From: Phorcus lineatus
Lineage: Eukaryota; Mollusca; Gastropoda; Trochida; Trochidae
DNA length: 64,000 nt
NCBI GenBank assembly: GCA_921293015.1
Contig: OV121096.1
Coordinates: 25,555,729 to 25,619,728, forward strand
Reading direction: 5' to 3'
Position 1 is the first letter of the stretch. Each line of letters opens with the position of its first letter. The notes under the pieces are model-generated. The model had not been told where the DNA came from. It made no database searches and saw nothing but the letters and a program-made list of their open reading frames with translations. Both the position numbers and the translations under genes were made by a program. Positions 1 to 64,000 of the stretch are shown here, piece after piece.

Positions 1-757
1 TGTAGTCAAAAGTAGTCTGACAACTTCATGTACTAACTTTAGGTTCACATTTGAAAATGTTAGATGACATTAATTGTATTTCCTGAAAGAAAATATCTCA
101 TTTCAGTGATGATTTTACTTAGGTACTCATTGGGTATTGGGACATGGTAATCACTTTCATACTAGTACTTTATTTTCACTTTGTGCCTTGTTATCAATTG
201 AATTATTTAAAAACATGTCATTCAAAAACTTTAATTTCGCTTAACATTTTTGTATTTTGCTTTAGGTAAAGGAACTTACTCAAACAAACTCACTGTGAAT
301 AAAAAAAGAATCCTAATTAATATTTCACATGTCCTAAATTTGGAATGTTTGATGCCTTTCAAGTCAGGTAACACCTTGATAACTTTAATCTTTGAATTTT
401 GAGTTTTAAATTCCTTCCAGAATTTTTCTCCGCACTCTTTGGTAAAAAAAATAAAACAGAATAATGACCTTCCATGATAAATGACACTTCATTTACATAG
501 AAACTGACGTCATATTGAGCATGCAATTTATGTACATATATAATTTTAAATAAAAGATTTTGCATGATTAACAAAATTCATCCCACCAATTTGAAATTCT
601 CTTGTTAAAAAACATAACATAATTCTAGGCAGGGATGAAGGGATTCTAAGGGAAATATGATGTTCTATGTACATACTGGGATTTTTTTCACCTCATCTGT
701 TTGAAATACAGCTGTTATAAAAGCTGTTTTGAACTTTTGTAAAAAATCATTATTACA
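1..757. other. 3' flank of TM7SF3
   Basis: This stretch lies downstream of the TM7SF3 stop codon and probably holds its 3'UTR. A TTTATT at about 167-172 would read AATAAA on the minus strand, but it is far from the stop and I cannot fix the polyadenylation site. No coding signal is supported. Confidence 0.4.
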
Positions 758-3700
758 TCAAGTTGGTTGATTATGCTCTGGAGGTGCGCTGGGCTTGACC
801 TGCCTTGACCTTTGAGGATGACCTTCACCTTCTGAGTATAATGGCCTTGACCCTTCATTCAGAAGAGGGGTCCTTTCATCGCCGACAGGGGATCTTTGAG
901 CATGTTCCAGTCGTTTCATTTTTTTCAAGTGTGCAGGACATGCTGGGAAAGGCGCTTTCTTCCTTTCTCTCCAGAACTGGAACACTGACCCCAGGATGAA
1001 CAGCACTCCCCACACTACGGTGAGAATGATTTCTGAAAGGGAGGAAATCCTTGAAGGAATGATAATTGGGGTAATTGATACTGCTATCAAAGGCAGGAAG
1101 TTTTAGTTCTCACTGGCAAGCTGGGCTTATAGTTTGAAAAACCAACCAGCCTTTCTCAGTACTGGCAAGCCCTGCCATGTAGAGCCATCTTGTTGGGCTG
1201 AGTATTGCACCAAATTTTGTATTGCAATATATTGTGATATACAGCTCATGTATTGCATCAATATTGAATTGAGAATCATTTATTTGATATACAGTTAAAG
1301 CACTTGAGCCTTCTCACAATGATGTTAGCGCAACCAAACAAAAGTATGCTATTTTTATAGTTTGTGGCGTAGAATGTAAGGACGGAGGGATAGGGGGCCG
1401 ATGAGTAAATCAATTATCCCTTAATTGCTTCATTAAATTTTCATACTAAAGGAATAATCTAGTACCTTTTTCACCGTAGGGGAAGATGACGATAGCATCG
1501 ATGTAGCCAGTGACCGACTGCTTGTAAACAGAGTTGAGGAAGATGAATTTAATTCCGCTCCACAGGTAGATATCGACACAAACAACACACAGGTAGGAGC
1601 CCACGAATGTACACGACAAGATGTTCAGCTGTGAATAGACAAACAGAACAAGGCAGCATTTAGTATTATGTAGTATCATGTAGCATCATGTAGTATTATG
1701 TAGTATCATGTAGCATCATTTGTATCATGCAGTATTATGTAGTATCATGTAATATCATTTTGTATCATGTAGCATCATGTAGTATCATGTAGTATCATGA
1801 AGTATCATATAGCATCATGTAGTATCATGTAGGACCATGTTGTATCATTTAGCATCATGTAGTATCATGTAATATCATGTAGTATCATGTAGGACCATGT
1901 AGTATCATGTAGGATCATGTAGTATCATGTAGGACCATGTAGCATCATGTATCATGTTGTATCATTTAGTATCATGTATCATCATGTACTATCATGTAGG
2001 ACCATGTAGCATCATGTAGTATCATGTAGCATCATGTAGTATCATGTAGGATAATGTATCATGTAGCATCATGTTGTATCATATAGTATCATGTAGTATC
2101 ATGTAGCATCATGTTGTATCATGTTGTATCATGTAGTATCATGTAGTATCATGTAGCATCATGTAGTATCATGTAGCATCATGAAGTATCACGTAGTATC
2201 ATGTAGGACCAGTTAGTATCATGTTATACCATGTAGCATCATGTAGTCTCATGTAGCATCATCTAGTATCATGTAGCATCATGTAGCATCATGAAGCATC
2301 ATATAGTATCATGTAGGACCATGTAGTATCATGTAGGACCATGTAGTCTCACGTAGCATCATCTAGTATCATGTAGAACCATGTAGTATCACGTAGTATC
2401 ATGTAGCATCATTTGTATCATGTATGATCATTTAGTATCATGTAGTATCATTTAGTATCATGTAGTTTGTTCTGATGTATCATCAACATGTATATCATTG
2501 CTTCTCTGACAGGCATTCTAGAAGCCAATGTGATTCAGGAGGACAAGTTCAATGGAAAGACAACTTCTTTATTCAGACATGAGAATGGATAAAACCCAAA
2601 AACAATGAAAATCTAGCAGGGGGTGTAGAGGGCCGCTCTAACATCGGTCTCAAAAACGTTAAAAATGAAAAACGAAATACTGCAAATCTGCGGAAAATTC
2701 TCATGTCTGTTTATTGCATTTATATATGCAAAATTTGGGTACAGGTACTAATTACGCCGTTATCAAGCAATTAATTACATTGAAGCAGGGAGAATATCAC
2801 ACTTTTATGTATATCATACCTGCCTCTATGTCATTTATCACTTACTTGATAGCCGTTTTAATACCTGCACCGAAAAGTGACATATAATGCAATATAGAAG
2901 TTGACAATCCATTGAACTTGTCCTCTTTCATGTTTAATACTGCACAATGTCAACTTTTTCGCCCGGAGACGTAACTTAAGTCATAAAATCCTACGCTACA
3001 TAATGTTTTAATTCAAGTTTTTACTAAAAAATTGTAAAAAATTATTAAGCCAAATCTTATAGGAAATTAAACTTTGAACGGATCATGAGAACTCAAAATG
3101 ACCTTGAATATCGTCCAAAAGATCCTTTCAATACAACTTGTTGTCTTTCTTGAGTTATACCAGTTTGTGAGTAATCGCGGTCCTAGTAAAACACAAGTGG
3201 ATTTTTTTAAATGACTACTCACGGTCCTATTAAAAGACAGAAGGAAGAAAGGAAGAATACTCACCGTCCTAGTAAAACACAGAAGGAAGACAGGAAGAAT
3301 ACTCACCGTCCTCGTAAAATACAGAAGGAAGAATACTCACCGTCCTAGTAAAACACAGAATGAAGACAAGATGAATACTCACCGTCCTAGTAAAACACAG
3401 AGGAAAGAAAGGAAGAATACTCACCGTCCTAGTAAAACACAGAAGGAAGACAGGAAGAATACTCACCGTCCCAGTAAAACACAGAAGGAAGACAGGAAGA
3501 ATACTCACCGTCCTAGTAAAACACAGAATGAAGACAAGATGAATACTCACCGTCCTAGTAAAACACAGAGGAAAGAAAGGAAGAATACTCACCGTCCTAG
3601 TAAAACACAGAAGGAAGACAGCAAGAATACTCACCATCCTAGTAAAACACAGAAGGAAGACAGGAAGAATACTCACCGTCCTAGTAAAACACAGAAGGAA

Positions 3701-6700
3701 GAAAGGAAGAATACTCACCGTCCTAGTCAAACACAGAGGAAGACAGGAAGAATACTCACCGTCCTAGTAAAACACAGAAGTAAGACAGGAAGAATACTCA
3801 CCGTCCTAGTAAAACACAGAAGTAAGACAGGAAGAATACTCACTGTCCTAGTAAAACACAGAAGGAAGACAGGCAGTATGAGTACACCACAGGTGAAGGT
3901 GAGGCCGTACGTCGTCATCGAGTCCCAGTAAGATATGTTACCTGCCATGAGACAGCAACATTTACATTTGATGTAAAGACATTTATGCCTAGACAAAAGT
4001 TTTATCTCATCTCATTCAGAAGAAACAAACACTTGCACAGTTGCGCCTACAGCATGAGCTCATCATTGCATGAGCATTCATAAAATATTTTAATTGGCCC
4101 GGATTCACAACACTTCTTATAAATAAAGTTTTCTGAAGCCAAATTAACTCTTAAATCAGCTAGAAATTCTTGCGGTGATGCAAGTGAAAAACCTATTAAG
4201 TTCTAAGAATCTAGGCCCTAAAGTAAACTTTTAAGTTTAGATGATAGGCGATACCACATATACTCAGCCATTGAGTACAATGACATGTTTCCATGATTGA
4301 ATAAGGATAAAATGTTGATATCAGCCTAAATTTATGTGGCTTTTACCCATGACCTACCCTTTGTTATCATGACCAACAGGACATACACAGCTAATTTCAT
4401 AGAAACTCAATATCTGGATAATAGTCATCTTACACTCACCAAATGGTGTATAGAAGAGTAGACTGGACACAAGATAGCCGGCGGTCAGCCCGACCAACAG
4501 CACCGAGATGACAGGTACCCCCCAGAAGTACCACAGGAGCAGGAAGGAAACCCCTCCCACCAGACCTAGCACCACACTCACTCCTATACAACCTGCAGAC
4601 ACAGAGAATAACTTGTAGATGAATTTGATGAAGTTTACTTTTGAAAAATCTAAGGGGTCGATAGGAACTTTTACCTTTTTCACCCCTAAAGGCCTGAACT
4701 CTGGCTCAAAACAGTAAAAGTTACCCAATTCTTAGGGGTTCAATTCAATATCATGTGTGTAGGGTCCCATCCTTCAATACTGGGCTAATTTAGGGAACAT
4801 TAAACTCACAAACAAGGCATCTGACATCACATTTCCAAGGTTGCAATGCTGTCTTTATTATGTTTGAGAAAAAGAATATAAAATGTTTCATGATTCAGGG
4901 GAGGCAATCAAGGAAAACCTTACAAAGACATTTTCCCGAAGCACAGAACTTACAGTCAAAGGACAGACTAGAGAACTGTGCTTGTTTTTAGTTGAGATGA
5001 CAAGGTATCTCGTCCTTCATAAGGAAACACTGGAACCATGATGACATAATATCTCTATGACGTAATATCTCTATGACATAATGTCTCTATTACCATGTTC
5101 GTCTGAGGTTATATCTGCAAAAACAGCTTATGCTGTGCATCTATATACTCAGATTACATACCATAAGGTGTTTTTGTGGAGAGATTAAGTCCAGTGAGAA
5201 GTTTTCTCACATATCTCACTCCTGAGACTCCTCCAGAACTGCTTCATAAGTGAGACTTTGCACACTCAGGCTTGCTAGTACAGACGTCTCAGATTGGCAA
5301 TTGTGAGAAGGTGTTGCCAGGCAACCAAGTATATATAAAATATGCAGCCTAAGTTGCTATCAACTTAGGGAATATCTTCATTTGACATCAATCTCATTAA
5401 AACAACCACTGATTTGTTCCCTTGGCTTATTTTGAGTTGTCACTAATTGAGTGTGTCATCTAAGAGTCACATCTCAAAATGAGCTCGAGGAACAAGTCAA
5501 TGATGTGATTTCAATGAGATTGATCAGATATATTCCCTTGCAACTAACGAGGATGGAAAAGCAGATGCATCACATAAAAACTTACCTTCAACTGACAGGG
5601 AAGTAGCTCTCTGCATTAGAATGAAGAATACAACACTTAAGGCAAGGAATCCAAACATGAAGAAACCTGAATATAAAAGAAAGAAAAAATAGGTTGTAGA
5701 ATACAATTTGGCCTTTTCACAGGAGTCACAACTCATTTAGAATTAAGTAATCAGGGACAAATCCAAAAGTCACTGGCTCTGTAGCTCATCAGGTTATATA
5801 TAATTTATTTCAGATGTTCATCCTATGAGCTGCAACAGGATCACCAAATCTATTTATCATACTCATCATCAGCTCAGGACTCTGTACACAAGATCTAAAG
5901 AAAATGAAAATAGGTTTACAGGGAGTGGCCCCTGTGGCACTTATCAGGGGTCACAGGATCAACAAATCTACATTTTAGAATACACATCAGCTAAGGAGTG
6001 TGTACAAAAGGAATCAGTTTTCTAGGTTTTCTTGATGAAAAGAGGTTTTAGAGTTGCCCGTATAAAGGGTCACTGGGACACTCAATCTATAGATTAGAAT
6101 CTCCATCAGCTAAGAAGTATGTTCACAAGGTTTTAGGCTTCTAGGCCTCTTTCTTCAAGAAGAGAAGATGAAAATAAGTTTTTTAAGCACCAAATCTATC
6201 AATAAGAATACACATCAGCTAAGGAGTTGTAAAAAAGCTTCAGCTTTCTAGGCCTCTTGCTTCTTGAGAAGAAGTTTAAAGTAGGTTTAAAGAGATAGCG
6301 CCAGATGAGCGAAAAAAGTTAAAAGTTTATGGACAATGGACAACAGACAAGGGGACTATTGAGGTTTGATGAGCTAAAAGGATGATATAGTAAAAAGGAT
6401 GGACAGACATGACTGACATAAGAACATCAGGCTTTTCAGGCCAGATGAGCTAAAAAATAAAAAAATAAAAATATCTCATAAACATAATGAATGTTTTTAA
6501 CTGCACAAAGATAAGATATAGATATAATGGAACCTGCAGTGGGAGGAATGAATTTTGAAAAACACAGCTTGGGTCATGAATTTTTGTTAACATACAGAGC
6601 CTGAGCTAACTTATAATTCAAGTTTTATTTTTATTCATTAAAATTATGGAATTCATTTTGAAAGAAAGAAACTCACCAGTTTTGAGGAATCGGTGGCCGA

Positions 6701-9700
6701 GAAAACAAAGAAATAATCCCAGAATGCCACACAGGGTGCTGACGATGACTTCAACCGCAGAAACTACAGACCAACAGAATAGAGTATCTAAACAATTATA
6801 CATAGATAACCAATATATCATTTCATGTTATTTTATCACTTTCAACTTCAAGTCTGTATCATTTAGCAAATGAAGGGCAAACAACCCCCATCTCAATGTA
6901 TATGCACAGCTGTGAGGCAATTTGCAAGGCAGGCTGTAGGCCTGACATCCAATACACTAGACCACACTTCACTAGATGAGCATGAAATACTCTTTTATAT
7001 GATGCATTAAACCAAAAGACAAATAAAATTTCCACTGATGCAGTTAAGAACCATTTCATCCTCATTACTTGATTATTCAAAATAGAATTTGGAGAATATA
7101 TCATTTGTTTTGATACTTGAAGAACATATATTTCTGACTTTTTCTAAAACATCAAGTGTTCCAAAATAGAGCCATTGACTCTGTAGCTTATAAGCCTTTG
7201 TATTGTTGATGTTAAAGACTAAGATATACCCGTAACTTTTGTACCGAGTGAAATGCATCAACAAAATTTCCATTGTCAGTGCATTTGACAAGATCTATAA
7301 ACATTAATCTTCATATAACAAAGATGTTATTTTGAAAATCTGAGCTTCCTACGCCAACAAGTTTTGGTTTTGGTAATTCAAAATAAATATGCACCCGTCA
7401 CGCCCCTGTTATTGCATTCTCTCCCCACAGAGGTAGCTCTGTCATAAATTCCTATGCAACCCCTATCTTAATGCGAAGGTTTCTTGTTCTAGATATAGAA
7501 CGCTGATTGAATGCAATCAAAGTTAGATGTGCAATCAGCGACGCCGTTTCAAAAGTTATCAATCACATCGCCTAAATTATTTCTGTAAGCTTTCCAAAAG
7601 CTAAACTATTCAAATATGCACCTTGCACTTTACAGAACACATACGCCTCATTTTGCGACTGCATCATTGCATAAGTCTATGTGACAACAAAACTGTTATT
7701 AATGCATACAGTGTTTTCATTGGCTGAAATATTGCCCAGTAGTTTAAGTTGCAACATTGCGCTGGTACGGGAAACTGATGGAAGCCCGAGAAGACCTTTG
7801 TATGAAGACAGAGGTTGTATAGGAATTTATGACGGAGCTACCTCTGTTGGGCGAGAACACTGTTATTGGGGGTAGAACAATTAAGTTTGCACATCTTAGT
7901 CTACATCCTACAAAGATGATAATTTTCATAATGAGAGAGTCCTAGCATTGATGGTTTCTTGAAAATAGAAGAAAGAAGATTTGAGGATGGACAATCATGT
8001 CCATATTTGAAGGTTGGGTCAACACCAAAGTTACAAATAAGAGTCTTCACATCCAAAAAATGTTACTCTTAAAATTTCCATCTCCAGTGTCAATTGGTTC
8101 TGGAGAACAAGTTTTTATAAGATTTTAGGGAAAATGCCTGCCACGCCCATAGTTGAAGGGAAGTCAGTCAATAAACTAGAAATTAGGTCAAGGTATATCC
8201 TCACAAAATTTCAGCTTGGGGGTGCAGCCAGACAACAGGCCAAGTCATAAGCCAATATGACCTTTCAGGTCTGATGAGCTAAAACGTAATACCTACTTTT
8301 GTAATCACAATCCTGATCTCCGAGAACACAAGAATAGGTCTGGACAGGAACGTAGGTTGCCATGGTGTTGTTAGTTGTATCCGTGACAACAATGGCGTAC
8401 ATGACCCCCTGACCTCTCTCTGCCGTTACGAGAGCGAGAGACTTGGTTGCGCCGCTATTAGTAACACTCGCAACCTGCCGATTGTCAATCAAAAAAACTG
8501 ATCAATAACTGGTAAGGGAAGCGCTACAATGCAGTTTTTTAAGAGACACTCTGTGATTTTCATCACACACTTTAATGGGAACCAAATGCCATATATGGTG
8601 ATATAAATTCAACACATCTTACATATTCATTCCAAAATGACAAATAAATGGAAATTGTTTTAAATTAAAATCTCAAATCAACCGAAGAAGCCAAACTTCT
8701 CACTTCCAATTTACAGTCCCTGGCAGCTTTAGCCTAGATAGGTTTTCCAAAATTATGTTTGACTAACTCACACACGTCATGGTCGGGTTTTCGATCATAA
8801 TCACATTTTTATAACTGCATTTTGTCATTATTCAAAACCGACAAGCTTCAAAATGACATTTTTCAGCAACAGTTTATTTATTTATCAAATGACAAAATTG
8901 ATAAAGTTTGGCATATATGTGTTATTTAAACAACTCACAGAGTATTTCTTTAAGTGCTGTATACATGGATTATTCAGCCAAAAGAGTTAAAAACTGACTG
9001 CTCAAGGTAGCCCCTCCACAGAATTAAATATAGATATTTTTTATACATTTAGTGCCAGTTTTAATCAAGTAAAAAGACTTTCTTTCACCAACTTGTTACT
9101 TTTTGTCATTAGTCCTGCTTCCTGCATACTAGCGACAGAATTTTTGTACAGGGTTTATACACATTTTTAGATTTACCTTTCTTCCTTTTTCTTTCACATC
9201 TTTTGCTTTCAACATCTTAGTCATGCCTTGCATGTATACTGTCTCAGTCTGGTCAGTGAAGTAGAAAGCATAGATGTCATATCGAAGGAGAGACTGGAAT
9301 TGTTGTATCTCACAATTCCTCGGACTCTCTCCGCGGTTCATCCCCAGATTTGCCCACTGAAACTCCACTTGGGTCCAATGATTATGGAAGGCAAGATGGA
9401 TGTTAGGGTCATTCTCGAGTTTAAAAATTTGGTTGCATGCTCCAGGGATTGGGTCTGAAAGGTAAGAAATATTGAATTAATAATTTCTATATTTAAGATT
9501 AATGATTTCTCAAAAAGCCAATCAGCTATGTTTTTCTTGCAATACCGCCAGACCCTAATGTTTCAGACCAATGTTACGCCGAACTTTTGCCCAGCCAATA
9601 GTTTTTACATATGACAAATACTAAATTTTAGTCCCCACATACAAAAAAAGGTTCTAAAAGTTTGAACTTCTTAGAGTAGGAGGTTAGTCCCATTTACTCC

Positions 9701-11090
9701 CTTTTTGAAGTTTTAATTTTTTTAATTTTCTTTGTAAGTGAAGCTTTAGATTTAAACAATAACTTTCAAACAAATTTCAAATATATACAAAATAACACAC
9801 TCACCATCTGAGCGATAGAATTCAGCCAAAACCACCACAATTATGGAACTATTTAGATCGGTTTTCAAATACAGAGATACGTCAGTCTGTGTTGGTTGCA
9901 GTAATGTAACAAATCCAACATGGCCGCCTTGGAGTGTCAAATCTTCATCAAAAGATGCAGAGGAGGAAACAGATACATTGTAGCGATGTGTGTGGGCCTG
10001 GAATGTGAGATGGCTATAAGCAGACGAGATGTTTTGGACCAAAAAAGTCGATTGTCCATAGCTAGGGATGATGAATCCTGTCGCTACACCTGGTTCGAGG
10101 GTAACAAATTCACCTGAAATAAAAACATTCTTTATTACCAACCTTTCAATATAGTTTCTTTACCTCTTTGACTCTGTTTTCTTCAAAATAATGTATTTAT
10201 TTAAATTATCTTCCCAGTCTCATCAACAATGTCTTTTAAAGGCTTTTCACTTTTCACTTCCATTTTATTTTACCAAGCGTGCCCTCTCGTTCAGCTAGTT
10301 GTAAAATCTAAATTAACCGTACAGTTAATTATCCTCAGTAACAGGTCTCAACTGGGTTATGTTATAATCATGTACTAATAACATACTTGTATAAATGGGA
10401 ATGTCCCTTGAATTTCAATTCCACAAAATATACCCCAATGGGACTGTCCTCTTAATTAAGCTTTATAACAGGGAAGAAAATGTTCGTCGATATCAATGAA
10501 TTTAAAAATAATGCATTTTTGCTGAATAACTTCATTATTAAAAATTAAGAAATAACTAATAGATTGACAGAAGAGGGGCATATTTACGAATAATTCATAA
10601 TAAAAGTTAAAACAAAGTTTTTCTTTTTTGATCGATACACTTTATTCTTTGTCAAATTGTTAAATCTTGAACAACTGAAATGTTAAACTCATGTAAATAT
10701 TTTAAATTAAGTGTGAAAAGAATCATGTATAAATCATATATATATTTGTTAACTGGAAAGTCCTCCTGAATTTCGTTTCCACAAAAAATACCCCGCTCGA
10801 ATGGTCCCTTTAAAATGTGAACCTCACATCCTGTAAAAAGAAAATTCCAAAACAAAATGCAAATATTGTTTCAGAAAATATAACAAACTTTCAAAGTTCT
10901 TCGTTTCGATCCAGAAACATCTCTGATTAGCGATTAGGAAGTTAATCATGATTATCATGCATGCAGATAAATTCAGATTTTTACACTGTCTCCATTCACC
11001 ATGTTTAGATATACCTGTTACAATCCTCGCAAAGAGGCTTAAAGTCCAAAGTGCACCAATTGACCTTGCCAAATACGCATTTATGGTCAT
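758..11090 (-). CDS. TM7SF3: TM7SF3, seven-transmembrane superfamily member 3 (complete, 10 exons)
   Basis: Coding exons in transcript order: 11015-11090, 9805-10113, 9177-9454, 8297-8474, 6677-6763, 5586-5666, 4440-4592, 3844-3941, 1466-1628, 758-1032. All junction phases agree, giving 565 aa against about 570 in human. Exon 1 encodes a signal peptide (MTINAYLARSIGALWTLSL). A lumenal or extracellular region follows to about residue 280, with family motifs DPIPGACN and TYVPVQTYSC and N-glycosylation sequons (QNIS, YNVS, LNSS, NNTM). Seven hydrophobic segments lie near 283-305, 310-328, 338-360, 361-385, 397-417, 421-443 and 475-495, including CFLGHRFLKT and SSLLFYTPFG. The tail ends near DERTPLLN, like the human ERTPLLL dileucine-type signal. 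The human protein is linked to p53-dependent stress survival; the molecular role is poorly known. Exon 8 ends in a tandem array that multiplies its splice donor. The 1466 boundary is a choice: an alternative donor seven codon-positions upstream (TACG|GTGAAA) also keeps frame. Confidence 0.95.
1655..2465. repeat. Decamer minisatellite (about 80 units) in TM7SF3 intron 8
   Basis: The unit is about 10 bp, mostly TAGTATCATG alternating with TAGCATCATG, TAGGACCATG and a few shortened or mutated copies. It fills almost all of the 5' part of the intron upstream of exon 1466-1628, in the direction of transcription, and stops about 30 bp from that exon's acceptor. On the transcribed strand each unit reads ATGATACTAC or ATGATGCTAC. 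Confidence 0.95.
2466..3179. other. Unique-looking part of TM7SF3 intron 8
   Basis: This part of the intron lies between the decamer array and the 42-bp array. It is AT-rich and I see no coding exon, RNA gene or recognisable mobile element in it. Confidence 0.5.
3180..3844 (-). repeat. 42-bp minisatellite built from the exon 8 end and its splice donor
   Basis: Sixteen units follow one another, mostly exactly 42 bp, with one 34-bp and one 41-bp unit and a degenerate distal unit. They continue without a break into the 3' end of coding exon 3844-3941, whose last 28 or so bases are the seventeenth copy. On the transcribed strand almost every unit contains AGGAC(G/A)GTGAGTATT, a strong 5' splice site. 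Units starting at 3342 and 3510 and the two units after each form a 168-bp higher-order repeat. Read on the minus strand the unit encodes 14 residues, VSILPVLLLCFTRT. The frame stays open for two extra units past the exon, then the 41-bp unit shifts it to a stop at 3727. Confidence 0.95.
5039..5093. repeat. Short tandem repeat, about 17 bp x 3
   Basis: Three copies of ATGACATAATATCTCT with single-base differences (TGACGTAATATCTCT, TGACATAATGTCTCT) lie in the TM7SF3 intron upstream of exon 4440-4592. Confidence 0.8.
5385..5527. repeat. Small inverted repeat
   Basis: CATCAATCTCATTAAAA at the left is matched by TTTCAATGAGATTGAT at the right, and GATTTGTTCC by GGAACAAGTC further in. It is a possible foldback MITE relic in a TM7SF3 intron. 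Confidence 0.5.
5825..6275. repeat. Degenerate tandem repeat, about 110-130 bp x 4
   Basis: Four diverged copies share the words CAAATCTA..., AGAATACACATCAGCTAAGGAGT and TTTCTAGGCCTCTTGCTTCTT. They lie in the TM7SF3 intron before exon 5586-5666. A 60-codon open frame over part of it is an accident of the repeat. Confidence 0.7.
6297..6460. repeat. Dispersed repeat ending in CAGRYCAGATGAGCTAAAA-like words
   Basis: The end TTTTCAGGCCAGATGAGCTAAAA at 6434-6456 recurs as TTTCAGGTCTGATGAGCTAAAA at about 8263-8284, and TGATGAGCTAAAAGG occurs again at about 6367. These look like ends of one dispersed repeat family in TM7SF3 introns. Confidence 0.5.
7400..7885. mobile_element. Foldback MITE with long inverted arms
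   Basis: The left arm at about 7402-7475 (CACAGAGGTAGCTCTGTCAT and beyond) is the reverse complement of the right arm at about 7800-7880 (ATGACGGAGCTACCTCTGTT). The match runs more than 60 bp with few mismatches. The central 330 bp is not repeated and has no convincing transposase. It sits in the TM7SF3 intron between exons 8297-8474 and 6677-6763. Confidence 0.75.
8570..8960. repeat. Dispersed repeat, copy 1
   Basis: It aligns with 36670-37085: GATATAAATTCA..ACATCTTA, TGGC(A/G)GCTTTAG, GTCCGGTTTTCGATCA-like, TTTGGCATAT.TGTG and ACTCAC(A/G)GAGT occur in the same order. A partial third copy is near 35085-35300. No protein is encoded. Confidence 0.7.
10330..10465. repeat. Dispersed repeat shared with 48455-48590
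   Basis: CCTCAGTAACA.GT.TCAACTGGGTTATGTTATAATCAT...CTAATAACATAC, then GGAATGTCCC and CAATTCCACAAA, recur in order at 48455-48590. A shorter diverged piece lies at 10735-10830. It lies in the first intron of TM7SF3. Confidence 0.75.
10735..10830. repeat. Partial copy of the 10330/48455 repeat
   Basis: AACTGGAAAGTCCTCCTGAATTTCGTTTCCACAAA followed by a GGTCC(C/T)TTTAAA word matches the distal half of the family. It creates an open frame on the minus strand (GIFCGNEIQEDFPVNK) with an acceptor-like upstream sequence. The same pattern recurs in the other repeat copies, so I do not call it an exon. Confidence 0.6.
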
Positions 11091-11890
11091 TCTGTTTCCA
11101 CATTCGGATTTTCCTATTCAAAATACATTATCTTCCTTGTTTACAAATGAGGTTTCATGTGACAGAAATATACCATGCAAGGGAGGAAACTCTCCTTTGG
11201 ATTCTTGTTTTGAATACCGCTGCACATTTTAGCCGCTTGATTTCCCTTCAGTGCATACCCGTACCAATTTCTGCTTGATGACTGTGTATGTATTGCTAAA
11301 AGCCTTTTTGAAAGTCCAAGTTATCTCTGAGCAAGATATGCCAATATGAAACAACAGGCCTATATTTGAAATTAACATTTAGCATTAATTATATCTTAAA
11401 TAATAAACCAAATTAATGCTAGCTTTATTATTAGTTATAGGGACATTTGAAAATTTATTGAAGAATATCTAAACTCGAAACCAAATTAATATATACAATT
11501 ATCCATCAAATGATCAATCTAGAATATGTTTCATGATAGAAATTCTTATTTCATATTTATATCATTTGTTCATAATTTGCAATTACATTGATTTTTTTGT
11601 AACATAATGTTATCGGAAATATAAGATTTGTTTCGAAATTGTTGAAGAATATCGTTATGCAATTACTGGGTAAAATAAGTTAGGGATATTTGATTTAATA
11701 TGATTATTTCTTTATCAGTGTGACAATGTAAAGGGGAAAAAAAATTCAAAATATCCCTATTTTCGTACAATAAATACACCACCATAAAATAAGATTATTG
11801 CACGTACGGAACTTCTTAGTCAAAGTAAAAAAGAAGTCAAGAATGTTAATTCATGTTCTCAAGACCTCTGGCTTCATGACTGTGTAAACA
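11091..11890. other. TM7SF3 upstream region
   Basis: This AT-rich sequence lies upstream of the TM7SF3 start codon and presumably holds its promoter and 5'UTR. I see no clear TATA box, CpG-rich stretch or gene. Confidence 0.4.
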
Positions 11891-11894
11891 AGTA

Positions 11895-13010
11895 AAGAAG
11901 TGAGCACAGCTCACATACCCCCGCTTCAAACTATAGACTGGCTTTCTTTGTTGGTCTTACCCTCAAAAAGCTCACTTAGGGATCATGGTTGATAAGTGTA
12001 TTAAGTTTGTTGAAGCTAGCATGTATAGTTTAGGAGATATGCTCAGGAAAAAGCACTTTGTCAGATAGTCATTGTTTTAGTAACGTTTCCATGTAAACCG
12101 CAAAAAATAAACATAATTTTTTGGTCTTACCCTCAAGAGGCGCACGATTGGATCATGGCTGATAAGTGTGTGAAGTTTGGTGAAGATAGCATGTACGGTT
12201 TAGAAGATATACTCTGGACAAACGACTTAGTCATAAATTCACTGTTTTAGTCATGTTTCCATGGAAACCGCAAAAAAAATAATAATCATTTGTTGGTCTA
12301 ACCCTCAAAAGGCACATCTAGGGATCATGGTTGATAAGTGTATGAAGTTTGATGGAGATAGCATGTATAGTTATGAAGATATACTCCGTACAAAGGACTT
12401 TGTCACTGTTTAAGTCATGTTTCCATGGAAACCGCAAAAAATAAAAATCATTTGTTGGTCTAACCCTCAAAAGGCACATCTAGGGATCATGGTTTATAAG
12501 TGTATGAAGTTTGATGGAGATAGCATGTATAGTTTAGGAGATATGCTCCGGACAAAGGACTTGGTCATAGAGTCACTGTTTTAGTCATGTTTCCATGGAA
12601 ACCGCAAAAAATAAAAATCATTTGTTGGTCTAACCCTCAAAAGGCACATCTAGGGACCATGGTTAATAAGTGTATGAAGTTTGGTGAAGCTAGCATGTAT
12701 AGTTTAGGAGATATGCTCCGGACAAAGGACTTGGTCATAGAGTCACTGTTTTAGTCATGTTTCCATGGAAACCGCAAAAAATAAAAATCATTTGTTGGTC
12801 TAACCCTCAAAAGGCACATCTAGGGATCATGGTTTATTAGTGTATGAAGTTTGATGAAGATAGCATGTATAGTTTAGGAGAAATGCTCCGGACAAAGGAC
12901 TTGGTCATAGTCACTGGACAAAGATTTGTGACGGACGGACAGACGGACGGACGGACAGAATGAACGCTATATACCCCCGCTGACGCTGTAAGGCGGGGGT
13001 ATAATAAAGG
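11895..13010. mobile_element. Tandem-core element resembling molluscan 'pearl' / Helitron-like non-autonomous elements
   Basis: Six copies of a 160-173 bp unit starting TTTGTTGGTCTAACCCTCAA lie at about 11945, 12117, 12290, 12451, 12619 and 12787. They are flanked by ATACCCCCGCT at about 11917 and by ATACCCCCGCTGACGC...GGCGGGGGTAT near 12970-13003, preceded by a (GACG)n-type run. The last four units are the most alike. Four units contain the perfect palindrome GTTTCCATGGAAAC. A tandem core of about 160 bp with short conserved flanks is known from bivalve pearl (CvA-type) elements; the family assignment is inference. Confidence 0.75.
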
Positions 13011-15290
13011 AGTCTATAATACAGTCTTACTCTAGGTCCACATTCCGCAAGTAAAGATTGACTGAATATGAAATAAGGAGCCAAAAAAAAAGTATTATGG
13101 ATGAAGGAAGTTTTAATTATTAAATAGACTAAATTTTGGTCTAATATACATTCTCCGATGATAAATTCTGTTACATTAGGTTTTTAAAACGTTCTAGTGC
13201 CTATAAGGCTCTAAGTTCAGTACAATGATTCAAATATAAAATGTGTTTCGTCCATAATAATTGCGACACTACGGAAATTTGCAAAGATAGTTGCAAAAAC
13301 TAGTTTATTTTAAGTTCCAACGACGATTTATAAGTGTTTTAATCGTGAGAATTATTCAAAGAATACAAAGTTGGTTTTACCTTTTAAACACTTCTTAAAA
13401 TATCTAGGGTGAGTATTTTCTTTCCTTATTTCAGGCTATAAAGTTATTGCACAACCGCCCTATCAGTATCGGTGTTCGATCTCTTAGTCTGTTATTAGAA
13501 GGTGATTACTCTCTAGACGTAACAATATACAAATAATACCTGCCTGGCAACTGACAAGAGAAAAAACGATGTATGTTGAAGGTTTGAAAACGACCTATTA
13601 CAAAACTACTGGAGCTCTGTATACAACTGTGCCCTTAATTACCGCTAATAGGTTTTCTTTATAATTCACAATGCACACCAAATATTCGAATAAAATTTTG
13701 AACATTTATCATTCAACAGTGTTTCCCACAGAAGATATCGCTTGTAGGAGACCAAGAGAAAAAATATCCTAGGATATAATTATTATTTTCGATCTCGTTA
13801 TTGCACCCAAACAAACGCCCCTGGTTGTCAGCTTATTTTTGTCCTAAAAATAGGCCGGCGTAGGCCGATTTCTCTATTCAGTGCATGTACGCATAATTTT
13901 ACATATGTAGCTTTTATATGTACATATAGCAAAATCGCGATAAGTGATTAATTCTTCTTCCAAATAGGATACACCGAGTCAAATGGCCTATCGCAAAAAA
14001 AAATTAAGTTTAATTTTTGTTCCACATACATGTGAGTTATTCGGACGTCAAGGATATTTTATGAATTAACAATCTAAGTATTTAACAATAGCGATGGTTT
14101 GGGATAGATTCGTAGACCAAAACGTAACCATTAATTTATGAAAATGAAGAAGTTGTTCATCAATAAAATAACTTTGTCACGCTGACGTTCATAAGAACGA
14201 GTTTCACTGCTCCCATGCACTTAAAATTGTCATTGTCAATGGGGGTTTGCTTCTATATGTAATGCATCTTCCCCCGCAGGGCTTTGAATTGCACTAGTTT
14301 CTGTCACTGGCAAATTCAAACCTTGCTGCCACCCGTCAAAATTCATGTTTTGAGTGCAGCGACCTCTTCATGCAGTTACTTTGCAATTCTCATATATAAT
14401 TTCTCATTGGACTATCGCGATACGTCGTACCGGGAATTCTCGTATTTAAGCCCTGTCGTTATTAAGCCCAAAGTTGTGGAAATGCGACAAGGCCTATCTT
14501 AGAAAGTCATTGGGGTTCACCCATGCTTGGGAAGATGTATGAAATGCCACTCGTTTACTATTCGGGTTAAATTAAGGGGATTTTAACTAGATTTGTTTCA
14601 AGAAGGGGGTGGTGGTTTCATTCCCTGTAGGTGTATATACGCAGTACACATACTCTCAAAAAAGAATGGTAGTCATGAGAGAGTGCCACGACACGGAAAA
14701 GCCCCGATCGATGCAATAATGCAATTAAAGCCCATCCATTTGGAAACAAAAATGTAATCGAAACGATATATGATCTTATAAACTGGACTCTTTTCACCCG
14801 ACGTATGTATACAGATATATGTGTAGTCTCTCTTAGAATGTCCACTAAATTAGAAAATTCATTTAAAATTTATAAGTTCAACGAATTGAAACGATTGAAT
14901 CGGTTTTACAAATTTTACAAATTGGATTATCCCTATAGATTTAAATAAACCTAATGCATGCAGGGTTTGGAATTCTTTTTGTCTATTTGCCTTTAAAGCT
15001 GTACCACGTAACAGTTTAGTGTATGCGACAGTTTTATCATTTTCAGTGTACAAAAAATTGTTTTAACAATTTAACCATTTTATTTTGCAATTTTCGTGTC
15101 CTTAAGCCCGAGGATATTAATTGATAATTAACACAATAAAATTAAGATAGGGGTTCTAAATTTGCCTCATGCATCATTATCAGCAACATTTGTCATTCAC
15201 ACAATGCAAATTTCCATTGATTTGTAAAATTAACCAAATAATTGCATAACGTTACACAAAGTGTAGAAGAATTATAAGGATTGAACAGTG
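13011..15290. other. Intergenic region between TM7SF3 and NAP1L1
   Basis: The sequence is AT-rich. Open frames on both strands are short (under 80 codons), start mid-sequence and match nothing I recognise. No RNA gene or mobile element is clear here. Confidence 0.45.
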
Positions 15291-15420
15291 ACCCAATCGG
15301 GAGTCAGAGCATTACCCGCCAAGACAATTTCCATGCTTTATAAACGGTCTAACGATTGGTCAATTGTTAACTTCCTAATGTAACCAACCAATGAAAATCC
15401 GGCTCTTTTCCACAGTCGAT
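15291..15420 (+). promoter_or_regulatory. Probable NAP1L1 promoter
   Basis: The 130 bp upstream of the first inferred exon carry CCAAT at 15293-15297, an inverted CCAAT (ATTGG) at 15355-15359, and CCAAT at 15388-15392, plus a TATA-like CTTTATAAAC at 15336-15345. A 5'UTR exon is inferred just downstream, ending in AGAAAT|GTGAGTAAA with its last base at 15461. The transcription start itself is not visible. Confidence 0.45.
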
Positions 15421-16287
15421 CTTTTTCCACCATATTTTCCTCGTGCACAGCACAGAGAAATGTGAGTAAACATAATTTTGTTAAAAATTAGTATATCGCC
15501 TTATTAATGACAGGATTTTGTCGTTAGCAGAATTATATTGAAACCTGTAAGTTTTCTTAGACAGGAGTGTTTCTTGAAGTCGTCTCTTTTCTCATGATCA
15601 AAATTTTCTCGTGGTAAAAAATGTGCGCTTTCATTTGCAGCCATTTTGGTCGATTCCATCATCTAAGGTCGCTATAAACTGCTTCTCTTGTAACTATCAT
15701 CCAACTGTCGTATTCTAGGAAAATGAGCAATCTCTGATTATGTGTCGATTTATATTTTGTATCACTCAATCTTAATTCTGATCGTTCCGATCGGGCTTAT
15801 TGTCTGGGCATCGTTTGCGGGGCAATGAGCGCTAACCAAGCAGCCGAGCACGTTGCCTCTCGTCTTATGTTATGCGAGTCGGACATTCTGCCTACCGTCT
15901 TCCATTGTCTTGGTTCTGATTGTTTCCATGTGTTATGACGACAAGGAAAGACACACGGTTGTGTAATGACACCGTTCTATCATTATTCATGTGAACTTTC
16001 CTGAAGCTGTCCATTCACTAAACGTGGACTTCTATCAGATAATATATTCATTGATTTGACAACACACATGCTTTTAGAAATTGGATTTTACAAACTCTGA
16101 TATTTATTTATTTATGTTTAAAGCCATTAAACTATGATAAAGAAAACTTTCTAATGAATATACATATTTCAAAGAAATACCAATCATGGTTACCACATAC
16201 ATGCAAAACCATAACCATGCAGTGTGTTTTTTAATTTGTGATTTTAATTGACTTTACTTATTTTTTTTATAGATTTCAACTGCGACA

Positions 16288-19200
16288 ATGGCAGAGCCTG
16301 AAAAGTATGCCAATTTCTTTTTTCATGATCCTTTTATTTTCAATCATACCTTTAAATATTTATTCTTACTATGTCTCAACAATTTGTTTTTATTGCCATC
16401 TTAATCTCATTATATTACCTATAGTTAAGATTATTCTCTTTAAGTCAACTGATTTTCATCAAGCATTATAATTTCTGAATTCAGGACACTTTTTTATGCC
16501 TATTTAACCCTAATCCAGCAGATTCCTGAGTATTCTCAAATTTGTAATGGACTCCCGATCGTATGATGCAATTTGAATCATTTGCAAAAACATGAAGTAT
16601 AATCATTATTCTTTTAAACCAGCAGAACACCTGCAGAGGGGGAAGAGGAAGTCGAGGACGTTGAATCGGGAGATGAACAGGAAGGTGATTAGCCAAATCT
16701 GTAATCCTTTGCAATGTTCGACTCGTTTCCTTGGGGTGTACCACATAAATAGCACAATAGGCTATCGGAAACCTGACATTGATGTTCTGAATAGATGAGG
16801 AAATCCAGTCTTTAGTCAAACTGTTCAACACTTAATTTAACTGATTTTAATCAATGACATTCTGTCAAAATGAACCAGTCAGATGTGGCCTTTCGTCAAT
16901 GGCAGTTCCCACACATGTAATATTTTGACACATGTGCTAGACTTTAGATATAAATTTGATTATACTTACCTTTAAATGAAATGTAAAGTCTGTTAAACAC
17001 GGTGTTACATTATCAGTTCTCTTATATGACTGGAAATCAAGATCAGTCTGTCTTTGAACCAGGGAATTGGAATAGAGAATGGCATTGACTTTCCGAGATA
17101 GGTATAAAAGTCAACCAAAGGTTTACTGTGTTGTCAAACATCTGTGTATTTGGTGTATAAGATACACTATATTACAGTAACTTTAAAGCTTTTGATAATA
17201 GGATCAAGGTATGCAAGAAATCGAAGTAAATATTTTCATAAAACTAAAATATGTTGAAGTGGACATTAGAATATGTAGAAAAACATCCATTGAGTTTTGA
17301 AACCCTATAAGTGAGTGAATGAGTAGTGTTTAGCGCCGCTTTGGCAATATTTCAGCCGTTAGCAGCGGAAATCCTATGACAAAACTGTAATTTGTTTTGT
17401 TGAATGTCCAGATGACGGTCAGACAGCGAATGCCCTGACAACGATGATGCAGAATCCACATGTACTAGCGGCCATCCAGGACAAGCTGGGCAGTATAGTG
17501 GGCACTCCATCAGGTTATATTCAAAGGTAACATATTTGCATATCTCGTCCTGAAAATTAAGAGGTGGCTATTTGAAACATTTTGGAGATAGAGGTGCAAT
17601 GAAATTCTGTGTCGTACCGGCCATGGTTGGGTATGTCAGAATTTATGGCAATTGCCATGCAGGGGTGGAAATAACGACTTAAGTCTTACAACAATGTGGT
17701 GTTTTATACCTGCAACAATTATTAACATAGTTAAGGCTTTAATTGAAATGAAATACCTTTAGAAGGAGATGAATCTCCCGTCTTAATCAGAGTGAAAGTG
17801 TTTCTGAAACCAGTCTGTTTCTTCTATACTATATATATATATATATTGTATATTCTATATATATTGCTTATGTGAAACTGAAGTGTTTGTCCCTTTCCTA
17901 AAGATTTGTTGATTAGATGTAGAGCAGTGGTTAACAAATTCAGCTTCAAGAGGTCTGGGGTTCAAATCCTGGTTTGCTACTTCAAGTATAGGTTTCACCA
18001 CAATGCATAGCCACAATAGTGTTGTATGCTTTCTTTCTGCAATAATACTAGCAACCGTGAAAAAGTAAAATGCCCTTGAAAGCGGTGTTAAACCTGAAAA
18101 CATCTCACTTTTAGTTGGTGTTTCTGCAATATAAAGCATGTAGGAACTTTGTTTATTGGTGTTTAAGTTTTTTAATATAACCTGTTATCAGTATGTATTA
18201 AAAGGCAATAATATTATTCTTTCTCTTCAGCTTGCCGAAAGTAGTTAAAAGAAGACTGAAAGCGCTTAAAAAGCTCCAGTTTGATGTAGTCAAGTTAGAG
18301 TCTGAGTTCTACAAGGAGGTACACTCTCTAGAGTGTAAATATGCATCTAAGTATTCTTCTCTCTTTGACAAGGTAAGTTCTGGGGTCAACCGAGATCTAT
18401 TTAAAGACTTTGGGAAATATCACTCGTATATTCACTCACGATGTCAGCTTTTTCAGTCATTTGGGAGATCAGTAATTGTTTGGTGAAACGAAATAATATA
18501 ATCTTAGATTTTCAGTGTTTATTCATATTATGTAACATTAAACAATTTAATATTTAAGATTAGAATTTCATGGTATGAATTTTCTAAACAGTCTTTGTGT
18601 TAGAAAAGTCATGAGCCAAAATTTTTTAAAAGCTTAGTAAGACAAAGCCTATTACTATGCAATAAACACTTGATAATTATCTGAAGTCTTTTCACAATAA
18701 ACAAGTTATTCAGAAAATCTTGCATTATTGTCATTTTATGTTATGTTAGCGTGTCATTTTAAAATCTTATTAAAACAGCGACCTTTATATTAGTGTATTA
18801 AGATAATTATGTAGTAGCTTAGCATAAAATATGTATGGTTATCGTTGTACCCTTAGAAAAGTTCAGTATATAATATGATTTTTATTAACAGAGAAAGGAG
18901 GTTTTGAATGGCATCACAGAGCCAACAGATGAAGAGTGTGATTGGCCGAGTGAAGATGAGAAAGATGAGGATGAATTATCGGTAGGTTCAGTTGAAGTTT
19001 TTTCTTTCTTTTCAATGGGGGTCGAAATAGCCGCAATTGCTTGTTAAGTTCAACAGGCTTCTTTGAGAGGAGGTCATCAAACCTGCTAGACTTGTGTTAT
19101 TTTAGATATTCTGAGTGTCTTAAAAATTGTAGGGCATGTCAATATTTAGGTAGGCTGGAGTTTCTAACCACAATTGCTGCTTGCCTGTATGGAATAAAAG

Positions 19201-22200
19201 CCATTTGGAACACTGTTTCAGCGATTCCAAGGCAGCTAAGTTAATCACCAAGTGGCAGTTGATTATTAATATTCATCCCAGAAATATTTCAATGTCAGCT
19301 AAATGTTCCTAAGAAATGTATACTTTTAAAAATAGAATAGATAAGATGATGATGATGATACATGCATTTATTGACATTATGTTAAAAAAAAATGGCAATC
19401 TTAGAATTCCCACTAACCTATTTGGTTCAGTAGCATTTTACAAATTTGCTACTGATAACAATTATTCTGACATTTTAATCTTTCATTTCCGGCAAGGAGG
19501 ATATGAAAAACAAAGTGAAGGTGGAGGACGAAGAGAAGAAGACTGAAGAAAAGAAGGAAGAAGAAAGTGAGCAAATTGATTCTTTTTTTCTCTGAACTTT
19601 CAACTTGTATAAAGTTGTTCTTTCATAAGCCTTAGCCACATAATTGGCAGGGTTATATACAATATCAGTTTTTAAAAAACTTAGCTAAGGTAAAGGAATC
19701 CCCAATACAAAGAGCAGGGCTTCAGGTAAGATGCGTATCTGTGTAAAATACGCACGGGTAATTAAAAAAAATGAATTCATTGAGTAACGGATACGCATAA
19801 ATTTCCCACATTACGAGTCAGTTTTTGTTTACATGCGTGAACATTGGTTGTCAAAACAAAGTTTCAATTCATCATGTCTGATCTTTACATCTCCAACAGT
19901 AGCCTACTCGATTGCAACCTATGTGGGAACGAAGATCATCTGAATGATATCTTTTTTTAATCATACTTCATGTTCGGGGGCAAGCCCTTATACAGCGAAC
20001 TTGTAATGAGGATCTGAAAACGATAAACCTTGAAATGTGCCTAGTTTATTTTCAATTTTCAATTTTTTCTCCTCAATTTTTATTTTGAGGAGACTGAGTG
20101 AAATACCCCTGGATTCTAATAATTATCTGGAGCCCTGAAAGAGAAAGGGGAAATAAATTTTGTTACTGGTCTGTGAACTTTAGGGTGATCTAAGTCCTTA
20201 AGATAACTTTTGATTAAGAATGGGAGTTGTGGTTAACCTTGTTAAAAATTTCCTTCTTAAGTAACATTATCTTGCTGAGTCCTTTACACATGTTAATTAA
20301 GTGGAAAATCAAGTGTTCTTGCAAGTTTTGTTAGAATTATATAAATTATGTAAATCATATTTTGATAATTTGAACAAAGATGCAATATAAGACTTAAGTC
20401 CATCTATTATGGGTTTGTTGTTATGCTTGAATCATTTAGCATTTGTTCTTTACTTATTTTTGTGCAGGTGATGCCAAGGGAATTCCTTCTTTCTGGTTAA
20501 CTGTGTTCAAGAATGTAGATATGTTGTCAGAAATGGTGCAGGTAGGCAATGATACAGATTTTTTTATACACTGTTCAATTTCAAAATTACATATATATAT
20601 TCAGTAATACATCAATTGTGTGTCTTAGATTACAGATTTAAAAAAATTGGACTTGATTTCACATTAGGTTACAACGCAATAAATCTTTATGAATAACATC
20701 ATTTTGTTGCATAAAATTTTCATTTGAAATATGTGTGAGTGTCTGGTGAGAACTACTCTTTCGGTTCAGATATGATTTGTGTAGTATTTTCACAGTGTCA
20801 TTCTCTTAAAGTCTAGAGCATTTAGATGTGGAGGATTGATAAAAACTTTTCTTTTCTTTGACAGGATCATGATGAACCTATACTTCAACACCTTCAAGAT
20901 ATTAAAGTCAAATTTTCTGAAACTGACCCAATGGTGAGTAGAAGTGTTTAAGTGTTCGGTATGAAATGAATTATTGTATTACTTCTTATGTTTTCAATAT
21001 CTAAGTCATGAATATGACTTTGAATTGAATTAAGTCGTGGTATTGGAATTGTTGCAGCATTAGTGTTTCCCCTAGTCAGTTTTAGCAGGCCGCAACACCC
21101 TGCCCTCTTTCTGTCCCGCCCTGCCCTTTTTCCTCTTGCTAGCCCAAATCTTCCCGTTGCCCTATTGCAGAATATATCATGTACAATGTAATCATTTACA
21201 ATGTCACAATTGTATTTTACATAAGATACTTATGTATGAAGAGCTCATTTTGCTATGATATCAGGAACTACAAACAAAAGAAGAGAATGATTAAACTAAT
21301 GATCCATCCTTTGTGTCACTAGGACACAGCTGCTGACCACATGTTTAACTAGATACAGGAACAATAGGGAGAATACGGGCAGACACAGCCAAGTGATCTC
21401 ACTTGATGTAATGAGTGAAATGCACATGTTTGATATCCATAACCCATTTAAAATTGGTTTGGAGAAATGTGATGTTGTCCTGAATTCATTCGTAAGATTT
21501 ATCAAATATATTTTAGACTCAGTTTCATTTAGCAAAAAGGAGTTCCGTTTTCGTTTGAAACATACTTTCAAATAAATATGTATTTATGTGCCCTTTTCTA
21601 AATCAATTTGCCCTGCCCTTTTTCCAACCTAGGGGAAACACTAAGCATCTATGTACAGAAACGAGACGCGAGACAGTATGTTTCACTTAAATTGTTTAAA
21701 TGTTATTTTATATGTATTTCCTTAGATTTGGCTCTCACAAACATTTTGCTCAAAATTGTTATCTGTTGTTAAACTTGTTAGCATCTGTTCTAAGCATTGA
21801 AGCTCTAAATATTTGACAACTACTTATGTGTGACACTGATTGTAATGTTACAGAGTTTTATAAAAAGTTGCATGTTTTGTCTTTGCAGGGCTTTACTTTG
21901 GAGTTCTACTTTGAAGCAAATGAGTTTTTCACAGAGACATTGCTAACAAAGCAGTACACGATGCGGTTCGAGCCTGACACCACAGATCCTCTTGCGTACG
22001 AAGGTCCAGAGATAATCAAATGTCAAGGGTGCGTACTTCTTGGTTTTATTCCAAGGGAGGCAACTCTTCCTTAAATTTGTCACTTCTTGAAGACAATAGT
22101 GAAATCTAACATTGGTTCTTAAAATTTGATGATTCAAAAATCGTTATCGAACACTTGAGATAAGGAATACAACCAGTCTGTCCATCAAAGTTTTTTGTCC

Positions 22201-25200
22201 TTGCAGGGGAAACTTTTTAATCGATTCTTTTCAAATTTTGCACTTGTCTTCTGCCCTATTAGGAGGGGTGCAGTTCCACACATCAAGCAAAATTCTTCGT
22301 ATTTTAAAGATTTAAAAATATTTTTTTACTTAGTGATATCCTAAGATTTTCCGACCCATTACATGGAAGACCATTCATCAGATTCTTTTCAAATATTGCT
22401 TTTGTCTTCTATCCTATCAGGAGGGGTGCATTGCCAAATCTCAAGCAATTTCATGAATATATTATGATTTGTACAATGTACAGTCATTTCTTAAGGTCAG
22501 AATTTGTCCGACCAAGAGTTGCGTTGTATGTAACAAGTGATATTGTGATTTCTTTCTTAGTTGTTAAATTTAAAGGGGAAGGTAATTAACCCATGGGTAA
22601 GCAATTAAGGCTCCAAGAACAGTGATTGGCTACTAGCAGACTGGGGGAGATCTTATCACCCAATGTGCCCCACCTTCTAACGGTTGCTGGAGTCAGGGAG
22701 GTCAAAGGTTATGGGATTTTTACTATGAGAGATCTACACATATACTACAGTAAAATGAGATTTCACGGCAAAAATCAAATAAGTGAATGAATGTGCTGGT
22801 AGATAATATTTTCTTAAAATGACTTGAATGATATTGTATTTCCCTATAAAAGATTCCCCATTTTAAATAATTTGCCTGTATTAGTCCCTTGATATAATTA
22901 CATATTTGGTTGGTGTTTGTTGTGGATTCTCAAGCTATGTATGCATCAGATTTTTCACAATTTTAGGCCTTATGATCCTTTAATAATTGTTAGCTAATAC
23001 AAAGTACATCTATGTGCCTAGTTTTGTCATATCATTGGTGACATTACAAAATAAGGTTCAGCATTATCTCTACTCTAGTGCTAGTGGCCCATTCCCACAG
23101 GCAGCAGTGGCCAGGCTGAGGTCACAGCTGTCTTGAAGTACGGGGGGGGGGGGGGGGGGGGGGAGTTGTCTTTACATGGGAAAGACCGGACTACTGGGGT
23201 GAAATTGATATCATGAATGGAAAGTTCTTAGCCACTCAGAGACTGCTGCCATGGCAACACTTACTTATCTCATCATATGACACATACATAGGCAAATTTG
23301 AATCTTAGGTAGGTGTATTTGAATATCATTTTTGAAATTCTCTTTACAGAGTAAATGTATTTTTTCAGAAATTACAGCTTTGTGCTCTTCTAATACTGGT
23401 GTACATGGATGCAAAAAATCATTCTTAAATTACAAGTAATTGTTTTGATAATTGGCTAGACAAGAGTGTACCCAACTATATCTCAACTGAAAAGACACTC
23501 TTTACTAGGAAAATTGACTCCACCCATTCTGTCAAGGTTCGCACAGATTTGAAAAGTGCTTGAATTTGAGCTTGTCCGATGAAAAGCCCTTGAAAATAAC
23601 AATATTCATTGAAAGGGCTTGAAAAGTGCTGGAATTTTATAGTGAGTGCTTGAAAAGTGCTGGAATATCGAAAACCTTTCTAAATTTCTGTAAATTCTAC
23701 CATATATTTAACTAGATTTGAAAATAAATGTATTATCGGTAAAATTCCAATGTGTTTCGCACTTTGTAGCGATAAACTCAAGCTTGGTACCGTCTATTGG
23801 TGCATTTGTAGCGTCTGCGCGCGGGCGCAAAGTACACGTTTACTTTGAACCAAGTTTGAAGCCTCGTTTTCATAACGAAAGTAGAAAAATGGTTAGCTCC
23901 AGACAGCGATTTTTTGTTCCGTGCATTTTGAAATATTGCTGCTTGAAAACTGAAAGTGAGTCCTTGAAAAGTGCTTGAATTTAAGGGGCCCTTGGCTTGT
24001 ATGAACCCTGTCTGTGTATAGGGATTTACCTTCCCCTTTAAACTGATTCATCAGAACAGATTACAGACATCTTTAATTATGGGAAGTTATTTCCAGTATT
24101 TCAGTTTGTCAGGGATACATGGTTCGGGTAATAATGAGCCTTGCTCACTTTTTTACTTGTAATGTTGAAGTTTATTCAACATTTTCTGATTACAGGTGCA
24201 ACATTACCTGGAACAAGGGTAAGAATGTGACGGTCAAGGTGGTCAAGAAGAAGCAGAAGCACAAAGGCAGGGGGACGACTCGCACCGTCACCAAAACAGT
24301 CCAGAATGATTCCTTCTTTAACTTCTTTAATCCCCCTACAGGTAAACATTTGATTTACTGTCTTATGACATTTCAGAATAAATCTTTTAAGATTGTTACT
24401 GTAATGAACTTAAACTTAAAAACACGACCTTGTTGCCTATTTTTTTATCTGACAATGTTTGAGTTTGGGTCAAATTGAATCATAGATTTTTACTGTTGAA
24501 CAGTTGGATAACATTTCAGGATAAATAAGACAGGATTTTTAATCTGCAATACACATATTAAAGACTACGTCTTTACCTCTTGGTAACCTGCAGTATCTTG
24601 CCTTTGGTTCAAATGAATTGTGGATTAACATGTCACTAAAGTAAAAGTCTGCGCTGGAGTCTTTTGAATATAAGAGTACAATGTGCAGTATTTAAAATGT
24701 AGAATAACAATTGGCGTATAATTTGCATTTGACATGTCTAATGTACATTATTTGTAGGTCCACTTCCTGTCTTATTTGATCCTTGCTGTATTTTGTCAAT
24801 TGTTTGTGCCAGCTCTTCTGCATACAGCAACTGAACTTTTTACTCCAATCGGAAATATGCAAGATATTACTAGTTAGCTCAGATTAGGGTCATGCTTAAC
24901 CTAAATTTTTTTGCACAGTATAGCAAAGCTTATGATTTAAGACTTCCAGTGCAAAGAAGATTGATTTTAGGTTTGGAAAAATAATCAATACATTTTCAAT
25001 AACTGGAAACTTTCTGCTTACAGTACCAGAGGGAGAGGAGGCGGACATGGTAAGTTTTAGAAAAAATAAAGAAAATTTTATAATTTTTATTCAGCATTAG
25101 AAAAAAGATGATTATGAAAACCCTTACCATTCCAATAAATAATTTCAAAACCTTTTTTTACCCTTGACCCTAGTTTCTAGATCATAACTGCCTAGGCTCA

Positions 25201-28200
25201 ACATTTTAGATCCTCAAAATTGATATCTCCTTGTAAATGTGTTGATGTTGGTTCATTCAGCTATTGCTTGCTTGTTCTATAGTATTCCAACATTGTTCTT
25301 TACCCAGTAGGCTATTGTTTTCACTATATTTGCGATCAGGCTTGTTCGGCGTTGACCCCCATATCAGGTTTAATGTTAATATGCATATCTAGAGAGAGAC
25401 CACTTAAAGAATCCTCACTTTTACTTAGGATGTTTTTGGATATGTAGGAGAGTGTCCAGCTTTTCCAGCTTTATTTAGAGTTGATTTTTTGTTTGTTTTT
25501 CAGGATGAAGACCTGGAGGCCTTATTAGCGGCTGATTTTGAAATTGGACACTTTATCCGGGAACGGATAGTGCCCAGAGCAGTTTTGTATTTTACTGGAG
25601 AAGCTTTAGAAAATGACGAGGTTTGCATTGAGTCATATTTAGTATTATTCAAAACAAGGATTAAATTTACATTTCTGTTTTCGTTGAATTAGTTGGAGTA
25701 AGTAAAATTCTCTATCAGTAGTAGGTGACCATTCAATGCAAGTAATATATCAAAAATATCTTAAATAATGTTTTCACTCTGTGACAAATGGATTGTCAAA
25801 TTATTTTCCATTGAAAACCGTTTTTAAAAGATTTTTTTGACAACTGACTTCTACCACTTTTTCACATTGATATTTATGAAATTTAGTAGCAGTAATGATG
25901 TAAAAAAAAATTATCATATTAGGAAAAAGGTTATTTTTGTTGTAAGATTTAAATATCCTACTTAACATTTACAAATTTCAGATATTCCTCTCTGTGTGTC
26001 TGTCTTTAAGGAAAACATCTTAAATTTTAATATTTGTAATGATTTCTTTCAGTACGAGGAGGAAAACGAAGAGGAGGTAAGTGAATTTCCTTTGCGTCTT
26101 GTCAATGCGTAGCCAGTTCACTTCATTCACCTAGCCCACCTCTGTTGTAGCGCTTCCGCTCTACGATGACTTCCACAGAAATGTAGTCTGTTCAGTTGGA
26201 ATGCATTTGTGCCTGCAACTTTGCTGAGAATGGCGCAGTATTTTTGCTGGAGTAATTTCTCAAACGCAAATCTTAATGAAAGCTATGTTGGTTAGAAAAT
26301 GCCTTTCATTGTGAGAATGACGCTGTATTTTTGCTTGAAGAATTTCTCAGACACAAATCTTAATGTAGGCTAGAAAATGTCTTTCATTGTAAGAATGAAG
26401 CTGTATTTTTGCTGGAGTAATTTCTCAAACGCAAATCTTATGGAGAGCTATATTGGCTAGGAAATACCCTTCACTTTGAGAATGGCACTGTCTTTTTGCA
26501 AGAGCAATTTCTAGCAGAAATGGAGTAGCTCAAATATGAACAGTAGGGAGAGCAATGTATTCTTTGCTGTTGAAGGGCCTGTTTGGTTACAACTGAAATC
26601 AGTTTGAGTGACATCATTGAAAGTTGCATGAAAGAGTAAGAAACATTTTTTTGGATATGGTTGAGAGTTCAGTTAGAATAATTGTTTTTATGTAAGCATG
26701 TATTGTGTGACTTAATGTAACTATTAAATTTTAAAATGATTTTCCATGACTTCGACTCCTCCACTCATTTGAGCAAGACGACTTTAGAATGGCTGTGGTC
26801 AATGTAAAACATATTGATAATCATTTCTGAAAGCACAAGTCCAAAAACTCCTGCTAACCTAATGAATCTCCCTGATCTTATCTAAAAGTCTATCTAGTTT
26901 CACCAGTCATTACACTCTTCTAGCCAAGATTCTTTTTCACAAGCTAGGCTACCCAAGAAGCGCTACTTTTCAAACTCTGATTGGGTGAGGCTGTGTACAA
27001 AGTTGTTCCCATTCTGAGGAGTGAGGGCTGGGACCAATACTCTAGTGTTGAAATTATTGTATTTGATTACCATCGGCTTACATCTTAGAATTATAAACAC
27101 AAATATGGGAAGTATTTTGAAGAGGCAATTAAATTGAAAGATAAACATTGGCTTGGTGTTATTTTCAATTGCAAAGGTTTTTTTGTATATTCTGAAATGA
27201 TATATTTTTAAGTGTCAGGGTCACAATTCACAATTTAAGTGATGATATTCTTACAGTGGAATTAAATTCCGTAATTGTTATCCCATCGTTTTCTTCCTAC
27301 GTCCCAGCCCTCAGTGGAAGGTTTCCATATTGAGTGCGAGGGTTATATTAACCAGCTGTTTCTGTCCTCAGCATGACGAGGAGGGGGATTATAATGAAGA
27401 AGAGGACGCTGATTACAATCCACAGGTGAGATAACGACCTAGCATACCTGGGACCTTGTCATTATTGGACATCACTGGTCTGAGTAGTGGCTAATGCAGA
27501 GATCTCAGATATCAGTTGATAACCAATCTGGTGTATCCAGCTACTCCACCAGCAGATTGGAAATTACTGGCAAACTTAGTTTATTGTTAGTGGTAGTTTA
27601 AATGACTGTATTATCTCTGTTTTGGAATTGGATATTGAAGTTGTACCCTTCAGCCTCTTAATGCCAATTTCATTTGGAACCGTACATTTAGAACAAATTT
27701 TTCAGTATGTTTAAAGATTTAGATTGGTTATTTAACTTTGATTTTACTTTTAACAGTTTAATTTCACAAAGCCGTTTTGTGCATTACAGTGTTACTCTTA
27801 TTTGGCATTTTAAGGCTACTGCTATGTCACTGTCAGTTGACTTGACTAAAAATACTTCACATTGAAATCGTTAACTTTCAGTGATCTGACATTTGATGTA
27901 GATTTAAACAGTGTCATTTGTATTGTAAATGTTGAATTATTTAAAGACATGTTACAGGAAATTAGTACTTTGTGTGAAGACATTTCACGTAGAAATCCCA
28001 ATGCATCGATGAGTCTAGGTACTAGATATTTTTAACCCAACTTTATTTTAATTTTTCAAAAACGTAACCATTTTTTTAGTAGCATAGACTTGTTTTTGAA
28101 GTTTATTTAGAATTTGTCAATAACAAATAAGTGATTGATTTTTCCACTTTAATGTTTTGAAGTTCTTTAGTTTCAGTTTTTGTCGATTTGACATTAACTA

Positions 28201-31128
28201 TAACCATTTAGGGAATTATTAGTTGAATTTCTTAATTAAGAAAGTTTTTCATTTTACTAAATTGATTGTAAATATGGGCTGTGCTCTTGTGAATTTCAGA
28301 AACATTAGATCAGTGAATGGGAAATTGTTTGAAGCATGTAGGGATCGAAGTGAGTTTGGTGTGCGTCATTTGGTGAATGTTTTTGTTTTAATTTCCAGGT
28401 TAAAGTTTATTGAAAGTTTTTTTTTTCTTTGTCTCAGGGATCGGAGTAATCCGCTAACTGTTCAACAACTGGGTATACTTGGTTTTGTACATGGACATAA
28501 TCTTGCTTTTATTAATGGCGAACACAGCGTTAGAAATAGATTCCTCAATTCACGTGGAGTAGAGATTTGGTTTTCTTTGCATGATTATAGTAAACCTGTT
28601 TGGCTCAAGTAGGAGTATTTATGCAAATGTTATGGGCATTTTCTCTATATAAATAAACGGAGCTAAAGGCTGAATTATAGGCTGAGCGGCGCTATAAAGC
28701 AATTCACTCAATTTGAATAAGAAAGAATTGTATTTTCTTGGCAACTTTGTAAAGGAATTTAAATGTAACAAAGTGAATTTAAGTGATGATTTTGAAACTT
28801 AGCGAGACTGTTATTTACATCAGCCAATCAGCAAGCAGATATCACATTACTTGACAAAACAGAAAATGTGAAAAAAGAAATACTAAAAAATAAAAAAAAC
28901 AATAAATTGCGGAAAAAAAGTATCGAAAATATAGGAATGTTAAATTTATTGAGTTACTACGCTCTGGCATTGATATTCATCACAAGATTTTCATTGAGCA
29001 ATAACTGTTTTACATACTCAACCTTTGTTTACTTATTCCTATCCCTGAATGCAAGAAATTTTGTAAAGAAAATGACCAACACAGGTTTCTAACGCTGTCG
29101 TAATGAGAGCACTGCCATGTTGTTCGTATTGGTCCCCCGAATGTCTGATTAATAGTACGTAGACTCATCTATATTGCTGCATGACAGTTTGTATTGGAAT
29201 GCATGGGATTTCTATTTATTTTGTTTATTTGTTTCTCAGGTTTTTCGTTCCGCTAATCCTATTTTGTTTGTTGCTTACAAGCATTAAGTTCAAAGTTTGT
29301 GTTGTGGAATGTTTGACTTGTAAAGAAAAGAATTAATTCATTGGAATGATTTCCGTTACAGAGCAAATAGTTTAGCAAATGATAAATGATCTTTGCGTTG
29401 ATCTCAGGTTGCTAACGAGCAAAGCTTCCACCACTGATTCTCAACAATTGAAATAGATTAGTTGTCAGATAATCATTTGAGAAGCATATTTTGATAGTTT
29501 TTGTGCCCTTCAAATTCTTGTTATCCTGTTCAGTAATTGAATTAATTCAAATTCAAGGATAAATTCATTGAAGTTTGAAATAAGTTCTTTTTTTTTATTC
29601 AACAAAACGAAATACTTTCATTTCTCTCATTTATGGTTAAAAAAGTACCATGAATACTTACCACCGTCGTGAATTATTATACTGATAGTACAAGGGTTAA
29701 CTGAATAGACTTCAAGCAATCTTTACATGCAGTAGAGATTGGTTCTACCTGCACTGTTGGTTTGGTGCTTCATCATAATTCATTGCAGTTACCATGATTA
29801 CTTGTTGCAGGTGATAATTGCAGGTTCATGGCAATCTGGCACATTTAAAATGATTGCAGTTGTACAATCTTATTGAATTCAAATCAAACCAATCACTTTC
29901 TCTCTGTGTTTTTTAATCACAATACTGTTCAGGTCAGATCAAGTGACCTCCAGCCATACAAAATCAGGCTAGAAAGACAACTCTATGATTTAAAATTTTA
30001 GCCGGCCTCTGATGACCGTGAGTAAGCCGTACTCTGGTCAGGGACTCAACCATGCATCATTGATAGATTCAGTCTGATTTCAAAGAGTTTGGCAGTTGTA
30101 CAAAGGACTAGCAATCAAATGAAAATATCTGGGATTTTTTATATCCACTTTAAAGCATAAAAAAAGGTTCAAAGGTGCAAATGGCCATGTTTATTGGGTT
30201 GTCTTGCTTTTCCTGCAACAATATTTCAGTCGCTTTTGTCCAGCATTTTGCTGTCGATTCATTGATCCATGACCATTAACTGACCTTGCATGGACGTTGG
30301 TGTTTCACATTACCCGACTGTTGTTTGTGGTCATCTTGCTTTGTTCCTAATTTGATGCAAGGTGAAACATTGCACTTTAAAAAATTCAGTTCAGTTCATC
30401 CATCATTATTGTGGCGGAAGGACTTGGTGTTTGATTGAATTCAAGATAATTTGAGATGAATAGTAAATTCAGTTAGTTAAATGATCTGATTATTTAATCT
30501 GACTGAAGAGTTTACAAGTTATCTGGAAATTGTAGTTGCAAAGTTCAGAATACTTTCTAGCTCGACATCTATCTCTAAAGAAAAAAAGTTTTGTAAAAAA
30601 GAGGATACTAATCGGAGGTAGTCATTAAAAGATTTGACAACCACTGCTGTAGCAGCAAGGCAGTTAAAAGAGGCAAAGTTCTTATCATGGATCAAGAATA
30701 TAAAGTGTAAAATGTACAGAGTTTTGAATAGAACTTAAAATCTTTTAATGACTGCCTCTGATTAGCTTAATCTTTTTTACAATTTTTTCTTCTTTCGAAT
30801 TTGCGTACTCAGGGGTGGTAGCTTTGATATTGATGTTAGTCTTGTAGCTTATTGTCTTCTTCTTATAAGCGTATTGCTTGATAAGGAAATAATGATGAAA
30901 TAAAAAGTTAATAGTGTACCTTGAATGTTTTGATTTTCTGACCTCATGTCCAGTCTACTGGGACTGGAATCATTCTAGGGATAAAGATATATTTAATTAT
31001 GACAACCTAACATTGCTCGAAGGGATGAGTATTTCGTTGATGTGATATTTCAGGAGTTTTAGTTTTAACGCAATGTTTTGATTTTTCAGGGCGAGGGTGG
31101 CAAGCCGGCAGAGTGCAAGCAACAGTAA
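16288..31128 (+). CDS. NAP1L1: NAP1L1-like nucleosome assembly protein (histone chaperone; complete, 15 coding exons)
   Basis: Coding exons: 16288-16304, 16623-16684, 17412-17526, 18231-18372, 18892-18981, 19497-19566, 20468-20541, 20865-20933, 21889-22028, 24196-24341, 25024-25049, 25504-25620, 26053-26076, 27372-27425, 31090-31128. All phases agree, giving 394 aa (human 391). NAP1 proteins shield and deposit histones H2A-H2B and shuttle between cytoplasm and nucleus. Visible signatures are an acidic N-terminus, TMMQNPHVLAAIQDKLG, LPKVVKRRLKALKKLQ in the dimerisation helix, KGIPSFWLTVFKNVD, the basic KKKQKHKGRG loop, NDSFFNFFNPP, ADFEIGHFIRERIVPRAVLY, an acidic tail, and a C-terminal CKQQ, the CAAX prenylation motif of the family. 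The acidic tail is assembled from tiny exons (24 and 54 bp). Exon 2 has tandem acceptors (CAGCAG), so residues 6-7 could be NR or K. Introns hold several MITEs. NAP1L4 is the alternative name, but ECKQQ favours NAP1L1. Confidence 0.95.
17305..17390. repeat. Mollusc-type dispersed repeat fragment
   Basis: GTGAGTGAATGAGTAGTGTTTAGCGCCGCTTTGGCAATATTTCAGCC resembles a repeat end common in gastropod genomes. Only this edge is recognisable. It lies in a NAP1L1 intron. Confidence 0.5.
17911..18095 (+). repeat. tRNA-derived SINE
   Basis: The head GATTAGATGTAGAGCAGTGG followed by GGTTCAAATCC looks like a polymerase III B box with tRNA-like spacing, but it cannot fold as an intact tRNA. The body (CATAGCCACAATAGTGTT...TTCTGCAATAA) recurs at about 33488-33535 and about 58755-58800. 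The element ends near GCGGTGTTAAACCTGAAA. Confidence 0.65.
19715..20137. mobile_element. CAGGGCT-TIR MITE, copy A, with 6-bp target duplication
   Basis: The left end CAGGGCTTCAGGTAAG pairs with the right end TTATCTGGAGCCCTG. The flanks AAAGAG at 19709-19714 and 20138-20143 are identical. The interior matches the copies at 39630, 57930 and 59987 (for example CATGTCTGATCTTTACATCTC and CTCCTCAATTTTTATTTTGAG). No transposase is encoded. It lies in a NAP1L1 intron. Confidence 0.88.
21061..21643. mobile_element. MITE with TAGTGTTTCCCCTAG inverted ends
   Basis: TAGTGTTTCCCCTAG at 21061-21075 is the exact reverse complement of CTAGGGGAAACACTA at 21629-21643. AGCAT flanks both sides (21056-21060 and 21644-21648). 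Subterminal TGCCCTGCCCTTTTTCC also recurs near both ends. The ends resemble hAT-type termini (CAGTGTTTCCC), but a full 8-bp duplication is not visible. It is intronic in NAP1L1. Confidence 0.8.
22190..22470. repeat. Pair of about 165-bp diverged direct repeats
   Basis: The string (A/G)ATTCTTTTCAAAT.TTGC..TTGTCTTCT..CCTAT.AGGAGGGGTGCA occurs at about 22211 and again at about 22380, each followed by a TCAAGCAA word. It is an internal duplication or a dispersed repeat in a NAP1L1 intron. Confidence 0.6.
23142..23163 (+). repeat. Poly-G run (22 G)
   Basis: Twenty-two consecutive G residues lie in the NAP1L1 intron between exons 21889-22028 and 24196-24341. The length may vary or be misassembled. 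Confidence 0.95.
23533..24010. mobile_element. MITE with CAAGGTTCG / GAACCCTG ends and internal 'GAAAAGTGCTTGAATTT' words
   Basis: TCTGT at 23528-23532 and 24011-24015 flanks an element whose ends CAAGGTTCGCACA and TGTATGAACCCTG are imperfect inverted repeats. The word TTGAAAAGTGCTTGAATTT and variants are repeated near both ends. The family type (ends with CAGGGTTC...) is widespread in animals. No transposase is present. It is intronic in NAP1L1. Confidence 0.65.
26225..26515. repeat. Tandem repeat, about 77-88 bp x 3.5
   Basis: The unit begins GAGAATGGCGCAGTATTTTT and includes GGAGTAATTTCTCAAACGC. Copies start at about 26227, 26315, 26391 and 26479. It lies just after the 24-bp NAP1L1 exon 26053-26076. 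Confidence 0.8.
30578..30795. repeat. Long hairpin-forming inverted repeat
   Basis: CTAATCGGAGGTAGTCATTA at about 30608 pairs with TAATGACTGCCTCTGATTAG at about 30746. The pairing extends through AAAGATTT and outward to GTAAAAAAGAGGA / TCTTTTTTAC, making a stem of about 50 bp around a loop of about 100 bp. It lies in the last NAP1L1 intron. A small MITE is the simplest reading. Confidence 0.75.
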
Positions 31129-32345
31129 TAATGCATACAGATAAACGGTCGGAACGAGCTTTTTTGGATGTGGACCACAATTATTGGAGCGCACCATGTC
31201 TATTGGTCGATCCAACATTTCAGTCAACTCAACCTCCACTTGTGAGTACCTGGCTCGTATCTAAAATATCCCGTCAATGTGTGTCGCTTACGCAGCATCA
31301 CTCCTTCAGCCTCGGACTTGAAATGGAAACGTTGTCATCCCTTCCGGACAAGACGCCGGTATAACTTTGAACACTATCACTTTATCTTCAAGAACACAAA
31401 GTCATTCAGTGCCAGTAAGCTACAGGAGAAATACCTAACACATTTTCAACAGGATATTTCACAGTTTCACTACAGGTGACTTGACTTGAAATTCCAGGAT
31501 CGTAAATGACTTAACAAAGCAGGCTGCCAAGCTGAACCCCCTTGCGTTCAGGAATGGAATGGACCTTGCACACGCTCCAGGTGCAACTTTTATGGAGGTG
31601 AACTGAATGTGTGAATATTTAACCTTGGACAAAAACTATATTTTGACTCTTCCAGTGCTAATGGAATAATGGATCAATCTGATATAACTATTGCTCTGCT
31701 CATACTGGACCAGCATTGATGTTGGCTGCCCACCATGACAGCTTCCATGGTTTAGCTGATGGTTGACTGGTTACCATGGCAACGCTAACTCTTTGCTGGT
31801 CACCATGGAGGTGCTGGCTGTTGGAATGTCCCCATGGTTTCCTTGACTCTTGGCGTCACCATGGTTATGATGCCTGCTGGTGACCATGGTTACAGTGAGG
31901 GTTGACTCATGTTGAGTGACAGTTCCCTTGTCACCATTGTGAGTTACATTTTGCTCGTAACCATGGTTATGCTGACAGTTCCCTTGTCACCATGGTTAAC
32001 TGACAGTTGGTTACCATGGTAATGCTGACAGTCACCATGGTTTTTTGCTGACGGTTGTGTCGCAGCTTGTGCATTTATCTGTTTCAAATCTCATTTAACA
32101 AAATAAAACAAAAGCATTTTCACAGATAGACTGTATACGTTCAGATTTGTTTTTCAGCTGACCAGACTAGTTGAAACTGCTCCTGTTTTGTTGTTCAGTA
32201 AATTCTGTTGGACTTGATTTCAATACTATCTACACTTACTGACTGAGGAGCAATCCTTAGGGTACCCTCACAATTTAGTGCCGCTTCTCATTGTTCATTG
32301 CAGTTTTTAATGTGAAAATGGAATAAATGCCTCTTATTTTCAACA
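31129..32345 (+). other. NAP1L1 3'UTR
   Basis: This sequence follows the NAP1L1 stop codon without an obvious donor site and reaches an AATAAA polyadenylation signal at 32322-32327. Its open frames match nothing recognised. It includes the CCATGG-rich stretch described separately. Confidence 0.6.
31740..32055. repeat. Cluster of near-palindromic CCATGG motifs (RFX X-box-like) in the NAP1L1 3'UTR
   Basis: About a dozen CCATGG cores occur in 300 bp, most inside arms such as GTTACCATGGCAAC (31770-31783), GTCACCATGGTTAT, GTGACCATGGTTAC, GTAACCATGGTTAT and GTTACCATGGTAAT. Many are separated by TGCTGACAGT-like spacers, which suggests a degenerate tandem repeat of about 30 bp. The motifs match the RFX X-box shape GTNRCC..RGYAAC. 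Function is unproven. Confidence 0.8.
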
Positions 32346-32850
32346 ATTTTCCTCAAGTCCTTATCTTTATCATTTTCATTGCCCAAGTACAACCCAAATG
32401 ATTGAGAAATCATTAACTTTTCTAAACACTGGTACTCCCAATGCCTCCTTTGTGCAGGAAGGAAACAAAACCTTTTATCGGGATTCCTAAATTACTATCC
32501 ACCAATTTAATAAGTTTGGTGAATTACTTTCATGGCAAAACACTCTCAAATTTCATCTCAGGATCACACGAACTGTATTTCCATGCATTTCCATGCGCCT
32601 CCTGCAAACATAAAAATATATATTCAACCTGTTGCTCGGTAATAGTAATTGGGGTCCCACTCCACTGAACATCTACAATTGATTTTAATGCTACGACCAA
32701 TTGTAAGCAATGCAAAAGACAGACAAGTTTATTCAGTAAAAGGCCACAAGCCCACGATACATTCATTTGCCAAATTCACAACTTGCTGGACAAGCTGAGT
32801 GGAAACGTTTCTTGTGTATTTCAGTACATAGTATAGAAAATTACAAACGT
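32328..32850. other. Intergenic, downstream of NAP1L1
   Basis: No gene is recognised here. A minus-strand open frame at 32530-32766 abuts the LINE relic and may be its diverged 3' end, but I cannot show homology. Confidence 0.35.
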
Positions 32851-32853
32851 CTA

Positions 32854-33465
32854 TTATAAGGTTTTAAGGTTTATAAGGTAATTTTCAGGTTTTAAAATAT
32901 TGATGAAATTTACAATGGGATTAAGATCCTTCAAGTGTCTCTTTAAATATCCTAACCTTAATTCGGAGAAACGTTTACACCTCAAGAGAACATGAAAGTC
33001 ATCTTCAACAACGTCTATGCCATTGGATCCACAAAATAAACATAATCTCTCATTATGGTTAACATTATTATATCTACCCATTTCAACTGCTAAATGAAAG
33101 TTGCCACATCCATATAGAGAATATTGCCTTATTTGCTCGAGAGACCAGACAGCTTTGAGATTTACTGCATACACGTGTGGGTGTGAAAACAACTCTCAGT
33201 TATTTATAAAAAGATAATTTCAATAACATTACTATCAAAACACCAATTTTCTTGTCTCTTGAGGGACCAAGAACTGTTGTTTTGCTAAGATTAACTGACA
33301 TTCCACTTTGCAAAATATTTCAAGTGCATTTATCTTTTTCTTTAACTGATTACATGTGTCAGCCAGTGCAGAAACCTCATCAGCAAACATTAGAGAACAC
33401 AAGTTAATAAAACCAAATAAAACATTCATCCCCCTACCATCAGCCTCTCGCATTATGGAACACAA
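32854..33465 (-). pseudogene. Non-LTR retrotransposon (LINE) relic: end of reverse transcriptase and C-terminal region
   Basis: Two minus-strand open frames lie in tandem order. The upstream one (33465-33235) has INLCSLMFADEVSALADTC, which aligns with the FADD-type catalytic box followed by a helix, with the second D changed to E. It continues with INALEIFCK, as in LINE thumb regions. The downstream one (33192-32854) has GNFHLAVEMGRY, RLCLFCGSN and DDFHVLLRCKRFSELR, a typical LINE C-terminal Cys-His block. The frames are broken between them and the 5' part is missing. The clade is not certain. Confidence 0.7.
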
Positions 33466-33669
33466 TTTGTTCGTGTAGGTTTAACGGTAACGCATAGCCA
33501 CAATGGTGATGGGGGCCTTCTCCATGCAATAAAACTTTTATCTGGAGCATATCTCCTAAACTATACGTGTAAGCTTCAATACAATTTTCTTTTAATGGAG
33601 ATCGACTGATATTCAGCTAAGTTCAATTCTCTTTGAACTGAGGTCTCAAGATGACAAATCAACAAAATG

Positions 33670-33895
33670 TCAGTAGCGAGTGTATCCGCCACGAACCCGA
33701 ATGACTGCGTCGACTCTTCTCATTCCTCCACCAATTCGTTCCATAGGTGCAATAAACTTTGGACTAGGTTCCAGTGTTAACATTCCACGTCCAAGAATGT
33801 CTCGGACATGTTCCGAAGGATTCGAATCGGTTGTCGTCAGGCCAGTGGATTTTGGTGATTGTGTCGCTCTGTAGATATCCCTTCACAGCAAGAGA
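33670..33895 (-). pseudogene. Tc1/mariner transposase C-terminal relic
   Basis: The minus strand encodes SEHVRDILGRGM, then PSPKFIAPMERIGGGMRRVD and AVIRVRGGYTRY before a stop at 33670-33672. This matches the end of Tc1-type transposases, where IEHVWDILGRR is followed by a final RGG(H/Y)TRY. Upstream sequence is frame-broken and no inverted repeats are evident. Confidence 0.75.
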
Positions 33896-33899
33896 ACAG

Positions 33900-35470
33900 T
33901 GAGGCTAATATTTATATATATATTAATTTATGAATAAAGCACGAGTTGCACCTCAAAATGAGAGGTGTTAAATTGGTATATATTGTAGGGTATCTCATAA
34001 TTACAAGCGGAAACGGGACTTTGTCCAAATATTATTAAATTTAATATGGCTCCGTTTTAACAGTAACACGAAAAATAATTTTTAGTCAAGGTGTATTACA
34101 ATAAAATATTGTTCAGCAGGACCATATACGACAACACCAACTTGAGGTTTTTTTAACAATTCTACCGCCTTTCAAAGCTAGATATCTCATCCCTCATCCG
34201 CCCTTTTCCCCTACATATACTAGATCCCACCCTTATATAGCCTTGATGTTAGCTTAAGATAGTCTCATGTAATTTGGCTCTGTGATACTGAAGTATGCGT
34301 ACAACACAATACAATTTGAATTCAAATATATTTTATCAGAAATCTGTGAACTGTCAGGTAATTGGTGTGTTCGAATGGTGTGACATCTCGTATCATACTG
34401 CAGAATATTATTTCACTGTTCCTTAAAGAAATCATTACTAAGGGCAATGGAGAAATGCCTGTTGAAAACTATTCTGCGTCAATCTCATAATTTACACATT
34501 ATATATACTAATTTACACAAGAATTAAGCTCACCAGACCTATCAAATCAGATGGGCCAACGAAATGGCCCGTTTTTCAGCTTTCGTTCACTATCCATCGT
34601 CCGTCGGACGACGTCTAAAAACTGTTCACATCATGACATGTTCAACTTCTTGAGAACTGCTGTATCTTGACCCTTAGACTACATCTCAGAAACTCGTTGG
34701 CATGTAAGCTCACTTTTCAAGAATATTTTCTGTGTTACTCAAGTTCGTAAGTTTGGTCATGATTCCCAGATAAAGGGGTGGCAGGTCGTCTACCCTCAAA
34801 CCTTCTTTCCTTTTTTCGTTAAATTGACACAGAGTATGTTTCAAGATTTTTAATGTGGCGTTAGTAAGAACCAAAATACCTTATGAATTGAGTTAAATTA
34901 AAATTGCCACCCTAAACTTGCATCTTTATTTCTAAAATGCCAAAATTATGACATCTTGTGTTCACAGATAATTGGAAAACGGCTCTATAAATGTTAAGTT
35001 TTTGAAATGTTGCGTCCAATTAACATGTTATTAGGTAAATGACCTACTTTATACTTACAACCAATGTTTGTCTTTGTGGCTGCTGTAAATAAGTTTCCGA
35101 AATTATGTTTGAATCATTGGCGCGCGCCAGTATTCCAGTTTTCGATAACAAATCACGACACTAATTCGTTTATTGACACTATACTGAACTGATAAGCATT
35201 CTAATTTCTTAAACAACCACCATCTTTCGAAAAAATAACACCATTTATCAATTTTGAAATATTTGACTCCAACAACATACGATGTGCCCCTTTAAGACCA
35301 TTAATAATAGGAATCTCTGCATGCGTTTGCGTTTGTAGAGTGGGTAATAAGATATAATAAATTCATAGTCCTACTCCCAAAATGAAGGCATGATATAGAA
35401 GCAACTTAAAGAGCCAGACCGTGATTTTCATAACATATTATTTGGCTTTGATACGAACCTAAATGTCATA
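33900..35470. other. Intergenic repeat-rich sequence
   Basis: No gene is recognised. It includes a mollusc-type repeat edge near 34530-34680 (AAGCTCACCAGACCTATCAAA...CCATCGTCCGTCGG) and a partial copy of the 8570/36670 repeat near 35085-35300. Confidence 0.4.
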
Positions 35471-35477
35471 TGTTATG

Positions 35478-36663
35478 CAGAGCTCCAGATAAGCTTTTGG
35501 CTATGTGGGTAACATACCCAGATTTTGAAAACTGAGTGGGTTTTTCAAATATCAAATGCGTATTCCAACTTTTTGATACCAACCAATTTTTCGAAATCTG
35601 GGTATTCATTTCAGATGTAAAAAACTAAAACATGTTATTAAATGTTAATCAAAAATAAAGCAGAGACAAGCTATATTAACGGGTTAACTTTCTTTCCATA
35701 ACCAAAATCTGAAATCTGAAATACACACGCGAAGTTTTTTTTAAAACATTACGTTTCATCATTTTCTAGAAATAGATATGGGGAAAGCCTACTTTCTGTT
35801 TGTAAATGATCATATATAGATGTTTGCAAAATGATGAAATTTATTTTCAAAGGCAACCGATTGAAAACTTGCACGTCAAAACGTCAGAGTATTTTAACTG
35901 AGTCGGCATGTATATGTCATTGTTACCAATAATAAAATAATCTAAACACGGTTGCAAATATCCCTGACCGGATAGATCAATTTATTCCACTTTTATCAGC
36001 AACTCTCGTTATTTTTTCTTGCATCATCTTCATAAAAAAATGTCATCATTACATTCTACAACTGACCTTGCTTTAAGTTAAAGAAGGACACATATATATT
36101 GAACATACGTTATTAATCAAAAATATGTCAAATGACCTTTCTATGTGCGGGTCCTAACTAACCCTTTTTCGATCCCTAAATCTGCACAAGACGACACTGG
36201 CGAAACGCCGTTGGGAAAATAAAGCAATCATGCTAGTTTCGTGTGCACATTCAAAGTAAGCAGGTCCCAATCTTGGATAAAACAAATGGAGTTAAACTCC
36301 TCACACAACTTGGAATTAACAGATCAGTTATATGAATTGGAGCGAGTTCTAAATGGGGTTCGGAGTGGTCAGCGAAGCCGCTTTGCACAAAGCATGCTCG
36401 GAGTAGATTTTTACGATGTAAAAAGACTTTTGTAATTCCCAGTGACTTAAAGTTGAGATTTTCACGAAATTATTTGGATCTTTGTTAATGGCACGATACG
36501 CATAATAATTTTTTTGTATTGGGTAATTACGCATTGCTAATCTTTTAGAAGCGTAAACGTAAATTTTTATTGATTTTCATTACGCAGACAATTTAATTTT
36601 CTTGCGTACTTTGACTTTTCTTCTGAGTAAAATACGCAAATACGCAGCTTATCTGGAGCTCTG
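35478..36663. mobile_element. 1.19-kb TIR element (CAGAGCTCCAGATAAGC ends) with 7-bp target duplication
   Basis: The left end CAGAGCTCCAGATAAGC is the exact reverse complement of the right end GCTTATCTGGAGCTCTG. TGTTATG directly flanks both ends (35471-35477 and 36664-36670). The right terminus, reverse-complemented, resembles the left terminus of the CAGGGCT MITEs (CTCCAGATAAG.TGCGTAT.TGCGTA). Open frames are short (the longest is 64 codons at 36241-36435) and not recognised as transposase. It inserted within or next to a copy of the 8570-type repeat. Confidence 0.85.
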
Positions 36664-36669
36664 TGTTAT

Positions 36670-37085
36670 GATATAAATTCAGAACATCTTAACTTTTCCT
36701 CTCCGAAAGACAAATATATGACAAATAATGTTTTTACATGAAAATCTAAAAACAGCCTCATAAAAACACAGAGGCCGAGATCAAACGTCCCATTTACATG
36801 GATACTAGTTATATAACCTAACAATAACTTTCAAATCCAAACTGACTTCCTGGCGGCTTTAGATAAGTCTCCAAAAATGCGTTTGGCTGTTTGACGCGCG
36901 CCACTGTCCGGTTTTCGATCAAAATTGCGACTTTGTAGCTTCGTATTGTCACTGTACAATACAAATTAGCTTTAAAATGAATATTTTTGGTAACAGTCGA
37001 TACTTTGCGATCAAATGACACCATTGATTGAGTTTGGCATATGTGACTTTATAAACTCACGGAGTGGCTTTTTTAAACTTCTCCC
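36670..37085. repeat. Dispersed repeat, copy 2 (of 8570-8960)
   Basis: It shares ordered words with 8570-8960, for example GATATAAATTCA, CCTGGCGGCTTTAG, GGTTTTCGATCA, GAGTTTGGCATATGTG and AAACTCACGGAGT. No coding potential was seen. Confidence 0.7.
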
Positions 37086-38430
37086 TACTGTAGGATCCAT
37101 ATGGAGCCGAGCAGACTTTGACATATCGACATGTCAATGTTATTTGTCCCTTCGAAATACATTTGACAAAAGTGAGTGACAAAGTCTCTTTAATCCTAAA
37201 AAAGTAAACATTTTCTGAATCACTATTCAATGGGCTTTCATATGATGAAAATAGTATTACTCTCAAAATATATTTTATAAAGAATTGATGAATTAAAAAT
37301 CTTCAACGTGTTTGTAATCACAAATCAACGAGCAGGTGCTCGTTTTTTATCCTTACAGTGATTTTACCAATCAAGTTAATAATGATCAGATGCATTTTCA
37401 AGTGCGTGAAATGTACATAGTTGTTGTATCATTTTGTTCAGAATATTCTATTTTAGCTTTCTGTCACGTTATGAGAGCAAATATTTCTTCGTTAGAAAGT
37501 TGTGGAGATAATGTGACTTTGTCAGTAAATCAAAAGATCAAAATATCGCTTTTTGATAAACATACTTAAAATAATCACCATATTTCACTTACGATTTTAA
37601 GGATCTCACATTCTTCCAAAATAAAAAAACTCATATGAATGAATTCTTTATCGATTTTTCTTCCGAGATATCACAATAATTCCAAAATGTCATAAAAAAT
37701 TTTTGGATTGTTTTTTACGACTATTTCAGACCGAATTAACGTAAATCCTACCACGCTTAGTTGCAAAAATGTATGCTGACTATAGTTTTAAATGGATTTT
37801 TTACAAGGTGAAAGTGATTTCTAGATATCTTGACTTGATAAACTCCGTAATCGGCGTGCCTACTTGCGCGTTATGACGAGGTCATCAAGTCTTTTTTATC
37901 CGACTTGTTTACTATTACAATGAAAGATGGACGTTAAAAAATAAGAAATAGTGATGCTAAATAATCATGTTTGAAACATAGAAAGGTGAATAGATTTCCT
38001 AAAATTGGGTGTAAATTTCTTAACGATTGATACGTTATTTGGTAAATTAATTTACCACCTTAATTTTTTTTCTGGTGCAAAATTTAATTCTGAACAAAAT
38101 GGTGTAAACAAATTCCTCTTAAAATGGTTATTGACGAAATAATCTGACTTAGAAAATGTAGTACAAAGTCTTGACCTGTGAATTTTTTCATTTCATTCAT
38201 CGACAAGTGGATATAAAAGCTACTTGAGAAAACTATTAGAATAATTAAAAAGAAATAATGACAATATTTAGTAATATTTTGATTTTTGATTAACAAATAT
38301 TATAATAAAGTAGAGAACAACTTTACATGAGGTATGCCCATGAGACGTAATTGTTAGAATTTTATAGTTTTGGTCCTCTCTGAAAAAAACTCCAAACAAT
38401 CCAGCAGGGAGGAGGTTAAGGATATAGACA
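37086..38430. other. Intergenic AT-rich sequence
   Basis: I see no gene, RNA or recognisable element. Open frames are at most about 77 codons and start without a supporting context. Confidence 0.4.
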
Positions 38431-38439
38431 TAGAGGATA

Positions 38440-38830
38440 TTTGACATTTCTCGTCGAATACCATAGATATCTCATCGAGTGAAGTAGAAATTCATATTTT
38501 CACGAGTGGCGTAGCCACGAGTGTAAATATATGATTTTCTACTTCACGAGTCAAATGTTGTATTTATTATGTTTCCCAAAACGGCGTAAATGTCCCTAAC
38601 TATATGAGCGCAGAAGCTAAAACACTTCGCTATCGCGGCCTTTGCATGGCGTCATTCAATTGTTTCATGACGTCACAGACGACGTCATATGATTGTTGCA
38701 TCATTTCACAGAGTAGAATACCATTTTTATTTCACTCATTGAAAATACGGGTTCTATTTTCACCGATAAATGGAATATTTCACCATTCGAAATATAATAA
38801 ATTTCAATTGCAAGTAAATAAATCTTTTAA
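38440..38830. mobile_element. Palindromic element with CRE-like sites, copy 1
   Basis: A near-perfect foldback at about 38478-38551 (GTGAAGTAGAAATTCATAT...TTCACGAGTGGC gta GCCACGAGTG...GATTTTCTACTTCAC) is followed by ATGACGTCACAG and GACGTCATATG at about 38667-38690. The same layout, a palindromic gene-free stretch plus TGACGTCA sites, appears at 45880-46160. It is probably a non-autonomous mobile element. Confidence 0.55.
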
Positions 38831-38938
38831 ATTCGTCTAACCAAGTTGTAACGCGGCTACTATTGTTACGTTTTATGATTTACTATTCACATTTTCAAAT
38901 TATTTTTATTGATTTGAATCTATAATTGATTTTCAAAA

Positions 38939-38995
38939 GGGGGGGGGGGGGGGGTCCGGACCCCCTGAACCCCCTTGGATCCGCCACTGGAGATA
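38939..38995. repeat. G-run and GTCCGGACCCCC repeat end
   Basis: A run of 16 G is followed by TCCGGACCCCCTGAACCCCC and TTGGATCCGCCACTGG, the terminus of a repeat family found widely in invertebrate genomes. Only this edge is visible. Confidence 0.6.
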
Positions 38996-39142
38996 AAACG
39001 ATATAAAGAATATGCTATGAGTTTTTGGAGATTTGAACTCTATGCTGTTTCCTCGAATTGGAGTTGTGTGACGGCTTTTTGGTTTTATTTAGAGTTACCG
39101 TTCTTGTCACAAATACTGGCGAGACTCAGGAAATAATCAAAT

Positions 39143-42100
39143 ATGGCTTGCAGGAAACTAGATGCTGTTCTCTCGCGGGAACTCGTTCAAAGTGTTGACA
39201 ACTTCTTGTTTGACTGTGACGGTAAACATGTATTGTTTTTCTTTCTTTTTAAACAAATTGAAACATACAAACCGAAGATATTCACTCAATAAAACAGAAA
39301 AGCAGATGACGTGAACGGCTGAACAAAAATTTATTGCTACAATCTCAATGAATATCAAGGCAAACAATGTCGGTTAAGAAATTAATCTAGATCCTGGATC
39401 AACAGTAACTGTGAAAAAATTATAATTGAGATTATTTGAGAATTTGAGACACTAATTATTTGTTTTAACTCATTGCTAATAAATTACAGTTTCTACAACA
39501 GTACACCACAGGGGCGTGTATCGCCGAAAATTATTATAATAATAATCATAATAATGAAAATGAAAAATAGTATCTCTTCTTTATAAATACTATATAGAAG
39601 AGATACCATTTTTTATTTTATTTTTATTACAGGGCTACAGATAAGATGCGGATCTGCGTAAATTATGCACGGGTAATTCATATATGCGCACTAAAAATGA
39701 AATCAATGAGTGACAGATACGCACAACTTTCCCAGAATACGAGTCAGATATTTGTATGCAGGAGTGATCGTGACCAGTCAAAAAAAGTTTAATTTCTACA
39801 TGTCTGATCTTTACATCTCAAATAGTAGCCAAATGGATGCCAACCTGTATGAAAACAAAGATTACTGAATTTATATTAGCTTAAATGTGTGGAAAATATA
39901 ATCAACGACTAACATCGAAAAATATGCAAACTTGAAATGAGAAACGATAAACCTTGAAAGACTCCTAATTTTTAACAAGGGTAAATTTTACTCCTCAATT
40001 TTTATTTTGAGGATTATACCTATGAAACTTTGAACTTTTGAAAAATCACTGAGCTGAGTTTTTGATATTTGTAGGTTTAAGGTTATTGAAAGTCAATGAT
40101 TCTTTGACACTAAAACTTAAACCTCAGTTAAAACCCTTCAGGATTTGAGAGTTTTAATTCATTGGAATATCTACAGTCTCTTAGAGAAAATTACTGATGT
40201 GTTTTGGTTGGCACTTTTAGGGGTGTTGTGGGATGGAAATGGTGCGATTCCAGGAAGCTTGGATACCGTCAAACATCTGAAGAGTATGGTAAGATTTAAT
40301 CATTATTGTCAATTTTTTAAATACTTTTGATAAAAAAAATGGTTCACCTCAATCTTATTAAAATAAACATGTTCAGAGGAATAAAAGTTTCAAAATATTG
40401 ACATCTTCGATCTTCCAACACATTTGGTCTGGGGCTTTCCTCTTCACACAATCTGACCGTGTCAATATTATATATATAAGTCAATATTTTGAAATTTGTA
40501 TTCACCCTAATGATATATTTTGAATAGTATATAAATAAATTTGTTAAATCTGAATTTTTTTCCTTAAGGTATAATACCATTGCCTTATCAAATTCAGATA
40601 AACCTTGTGGTGATTTCACTTTTCTTATAATCTAGCCTATATGATCTCAATAGATAGACATTATTTTCTTATCCAACAGGGGAAGAAAGTTTTCTACATC
40701 ACAAACAATAGTACAAGTACGCGTCAACAGTATGCGGAGAAGTGCAAGAAATACGGCTATGAGGCAGAAGAGGTAATTCCGTTTTACAAACCATTATCCT
40801 CGGTAACCTGGGGCTGAATTGTTAGAATCACAATATCCAATCTAGAATCAAAAGCACTCTATAATAGAGATTTTTGATTAGCTGAGAATTTAAAGGAATG
40901 AAACGATACACAACTACAGTAGTTGAACTGATGTATTATCTGCTTTCGGTGGATCGGCTAATTAGGTGTGTAATGTTGTGAAATGAAATATACTCAGCAA
41001 ACAAAGTTAAAGTTTATATAACCACAAACATATTTCACTATTTTCTTTAGAATATATGAATGTCTGATTACAATATTGTATAGTGCGTCAAAGGTCGCTA
41101 CTCAAATATGTTCTGTATGGTAATGAAAGCCATTTTTGAATGCCACGTTTTATGGGCCGCTTAGATCTATCTGGCCCCAAACCAGTGGATGCATGACTGG
41201 TCACAAGACCTTTTTGTAACATCATATACAGAATGCCTTGTGATCTAGTTCTATCGTAATAATATCACAGAGAAAAACACAATAATTAAAGATTTCAGAG
41301 AATGTTTTCCACTCAGTTAGATAAATCATTTGACGATGCGTTTGGTGTAAAAAAGATATCCACATCAATGATAATTAAGCAATTATTTAAGGCGGTATTT
41401 CAGTTGAAATAATGATGCGCCACTCTGTACAGTCTGTTTATTAAGTCACACCCGCGCAAATTTTATGACCCCTAGCCCAGGTGGGTTTTTCACAACCAAT
41501 AATTACGCTGTCTTAATGAAAGGCTATTTAAAGGTGTTTATTGGACAAATCAAGCCCAGTTCTTATTTTGTTAAAAAATCTTTGAAACAAAATCGAGAAG
41601 GGATAAGGTCGATGTTAGCGGTTGTTTAAGGACCACTCTTATTTTCAATATTGAGATATTCTAAATTTCATAAAATGATCCATATGATGCAAAGATATTT
41701 AGGGAGCCCTTAACTATTTTGTCGAGAATAAAATTATATAAATATGTACGTGGAATAAATATGAAAGTTGATTTTCTCATCAATGGATTTGATAATACTT
41801 AGGGATTACTGAATATTACTATTATTAGTTTTACTTAATATTACTTGCATCGTTACAATTTCTTTGAAATCGTATGATTTGTTCCAGCCCTAATGACTAA
41901 TTAATTTAAGGCTGGCATTATTTTCCCAACTTATCTTGGCATGCTCTTTAGGCTGCTGACACCGATCTTGATCTTGATGATGCTTGGCCGTAAGGTTTAA
42001 ATTAGCAAGTGATTGAGACTGGCTTGAGTGATGTCTTGTAGGGCAATTTGGCATTGTTACAGATTACACTAAAGTTCAAGTTGTATTTCACAGTCTAAGA

Positions 42101-44132
42101 TTGTTTTTGTTTGCCAGTCTTTCATTCCATTTTCATTACATAAAGAGGTATTTGGTATGAAAAATAATAACTTAACTTGATCAATTATCCTCAAACATTT
42201 TCTTGAAAATGTTTATTCAATGACATGATTTGAAGCTTCAAATGCATCATTATTGGCATTTAATGTATATAACATATTATTTTCTTTTTCAGGATGAAAT
42301 AGTGTGTACGGCTTATATTGGTGCTCTGTATTTGAAAAACAGTAATTTCTCTGGCAAGGTGTATCTTGTAGGCAACCCTGCTATGGCAGCTGAGTTGGAT
42401 AAAGTTGGCATCAAACATACTGGAGTCGGAGTGAGTAGACGTGTGAAAAAACCCAATTAATTCCATAACTCCTTAGAATTTTTTGGAAATGTAGAACAGA
42501 GAACTTATTTCATTTCTGGTTAAATCTTGTGTATTTAATATTCTGTTTAAGTAGAAATTAAGTATATTTCCTCATGTATATGCTACTATGGGATACAATG
42601 CAAAACATCCTGTGTATCATCATACTCCGCTATTGACTTTTAAAAGACTTATGTAAATTCGTTCGATACCATCTCTCTCCCGTGCATTTAATCTTACTTG
42701 TTTTTGTAGAAAAGATATCACACTCTTGCTCTTGTGATAATCCATTTGTAATGTCTGATAAATGTGGTTTCTTTGTGTTCAGCTGATTCATTTGTGTGTT
42801 ACTCAGGAATGGTATGAGTTTAATTTGATTAGGTATGCACATTGATTTCTTGATTTGATTTATTCATAAAAAATCAAATGACTTTGACATAAATGGTGTG
42901 TTCACAGCCAGACCAAGAGAACATTGATGGCTTTGTGCCTGATTGGCTTCAACAAACATTAGACCCTGAGGTTGGTTCAAGCTCATCATGTTTTTTAACT
43001 CGATATTCAATTGAATTCTGATAGATTTTGTTGTTTCTTATTATCCACATATATAATTACATTGTCCATGTTGTGCGAAAAATCTTAAATTCAAAGTTCT
43101 AATTCAAATTCATTACCCTTTCACCTTTATCAATACAGACACAAATATGTTTAGGAGGCTAATTTTAGGTGAAATGATTATGGTCGCCTGTAAAGAAGCT
43201 GCTGAAAAGAGTTTCATTTAAAACAATAACAGAGGTTGACAACAATAATATGTTTTTGGCAATGAATGGCGTTCTTTAACTTTCTTTGCAGATAAATTGT
43301 GTAATGGTTGGGTTTGACAAGTATTTGAGTTATCCCAAGATTATCAAAGCATCAAGTTACCTGCAGAGAAAGGATTGTCTATTTCTTGGTACTAACGAGG
43401 ACACACACCTACCAGCCAGCGGAGATATAACAATACCAGGTGAGTTATTACAATACCAGGTGAGATATAATAATATCAGATGAGATATAACATTACCAGA
43501 ATATATATATATATATATATACACGAGCAGCATAGCCAGAAAACCGTTAGAAAAGGCATGCAACTGCAGACAAAAAGATAATTGCCCACTCAAAGGAAAC
43601 TGCTTAACGAGTGATGTAATTTACAAAGCTACTGTCTCCTCTCAAGCAGAAACAGTGTCATACATTGGTTTGGTTAGCGGCCCCTTCAAAAGCAGGTACA
43701 ACAACCATACAAAATCTTTCAGGAACGAAAAATATGAGAAAGAAACTGAACTGTCAAAATACATTTGGAAATTAAAGAGAAACAACACTAATTTCAAAAT
43801 TGACTGGCAAACTGTGAAGAAATCTAACACAAATAGACGAGACTCTGGCTTATGCAACCTGTGTTTAGAGGAGAAGCTCGAAATTCCCAGCTGCAGCAGT
43901 GACAACCTAAACAAAAGAACTGAACTCCTCTCAAGCTGTAGACATGGGAAGAAGCCAAGCCGGGCTAGAATCAAATAAGCTGACAATCTTCGTGTTGTAC
44001 ATTATGCCTGAAGATCGCCACCATGGTGTGCGTGAAACTCAGAGTAGCATGAAATAAAACTGTGTATTTACATATATGTATCTTTGCTCTACTTCACTGT
44101 ATTGAGCTCTCTGCATAGTGAAAGAATAACAC

Positions 44133-44216
<84 letters not shown>

Positions 44217-45818
44217 CAATACATGTTCCAGCGAGATATAACAATACATGGTAAGATATAACAATACCAGTTGAGAAATATCAATACCAAGTGAGATATA
44301 ACAATAAAAGGAGATATATGACAAAACCAGATCAGATATAACAACACCAGGCAAGAAATAGCTATACCTGATGAAATATATCAATACAATATGAGATATG
44401 ATAAAACCATATCAGGTATTACAATTCCAGGCAAGCAATACCGGTGAGATTAACAATACTAAGTGAGATATTATCATACTAGATGAGATATTAAAATACT
44501 AGGTCATATATAGGAATGCAAGATGAGATATGTCCATACCAGATTTTTTATTTATATTCAGGAGTTAAACTTTTTATTGGTTAGTATCTTAGAGGGGTGT
44601 GAATTATTTCTAATCATAGATTTGGACTAAAATATAAACTTTTTTCAACAAACATTTTTCTCACCTTTAAGAAATAATTCTCTTTGGAGGGAAACAAAAT
44701 TGAATATATTGCAAATGCCTAATCACAGATATAAGTTCTTGAAGACAATACAATATATTACTAAATAATCAGCATAGTACTTAATTAATACAAAGATTTC
44801 AGTTGATGAAACAAACATTCACCTATTTTTCCAGGAACAGGAACAATGGTTCACGCAGTTAAACTACCGAGTCGCAGAGAACCGACTATAGTGGGTAAAC
44901 CTGAGAAAACCATGTTTGAAGTTCTTCAGAAGGCCCACAATCTTGACCCGGCTAAGTGTTGCATGGTAGGAGATAGGTACGAATAAATTTACTTCATTCA
45001 ATTACAGAGGTCTTGTTAGAGGAATCTGCAAACACTTCTGTCATGATAATATTTGAGAATTAAATATTTCACAATTGCAAAGGATCCCATGTTTTGACTT
45101 ACAAAAATGGTTCTTCTTTGCCCTCTCAAAAGCGGTCAGCTTGGTCAAAATGTGTTTTTAGATCTAATATTAAATTTATTGAAGTTGAAAAAATATTAAT
45201 AACTGTCATGTGACATATCTTGAATGAATCAAGAAGTTTGAGCTATGTGAGATCAGGTTTGTACACAAACAAATTCTAGAAAAATGGAAAATATATGAAA
45301 CATTTATCTAATAAACATGATTGAATGATGAAATTATGAAAAAAAAGAAGGAAAAAAAATGAAATCAAAGCAGTACTGAGGAAATGTTTAGGGATGTTCG
45401 GGGGGCGGTTAAAGTAATAAAGAAAATATTTTGCCACAAAAAAAAAAAAAAAAAAAGGATTGAATGATGTATTTGAATATTTGATACTCGATTCTAGCAT
45501 AAAGAAATCCTGTTGACTGACATCAAAATTTTCCATTATCAATCAAATGTTTACATTTATGAATCAACAATACTATCCAAATATATAACAGGGATTTTGT
45601 TGTTATAATTCTCTTCCCATTCTTATTCTAGAATTAACACTGATATAGCCCTAGCGAAGGTCTGTGGTCTAAAGTCCCTGCTAGTACTGAGTGGAGTGAC
45701 CTCATTGGACATGGTCAAGGGAGATAACTCTGTCTTCAGACCAGAAGAGTTACCTGACTTGTACACTTCCTGTCTGGGAGATCTGGAGATGATGCTGCAG
45801 CAATTTAGTTCCAAATGA
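39143..45818 (+). CDS. PGP: PGP-like HAD phosphatase (phosphoglycolate / glycerol-3-phosphate phosphatase; complete, 8 exons)
   Basis: Coding exons: 39143-39221, 40221-40288, 40680-40772, 42293-42430, 42908-42970, 43292-43439, 44835-44976, 45632-45818. Phases agree throughout and give 305 aa (human PGP 321, PDXP 296). HAD motif I is FDCDGVLW with the nucleophile and acid/base aspartates, split between exons 1 and 2; motif II is ITNNS; motif III is the lysine of VGKP; motif IV is GDRINTDI. Between motifs II and III lies a C2-type cap ([36 protein letters not shown]). The product is expected to be a cytosolic Mg-dependent enzyme clearing 2-phosphoglycolate or glycerol 3-phosphate. PDXP (pyridoxal phosphatase) is the alternative; TAYIGALYL and the [10 protein letters not shown] stretch look closer to PGP. 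Exon 6 ends at the head of a 20-bp tandem array and intron 6 carries a Penelope-like fragment. An AATAAA at 46236-46241 may end the transcript. Confidence 0.92.
39630..40015. mobile_element. CAGGGCT-TIR MITE, copy D (right end missing)
   Basis: It starts CAGGGCTACAGATAAGATGC and follows the other copies through CATGTCTGATCTTTACATCTC and CCTCAATTTTTATTTTGAGGA, then leaves the family before the terminal TTATCTGGAGCCCTG. It sits in PGP intron 1 beside a small hairpin (about 39568-39615, AGTATCTCTTC / GAAGAGATACC). Confidence 0.75.
43420..43499 (+). repeat. 20-bp minisatellite from the PGP exon 6 end and donor, proximal part
   Basis: The last 20 bases of exon 6 (ending GATATAACAATACCAG) are followed, with exact 20-bp periodicity, by three more copies: GTGAGTTATTACAATACCAG, GTGAGATATAATAATATCAG and ATGAGATATAACATTACCAG. 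The real 5' splice site (CCAG|GTGAGT) is the boundary between the first two units. The array is then interrupted at about 43500 by a TA run and a retroelement. Confidence 0.92.
43500..43521. repeat. (TA)n run, left side of the Penelope-like insertion
   Basis: About eleven TA dinucleotides separate the proximal minisatellite from the retroelement fragment. Confidence 0.9.
43523..44137 (+). mobile_element. 5'-truncated Penelope-like retroelement with GIY-YIG endonuclease domain
   Basis: An open frame runs from about 43536 to a stop ending at 43978. It begins [11 protein letters not shown], continues [18 protein letters not shown], then has the GIY-YIG core [20 protein letters not shown], then [12 protein letters not shown], and ends with [11 protein letters not shown] and [13 protein letters not shown]. 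This order (Cys-rich linker, GIY-YIG nuclease, CNLC...E, LSSCRH) is typical of the C-terminus of endonuclease-bearing Penelope-like elements. The reverse transcriptase is missing, so the copy is dead on arrival. About 160 bp of 3'UTR follows. It lies in PGP intron 6, in the sense orientation. Confidence 0.85.
44139..44215. repeat. (TA)n microsatellite, right side of the Penelope-like insertion
   Basis: About 38 TA dinucleotides after a GTGTGT start. Open frames across it on the minus strand are repeats of YI residues and are not genes. Confidence 0.95.
44214..44545 (+). repeat. 20-bp minisatellite of the PGP exon 6 junction, distal part
   Basis: About 16 diverged units resume after the insertion, each close to 20 bp and built on GTGAGATATAACAATACCAG. 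Several keep a donor-like core, such as ATGGTAAGATATA and CCGGTGAGATTA. Divergence increases away from the insertion, and the array ends near CATACCAGATTTTTT. Confidence 0.85.
45439..45456. repeat. Poly-A run
   Basis: Eighteen A residues in the last PGP intron, possibly the tail of an unrecognised retroposed fragment. Confidence 0.7.
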
Positions 45819-45874
45819 TGACTGTTGATACTAGGAACATATATAGAGGATACTAAACGACCTTCCATTTAATA

Positions 45875-46160
45875 CTATTTTTATTAAACGAGTTAATGAT
45901 AAGTATAAAACGAGCGAAAGCGAGTTTGATACCAAATCATTAACGAGTTTAACCTCAGTTTGACCTCAGTAATCAAGCATTATTACCGAAACCGTACTGA
46001 ACGAAGCATTTCCGCGACTAAGCCGCCATTGAGACGTCGGTGCCAAGATTGTGACGTCACAACCACACGATATTATGACGTCATACGGGGAGCGGTGTTA
46101 CACTAGTTTAATATCGCCGTATAATTATTACACTGCGGTATCTTACACGGGCGAGTAATA
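45875..46160. mobile_element. Palindromic element with CRE-like sites, copy 2
   Basis: TTATTAAACGAGTTAATGAT at the left is mirrored locally by ATCATTAACGAGTTTAA, with AAACGAGCGAAAGCGAGTTT between. It is followed by TGTGACGTCACAAC and TATGACGTCATAC and ends near CGAGTAATAAATG. It resembles the layout at 38440-38830. It lies just past the PGP stop codon and so may be part of the 3'UTR. Confidence 0.5.
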
Positions 46161-46241
46161 AATGAATATATTTTTTATCTTAAAGTGCTCTCAGGGAGAG
46201 AATTACTATCTTTGGCCATTTTAGGAATGATATGAAATAAA

Positions 46242-48450
46242 GAATGGCTGATCCTATATTAATTCATAACAAACCTCAGATATGCTTCATATAATGATAT
46301 CATTTCTACAAATTTACAAATGAAGAAATATTACACTAGTCAGCAATTGAAAGGAATTTTACAGTTGTAGTACTAATAAATGGCTTCAGTTGTTTATGTT
46401 TTTCTTTCTTACACTCAGTTACATGCTTGTAATGAATTGTAAAATAATATTGTATTGTTGTGTATTAACAGAAATGTCGCCTCTAAATTAATTCCCACTT
46501 AGAATATCAAGACATTACTCTCCCTTTTAAATTGTTATGCTTGCGCATTACCAGTATTTGAAATACTTTTAGTCTGTTCTCAGTACCTTTTTTGGTATAT
46601 TTATAAAGAAATCAAACTTTCTAAATTTGTATAGGCCTTGCATTGTAAAAAAGCTTACGATAATGATAAGCGTTTGTGCCATCAGAGATTCACTATCTTA
46701 TGTAAACCAGTTGTCCTCTTACAACAATCTCATTAAAATGATATCTAAATTGCTCCACTAGTAACATTACGCATGTAGATCTCACCAGGCTCAGTTACCC
46801 GAGCTGTCAGGTTTGCCTCTGACATAATTCAAGTCTCATTCAGCAAGTTCGCCTCGTAATCTAGGGTGCAGGCAAATTTTATTTAGCTTGTACGCTTTTC
46901 AGCACTTGGTAACCAAACATTTTCGACTGTTTTCCGAATGTCAAACTGCCTAAATATCTGAATGAATGTATTTGATGTACTTTTTTACTTTTTACCCTAG
47001 CTTGTTTTTTTAGACAAAAAAGTCAAATCGAAAGTTATGAAGTTATCTTTCGCAAAGCAAACTCTGCATCTGCAATAAGAGGTTTCCTGATAATTATATA
47101 TAAGTCATATGCTAATGACATTGACCCTTGTTTCGTCAAAGACTGACATGTTATAAGTAACTCTGCCGGGTTGTTATTCAATTAACGGTCATATGTAAAT
47201 CACTTCAACTTGTTCTCTGTAAAATGGAAAAAATTATAAGAGTTTCAACTTCAAATAGCGAAGTTACTTGCCATCTCGTTCAAGAGACGCGCATGGTGAT
47301 TGCTTGAAGGTTTCTGCAGCAAGCCAATGAAATTTAGAGGTTAAATTGAGGCAAAGGTTAAACTGTAAAGGACCTTGGTGAGATCTATGATCTGCGTAAC
47401 GTAATCCAGCAATATTAGATTGTATTTTAATGAGATTGCCTCTAACAGTATCCTAAAGTATGTATAGTGAGAGTGCTCTCCCTTGGACTGTGGATCAAAC
47501 ATGCAAACTCAGTCAGAGTGCCTACCCTTTAAGTAACTCTTCAATCGCAGGGGCATTGTTATCATGTTTCAGGACGCCATTGATAACCTTGAACTTGAAG
47601 CTTCGTTTTCATACAAAGAAATTTTTTTGTAGAGTATGTTTTAAAAGTTAGGTGTATAAATATTAGAAAAGTTGGTGGAAATTGCTTAAAATTTACTTTT
47701 TTATGAGATAGGCAATTGATTTACAAATTAATATGTTTCTTTAATGCAAGGGAAACTTTAAAATCACGAAAATAATTGTTTGGCAAACTCTTTCCTTGAG
47801 TTGTTGTTTTGTGAATCCTACCAGTTTGGAGTTTCACTTATAGAGCGTGACAACAATTGGGAGTTACAAATTGAGTGCAGTACGTTTTTTGGCTATTAGT
47901 TGCCACCTTCATTAGATTTACTGAAATGACTAAATATATGGCCCAAAAAATAAAGGCATCAAAAATCTGTTTTCTCCTTCAACTTTGTTAGTTTTGTCCC
48001 TAATACATGAAATATAAAGTGTCTATCTTCACTAAAATTGAAGTGTGTTGAATATGTAAAAAAAAAGATAAATCTATGAAATTTTATGTTAATGTTTAAG
48101 TATTTTGAATTTCATCAACAAACAAGGCTGGAGAGTGCATGCTTTCTTCTATGTTATTTATCCCCGATTATTGATTTTTTATTGAAATTATGCAATATTG
48201 TTATGTTTTTGTTTTACTTAAGTGAGTGTTTTTCCTACTTATTGTAATGGCATTATGATTGTAATCCTTTTTCAAAGGGAAATGTTTTTGAAATATATAT
48301 AGAATTTATGAATAAATACAATATTTTGAGATTTTTAGCGAATGCTTTTTTGATTTCCTTTATTTATTCATCTTTTAATTTGAAACGTTGACATGTCATT
48401 CTTGTTTTATTTGAGTGTGTGGTCTCATTTATCTATTTGTAAAATCTGAA
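46242..48450. other. Intergenic AT-rich sequence
   Basis: No gene, RNA or recognisable mobile element was found. Open frames are at most 63 codons. Confidence 0.4.
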
Positions 48451-48454
48451 ATGT

Positions 48455-48590
48455 TACCCTCAGTAACATGTTTCAACTGGGTTATGTTATAATCATAAAC
48501 TAATAACATACCTTATAAACGGAAATGTCCCCTTCAATTTCGTTTCCACAAATTACACCCGATAGGTCTGTCCTTTTAAATTTCCTATAA
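48455..48590. repeat. Dispersed repeat shared with 10330-10465
   Basis: CCCTCAGTAACATGTTTCAACTGGGTTATGTTATAATCAT and the following CTAATAACATACC, GGAAATGTCCCC and TTCGTTTCCACAAA appear in the same order as at 10330-10465. No coding content is seen. Confidence 0.75.
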
Positions 48591-50400
48591 CATAAAAGTA
48601 ACATTCAACGTTAGCAGATCCCCCTACCTTGTCGTAGTTTGTGACGTGTTAGGAGTCAGCTGAAACTCGAGCTCTATCTTTTTCTCTGTTTTTGTAAGCT
48701 AATTTAACAGCAAAATAGTGGCATTAGCATTACCGTAAGAATTCATAAATACGATTTATTACTGCCTCATAGTATAAACTTTCCATCTCAGTTGTCATAT
48801 CCATTTTGATTGGTGTGCGGATTTCTTGGGTAAAATTTTATCAATTAGAACTTTGGTTGTGAGATATCCACCACTATTGAATAACAGGTTGAATGAAATA
48901 TATGATATATGGAATGTAAATTGTCTCGATAAAATGAAAATTGATAAAGAACGGGATAAAATGTCATATATGTTTACTGCAGTGACATTTGTATCATATC
49001 GCAGAAAATCATCTCTTTTGCTAAACTTTATAACATATCTAGTAATACATCTCACAGCACGTAGCTATGTCTCTGTCTTTGAATGCAACAATCAATGATA
49101 TAGTAACATACCTTTGCGCAAGCGTTAGATACACCCTATATAATCCTAAAGGATTTTGGTAACCTTTCCAAACGATCTACTTTTTCAAATGTTTGTCATT
49201 ATCGGTAGAAAATCATGAGCCCAATGATTTGCCAATATACATCTCTTAATTCATTGGTTGAATACATATTCTTCAAGTTCATTGGTTCATAATGATTGAA
49301 TGTCGTGACAATATACTCAGTAGCAGTCGAATGGCAAGAGCTATGGCATTATGACATGACGTTTGACATAAGGCGCTACGTACCAACGTGTCCATGGTGT
49401 GAAAATCCAAAAGGTGTAATTAGGCATCCTCAGTTTATCTGACAACTTGAACAGGAAACCTTATCAAATTTCTGACTGGGGTCAAACCAGAGGGCGGAAT
49501 AATGGCAACAACAAATTCATGTCTGAAATATTCAAATACAAAGGTGGAATGTTCCATAGTACAACACATAGGAACAAACAAACAGCATTGTAACAATAAG
49601 AGAGGTCAAGCTCTTCCGGACAGGTCATACAGAGAAGTGCCTTATGTGATATATATATATGCGTTATGATGTAGACACCCGAGGTTTGTTAAACATGAAA
49701 GCTGAGTCTCCATTTCCTTCTCTGAGGAGCCGAACATCGTGACCAAGCCAAAGAGACTTCACACAGGTGAACAAGCTCAAACTCTTGCAAAGGTTCCATT
49801 ACACGCATCTAGATCTAGTTCTAGTTTTCTCTGCAGAGGCTGAAACCATTTCAGTATCTCTACTAAAACATACCCCGGCAAGGTTAGGAGTTCTGAAACA
49901 TATAATCAAGTAATGTATGACAGATATGCAATTGCTTTATAGTTCAAGGTAGTTCAATATCACCGAAGTTAAGAGTCATTGTGTAAACAACAGTGTCCAC
50001 TAACCAGGAACTTGTAATCTGGATATCTTCATGGAAGGTGAGAGACAACCACGTAAAAGCCATCTTCTAGTTCCTGTTCTGCCCTTCACAGGTATCAGAC
50101 CATTCGGTGACATTAGTTATGTCACCAGGCAAAGAAAGGATGAAGCCACTGAGTGCTGAAGCTACTTCTTGTGTACCTCTGGATGCACTGGCCACCACCA
50201 TCATGAAAGGTATGGATCCCAAAGTTGAACGTACATAGTTGTCTTTTACAGTATGTCACGCCTGTCGATAAAAGGGGTATAGCTTAGGTTTGCTGGAGAT
50301 CAAAACTTATATAGCATGTATTTCCATCTGTTTTGGGACGCTTTACATCCTTTTGTAACTTCTCTCTTGCTGCCGATGCTTGATGAAAGTATCTATGTTT
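48591..50400. other. Intergenic sequence, possible orphan exon at 50091-50209
   Basis: Mostly featureless. One stretch, 50091-50209, is bounded by CCCTTCACAG and by AAAG|GTATGG and is open on the plus strand in one frame (containing MSPGKERMKPLSAEATS). I do not recognise it and see no partner exons, so it may be chance. Confidence 0.3.
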
Positions 50401-50423
50401 TTAAGCTCATCAACCAGCTTATT

Positions 50424-50790
50424 TTAATTGTCGCTTTTTGATTTGGTCTCCTTGGTTGTTAATGTTTGTGAAATCGGTCGCACCTGTGGCATGTATCTTT
50501 TTTTGAAGCTGGAAATGAGGATTGAATTTTCAATGGATACCTTTCTGTATGCAAAAAAAATAAATAGCTGGTGTGAACTTACTCTCCCTTTCTTTGATTT
50601 GTTCACACACAGTCTGTAAATGATAGACAAGTTAGATCCTGTGCAAGGTACTGTCTTGTCCTCGTTTGTGTAGTGAATTTTATATCTAGGAAAAGAGTTG
50701 ATATGGTTGACAACACTTTCCATTGTCACGGCATCAAATTTGTTTCCCCGGGCAATGCCGGCCTCGTTGGTCATCCAAGTTTGAGGAAAA
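50424..50790 (-). pseudogene. Transposon-derived open reading frame fragment
   Basis: A 116-codon minus-strand frame contains VVNHINSFPRYKIHYT and GSNLSIIYRLCV. The pattern (a helix, then SFP.....HY....., then a hydrophobic LSI..(M/I)Y.LY) is one I associate with the N-terminal part of a transposon-encoded protein family of invertebrates, but I cannot name it. Sequence immediately upstream on the same strand is also partly open in another frame. Flanking ends are not visible. Confidence 0.35.
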
Positions 50791-50799
50791 TTGATTCTT

Positions 50800-51350
50800 C
50801 AAGGCCCGCTGAATTTTCCCACTAACACTGAAAAATTGATTTATTGTTCATCATAAGTAAAAAAACATTGTTTCATTCATACACATGGAAAAATAATAAT
50901 TGTCTTAATGTCGATCATAGAAAAATGGAAGGGCAGATTGTAAAAAAGATATGAAAGCAAGCCAAAATGTTATTGTTTACTTTGATAATGCAGGCAAATT
51001 TGTTAAAAATCGAATCAGTTAAGTTTTTTGTATAAGATTTTTTCCTTATTTTCTTTAAACAATGGTTTCATACAAATATGTATAGTGTTTCTCTTTTAAA
51101 CACTATTCAACACTTCTAAGATAAAGGTTTTGGTCCAAATGTATATCGACTGTTTTAGGAAGCCTTGACACATGTTAACCGACTAAATATCTTTCTTAAT
51201 CTCATTAACTAATGAAAATGTTACACATTTGAGTTTTAGTCTAAAAATTCATGTCCCCAAAACGAAGCCATTGGAATTTAACTTCGCACGAAATGCGCTC
51301 GAAAATAGTTGAAAAAGAGTATAAAAAGCATTTCATACCATAAATCGAAT
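50800..51350. other. Left flank of the Tc1 element
   Basis: AT-rich sequence without a recognised gene. Part of it, probably from about 51240, belongs to the Tc1 transposon's left end, but I could not pair its terminal inverted repeat with confidence. Confidence 0.35.
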
Positions 51351-51353
51351 ACA

Positions 51354-51702
51354 ATGCCGAGATTAACAGCAGAAGAACGGGAAAGAGCAATTGGTATGCT
51401 GTAGACTTGGTCGACTGACAGAGATGTCGTTGTTGCATTCGGATGTCATCGTTACATCGTCTCACTATTCGAAGGCTGCGTAAACGTTTGCAGCAAACTG
51501 GAGGGCCTAATACGACCTAGAAGCGAGAGACCACCGGTTACAATCCCGAATGAAGACCTTACCTTCGTCAACTTCACCCCAAGAACAGATTTTAAACAGC
51601 AACAGTATTTTCTGATACAGCACTTGCACGTCGAATTAGACCCCAGACGGTGAGATGACGGCTTCGATAATATGAACTCGGCCCACACCGGCCGATGCAA
51701 GC
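51354..51702 (+). pseudogene. Tc1-like transposase, N-terminal part (broken)
   Basis: ATG at 51354 opens MPRLTAEERERAIGML, then a TAG stop at 51402, then DVVVAFGCHR in the same frame. In a shifted frame TIRRLRKRLQQTGGPNT follows. This is the paired helix-turn-helix DNA-binding region of Tc1-type transposases. Several stops and frameshifts make it a pseudogene. The coding strand is plus and it continues, after the LINE insertion, at 53760. Confidence 0.8.
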
Positions 51703-53757
51703 AATAATAATATATCTGCTTCTATAGCGCTGGGTTCCATGCATGCATGCTCAAAGCGCTAACAATGTCCAAGAAATTGACTAAAAAGATGGGTTTTCAG
51801 TTTTTTCTTGAAAAGTTCGCTGCTCTCTACTAATCGCAGATCAACGGGAAGCTGATTCCACAGTTTGGCTGCTGCATAGTGAAATGTCCTATAACCAAAT
51901 GTCTTCATCCTTGGTTGCTTGACGTCAAGTTGAAATTTGGAACTGGAGCGCAGGAGCCTTGAGGGTGTGTACAGTGTGATCAGGTCCTGCAGGTATTCTG
52001 GTGCTCTTTCATACACGCAGTTGTGGACCAGTACAAGGACTTTGAAATCAATCCTGAGATTGACGGGTAACCAGTGAAGTTCATGTAGGATAGGTGACAC
52101 GTGGGAATCCCTTTTGGCCTTCACAACAATCCTGGCTGCAGTGTTCTGTACTTTCTGCAGACGTTTGATGTTCTCAGCTGGTATTCCAATCAAGACGCTG
52201 TTGCAGTAATCCAGGCGACTCAGGATTAGTGATCTGACAAGCGTTGCTGCAGCTGTGTCTGTTATCAGATGTCGGATTCTTCCAATGGATCTGATATGGC
52301 AGTAACATTTCTTGATGATTTCACTGACTTGTCTATCCATGCTCAGTGATGAGTCCAGTAGCACTCCCAGATACTTCACAGCAGGAGAGAATGGAATATG
52401 AGCATCGCCTATCTTCAGGTGATCTACATTTACCTTTTGAAGACGTTGAGGGGGGCCGATGATCATAGCCTCTGTCTTGTCATCGTTGAGTTTAAGACAG
52501 TTTTCACCCATCCAGGATTTAACTTGGTCAAGACACTGTTCCATGTTGTCGATGGCAGATTGTTGAGATGATGTATTGGTCTGGAAACTGTTGGCAAGCT
52601 GTGTGTCATCAGCATACATATGGTGATGCAGGTCATGGGGTTCAATGATTTTGCCTAGAGGTGTTGTGAACAGGGTAAACAGAACAGGTCCTAGGACTGA
52701 TCCTTGGGGTACGCCACAGATCAAGGTTTGATTTGCAGATCTGAAACTCTTGATGTTGACGCACTGTTGCCTCTCATGAAGATAAGACTGGAACCACTTG
52801 AGGAGCATACCATCAATTCCAAACAGGGATTTGAGACGGTGGATCAGGGTCATATGGTCAATCGTATCAAATGCCGATGATAAGTCGAGCAAAGTCAACA
52901 TAACGACACCGCCTTCATCAACACTTGTTCGCAATTTATCGAGAACATAATTCAGAGCAGTCTCGGTACTGTGCGCAACTCTGTAGGCTGACTGGTACTT
53001 GTCAATAAGTTTGTGGTTTTCTAGATGTGTGAATAGTCTAATCTTCACTGCCTTCTCCAACACCTTTGACAGGAAAGGCAGGTTGGACACCGGCCTATAA
53101 TTCTTCAAATTGTCTTTGTCCAGAGAAGGTTTCTTGATCAGTGGCTTTATGATTGCTTGTTTCCAAACTGTAGGAACTGTTCCACTTTCCAGACTCACAT
53201 TGATGATCTTGGTGATTACCGGAAGCAAGGTTGTGATAACTTTGATCAACAAAGTGGTAGGGATGGGATCAAGGGGGCAAGATGTTGGTTTGGAGGACAT
53301 GATCAGCTTACACACTTCGGCTTCACTAAAGGGGGCACAGGTAGATAGTACAACAGTTGATTCATGGCTATCTCTTCTCTGTGGAGCTGCATCAAACGAA
53401 TTTCTGATATTGGTAACTTTATCAGAGAAATATTGTCCAAAAATGTTTGCAAGCTTTTCAAAGTTTTCATCTGATGATGGAAGAACAACTTCAGAATTTT
53501 TCCCCAATAGAGTAGCCATAGTATCGTAAAGGGCTCTTGGATTGTTTGTCTGAGTTGATATAAGGTCAGTGAAGTAAGTGGCCTTGGCTTTGTAGATCAG
53601 AGTATTTACATTGCATCTACATTCATTGAAGATTTGGCGGTGAATTTCCAACCGTGTCTTTCTCCAATGTCTCTCAGCTGAACGACGAACCATCTTTGCC
53701 TTTTGGACATCTTCTGTGTACCATGGTGGATGTGAACAGAAATGTAAGACGTTGGCA
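51703..53757 (-). mobile_element. CR1/L2-like non-LTR retrotransposon, 5'-truncated, intact reverse transcriptase
   Basis: One uninterrupted minus-strand frame covers the reverse transcriptase and C-terminal region, with the stop at 51759 and family homology starting around PPWYTEDVQKAKMVRRSAER at 53735. Visible blocks are YRPVSNLPFLSKVLEK, YQSAYRVAHSTETAL, LLDLSSAFDTIDH, GVPQGSVLGPVLFTLF, MYADDTQLA with the catalytic YADD, and the thumb and tail through RLLRSSSKFQLDV. The endonuclease half and ORF1 are missing, as in typical 5' truncation. The 3' tail reads (ATT)n on the minus strand, as in CR1/L2 elements. The open frame starts at 53825, inside the adjoining Tc1 sequence. The absence of any stop in about 660 codons suggests a young copy. 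Confidence 0.9.
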
Positions 53758-54110
53758 AATCCAAAACTGTTATTTTCCGTATTACAACCACAAGTCATCC
53801 CATTCATGCAACAAAATCCCAACATGCTTTTCCATCATGAAAACTCTCGACCTCATGTGAAAAGACCTCAATGTCAACAGCGTTCACGTTTTGCCTTGGC
53901 CTGCCAGCTCGCCGAATATGAATGCCATTGAGCACCTCTGGGATTACATTGACCAAATTATCCGATTACGACAGCACATACACGTCGACAACTACTAGCT
54001 GCATTGATGGATGAATGGAGACAAATACCACCTGCTTTCATCACACGACTGACATTTTCTGTAACGTTTATTACAAAGTTTAAGGCCGGGCTCAGCTGAA
54101 CTGCAAACAA
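53758..54110 (+). pseudogene. Tc1-like transposase, C-terminal part (broken)
   Basis: The plus strand reads VLQPQVIPFMQQNPNMLFHH then ENSRPHV, the block around the second catalytic aspartate, here changed to E (NARPH is usual after D). In another frame it has NAIEHLWDYIDQIIRLRQHI, the block with the third acidic catalytic residue. It continues to near FITRLTF-like sequence at about 54040. Together with 51354-51702 it is one transposon split by the LINE; about 120 central residues are missing. Confidence 0.8.
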
Positions 54111-54501
54111 GAGTTTCAAAATTCATTACTCAATGTGGATTATTGCTTTGCACAATGTTATGACTTGTACCAATAAAAGAAATCTTTTACTCGCTAGTGT
54201 GCATGACATAGTTTTGGGCGATACTAAATAATCAGCTGGCCCTGTAAGTTTGGTTGAAACTCTGTACCGTGCAATCTTGAAATAAAGCATGTGTATCATC
54301 TAGATATTAACATTTTGTGTAGTAATTCCCTCGATTGTTTTCAAACAGGGGGGAAATGTTTACGAGTTCGGTTTTATCTGACGTATGAACCGATAAATCG
54401 ATCTGCATTTAAACCAAACTATCATAATTTCTCTTCCTATCGTCTATCCTGTCCTAGTCCTGCTGGTGTGAGAACGTAGAATGGGAGACTTCATGATAAT
54501 A

Positions 54502-54715
54502 CTATTTATCAAACATAGTTCATTTTGAAGCCAATAAGCGTTACAAACACATGGTTACATTTTTGATAACGGATTTTCATCCCTCTAGAGAGAATTTGAC
54601 TATGATACTTTTTATCAAACATAGTTCATTTTGAAGTTAATACAAGCGTTACAAACACATGGATCTCAATTGTGACAAAGAATTGTGCATCCCTCGGGAG
54701 AGAACTGACTATCAA
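54502..54715. repeat. Tandem duplication of about 107 bp
   Basis: TTTATCAAACATAGTTCATTTTGAAG...CGTTACAAACACATGG...CATCCCTC.(A/G)GAGAGAA...TGACTAT occurs twice in a row with about 85% identity. Confidence 0.8.
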
Positions 54716-55620
54716 CTCCCACTTTCTCTTCACCTTTCTTCCATGATATTAATATCCGGCAAGTCTACTTATAAGGAAAGTCTCTCAATAAAGGTACGAC
54801 AAGTAAAATCGTTCATAGAAGTTAACATTTGTAGAGATAATTTCCCGCGGGACTATATACTTTTGCTCGATGGTCTAAACTGTTTTCTAAGTTATCTGTC
54901 AATGAGAAGAAGTTTGTTCTGAAAATATGGTATAATAACTTTTTATGTGTGTGCAAGTGCCAAGTGCATAAAAGTGCAAAATTTAAAAATTCCTTCTTTT
55001 TATTAAAAAACATTTCCTTTTGATTTGGAACATTAATTTTATCGTGTGATGATCACTCTATTTATCTAAAAAGGTGCAACTGGCCGTTTGAAGAACTATG
55101 TATTTTTAAAAAGAAAAGTGTGTACGTTCATCTGGCAACAATTTAAGTAGCTTATAAATTTTAGTATGTTTTTTAGGCATTCCAAATTAACAACATTTCC
55201 AGTGCCGAAAACGCAAAACAATTAGTACAATTCGTCTTTTGCTATATGAATTATGTTCTCCTTAACCGAAATTTAATTAAACTTTACAAGATACGTTTTG
55301 AGGGAGACTAAACGGCAAAAGTTTTAAAGAAAAAAGTACTTGTTACCACAATTCTAATTTAATCATATGAGTAAACTTATAGTAAACTTCCTTTGGACAT
55401 TTGATCTAAATAAATGTATTTTTAATTCTATTCTTATACAAAAACTGAAGATTTGTCATCAAAACAAGTTACAAGTTTCTAAGTTCAATGATTCACAGCA
55501 AGTAAGTAGGTAGGTAGGTGGATTTAAGGGCGATATTAGGCCAAAAATGACCTGTATCGCCCCAGCATGTAAATAGATTTGACAATAGTTACCGTTCTTG
55601 AAGTGGGAGTCGCCTTATCG
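54716..55620. other. Intergenic region upstream of TGFBRAP1
   Basis: No gene is recognised. A short (TAGG)n run lies near 55503-55520. Confidence 0.4.
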
Positions 55621-55624
55621 CCAG

Positions 55625-55747
55625 ACGGCGGTGCAATCCAAGATGGCGCTGTCCATCAGCTGAATCTGTAATGACTAATTTGTTAAGGACTACAAAACAG
55701 GATGTTGCTTTATATTTAATTTTTCTGGACGTATAACATATGCTAAA
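55625..55747 (+). promoter_or_regulatory. Probable TGFBRAP1 promoter / 5'UTR with YY1-like site
   Basis: The sequence just upstream of the start codon has CCAAGATGGCGCTG at about 55638-55651, close to the YY1 consensus (AANATGGCGGC) that often sits at metazoan transcription starts. Locally raised GC content at 55600-55660 supports a promoter. Exact start unknown. Confidence 0.45.
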
Positions 55748-58700
55748 ATGAGTGTGAAAGCATTTGAGCTTGTACCCGCCATTGAGCGGGTAAAATTGAT
55801 GTCCGATAAGGCAAAATCTCAGGTAGGGAGTGATTTTCTTGTTTTCGTGTTTCGGACTGTCATTTATTCCATGGGATGTGCCCTCATTAATTCCTTATTG
55901 ACAGTTGTTATAAGTTATTTTCCAGAGCAGAATCAAAAACCATGTCAATCACTGACCGTATTTACAAAAGCATTATTATTCAAAAAGTAAGGAAGAGAGT
56001 TTCTTGTTAATATACTAAGTATTTGAGATTTCAATCCCAGCATAAAATTGTTTTAAGGGGCACAGAGTTTTTGTTGTGATAAGAAGTCAAACTTTATATA
56101 TGGTGTGCTTTTTTGGATTAAAATCTGAATGCTTATGAGTTCAGTATGGTGAAAATTAACAGGTTGAGTGGACATTTGTGATATAAAAAAAAAATGGACA
56201 ATGGCAAAGGTCAAAAACTCAAACGTATTTAGGAAACTTATTTACAGCAGACACTACAACAAATATACATTTACATTTCATATTCATCATTTCACCTTAT
56301 GCAAATCCGATAAAAAATTTGTCTTTAAGAGTCTTTTTTAAGGAAGTGTATAATCTTATTTCGACAATGCAATGAAAATGATTTTGTCAATAGACAGTTC
56401 TCTATGAGATTGTACCAACTTGAAAGAGGCTGCTTAAATATGGTATTTGGTCAATCATAGCATGCAGTTTAAGTAATATGCAAATACTTATTTCAGATTG
56501 AATGCATGGATGTTTGCGGAAAGAACCTCTACATTGGAACTAACGACTGGTAATGCATTTAATCAATATGATATTGAGCTTTTGTTCGAACTCCAATTAT
56601 ATTGATGCATGTTATATTTGAGTCATTATTAATGATCACACATTGAAAAAAAAGGGTATATTACCATTCAAACCTTTTTTATTATTTTGATTCGGTAATG
56701 TAGCACATTTGTAACAAAGTGATTTAATGGGCACAGAGTATGTTGTTGGGAGTTATTATTTTACACTGCAAATTACAAATGATTACATATGAATGATGAG
56801 TCCTCGGTTATAACTAAACTGTAAATCAAGTTATTTATCTTTTTTGTATATTTCTTTCTTTCAGTTTTGTAGTCCATTACAGTATAGAAGAAAAGACTTC
56901 AACGACTGGTCGAGTTTCGTTTCAGAGTGAAAAGCAAGGCCACAAGTACTTAGCAGTGGTAATATTTACTAGCCATTCTTTCCCTTGATGATAGCATGTA
57001 TTTTGCAAAACTTCAAGGTTTATATTTTGATATAGAAAATTATTTGTTCATGTTTTTTAATGTCCCAGAATAAAGTATATCATTAATCATCCTGTTGCAG
57101 GGTAAAACATATGTATGTTATCACTCCACTCATATAGCTGGGATATAACCACACTAAATGTTACACACTGTGACCTGTAATCCAGCCAATCAAACAGTTT
57201 TATCGCAGTTGTTCACGATATAATTTCAGCCAATTACAGAGTGCCTCCTATACCACAGTTGGCTTTTGCTCTTACTACATTTCAACATAAATTGGAAATC
57301 ATGTTTGTATATAGGATATAAATATCTACTTAAATACTGTTGAAAGCCAAATTGATTTTTGAAAAACATTAAAGCTAATGATACAATTTTGATTTTTCAG
57401 AAAAAGCCCATCGTCCAGATTCAGGCGGCATCGGCACTCAATCGGATCCTGGTTGTCTGTGATAACACCCTCACACTTCTCAACATGTTTGACTTAGAGG
57501 TACACATTACAAAACATTAGAAGAAGTGTTGCATTCAAGGGGGGGAGGAGCAGGGGAAGGGTCCCAGGGTGGTATAAAATTCTAGATAAATTGCAAATGT
57601 GAATGGTAAAGCCTCTTTTGGAAAGGTAAATCAATCTGAACATTGTTTGTACCTGATTTTCAGTAAGTGATTAGATTATTTTGATCAGTTTTGATGTAGG
57701 GTATGCTGGCTGATTGTTTGTGGTGAGCAATGCATAGTACACAACTGTCTGATGATATACTCAGCAAAGAGTCATTTAGAGCTGTTAAACTGTTTTCCAC
57801 TTAAGAAAACTGGTACAGATTCAATAAATCAAATACATTTAAGATATCAAAAAGTAATTTTTGTCTCTTTTATTCTAATGAGATTGAAACAAAGTAATGA
57901 GTGGTCTAGTTGAATAAGTTATATTATAACAGGGCTCCAGATAAGATGTGTATCTGCGTAAAATATGCACAGGTAATTCATGTATACACATTTAAAATGA
58001 AATCAAGGAGTGACTGATACGCTCAACTTTTGCAGAATACGATTCAGATATTTGTTTACAGAAGTGATCGTGACTTGTCAAAATAAAGTTTCATTTCTAC
58101 ATGTCCGATCTTTACATCTCGAATAGTAGCCAACTTGATGCCAACCTGTATGAAAGGAAAGAGTACCGAGTATATATTTTGTCAAAGATAAATCACTCGT
58201 TTATAGCTTAAACGTGTAGAAAATATAAACAACGACTACCATTGAAATAGATGCTAACTTGGAATGAGGATCTGAAAACGATAAACCTTGAAATACTCCT
58301 ATTTTTTTTCATGTGGTAATTTTACCCCTAAATTTTTATTTTGAGGAGTGAAATACCCCTGAGTCAAAATAATTATCTGGAGCCCTGTTATAATTTTAAC
58401 AATGACAGACACAAAGTGAAGACACATTATATTTTTTCCAGCCAATAATGAGTGGTGCCAAGATAAAGGGTGTCACATGTTTCTGCCTCAACTTGAACCC
58501 ACTGAGAACAAACCCTTTCAGCGTTGAGGTAGGTTTTCTCATTGCTCTGAGGAAGTGTTTCTGTTTTCATTTACTTATGGGAGAGTTTGATAAAGTACCA
58601 TGATGTTTGACAGATGTATAAAGATAAGTGGTTGTAGATCAAATTCTGCCAAAGGCTTTAAATCTTTGTCTTTAAAGAATTTATGTTGATGTAGTACCAA

Positions 58701-61700
58701 ATTATAATTGGGTTCATTATAAACATTACAAAGTTTGAAGGTTTCGTTCTAATATGTAGCCACAATAGTTTTGAAGACTTTCTTTATGAATTAATAACAT
58801 TTAACTGAAAACCTCTTGTAGCACTGTGGTATTTAGAAAAAAGGAAGGGTTGTTTAGTATATGATAATCTCCCTCGCAGTCACTGTCAACTTAACATTGA
58901 ATAATTTCCTTTAAAAGAGCTTTGTCACCAAAATGAGATTTTTTACCCTTTGGCAATATTTCAAATGTTTTTTCTTGGTACATCACTCAGTAAAGCGAAA
59001 CAAATCCCTGCTGAGTTTCCTAATGTAATGTGTCATCCATGTAATGTGGTCCGCTACACATATTCATAAATTCAAAATCACCACTCCTACCCATTATACA
59101 GATCTGTGTGGCGTTGAAGAAGAAACAACTACAACTGTACACGGTGACAGAAGATCGTATGATCCATCTTCGAGATTTCAACTTGTCTGAGCATCCAGTC
59201 GCTGTTGTGAGTAGCCAATCTTTTATTTACGAGTTAATGAATGTTTAACCAATCTGAGTGGACTATCTACAAGAATTCGACTTATGTACAAAAAGGACTC
59301 ATCTTAGATTGACCACATACTTAAGATGAGCTACACTGGAATATTACGGGACCCGAATGGTATTATTGAAATCATAACCGGGTTATGACATTTTCTGTCC
59401 CCTGGTTTCATGGATTAAAGTTCATGTGATAGACATAAGTAGGATTAAAGATGAGGATTTAAAGCGAGCAAATAAACTTAATATTTGAGTTGTTAGTGCA
59501 CCCACACTCAAAAAGTCATCTGTAGCCCTCTAGCCTCAATCAACAGCATCCTTCAGTTGCCTCAAGCCATCCTCAACCCCCTTCCCAAGTTCATATGTTA
59601 CTTAGCCCTATAAAGTTTATGACAATGTTATTTGCGCAGGGAATCGATGGAGTGAACATTTGTGTGGCCCAGAGCACCCAGTACGTGATGATTAACGCTG
59701 ACACCAGCACCGCCGTCGACCTCTTCCCCTTTGATAGTGAACAGATGCGCCCCATTGTGAAGAGAATCAGCAAGGTGAGATTTTATATTCCTCATCCCAA
59801 TCACTATTGAAGTAGTTGTTGCGCTTATTGGCAATTTAATAAAGTGCCTGGTGATCTAAAAGTCTTGTTGATCATCGAAGATGATGTGATCTTTGATAGG
59901 TTCAGTTTACTGGATTATTTTGAGTTCTTTTATTCTATTAATCAGAAATGGGCCACTGACCAAAGACAAGCTCTCCTGTATTAATCATGGCTCCAGATAA
60001 GATGCATATCTGTGTAAAATACACACGGGTAATTCATATAAACACTTTAAAAATGAAATCAATGAGTGACAGATATGCACAACTTTCCCTGATTACGAGT
60101 CAAATATTTGTTTACAGGAGTGATCGTGACTTTTCAAAATAAAGTTTAAATTCTACATGTCTGATCTTTATATCTCAAATAGTAGCCAACTTGATGCCAA
60201 CCTGTATGAAAACAAAGATAACCAAGTTTATCTTACGTCAAGAGAAATCACTCGTTTATTTACGGAATTAGACTTGTGGAAAATAAAATTAACAACTAAC
60301 ATCAAAAAGTTTGAAAGAGGATCTGAGAACGATAAACCTTGAAATACTCCTAGTTTTTTTCATGTGGTAATTTTTACTCCTCAAATTTCATTTTGAGGAG
60401 TGAAATACCCCTGAGTCAAAATAATTATCTGGAGACCTGTTAATCCGAAACCTTGTCAATGATTTGTCTTGTCAGGATGAGTTCCTTCTCTCTGGACCAA
60501 GCGCTCTTGGTATGTTCGTGACAGCGGCTGGTATCTCCCAGAGGCCTCCCATGCAGTGGTCAGACAATCTGGTCAGTGTCAGCTACGTCCACCCCTACAT
60601 ACTGGCCATGAATGATGAGTTCATAACCGTTCACAGGTAAATAATCTGAGGCTTGACAAAAACATGCTTTAGTGATTGAGGATAAAAACATTATTTGTCA
60701 TAAGTGGGACAAAGAAACTGTAAAGACTTACCTTTTGGACCAAAAATAATCTAACATTTAGCCGTTTAATGAAAATTGAGGAAGTAATGTGAAACTTCAA
60801 ATTAATATAAGTTAGTTGTGATCATTTGATATATTACATATGTGAGTTTGAGCATTATATAGACATCCATTAGATAGGCAATGGCTTTTAATGATTTTGA
60901 AAACTGGAACATGAAATTGTTCAATGTTTCAATATTTCAAAAAAAAGATGGAAAGGAGATTTTTCAACCTATTTTTCTTCATTTACATAAATAGCAAGGT
61001 TAAAACCATTTCACCCCTAGGAAACCATTAACAAATTTATTTTCCGGACTTTCTATAGGCATGAAGGGTTTAATGGGTTACGGTAAAATTTTATTTTAAC
61101 TTATTCCTTCTTCTCTTTTTACCTCCATAGTATTCTGGACCAACAACAGAAGCAGGCTATTCCATTTCAAGGGGGTGTCAGTCTGGGAGACTATGATGGC
61201 CGACTCTTTGTTGCTTCTGGCAGGGAGATTTACTGCTTAGTACCTGTGGCTTTTGAAAAACAAGTAAGAAACCAATCAAGTAATTGTTTGATACAGGTTT
61301 TGTCAGGTAAATTAGACATAATAATTTCTGGAGAAATTGAAAATAATCTTTCAAAGTGGAACTGAATGCATCCTGCCACATCAGCGTATTTGTCTCCGCC
61401 CAGCTCCATCATATACCCTGATATCCTTCGGCCTAAAACGCTTGTATTGCTAAATATACAAGCCAATGAAATGACTCGCATTCAGCAATAGCGGCACCAC
61501 CCGGATGAGAAACAAACAAATGTCAATGTAGGCTATAAATAGCCATGAGTAACCAGCCGTAAGCGATACGAGCGTTTTAGGCCAAAGGATATCAGATTAT
61601 ATGATAGAGCGAGGCGGAGACAAATACGCTGATGTTGCAGGATGAACTTAATGTAAAAAAGTGTATTCAGTACATGGACATTGGGTTCTCTCATTGACTG

Positions 61701-61946
61701 AATAGGTAGACTGTTGAGATGTCTGTGTGGCAAGTGGCCCGTTGTCTCTTTAGGTCTGGGTTCAAAGCCAGGAGAAGATTCATCAAGTAACAATCGTGAC
61801 AAATTGCAAATGTTTTATTCCAGATCCAAGCGTTGTTAGCTGATAAGAGAGTGAAGGAAGCCTTAGACCTCACCAAAAACGCAACCAAAACTGGTCTCAC
61901 CAAGGAAAAGTTTACAAAGGTGAATCCTTCATAAATTTATAAATAA

Positions 61947-61978
<32 letters not shown>

Positions 61979-63748
61979 GTATTTTAAAAGCACACATATC
62001 CACACCGAATGCATGCTCAAATCGCTACCTGCATTAATGCCCTGGTCTAACCCAATCTGCCAACTAGGCGCTTAAAGGTCACCTCCAACACAATCTACAC
62101 CAGGTACCCAATTAGTACTGCTGGCTGAACAGAAGCACATTTTGAATAAAATCCCTTGCCTAAGGAGACACAACAAGTTTCTCAGTGTGGGGCAGGAAAT
62201 AACCCTTGAACTCTCAGTTAGTACAGCAATGATTGGGTAACCCATCCATCCGGCGAGCCTCGCCAGATGTTGCTGAACTTCACTGATAGCGGTCAACTGA
62301 GCTGTGCAAAAGACCACGTGCCATCACACCCTGCTGTTATTTCGTACCTCTGGCTTTGAGTCCAAATATGTATTCTGTTTCATCTCCTATATGAATAATG
62401 CTAGCTTCACAAACATATGTGCCTCTTGAATAGATGACCTATTAATTAGTTATTTTTGTGTGAATTCCTTTAATAATTACTAAAACTGTGATTCTATGGG
62501 GAAGCCATTTTTTCCATAGCATAGCCTTCTAAAATGCATCTCCGGTTGAAATAAATTTACATGTCAGGTGCATAAATCTTAATGCATATGTCAACCATTA
62601 AGGATGGGTATCGCTACTCATTTCCGTATCGCAATATATTGGGATACAGAGAGGCGTATTGCAATATGTATTTTCAGTGCTCTCTTGACTAAATAACAGC
62701 AATAAGAACGGTGATCAATGCTCAACTGGCTCGTTTTGTAAAGGGAGATAATTAAGTGACTGGTTTCAGACTCTTATTTTGTCTGTTCCATTTGCTCTTT
62801 GCTAGTTCACACTTCAACTTTCAACTAAAATCTTGTTTTTTGGTTATATTTTTCTGCAGTTTTACACGGAAATTCTTATTTTTATATCATGCGATATATT
62901 GGATATATTCAGAAGAGCGTACCGGTACGTATCAAGTTGTTTCTGTATTGCAATATACTGATATACCGATAAAACCGTGCACCCTTATCAACAATAATCC
63001 CTAGACAGAGAATAACATGAGCATGTATGTGATTCTGTATTTCTGTATATAGATGTACCACCGAATACAGCAGCAGGCTGGCTTCATCGAGTTCTCCCAG
63101 CAACACTGGGAAGAGGCCACGGAACTCTTTCGGGAGGGTCAGGTCGATATCAAGGAGGTAGGCAGTTGTCTCACTGATTTGGTAGATGTCAATCACATCG
63201 TCATGGCAAAGATCAAAGATCAACCCCTAAAATAGCAATAGATTGGTAGGGGTTTAGACTAATGTAATTCTGTGAGTAAAGAGGCCAAAATCTTGCATGT
63301 TATCCTCTTGTGTTGTTCTTTCTGTTAGGATTTGGTCAATTTCAACCAAGTTTTAGACAGGGGATAACATATAAAAACATTGATGAATTTTTTTATTTGT
63401 ATGTTAAAGTTTCTAGATAGAATTGATTAAGAAATGGCTTTCTAACACGAAATATCCTGTTATGTTGAAAATATGTTTTTGTTGCCAATTTCAAACATAT
63501 ATGTTGTTTATAAGCTCATATTCTCCTTATAAGAATATTTGCTATTTTTATTGCAGATAATCAGTTTATATCCACACATGATGCCTGCCAGTGTCAACTT
63601 TATACGATCTGCCCCACCTCTCCATGAGATAGCAGACGTCAACCAGCTAATCAAGGGAGACGACTCTCTACTACCTGAATACAAACACTTCCTACGGTGC
63701 TACCTTGAGGAAATAAAAGGAACAAAACAAGCAATTGGATTAAAACCG
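55748..63748 (+). CDS. TGFBRAP1: TGFBRAP1 / Vps3-like endosomal tethering subunit (5' part, 12 exons, runs off window)
   Basis: Exons: 55748-55822, 56497-56549, 56865-56958, 57401-57499, 58442-58528, 59102-59206, 59640-59774, 60476-60636, 61131-61263, 61824-61919, 63053-63157, 63557-63748. Phases agree and encode residues 1-445 of a protein of about 860 in human. The start MSVKAFELVPAIERVKLM matches human TGFBRAP1. Residues about 20-300 form the CNH (citron homology, beta-propeller) domain, with ASALNRILVVCDN, SSQYVMI-like (STQYVMINAD), FPFDSEQMRPIVKRI, GMFVTAAGISQR, DEFITVHSILDQQQKQAIPF. The Vps39-type helical region begins at about 330 (QIQALLADKRVKEALDL, MYHRIQQQAGFIEFSQ, IISLYPHMMPAS, PPLHEIADVNQL). 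In animals it is a subunit of the CORVET-type complex that tethers early endosomes with Rab5, and binds TGF-beta receptors and SMAD4. VPS39 is the nearest alternative, but the N-terminus and the ISLYP..LP block fit TGFBRAP1 better. Confidence 0.94.
57930..58387. mobile_element. CAGGGCT-TIR MITE, copy B, best-preserved, 6-bp target duplication
   Basis: CAGGGCTCCAGATAA at the left and TTATCTGGAGCCCTG at the right are perfect 15-bp inverted repeats. TTATAA flanks both ends (57924-57929 and 58388-58393). It lies 54 bp upstream of TGFBRAP1 exon 58442-58528. Confidence 0.92.
59987..60439. mobile_element. CAGGGCT-TIR MITE, copy C
   Basis: ATGGCTCCAGATAAG at the left and TTATCTGGAGACCTG at the right, with TTAATC at 59981-59986 and 60440-60445. 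It carries a 61-codon open frame (60157-60342, [20 protein letters not shown]) that the other copies have broken; no transposase motif is visible. It lies 36 bp before TGFBRAP1 exon 60476-60636. Confidence 0.88.
61369..61644. mobile_element. Foldback MITE with about 75-bp inverted arms and 9-bp flanking repeat
   Basis: The left arm from CATCCTGCCACATCAGCG through CGGCCTAAAACGC pairs with the right arm GCGTTTTAGGCC through CGCTGATGTTGCAGGATG. The flanks AACTGAATG (61360-61368) and AACTTAATG (61645-61653) differ at one base. A 9-bp duplication with long arms suggests a Mutator-like origin (inference). It lies in a TGFBRAP1 intron. Confidence 0.8.
61925..62335. repeat. (ATA)n run plus LINE-tail-like dispersed repeat
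   Basis: An AATAATAAT run at about 61943-61976 is followed by a TTTTAAAAGCACACATATCC...GCATGCTCAAATCGCTACC stretch. It resembles the 3' end of the CR1-like element at 51703-51770 (TATAGCGCTGGGTTCC...GCATGCTCAAAGCGCTAAC). The rest, to about 62335, has no recognised coding content and may be a SINE or LINE tail. Confidence 0.5.
62590..62998. repeat. MITE-like element with GTATTGCAATATAT words at both ends
   Basis: GGGTATCGCTACTC...CGTATCGCAATATATTGGGATACAG at the left is partly mirrored by GTATTGCAATATACTGATATACCGATAAAACCGTGCACCC at the right. A related word (GTATTGCAATATATTGTGATATAC) occurs at about 1220-1243. It lies in a TGFBRAP1 intron; family not assigned. Confidence 0.45.
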
Positions 63749-64000
63749 GTGAGAGGGACCTTCATTTTCAGTTAATCTTTGAAGGGTGATAATTCTTTAG
63801 CTAAAAAACATGGAATGCATGTATCTGTTCTTTGTAAGAGAGACATTTTCAGAACAACTTTTCAGGTGCTTTTTTAAATACATACAATCAGTGGATGAAA
63901 TCAGCTTTAAATTGGTAGACTAAGAAGTTTTGTTCAAAATCAATATCACTAGAAGGAAGTCAGATCTTTACGACTTAATAAATCTGTCGTAAGAGTTTTA
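63749..64000. other. TGFBRAP1 intron 12 (window edge)
   Basis: Sequence after the GTGAGA donor at 63749; the remaining exons lie outside the window. No feature is seen. Confidence 0.6.

Follow-up and report, generated by a model that had tools for sequence, protein, structure and literature searches.

Why does an intron open with a ladder of sixteen near-identical 5' splice sites, and does the gene that carries them make use of more than the first? The question is raised by a gene on the minus strand of a 64,000-nucleotide stretch of the Phorcus lineatus genome (the window; all coordinates are counted from its first base). The initial annotation, made from the bases alone, assigned the array to exon 8 of a TM7SF3 gene, and proposed that it might generate isoforms or buffer donor mutation.

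The end of exon 8 and the array derived from it

The TM7SF3 assignment holds. The ten joined exons give a single open frame of 565 aa with GT-AG at 9/9 introns, and the protein matches PF13886 (E 1.6e-29) in the part from exon 2 on. At E <= 0.001, its C-terminal 229 aa have no genomic match besides their own locus, and the gene is apparently single-copy. The relevant features, all on the minus strand, are listed below, with a slash marking the exon-intron junction.

758..11090, minus: TM7SF3-like gene, coding part, 10 exons, 565 aa (joined exons, PF13886)
11090-11015, 10113-9805, 9454-9177, 8474-8297, 6763-6677, minus: exons 1-5
5666-5586, 4592-4440, 3941-3844, 1628-1466, 1032-758, minus: exons 6-10
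3844..3941, minus: exon 8, 98 nt; the repeat unit derives from its last ~29-33 bases (homologue alignment)
1629..3843, minus: intron 8, 2215 nt, of which tandem repeat makes up 65%
3843..3843, minus: first base of intron 8, at the donor nearest the exon, ACA/GTGAGTATT, U1 duplex -7.6 kcal/mol
3223..3843, minus: fifteen units in tandem, consisting of the donor GTGAGTATT and a repeated exon end
3719..3759, minus: third unit, 41 bp, shifting the frame, with stop TGA at 3729-3727
3265..3592, minus: units 7-10 and 11-14, a probable block duplication
3179..3222, minus: decayed seventeenth copy ending GACC/GCGATT, without a donor
3183..3870, minus: seventeen acceptor-like stretches, one in exon 8 and 16 in the array
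1657..2466, minus: second minisatellite of intron 8, with ~82 copies of a 10-bp unit, its end lying 28 bases from exon 9

Tandem Repeats Finder places the array at 3216-3873, with a period of 42, 15.9 copies and 90% matches, in agreement with the proposed sixteen or so units of exon end plus donor. Sixteen GTGAGT donors are found on the minus strand, their last upstream bases being 3844, 3802, 3760, 3719 and so on to 3223. GTGAGTATT is present at 15 of them, and bases -3 to -1 read ACG at thirteen and ACA, ATG and ACC at one each. Thirteen units are 42 bp long, while the third has 41 bp and the thirteenth 34 bp; units 1 and 2 share one sequence, which is open. The unit consensus matches the last 42 bases of exon 8 at 35 positions, 29 of which form one run ending one base short of the junction.

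That the repeat derives from the exon, as had been claimed, is borne out by the homologues: the exon 8 end GVLILPVFLLCFTRT aligns without an insertion in 23/23 of them, and hence exon 8 is the source of the array. The best of the 23 homologues reaches 62% identity over the queried region; thus, the species' own transcript is absent among the matches. Conversely, an ordinary intronic or transposon-borne satellite might have landed beside exon 8 and converted the exon's end, and minisatellites with donor motifs are indeed common in this genome, some of them dispersed. We find this scarcely credible, as conservation of the exon-end peptide extends across phyla and the unit is found nowhere else. 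Among the best-scoring candidates with up to three mismatches in the 957.8-Mb assembly, the unit has 12 matches, 12/12 inside the TM7SF3 array, and the reversed unit pattern has none. A transposon or dispersed satellite is contradicted by these two observations.

Given that units 7 and 11, 8 and 12, and 10 and 14 are identical, a four-unit block was probably duplicated; identity at a lag of four units occurs in 3/11 comparisons (P = 0.04 with unit order shuffled). This internal duplication suggests that the array is unstable, and length alleles between individuals are plausible, one assembly having been looked at. We considered and rejected selection on the array's donors, since their invariance is not clearly beyond chance once site variability is taken into account: the longest invariant run has P = 0.40, and the first nine sites have P = 0.043, uncorrected for the choice of sites.

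Choice among the donors

Joined to the acceptor at 1628, donors 1, 2 and 3 yield proteins of 565, 579 (+14) and 593 (+28) aa, the residues added by the donor at 3802 being VSILPVLLLCFTRT. The other 13 donors lead to a stop after 458 aa, at the TGA inside the frame-shifting 41-bp unit. Both outcomes are as the initial annotation had predicted. It had also placed the insertion within the fifth transmembrane helix; the insertion is in frame, but the junction sits at the boundary of the fifth and sixth hydrophobic segments (LLCFTRT/LNILSC), which the hydropathy profile does not separate from each other. In the folded Haliotis homologue (mean pLDDT 80.2), the junction falls between residues 420/421 of a predicted helical stretch, 396-442.

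These reading frames could be taken to mean that the array is a functional isoform generator, in which the first three donors insert 0, 1 or 2 hydrophobic 14-residue copies at the TM5-TM6 turn and the later ones act as an off switch via nonsense-mediated decay. The open first three products, the truncation by all others, the identity of the open units 1 and 2, and the stronger U1 pairing of donors 2 and 3 relative to donor 1 are all consistent with this. However, an insertion at the junction is seen in 0/23 aligned homologues, 14 residues added within the predicted helix would be unlikely to be harmless, and only 2/15 extra donors keep the frame and preserve the whole protein, which is not what is expected of frame-keeping tandem donors. 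Furthermore, the unit lengths of twelve exon-anchored arrays in this genome do not favour multiples of three (5/12, P = 0.37), and donor invariance, as described above, does not clearly exceed chance. We therefore regard such a generator as unlikely, and the proposal that the array exists for isoforms or for buffering donor mutation is not upheld by the same evidence.

Instead, we conclude that the array is probably a tolerated exon-boundary minisatellite, with mainly exon-proximal splicing and perhaps a leak to the +14 form. A segment of about 42 bp spanning the exon 8 end and its 5' splice site would have been tandemly duplicated by chance, after which unequal exchange or slippage would have enlarged the array and made its units alike, the four-unit block duplication being one such step. 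It would be functionally intronic, with 3844 to 1628 as the main junction and the other 15 donors largely silent, and would be retained because it is nearly neutral and not for any use.

The expectation for splicing follows from the setting of the exon. Exon 8 is short (98 nt), and its flanking introns, of 498 and 2215 nt, both exceed the ~250 nt associated with exon definition, as do 9/9 introns of the gene; hence, exon definition should apply. Exon definition selects the donor closest to the upstream acceptor, and 3844 should thus be the donor mainly joined to 1628. When two identical strong donors were set 52 nt apart in human minigenes with 365-nt flanking introns, splicing took place at the upstream one only, according to an excerpt of the source (PMC9225289).

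The donors here are not equal, however. The calculated U1 duplex energy is -11.3 or -11.1 kcal/mol for donors 2-15 and -7.4 kcal/mol for donor 16, so that exon 8's own donor pairs more weakly than 14/15 copies and by 3.7 kcal/mol more weakly than the next donor. With the first donor weaker than the next ones, some splicing would be expected to move to 3802 (+14) and a smaller amount to 3760 (+28); any donor beyond would lead to the premature stop. A stronger donor can also override proximity, in which case 3802 could be the main donor; this counts against the preferred reading.

The weakness of the exon's donor (-7.6 vs -11.3 kcal/mol) also bears on the idea that the array is a splicing enhancer, a landing strip for U1 and pyrimidine-tract proteins that helps to define exon 8 while the extra donors remain uncut. 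The exon 8 acceptor has 59% pyrimidines, the second lowest among the eight TM7SF3-like acceptors tested, and in the human PAH gene, inclusion of exon 11 can be increased through U1 binding downstream of a donor (PMC5933811, excerpt). Nevertheless, at eight other ladders for which strengths were computed, the exon's donor is at least as strong as the next copies and such help is unneeded there, and the weak donor of exon 8 may simply be tolerated. An enhancer role is, in our view, improbable.

Finally, each acceptor-like stretch might be paired with its neighbouring donor in nested splicing, with stepwise removal of the intron or inclusion of 4-nt microexons (GACG). The seventeen stretches contain 71-82% C/T, compared with 53-88% pyrimidines in eight real TM7SF3-like acceptors; they end in TAG (15), GAG (one) and GG (one, no acceptor), four bases upstream of a donor or, for the last one, of the donor remnant. 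But Leu, Phe and Val codons account for the pyrimidine tract as a by-product, only 38 nt lie between a neighbouring donor and acceptor, the junction recreated by a step lacks GT at its edge, and inclusion of 4 nt shifts the frame. Nested splicing is thus very improbable, and a tolerated array spliced mainly at its first donor remains our preferred explanation.

Donor arrays at other exons of the genome

The architecture recurs. Among 30 donor-bearing arrays examined, 12 begin at an exon or exon-like end, six with Pfam support, and among 13 arrays taken without choosing and judged at their true edges, 4/13 are exon-anchored (interval 0.09-0.61). Besides TM7SF3, eleven exon or exon-like ends share the arrangement. 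Five of these have Pfam matches (L040 PF03074, L044 PF02441, L083 PF00209, L086 PF00082 and L088 PF03901) that exceed the curated cut-off and extend to within two residues of the donor; the other six lack a Pfam match and are assigned by the open reading frame that follows an acceptor. The number of near-identical donors per array at real or likely exons ranges from about 4 to at least 46. Selection for reading frame was not supported, there being no multiple-of-three bias in the unit lengths.

Comparison with solved structures gave no match for the L042, L048 and L087 peptides and none at E 0.01 for L088. The resemblance of L084 to palmitoyl-protein thioesterase 1 (E 0.19) proves nothing, and that of L082 to designed pentatricopeptide repeats (E 2.8e-7) has no single stretch that passes and is not believed.

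Distinct donor-motif arrays outnumber mirror-motif arrays by 17:8 and by at least 15:6 (pooled 32:14, P = 0.006), or by 28:14 (P = 0.02) after merging of look-alike donor arrays. A model of random birth without loss gives ratios of the observed size and predicts that a share of 0.21-0.45 of GGTRAGT arrays should be exon-anchored, its donor shares and exon spacing being assumed rather than measured and GGTRAGT hit counts serving as the comparison. Acceptor-like arrays are in excess as well (602 vs 234 hits, counted by motif). Since the model fits with assumed parameters and the excess extends to acceptor-type arrays, a donor-specific birth mechanism, such as one driven by U1 binding or by R-loops at exon ends, is not needed.

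There is about an even chance, in our estimation, that donor ladders form a genome-wide class, with minisatellites born across exon ends in at least dozens of genes, each setting several to tens of good donors downstream of the real one, without a visible purge by frame or stop. In that case, strong donors added near the start of a long intron would be almost neutral, the snail would offer an already replicated natural experiment on the spliceosome's choice among equal donors, and TM7SF3, whose copies are stronger than the original donor, may also make the +14 protein. Work on the choice among several good 5' splice sites usually relies on minigenes in which two sites compete. The arrays differ in unit length, strength and stop content, and as such provide a natural test of this choice; RNA junction counts would show how use drops past the first donor, and whether a weaker first donor, as in TM7SF3, loses. 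The arrays are also a warning to gene annotators, who will meet repeats with an exonic look.

Comparison with known systems

The human CBS gene carries a 31-bp VNTR, c.1444_1467+7(16_21), at the exon 13-intron 13 boundary with 16-21 copies (PMC2630376, PMC1395315, excerpts). As in TM7SF3, its unit consists of an exon end and a 5' splice site, by its name the last 24 exon and first 7 intron bases. Judging from those excerpts, it differs in having a 31-bp unit and in being polymorphic in people, compared with 42 bp, two open first units and one assembly here. With 31 bp, every extra CBS unit would shift the frame. Lievers et al. 2001 are said to have found the CBS repeat to go with lower enzyme activity.

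Other precedents are less close. The minisatellites of De Grassi and Ciccarelli 2009 (PMC2812944, excerpt) also lie at exon-intron boundaries, in human duplicated genes, with units averaging 30 bp, and can alter splicing; as described there, they concern novel introns and average 4 copies, whereas TM7SF3 is apparently single-copy and has the donor of an existing intron repeated about 16 times. Tandem exonic copies with splice signals are known from fission yeasts, including 24-nt repeat arrays in two genes, from potato RdRp and from Drosophila (PMC3629103, PMC4974935, PMC2891723, excerpts). In the intron gain by tandem duplication described in these excerpts, AGGT- or AGGC-type sites give rise to a new intron; the TM7SF3 intron was already present, and its units do not have AG directly before GT or GC but read TAG, four bases, GTGAGT. 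CBS 844ins68 likewise places a duplicated splice junction beside the original, and there the machinery strongly favours one copy (PMC2630376, excerpt), although it is one 68-bp duplication at the intron 7-exon 8 junction and not a donor array.

Given that such arrays occur at several other genes of this snail and at one human gene, the TM7SF3 array looks tolerated. With an exon end and its 5' splice site in tandem and the authentic exon end as first copy, it has the architecture of the CBS VNTR, a known kind with human precedent, and our findings suggest that arrays of this kind can recur within one genome.

The exon 8 array and its source

The TM7SF3-like gene in the window encodes a protein that matches PF13886 (TM7S3/TM198) and is 62% identical, over the region searched, to its Haliotis counterpart. 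Matches to the protein's C-terminal 229 aa are confined to the window locus. A mitochondrial COX1 fragment from the assembly (447 aa, invertebrate code) marks the animal as a trochid-like top snail, being 100% identical to a UniRef cluster of 178 Gastropoda entries and 97-99% identical to ones labelled Trochidae, Trochus, Monodonta or Trochoidea.

Window, minus strand: TM7SF3-like gene; ten exons (exon 1 located by eye), a single 565-aa open frame, GT-AG in 9/9 introns
3941-3844, minus strand: exon 8; the array adjoins its 3' end without a gap

Exon 8 is 98 nt long and is flanked by introns of 498 nt and 2215 nt; all nine introns of the gene exceed 250 nt. It is followed by 15 units, each of which runs from a donor to a repeat of the exon end; a single decayed copy comes after them. 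Of these units, 13 measure 42 bp, the third 41 bp and the thirteenth 34 bp. GTGAGT is present in all 16 donors and GTGAGTATT in 15 of them, and the unit consensus agrees with the last 42 exon bases at 35 positions, which bears out the initial annotation's reading of the unit as exon end plus donor, repeated without a gap. Given that units 7, 8 and 10 are identical to units 11, 12 and 14, respectively, duplication of a four-unit block is suggested. The exon 8 end and its array copies also resemble acceptors (71-82% pyrimidines, with a TAG end in 15 of 17, four bases ahead of the donor), a look that the exon 8 end owes to its coding for Leu, Phe and Val.

The exon 8 end, with the consensus GxLIxPVxLLxFTRxLNILSC, aligns without insertion in 23/23 homologues found; these include sequences from molluscs, a lancelet, a lamp shell and frogs. 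A search of the 957.8-Mb assembly (74 contigs) for the unit with up to three mismatches returned 12 matches among the best candidates scored, all within the array itself; at the same tolerance, the reversed unit pattern had no match in the assembly. A conserved coding end together with a satellite unique to the locus shows that exon 8 is the source of the unit, and the proposal that the unit is derived from the exon, and not from random intron DNA, is thus upheld.

Other repeats lie nearby. At the other end of intron 8 (1657-2466), a 10-bp minisatellite of ~82 copies of CATGTAGTAT (plus strand) ends 28 bases ahead of exon 9, and tandem repeat makes up 65% of the intron. A 170-bp (or 334-bp) tandem array occupies 11947-12910, ~0.9 kb 5' of the gene's start codon. 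Two arrays at 43422-43518 and 44233-44542 have a common 20-bp unit, GAGATATAACAATACCAGGT, and are partly split by a (TA)38 run.

Predicted use of the donors

When joined computationally to the acceptor at 1628, donors 1-3, numbered from the exon-proximal one, yield 565, 579 and 593 aa, and each of the remaining 13 leads to a stop after 458 aa. This agrees with the earlier expectation that donors 2 and 3 would add one or two unit copies in frame and that later donors would reach a stop. The insert had also been placed in the fifth transmembrane helix; it is indeed in frame, but the site is a short turn at the boundary of hydrophobic segments 5 and 6. The structure predicted for the Haliotis protein (mean pLDDT 80.2) puts the insertion point between residues 420 and 421, in a helical stretch spanning 396-442.

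By a simple pairing score, U1 pairing is -7.6 kcal/mol for exon 8's own donor, -11.3 or -11.1 kcal/mol for donors 2-15 and -7.4 kcal/mol for donor 16. The exon's donor is weaker because the exon ends in A and most copies in G, and since the first donor is the weaker one, some leak to the in-frame second donor is specifically predicted. The exon-proximal donor would usually win over the downstream copies; if donor ladders (arrays of near-identical donors behind an authentic one) are tolerated, it must usually do so. According to Carranza et al. 2022 (PMC9225289), an exon between long introns is preferentially spliced at the donor nearest across it, and one between short introns at the downstream donor; of two identical strong donors 52 nt apart, with introns of 365 nt, the upstream one alone was used. 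It is conceivable that the extra donors help exon 8 splicing, by analogy with human PAH exon 11, whose inclusion is reported to be promoted by U1 bound downstream of a donor (PMC5933811). Every splicing outcome given here for the array is one that we infer.

Donor ladders elsewhere in the genome

Genome-wide, three GGTRAGT motifs spaced 20-50 bases give 3390 matches versus 2219 for the reversed motif. The matches listed lie within the first 20 Mb of contig C1; all 13 arrays behind them made up an unchosen set, and inspection of their true edges showed that four start at an exon or exon-like end (L040, L042, L044 and L048). AGGTRAGTAT arrays (60 matches versus 41 for the mirror) show a weaker contrast than AAGGTGAGT and CAGGTAAGT; 11 such arrays were listed, one of them shared with the set of 13 and four left out. 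The six others, on examination, showed no clear exon anchoring, with the array at C15:15574841 having a 70-aa frame and no significant match. Ten more arrays were chosen by eye: seven because their units looked coding, and three (L088-L090) because a pyrimidine tract precedes the donor. Seven of the ten start at an exon-like end; the L085 peptide was too short for the scan, and the L090 edge lies outside the DNA examined. In total, 30 arrays including that of the window were examined, of which 12 are exon-anchored and six Pfam-supported. Ladders are hence found at eleven further exon or exon-like ends, and the Pfam matches of L040, L044, L083, L086 and L088 end no more than two residues from the donor. 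Among the Pfam-supported genes are ones that we take to be SLC6-like, PIGB-like and GCLC.

Donor ladders at further exon or exon-like ends
L044: 27 donors; PF02441, E 9.8e-15; PDB phosphopantothenoylcysteine decarboxylase match reaching the last residue
L040: ~24 copies; PF03074 (glutamate-cysteine ligase), E 1.6e-13 across all 35 residues; PDB match at E 0.005; first donor GTGAGC
L042, L048: open frames following an acceptor; no database match
L083: PF00209 above the curated cut-off
L086: PF00082 above the curated cut-off; furin and kexin in PDB
L088: PF03901 above the curated cut-off
L082, L084, L085, L087: frame plus acceptor alone (L082 frame read by eye)

Several arrays are of other kinds. 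L089 (C12:21069200-21069750) and L090 (C13:801950-802480) have a 38-bp unit of a pyrimidine tract and CAG (or CCG), with GTAAGT immediately after it, and look like tandem recursive-splicing points. A 48-bp minisatellite common to L037, L054 and L069, with unit end GGTGACAG before GTGAGTATC and a near-identical flank, lies on three contigs (C1, C11, C13) and is therefore dispersed. L036 and L041 (contig C1) each hold one copy of a 38-bp array (GTGAGTGACAGT...); the two are nearly identical over the upstream 200 bases and probably borne by a mobile element; in the window, a 27-bp unit at 31908-32008 has a core, GGTGAGTGACAG, similar to theirs.

Frequency of ladders and known systems

Counts of hits are inflated by long arrays, while counts of arrays are not. 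By-eye counts of distinct arrays give 17 for AAGGTGAGT versus 8 for its mirror (all matches listed), and at least 15 for CAGGTAAGT (100 of 130 matches listed) versus 6 (22 of 22 listed). Pooled, this gives 32 versus 14 (P = 0.006), or 28 versus 14 (P = 0.02) when look-alike donor arrays are merged and mirror arrays left unmerged. We modelled minisatellites born at random places with none lost, assuming exon spacing (2-6 kb) and donor shares. For GGTRAGT the model predicts a motif/mirror ratio of 1.3-1.8 (1.53 seen, in hits), for CAGGTAAGT one of 1.7-3.2 (at least 2.5 seen, in arrays) and for AAGGTGAGT one of 1.5-2.5 (2.1 seen, in arrays); the predicted exon-anchored share for GGTRAGT is 0.21-0.45 (4/13 seen, interval 0.09-0.61). 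Under this model, chance birth plus tolerance would suffice for the ladder counts, and the fit says only that. Across the whole assembly, acceptor-type arrays (TTTNCAGG, three times) give 602 hits versus 234 for the reversed motif, a 2.6-fold excess, which argues against a donor-specific process. Unit lengths in the 12 anchored arrays are 42, 38, 31, 34, 47, 50, 45, 39, 28, 42, 45 and 37, multiples of three in five (P = 0.37). The exon 8 array is probably a passenger.

In the capped lists from our literature searches, which were worded without reference to molluscs and drew largely on papers outside subscription journals, we noticed no report that treats donor arrays as a class across a genome. 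What gives the array wider interest is its recurrence: a lone curiosity becomes a natural experiment, with replicates, on how donors are chosen. Introns are reported to have arisen by tandem duplication in yeasts, flies and potato (PMC3629103, PMC4974935, PMC2891723), and splicing-altering minisatellites to occur at exon-intron boundaries of human duplicated genes (PMC2812944). A minisatellite that lies close to alternative exons in C. elegans, and the introns of earthworm metallothionein, are different things from donor ladders. The exon 8 array itself joins an already known kind, the CBS-type exon-boundary repeat: the 31-bp VNTR of human CBS (c.1444_1467+7; 24 exon and 7 intron bases, 16-21 copies; PMC2630376, PMC1395315) has the same architecture.
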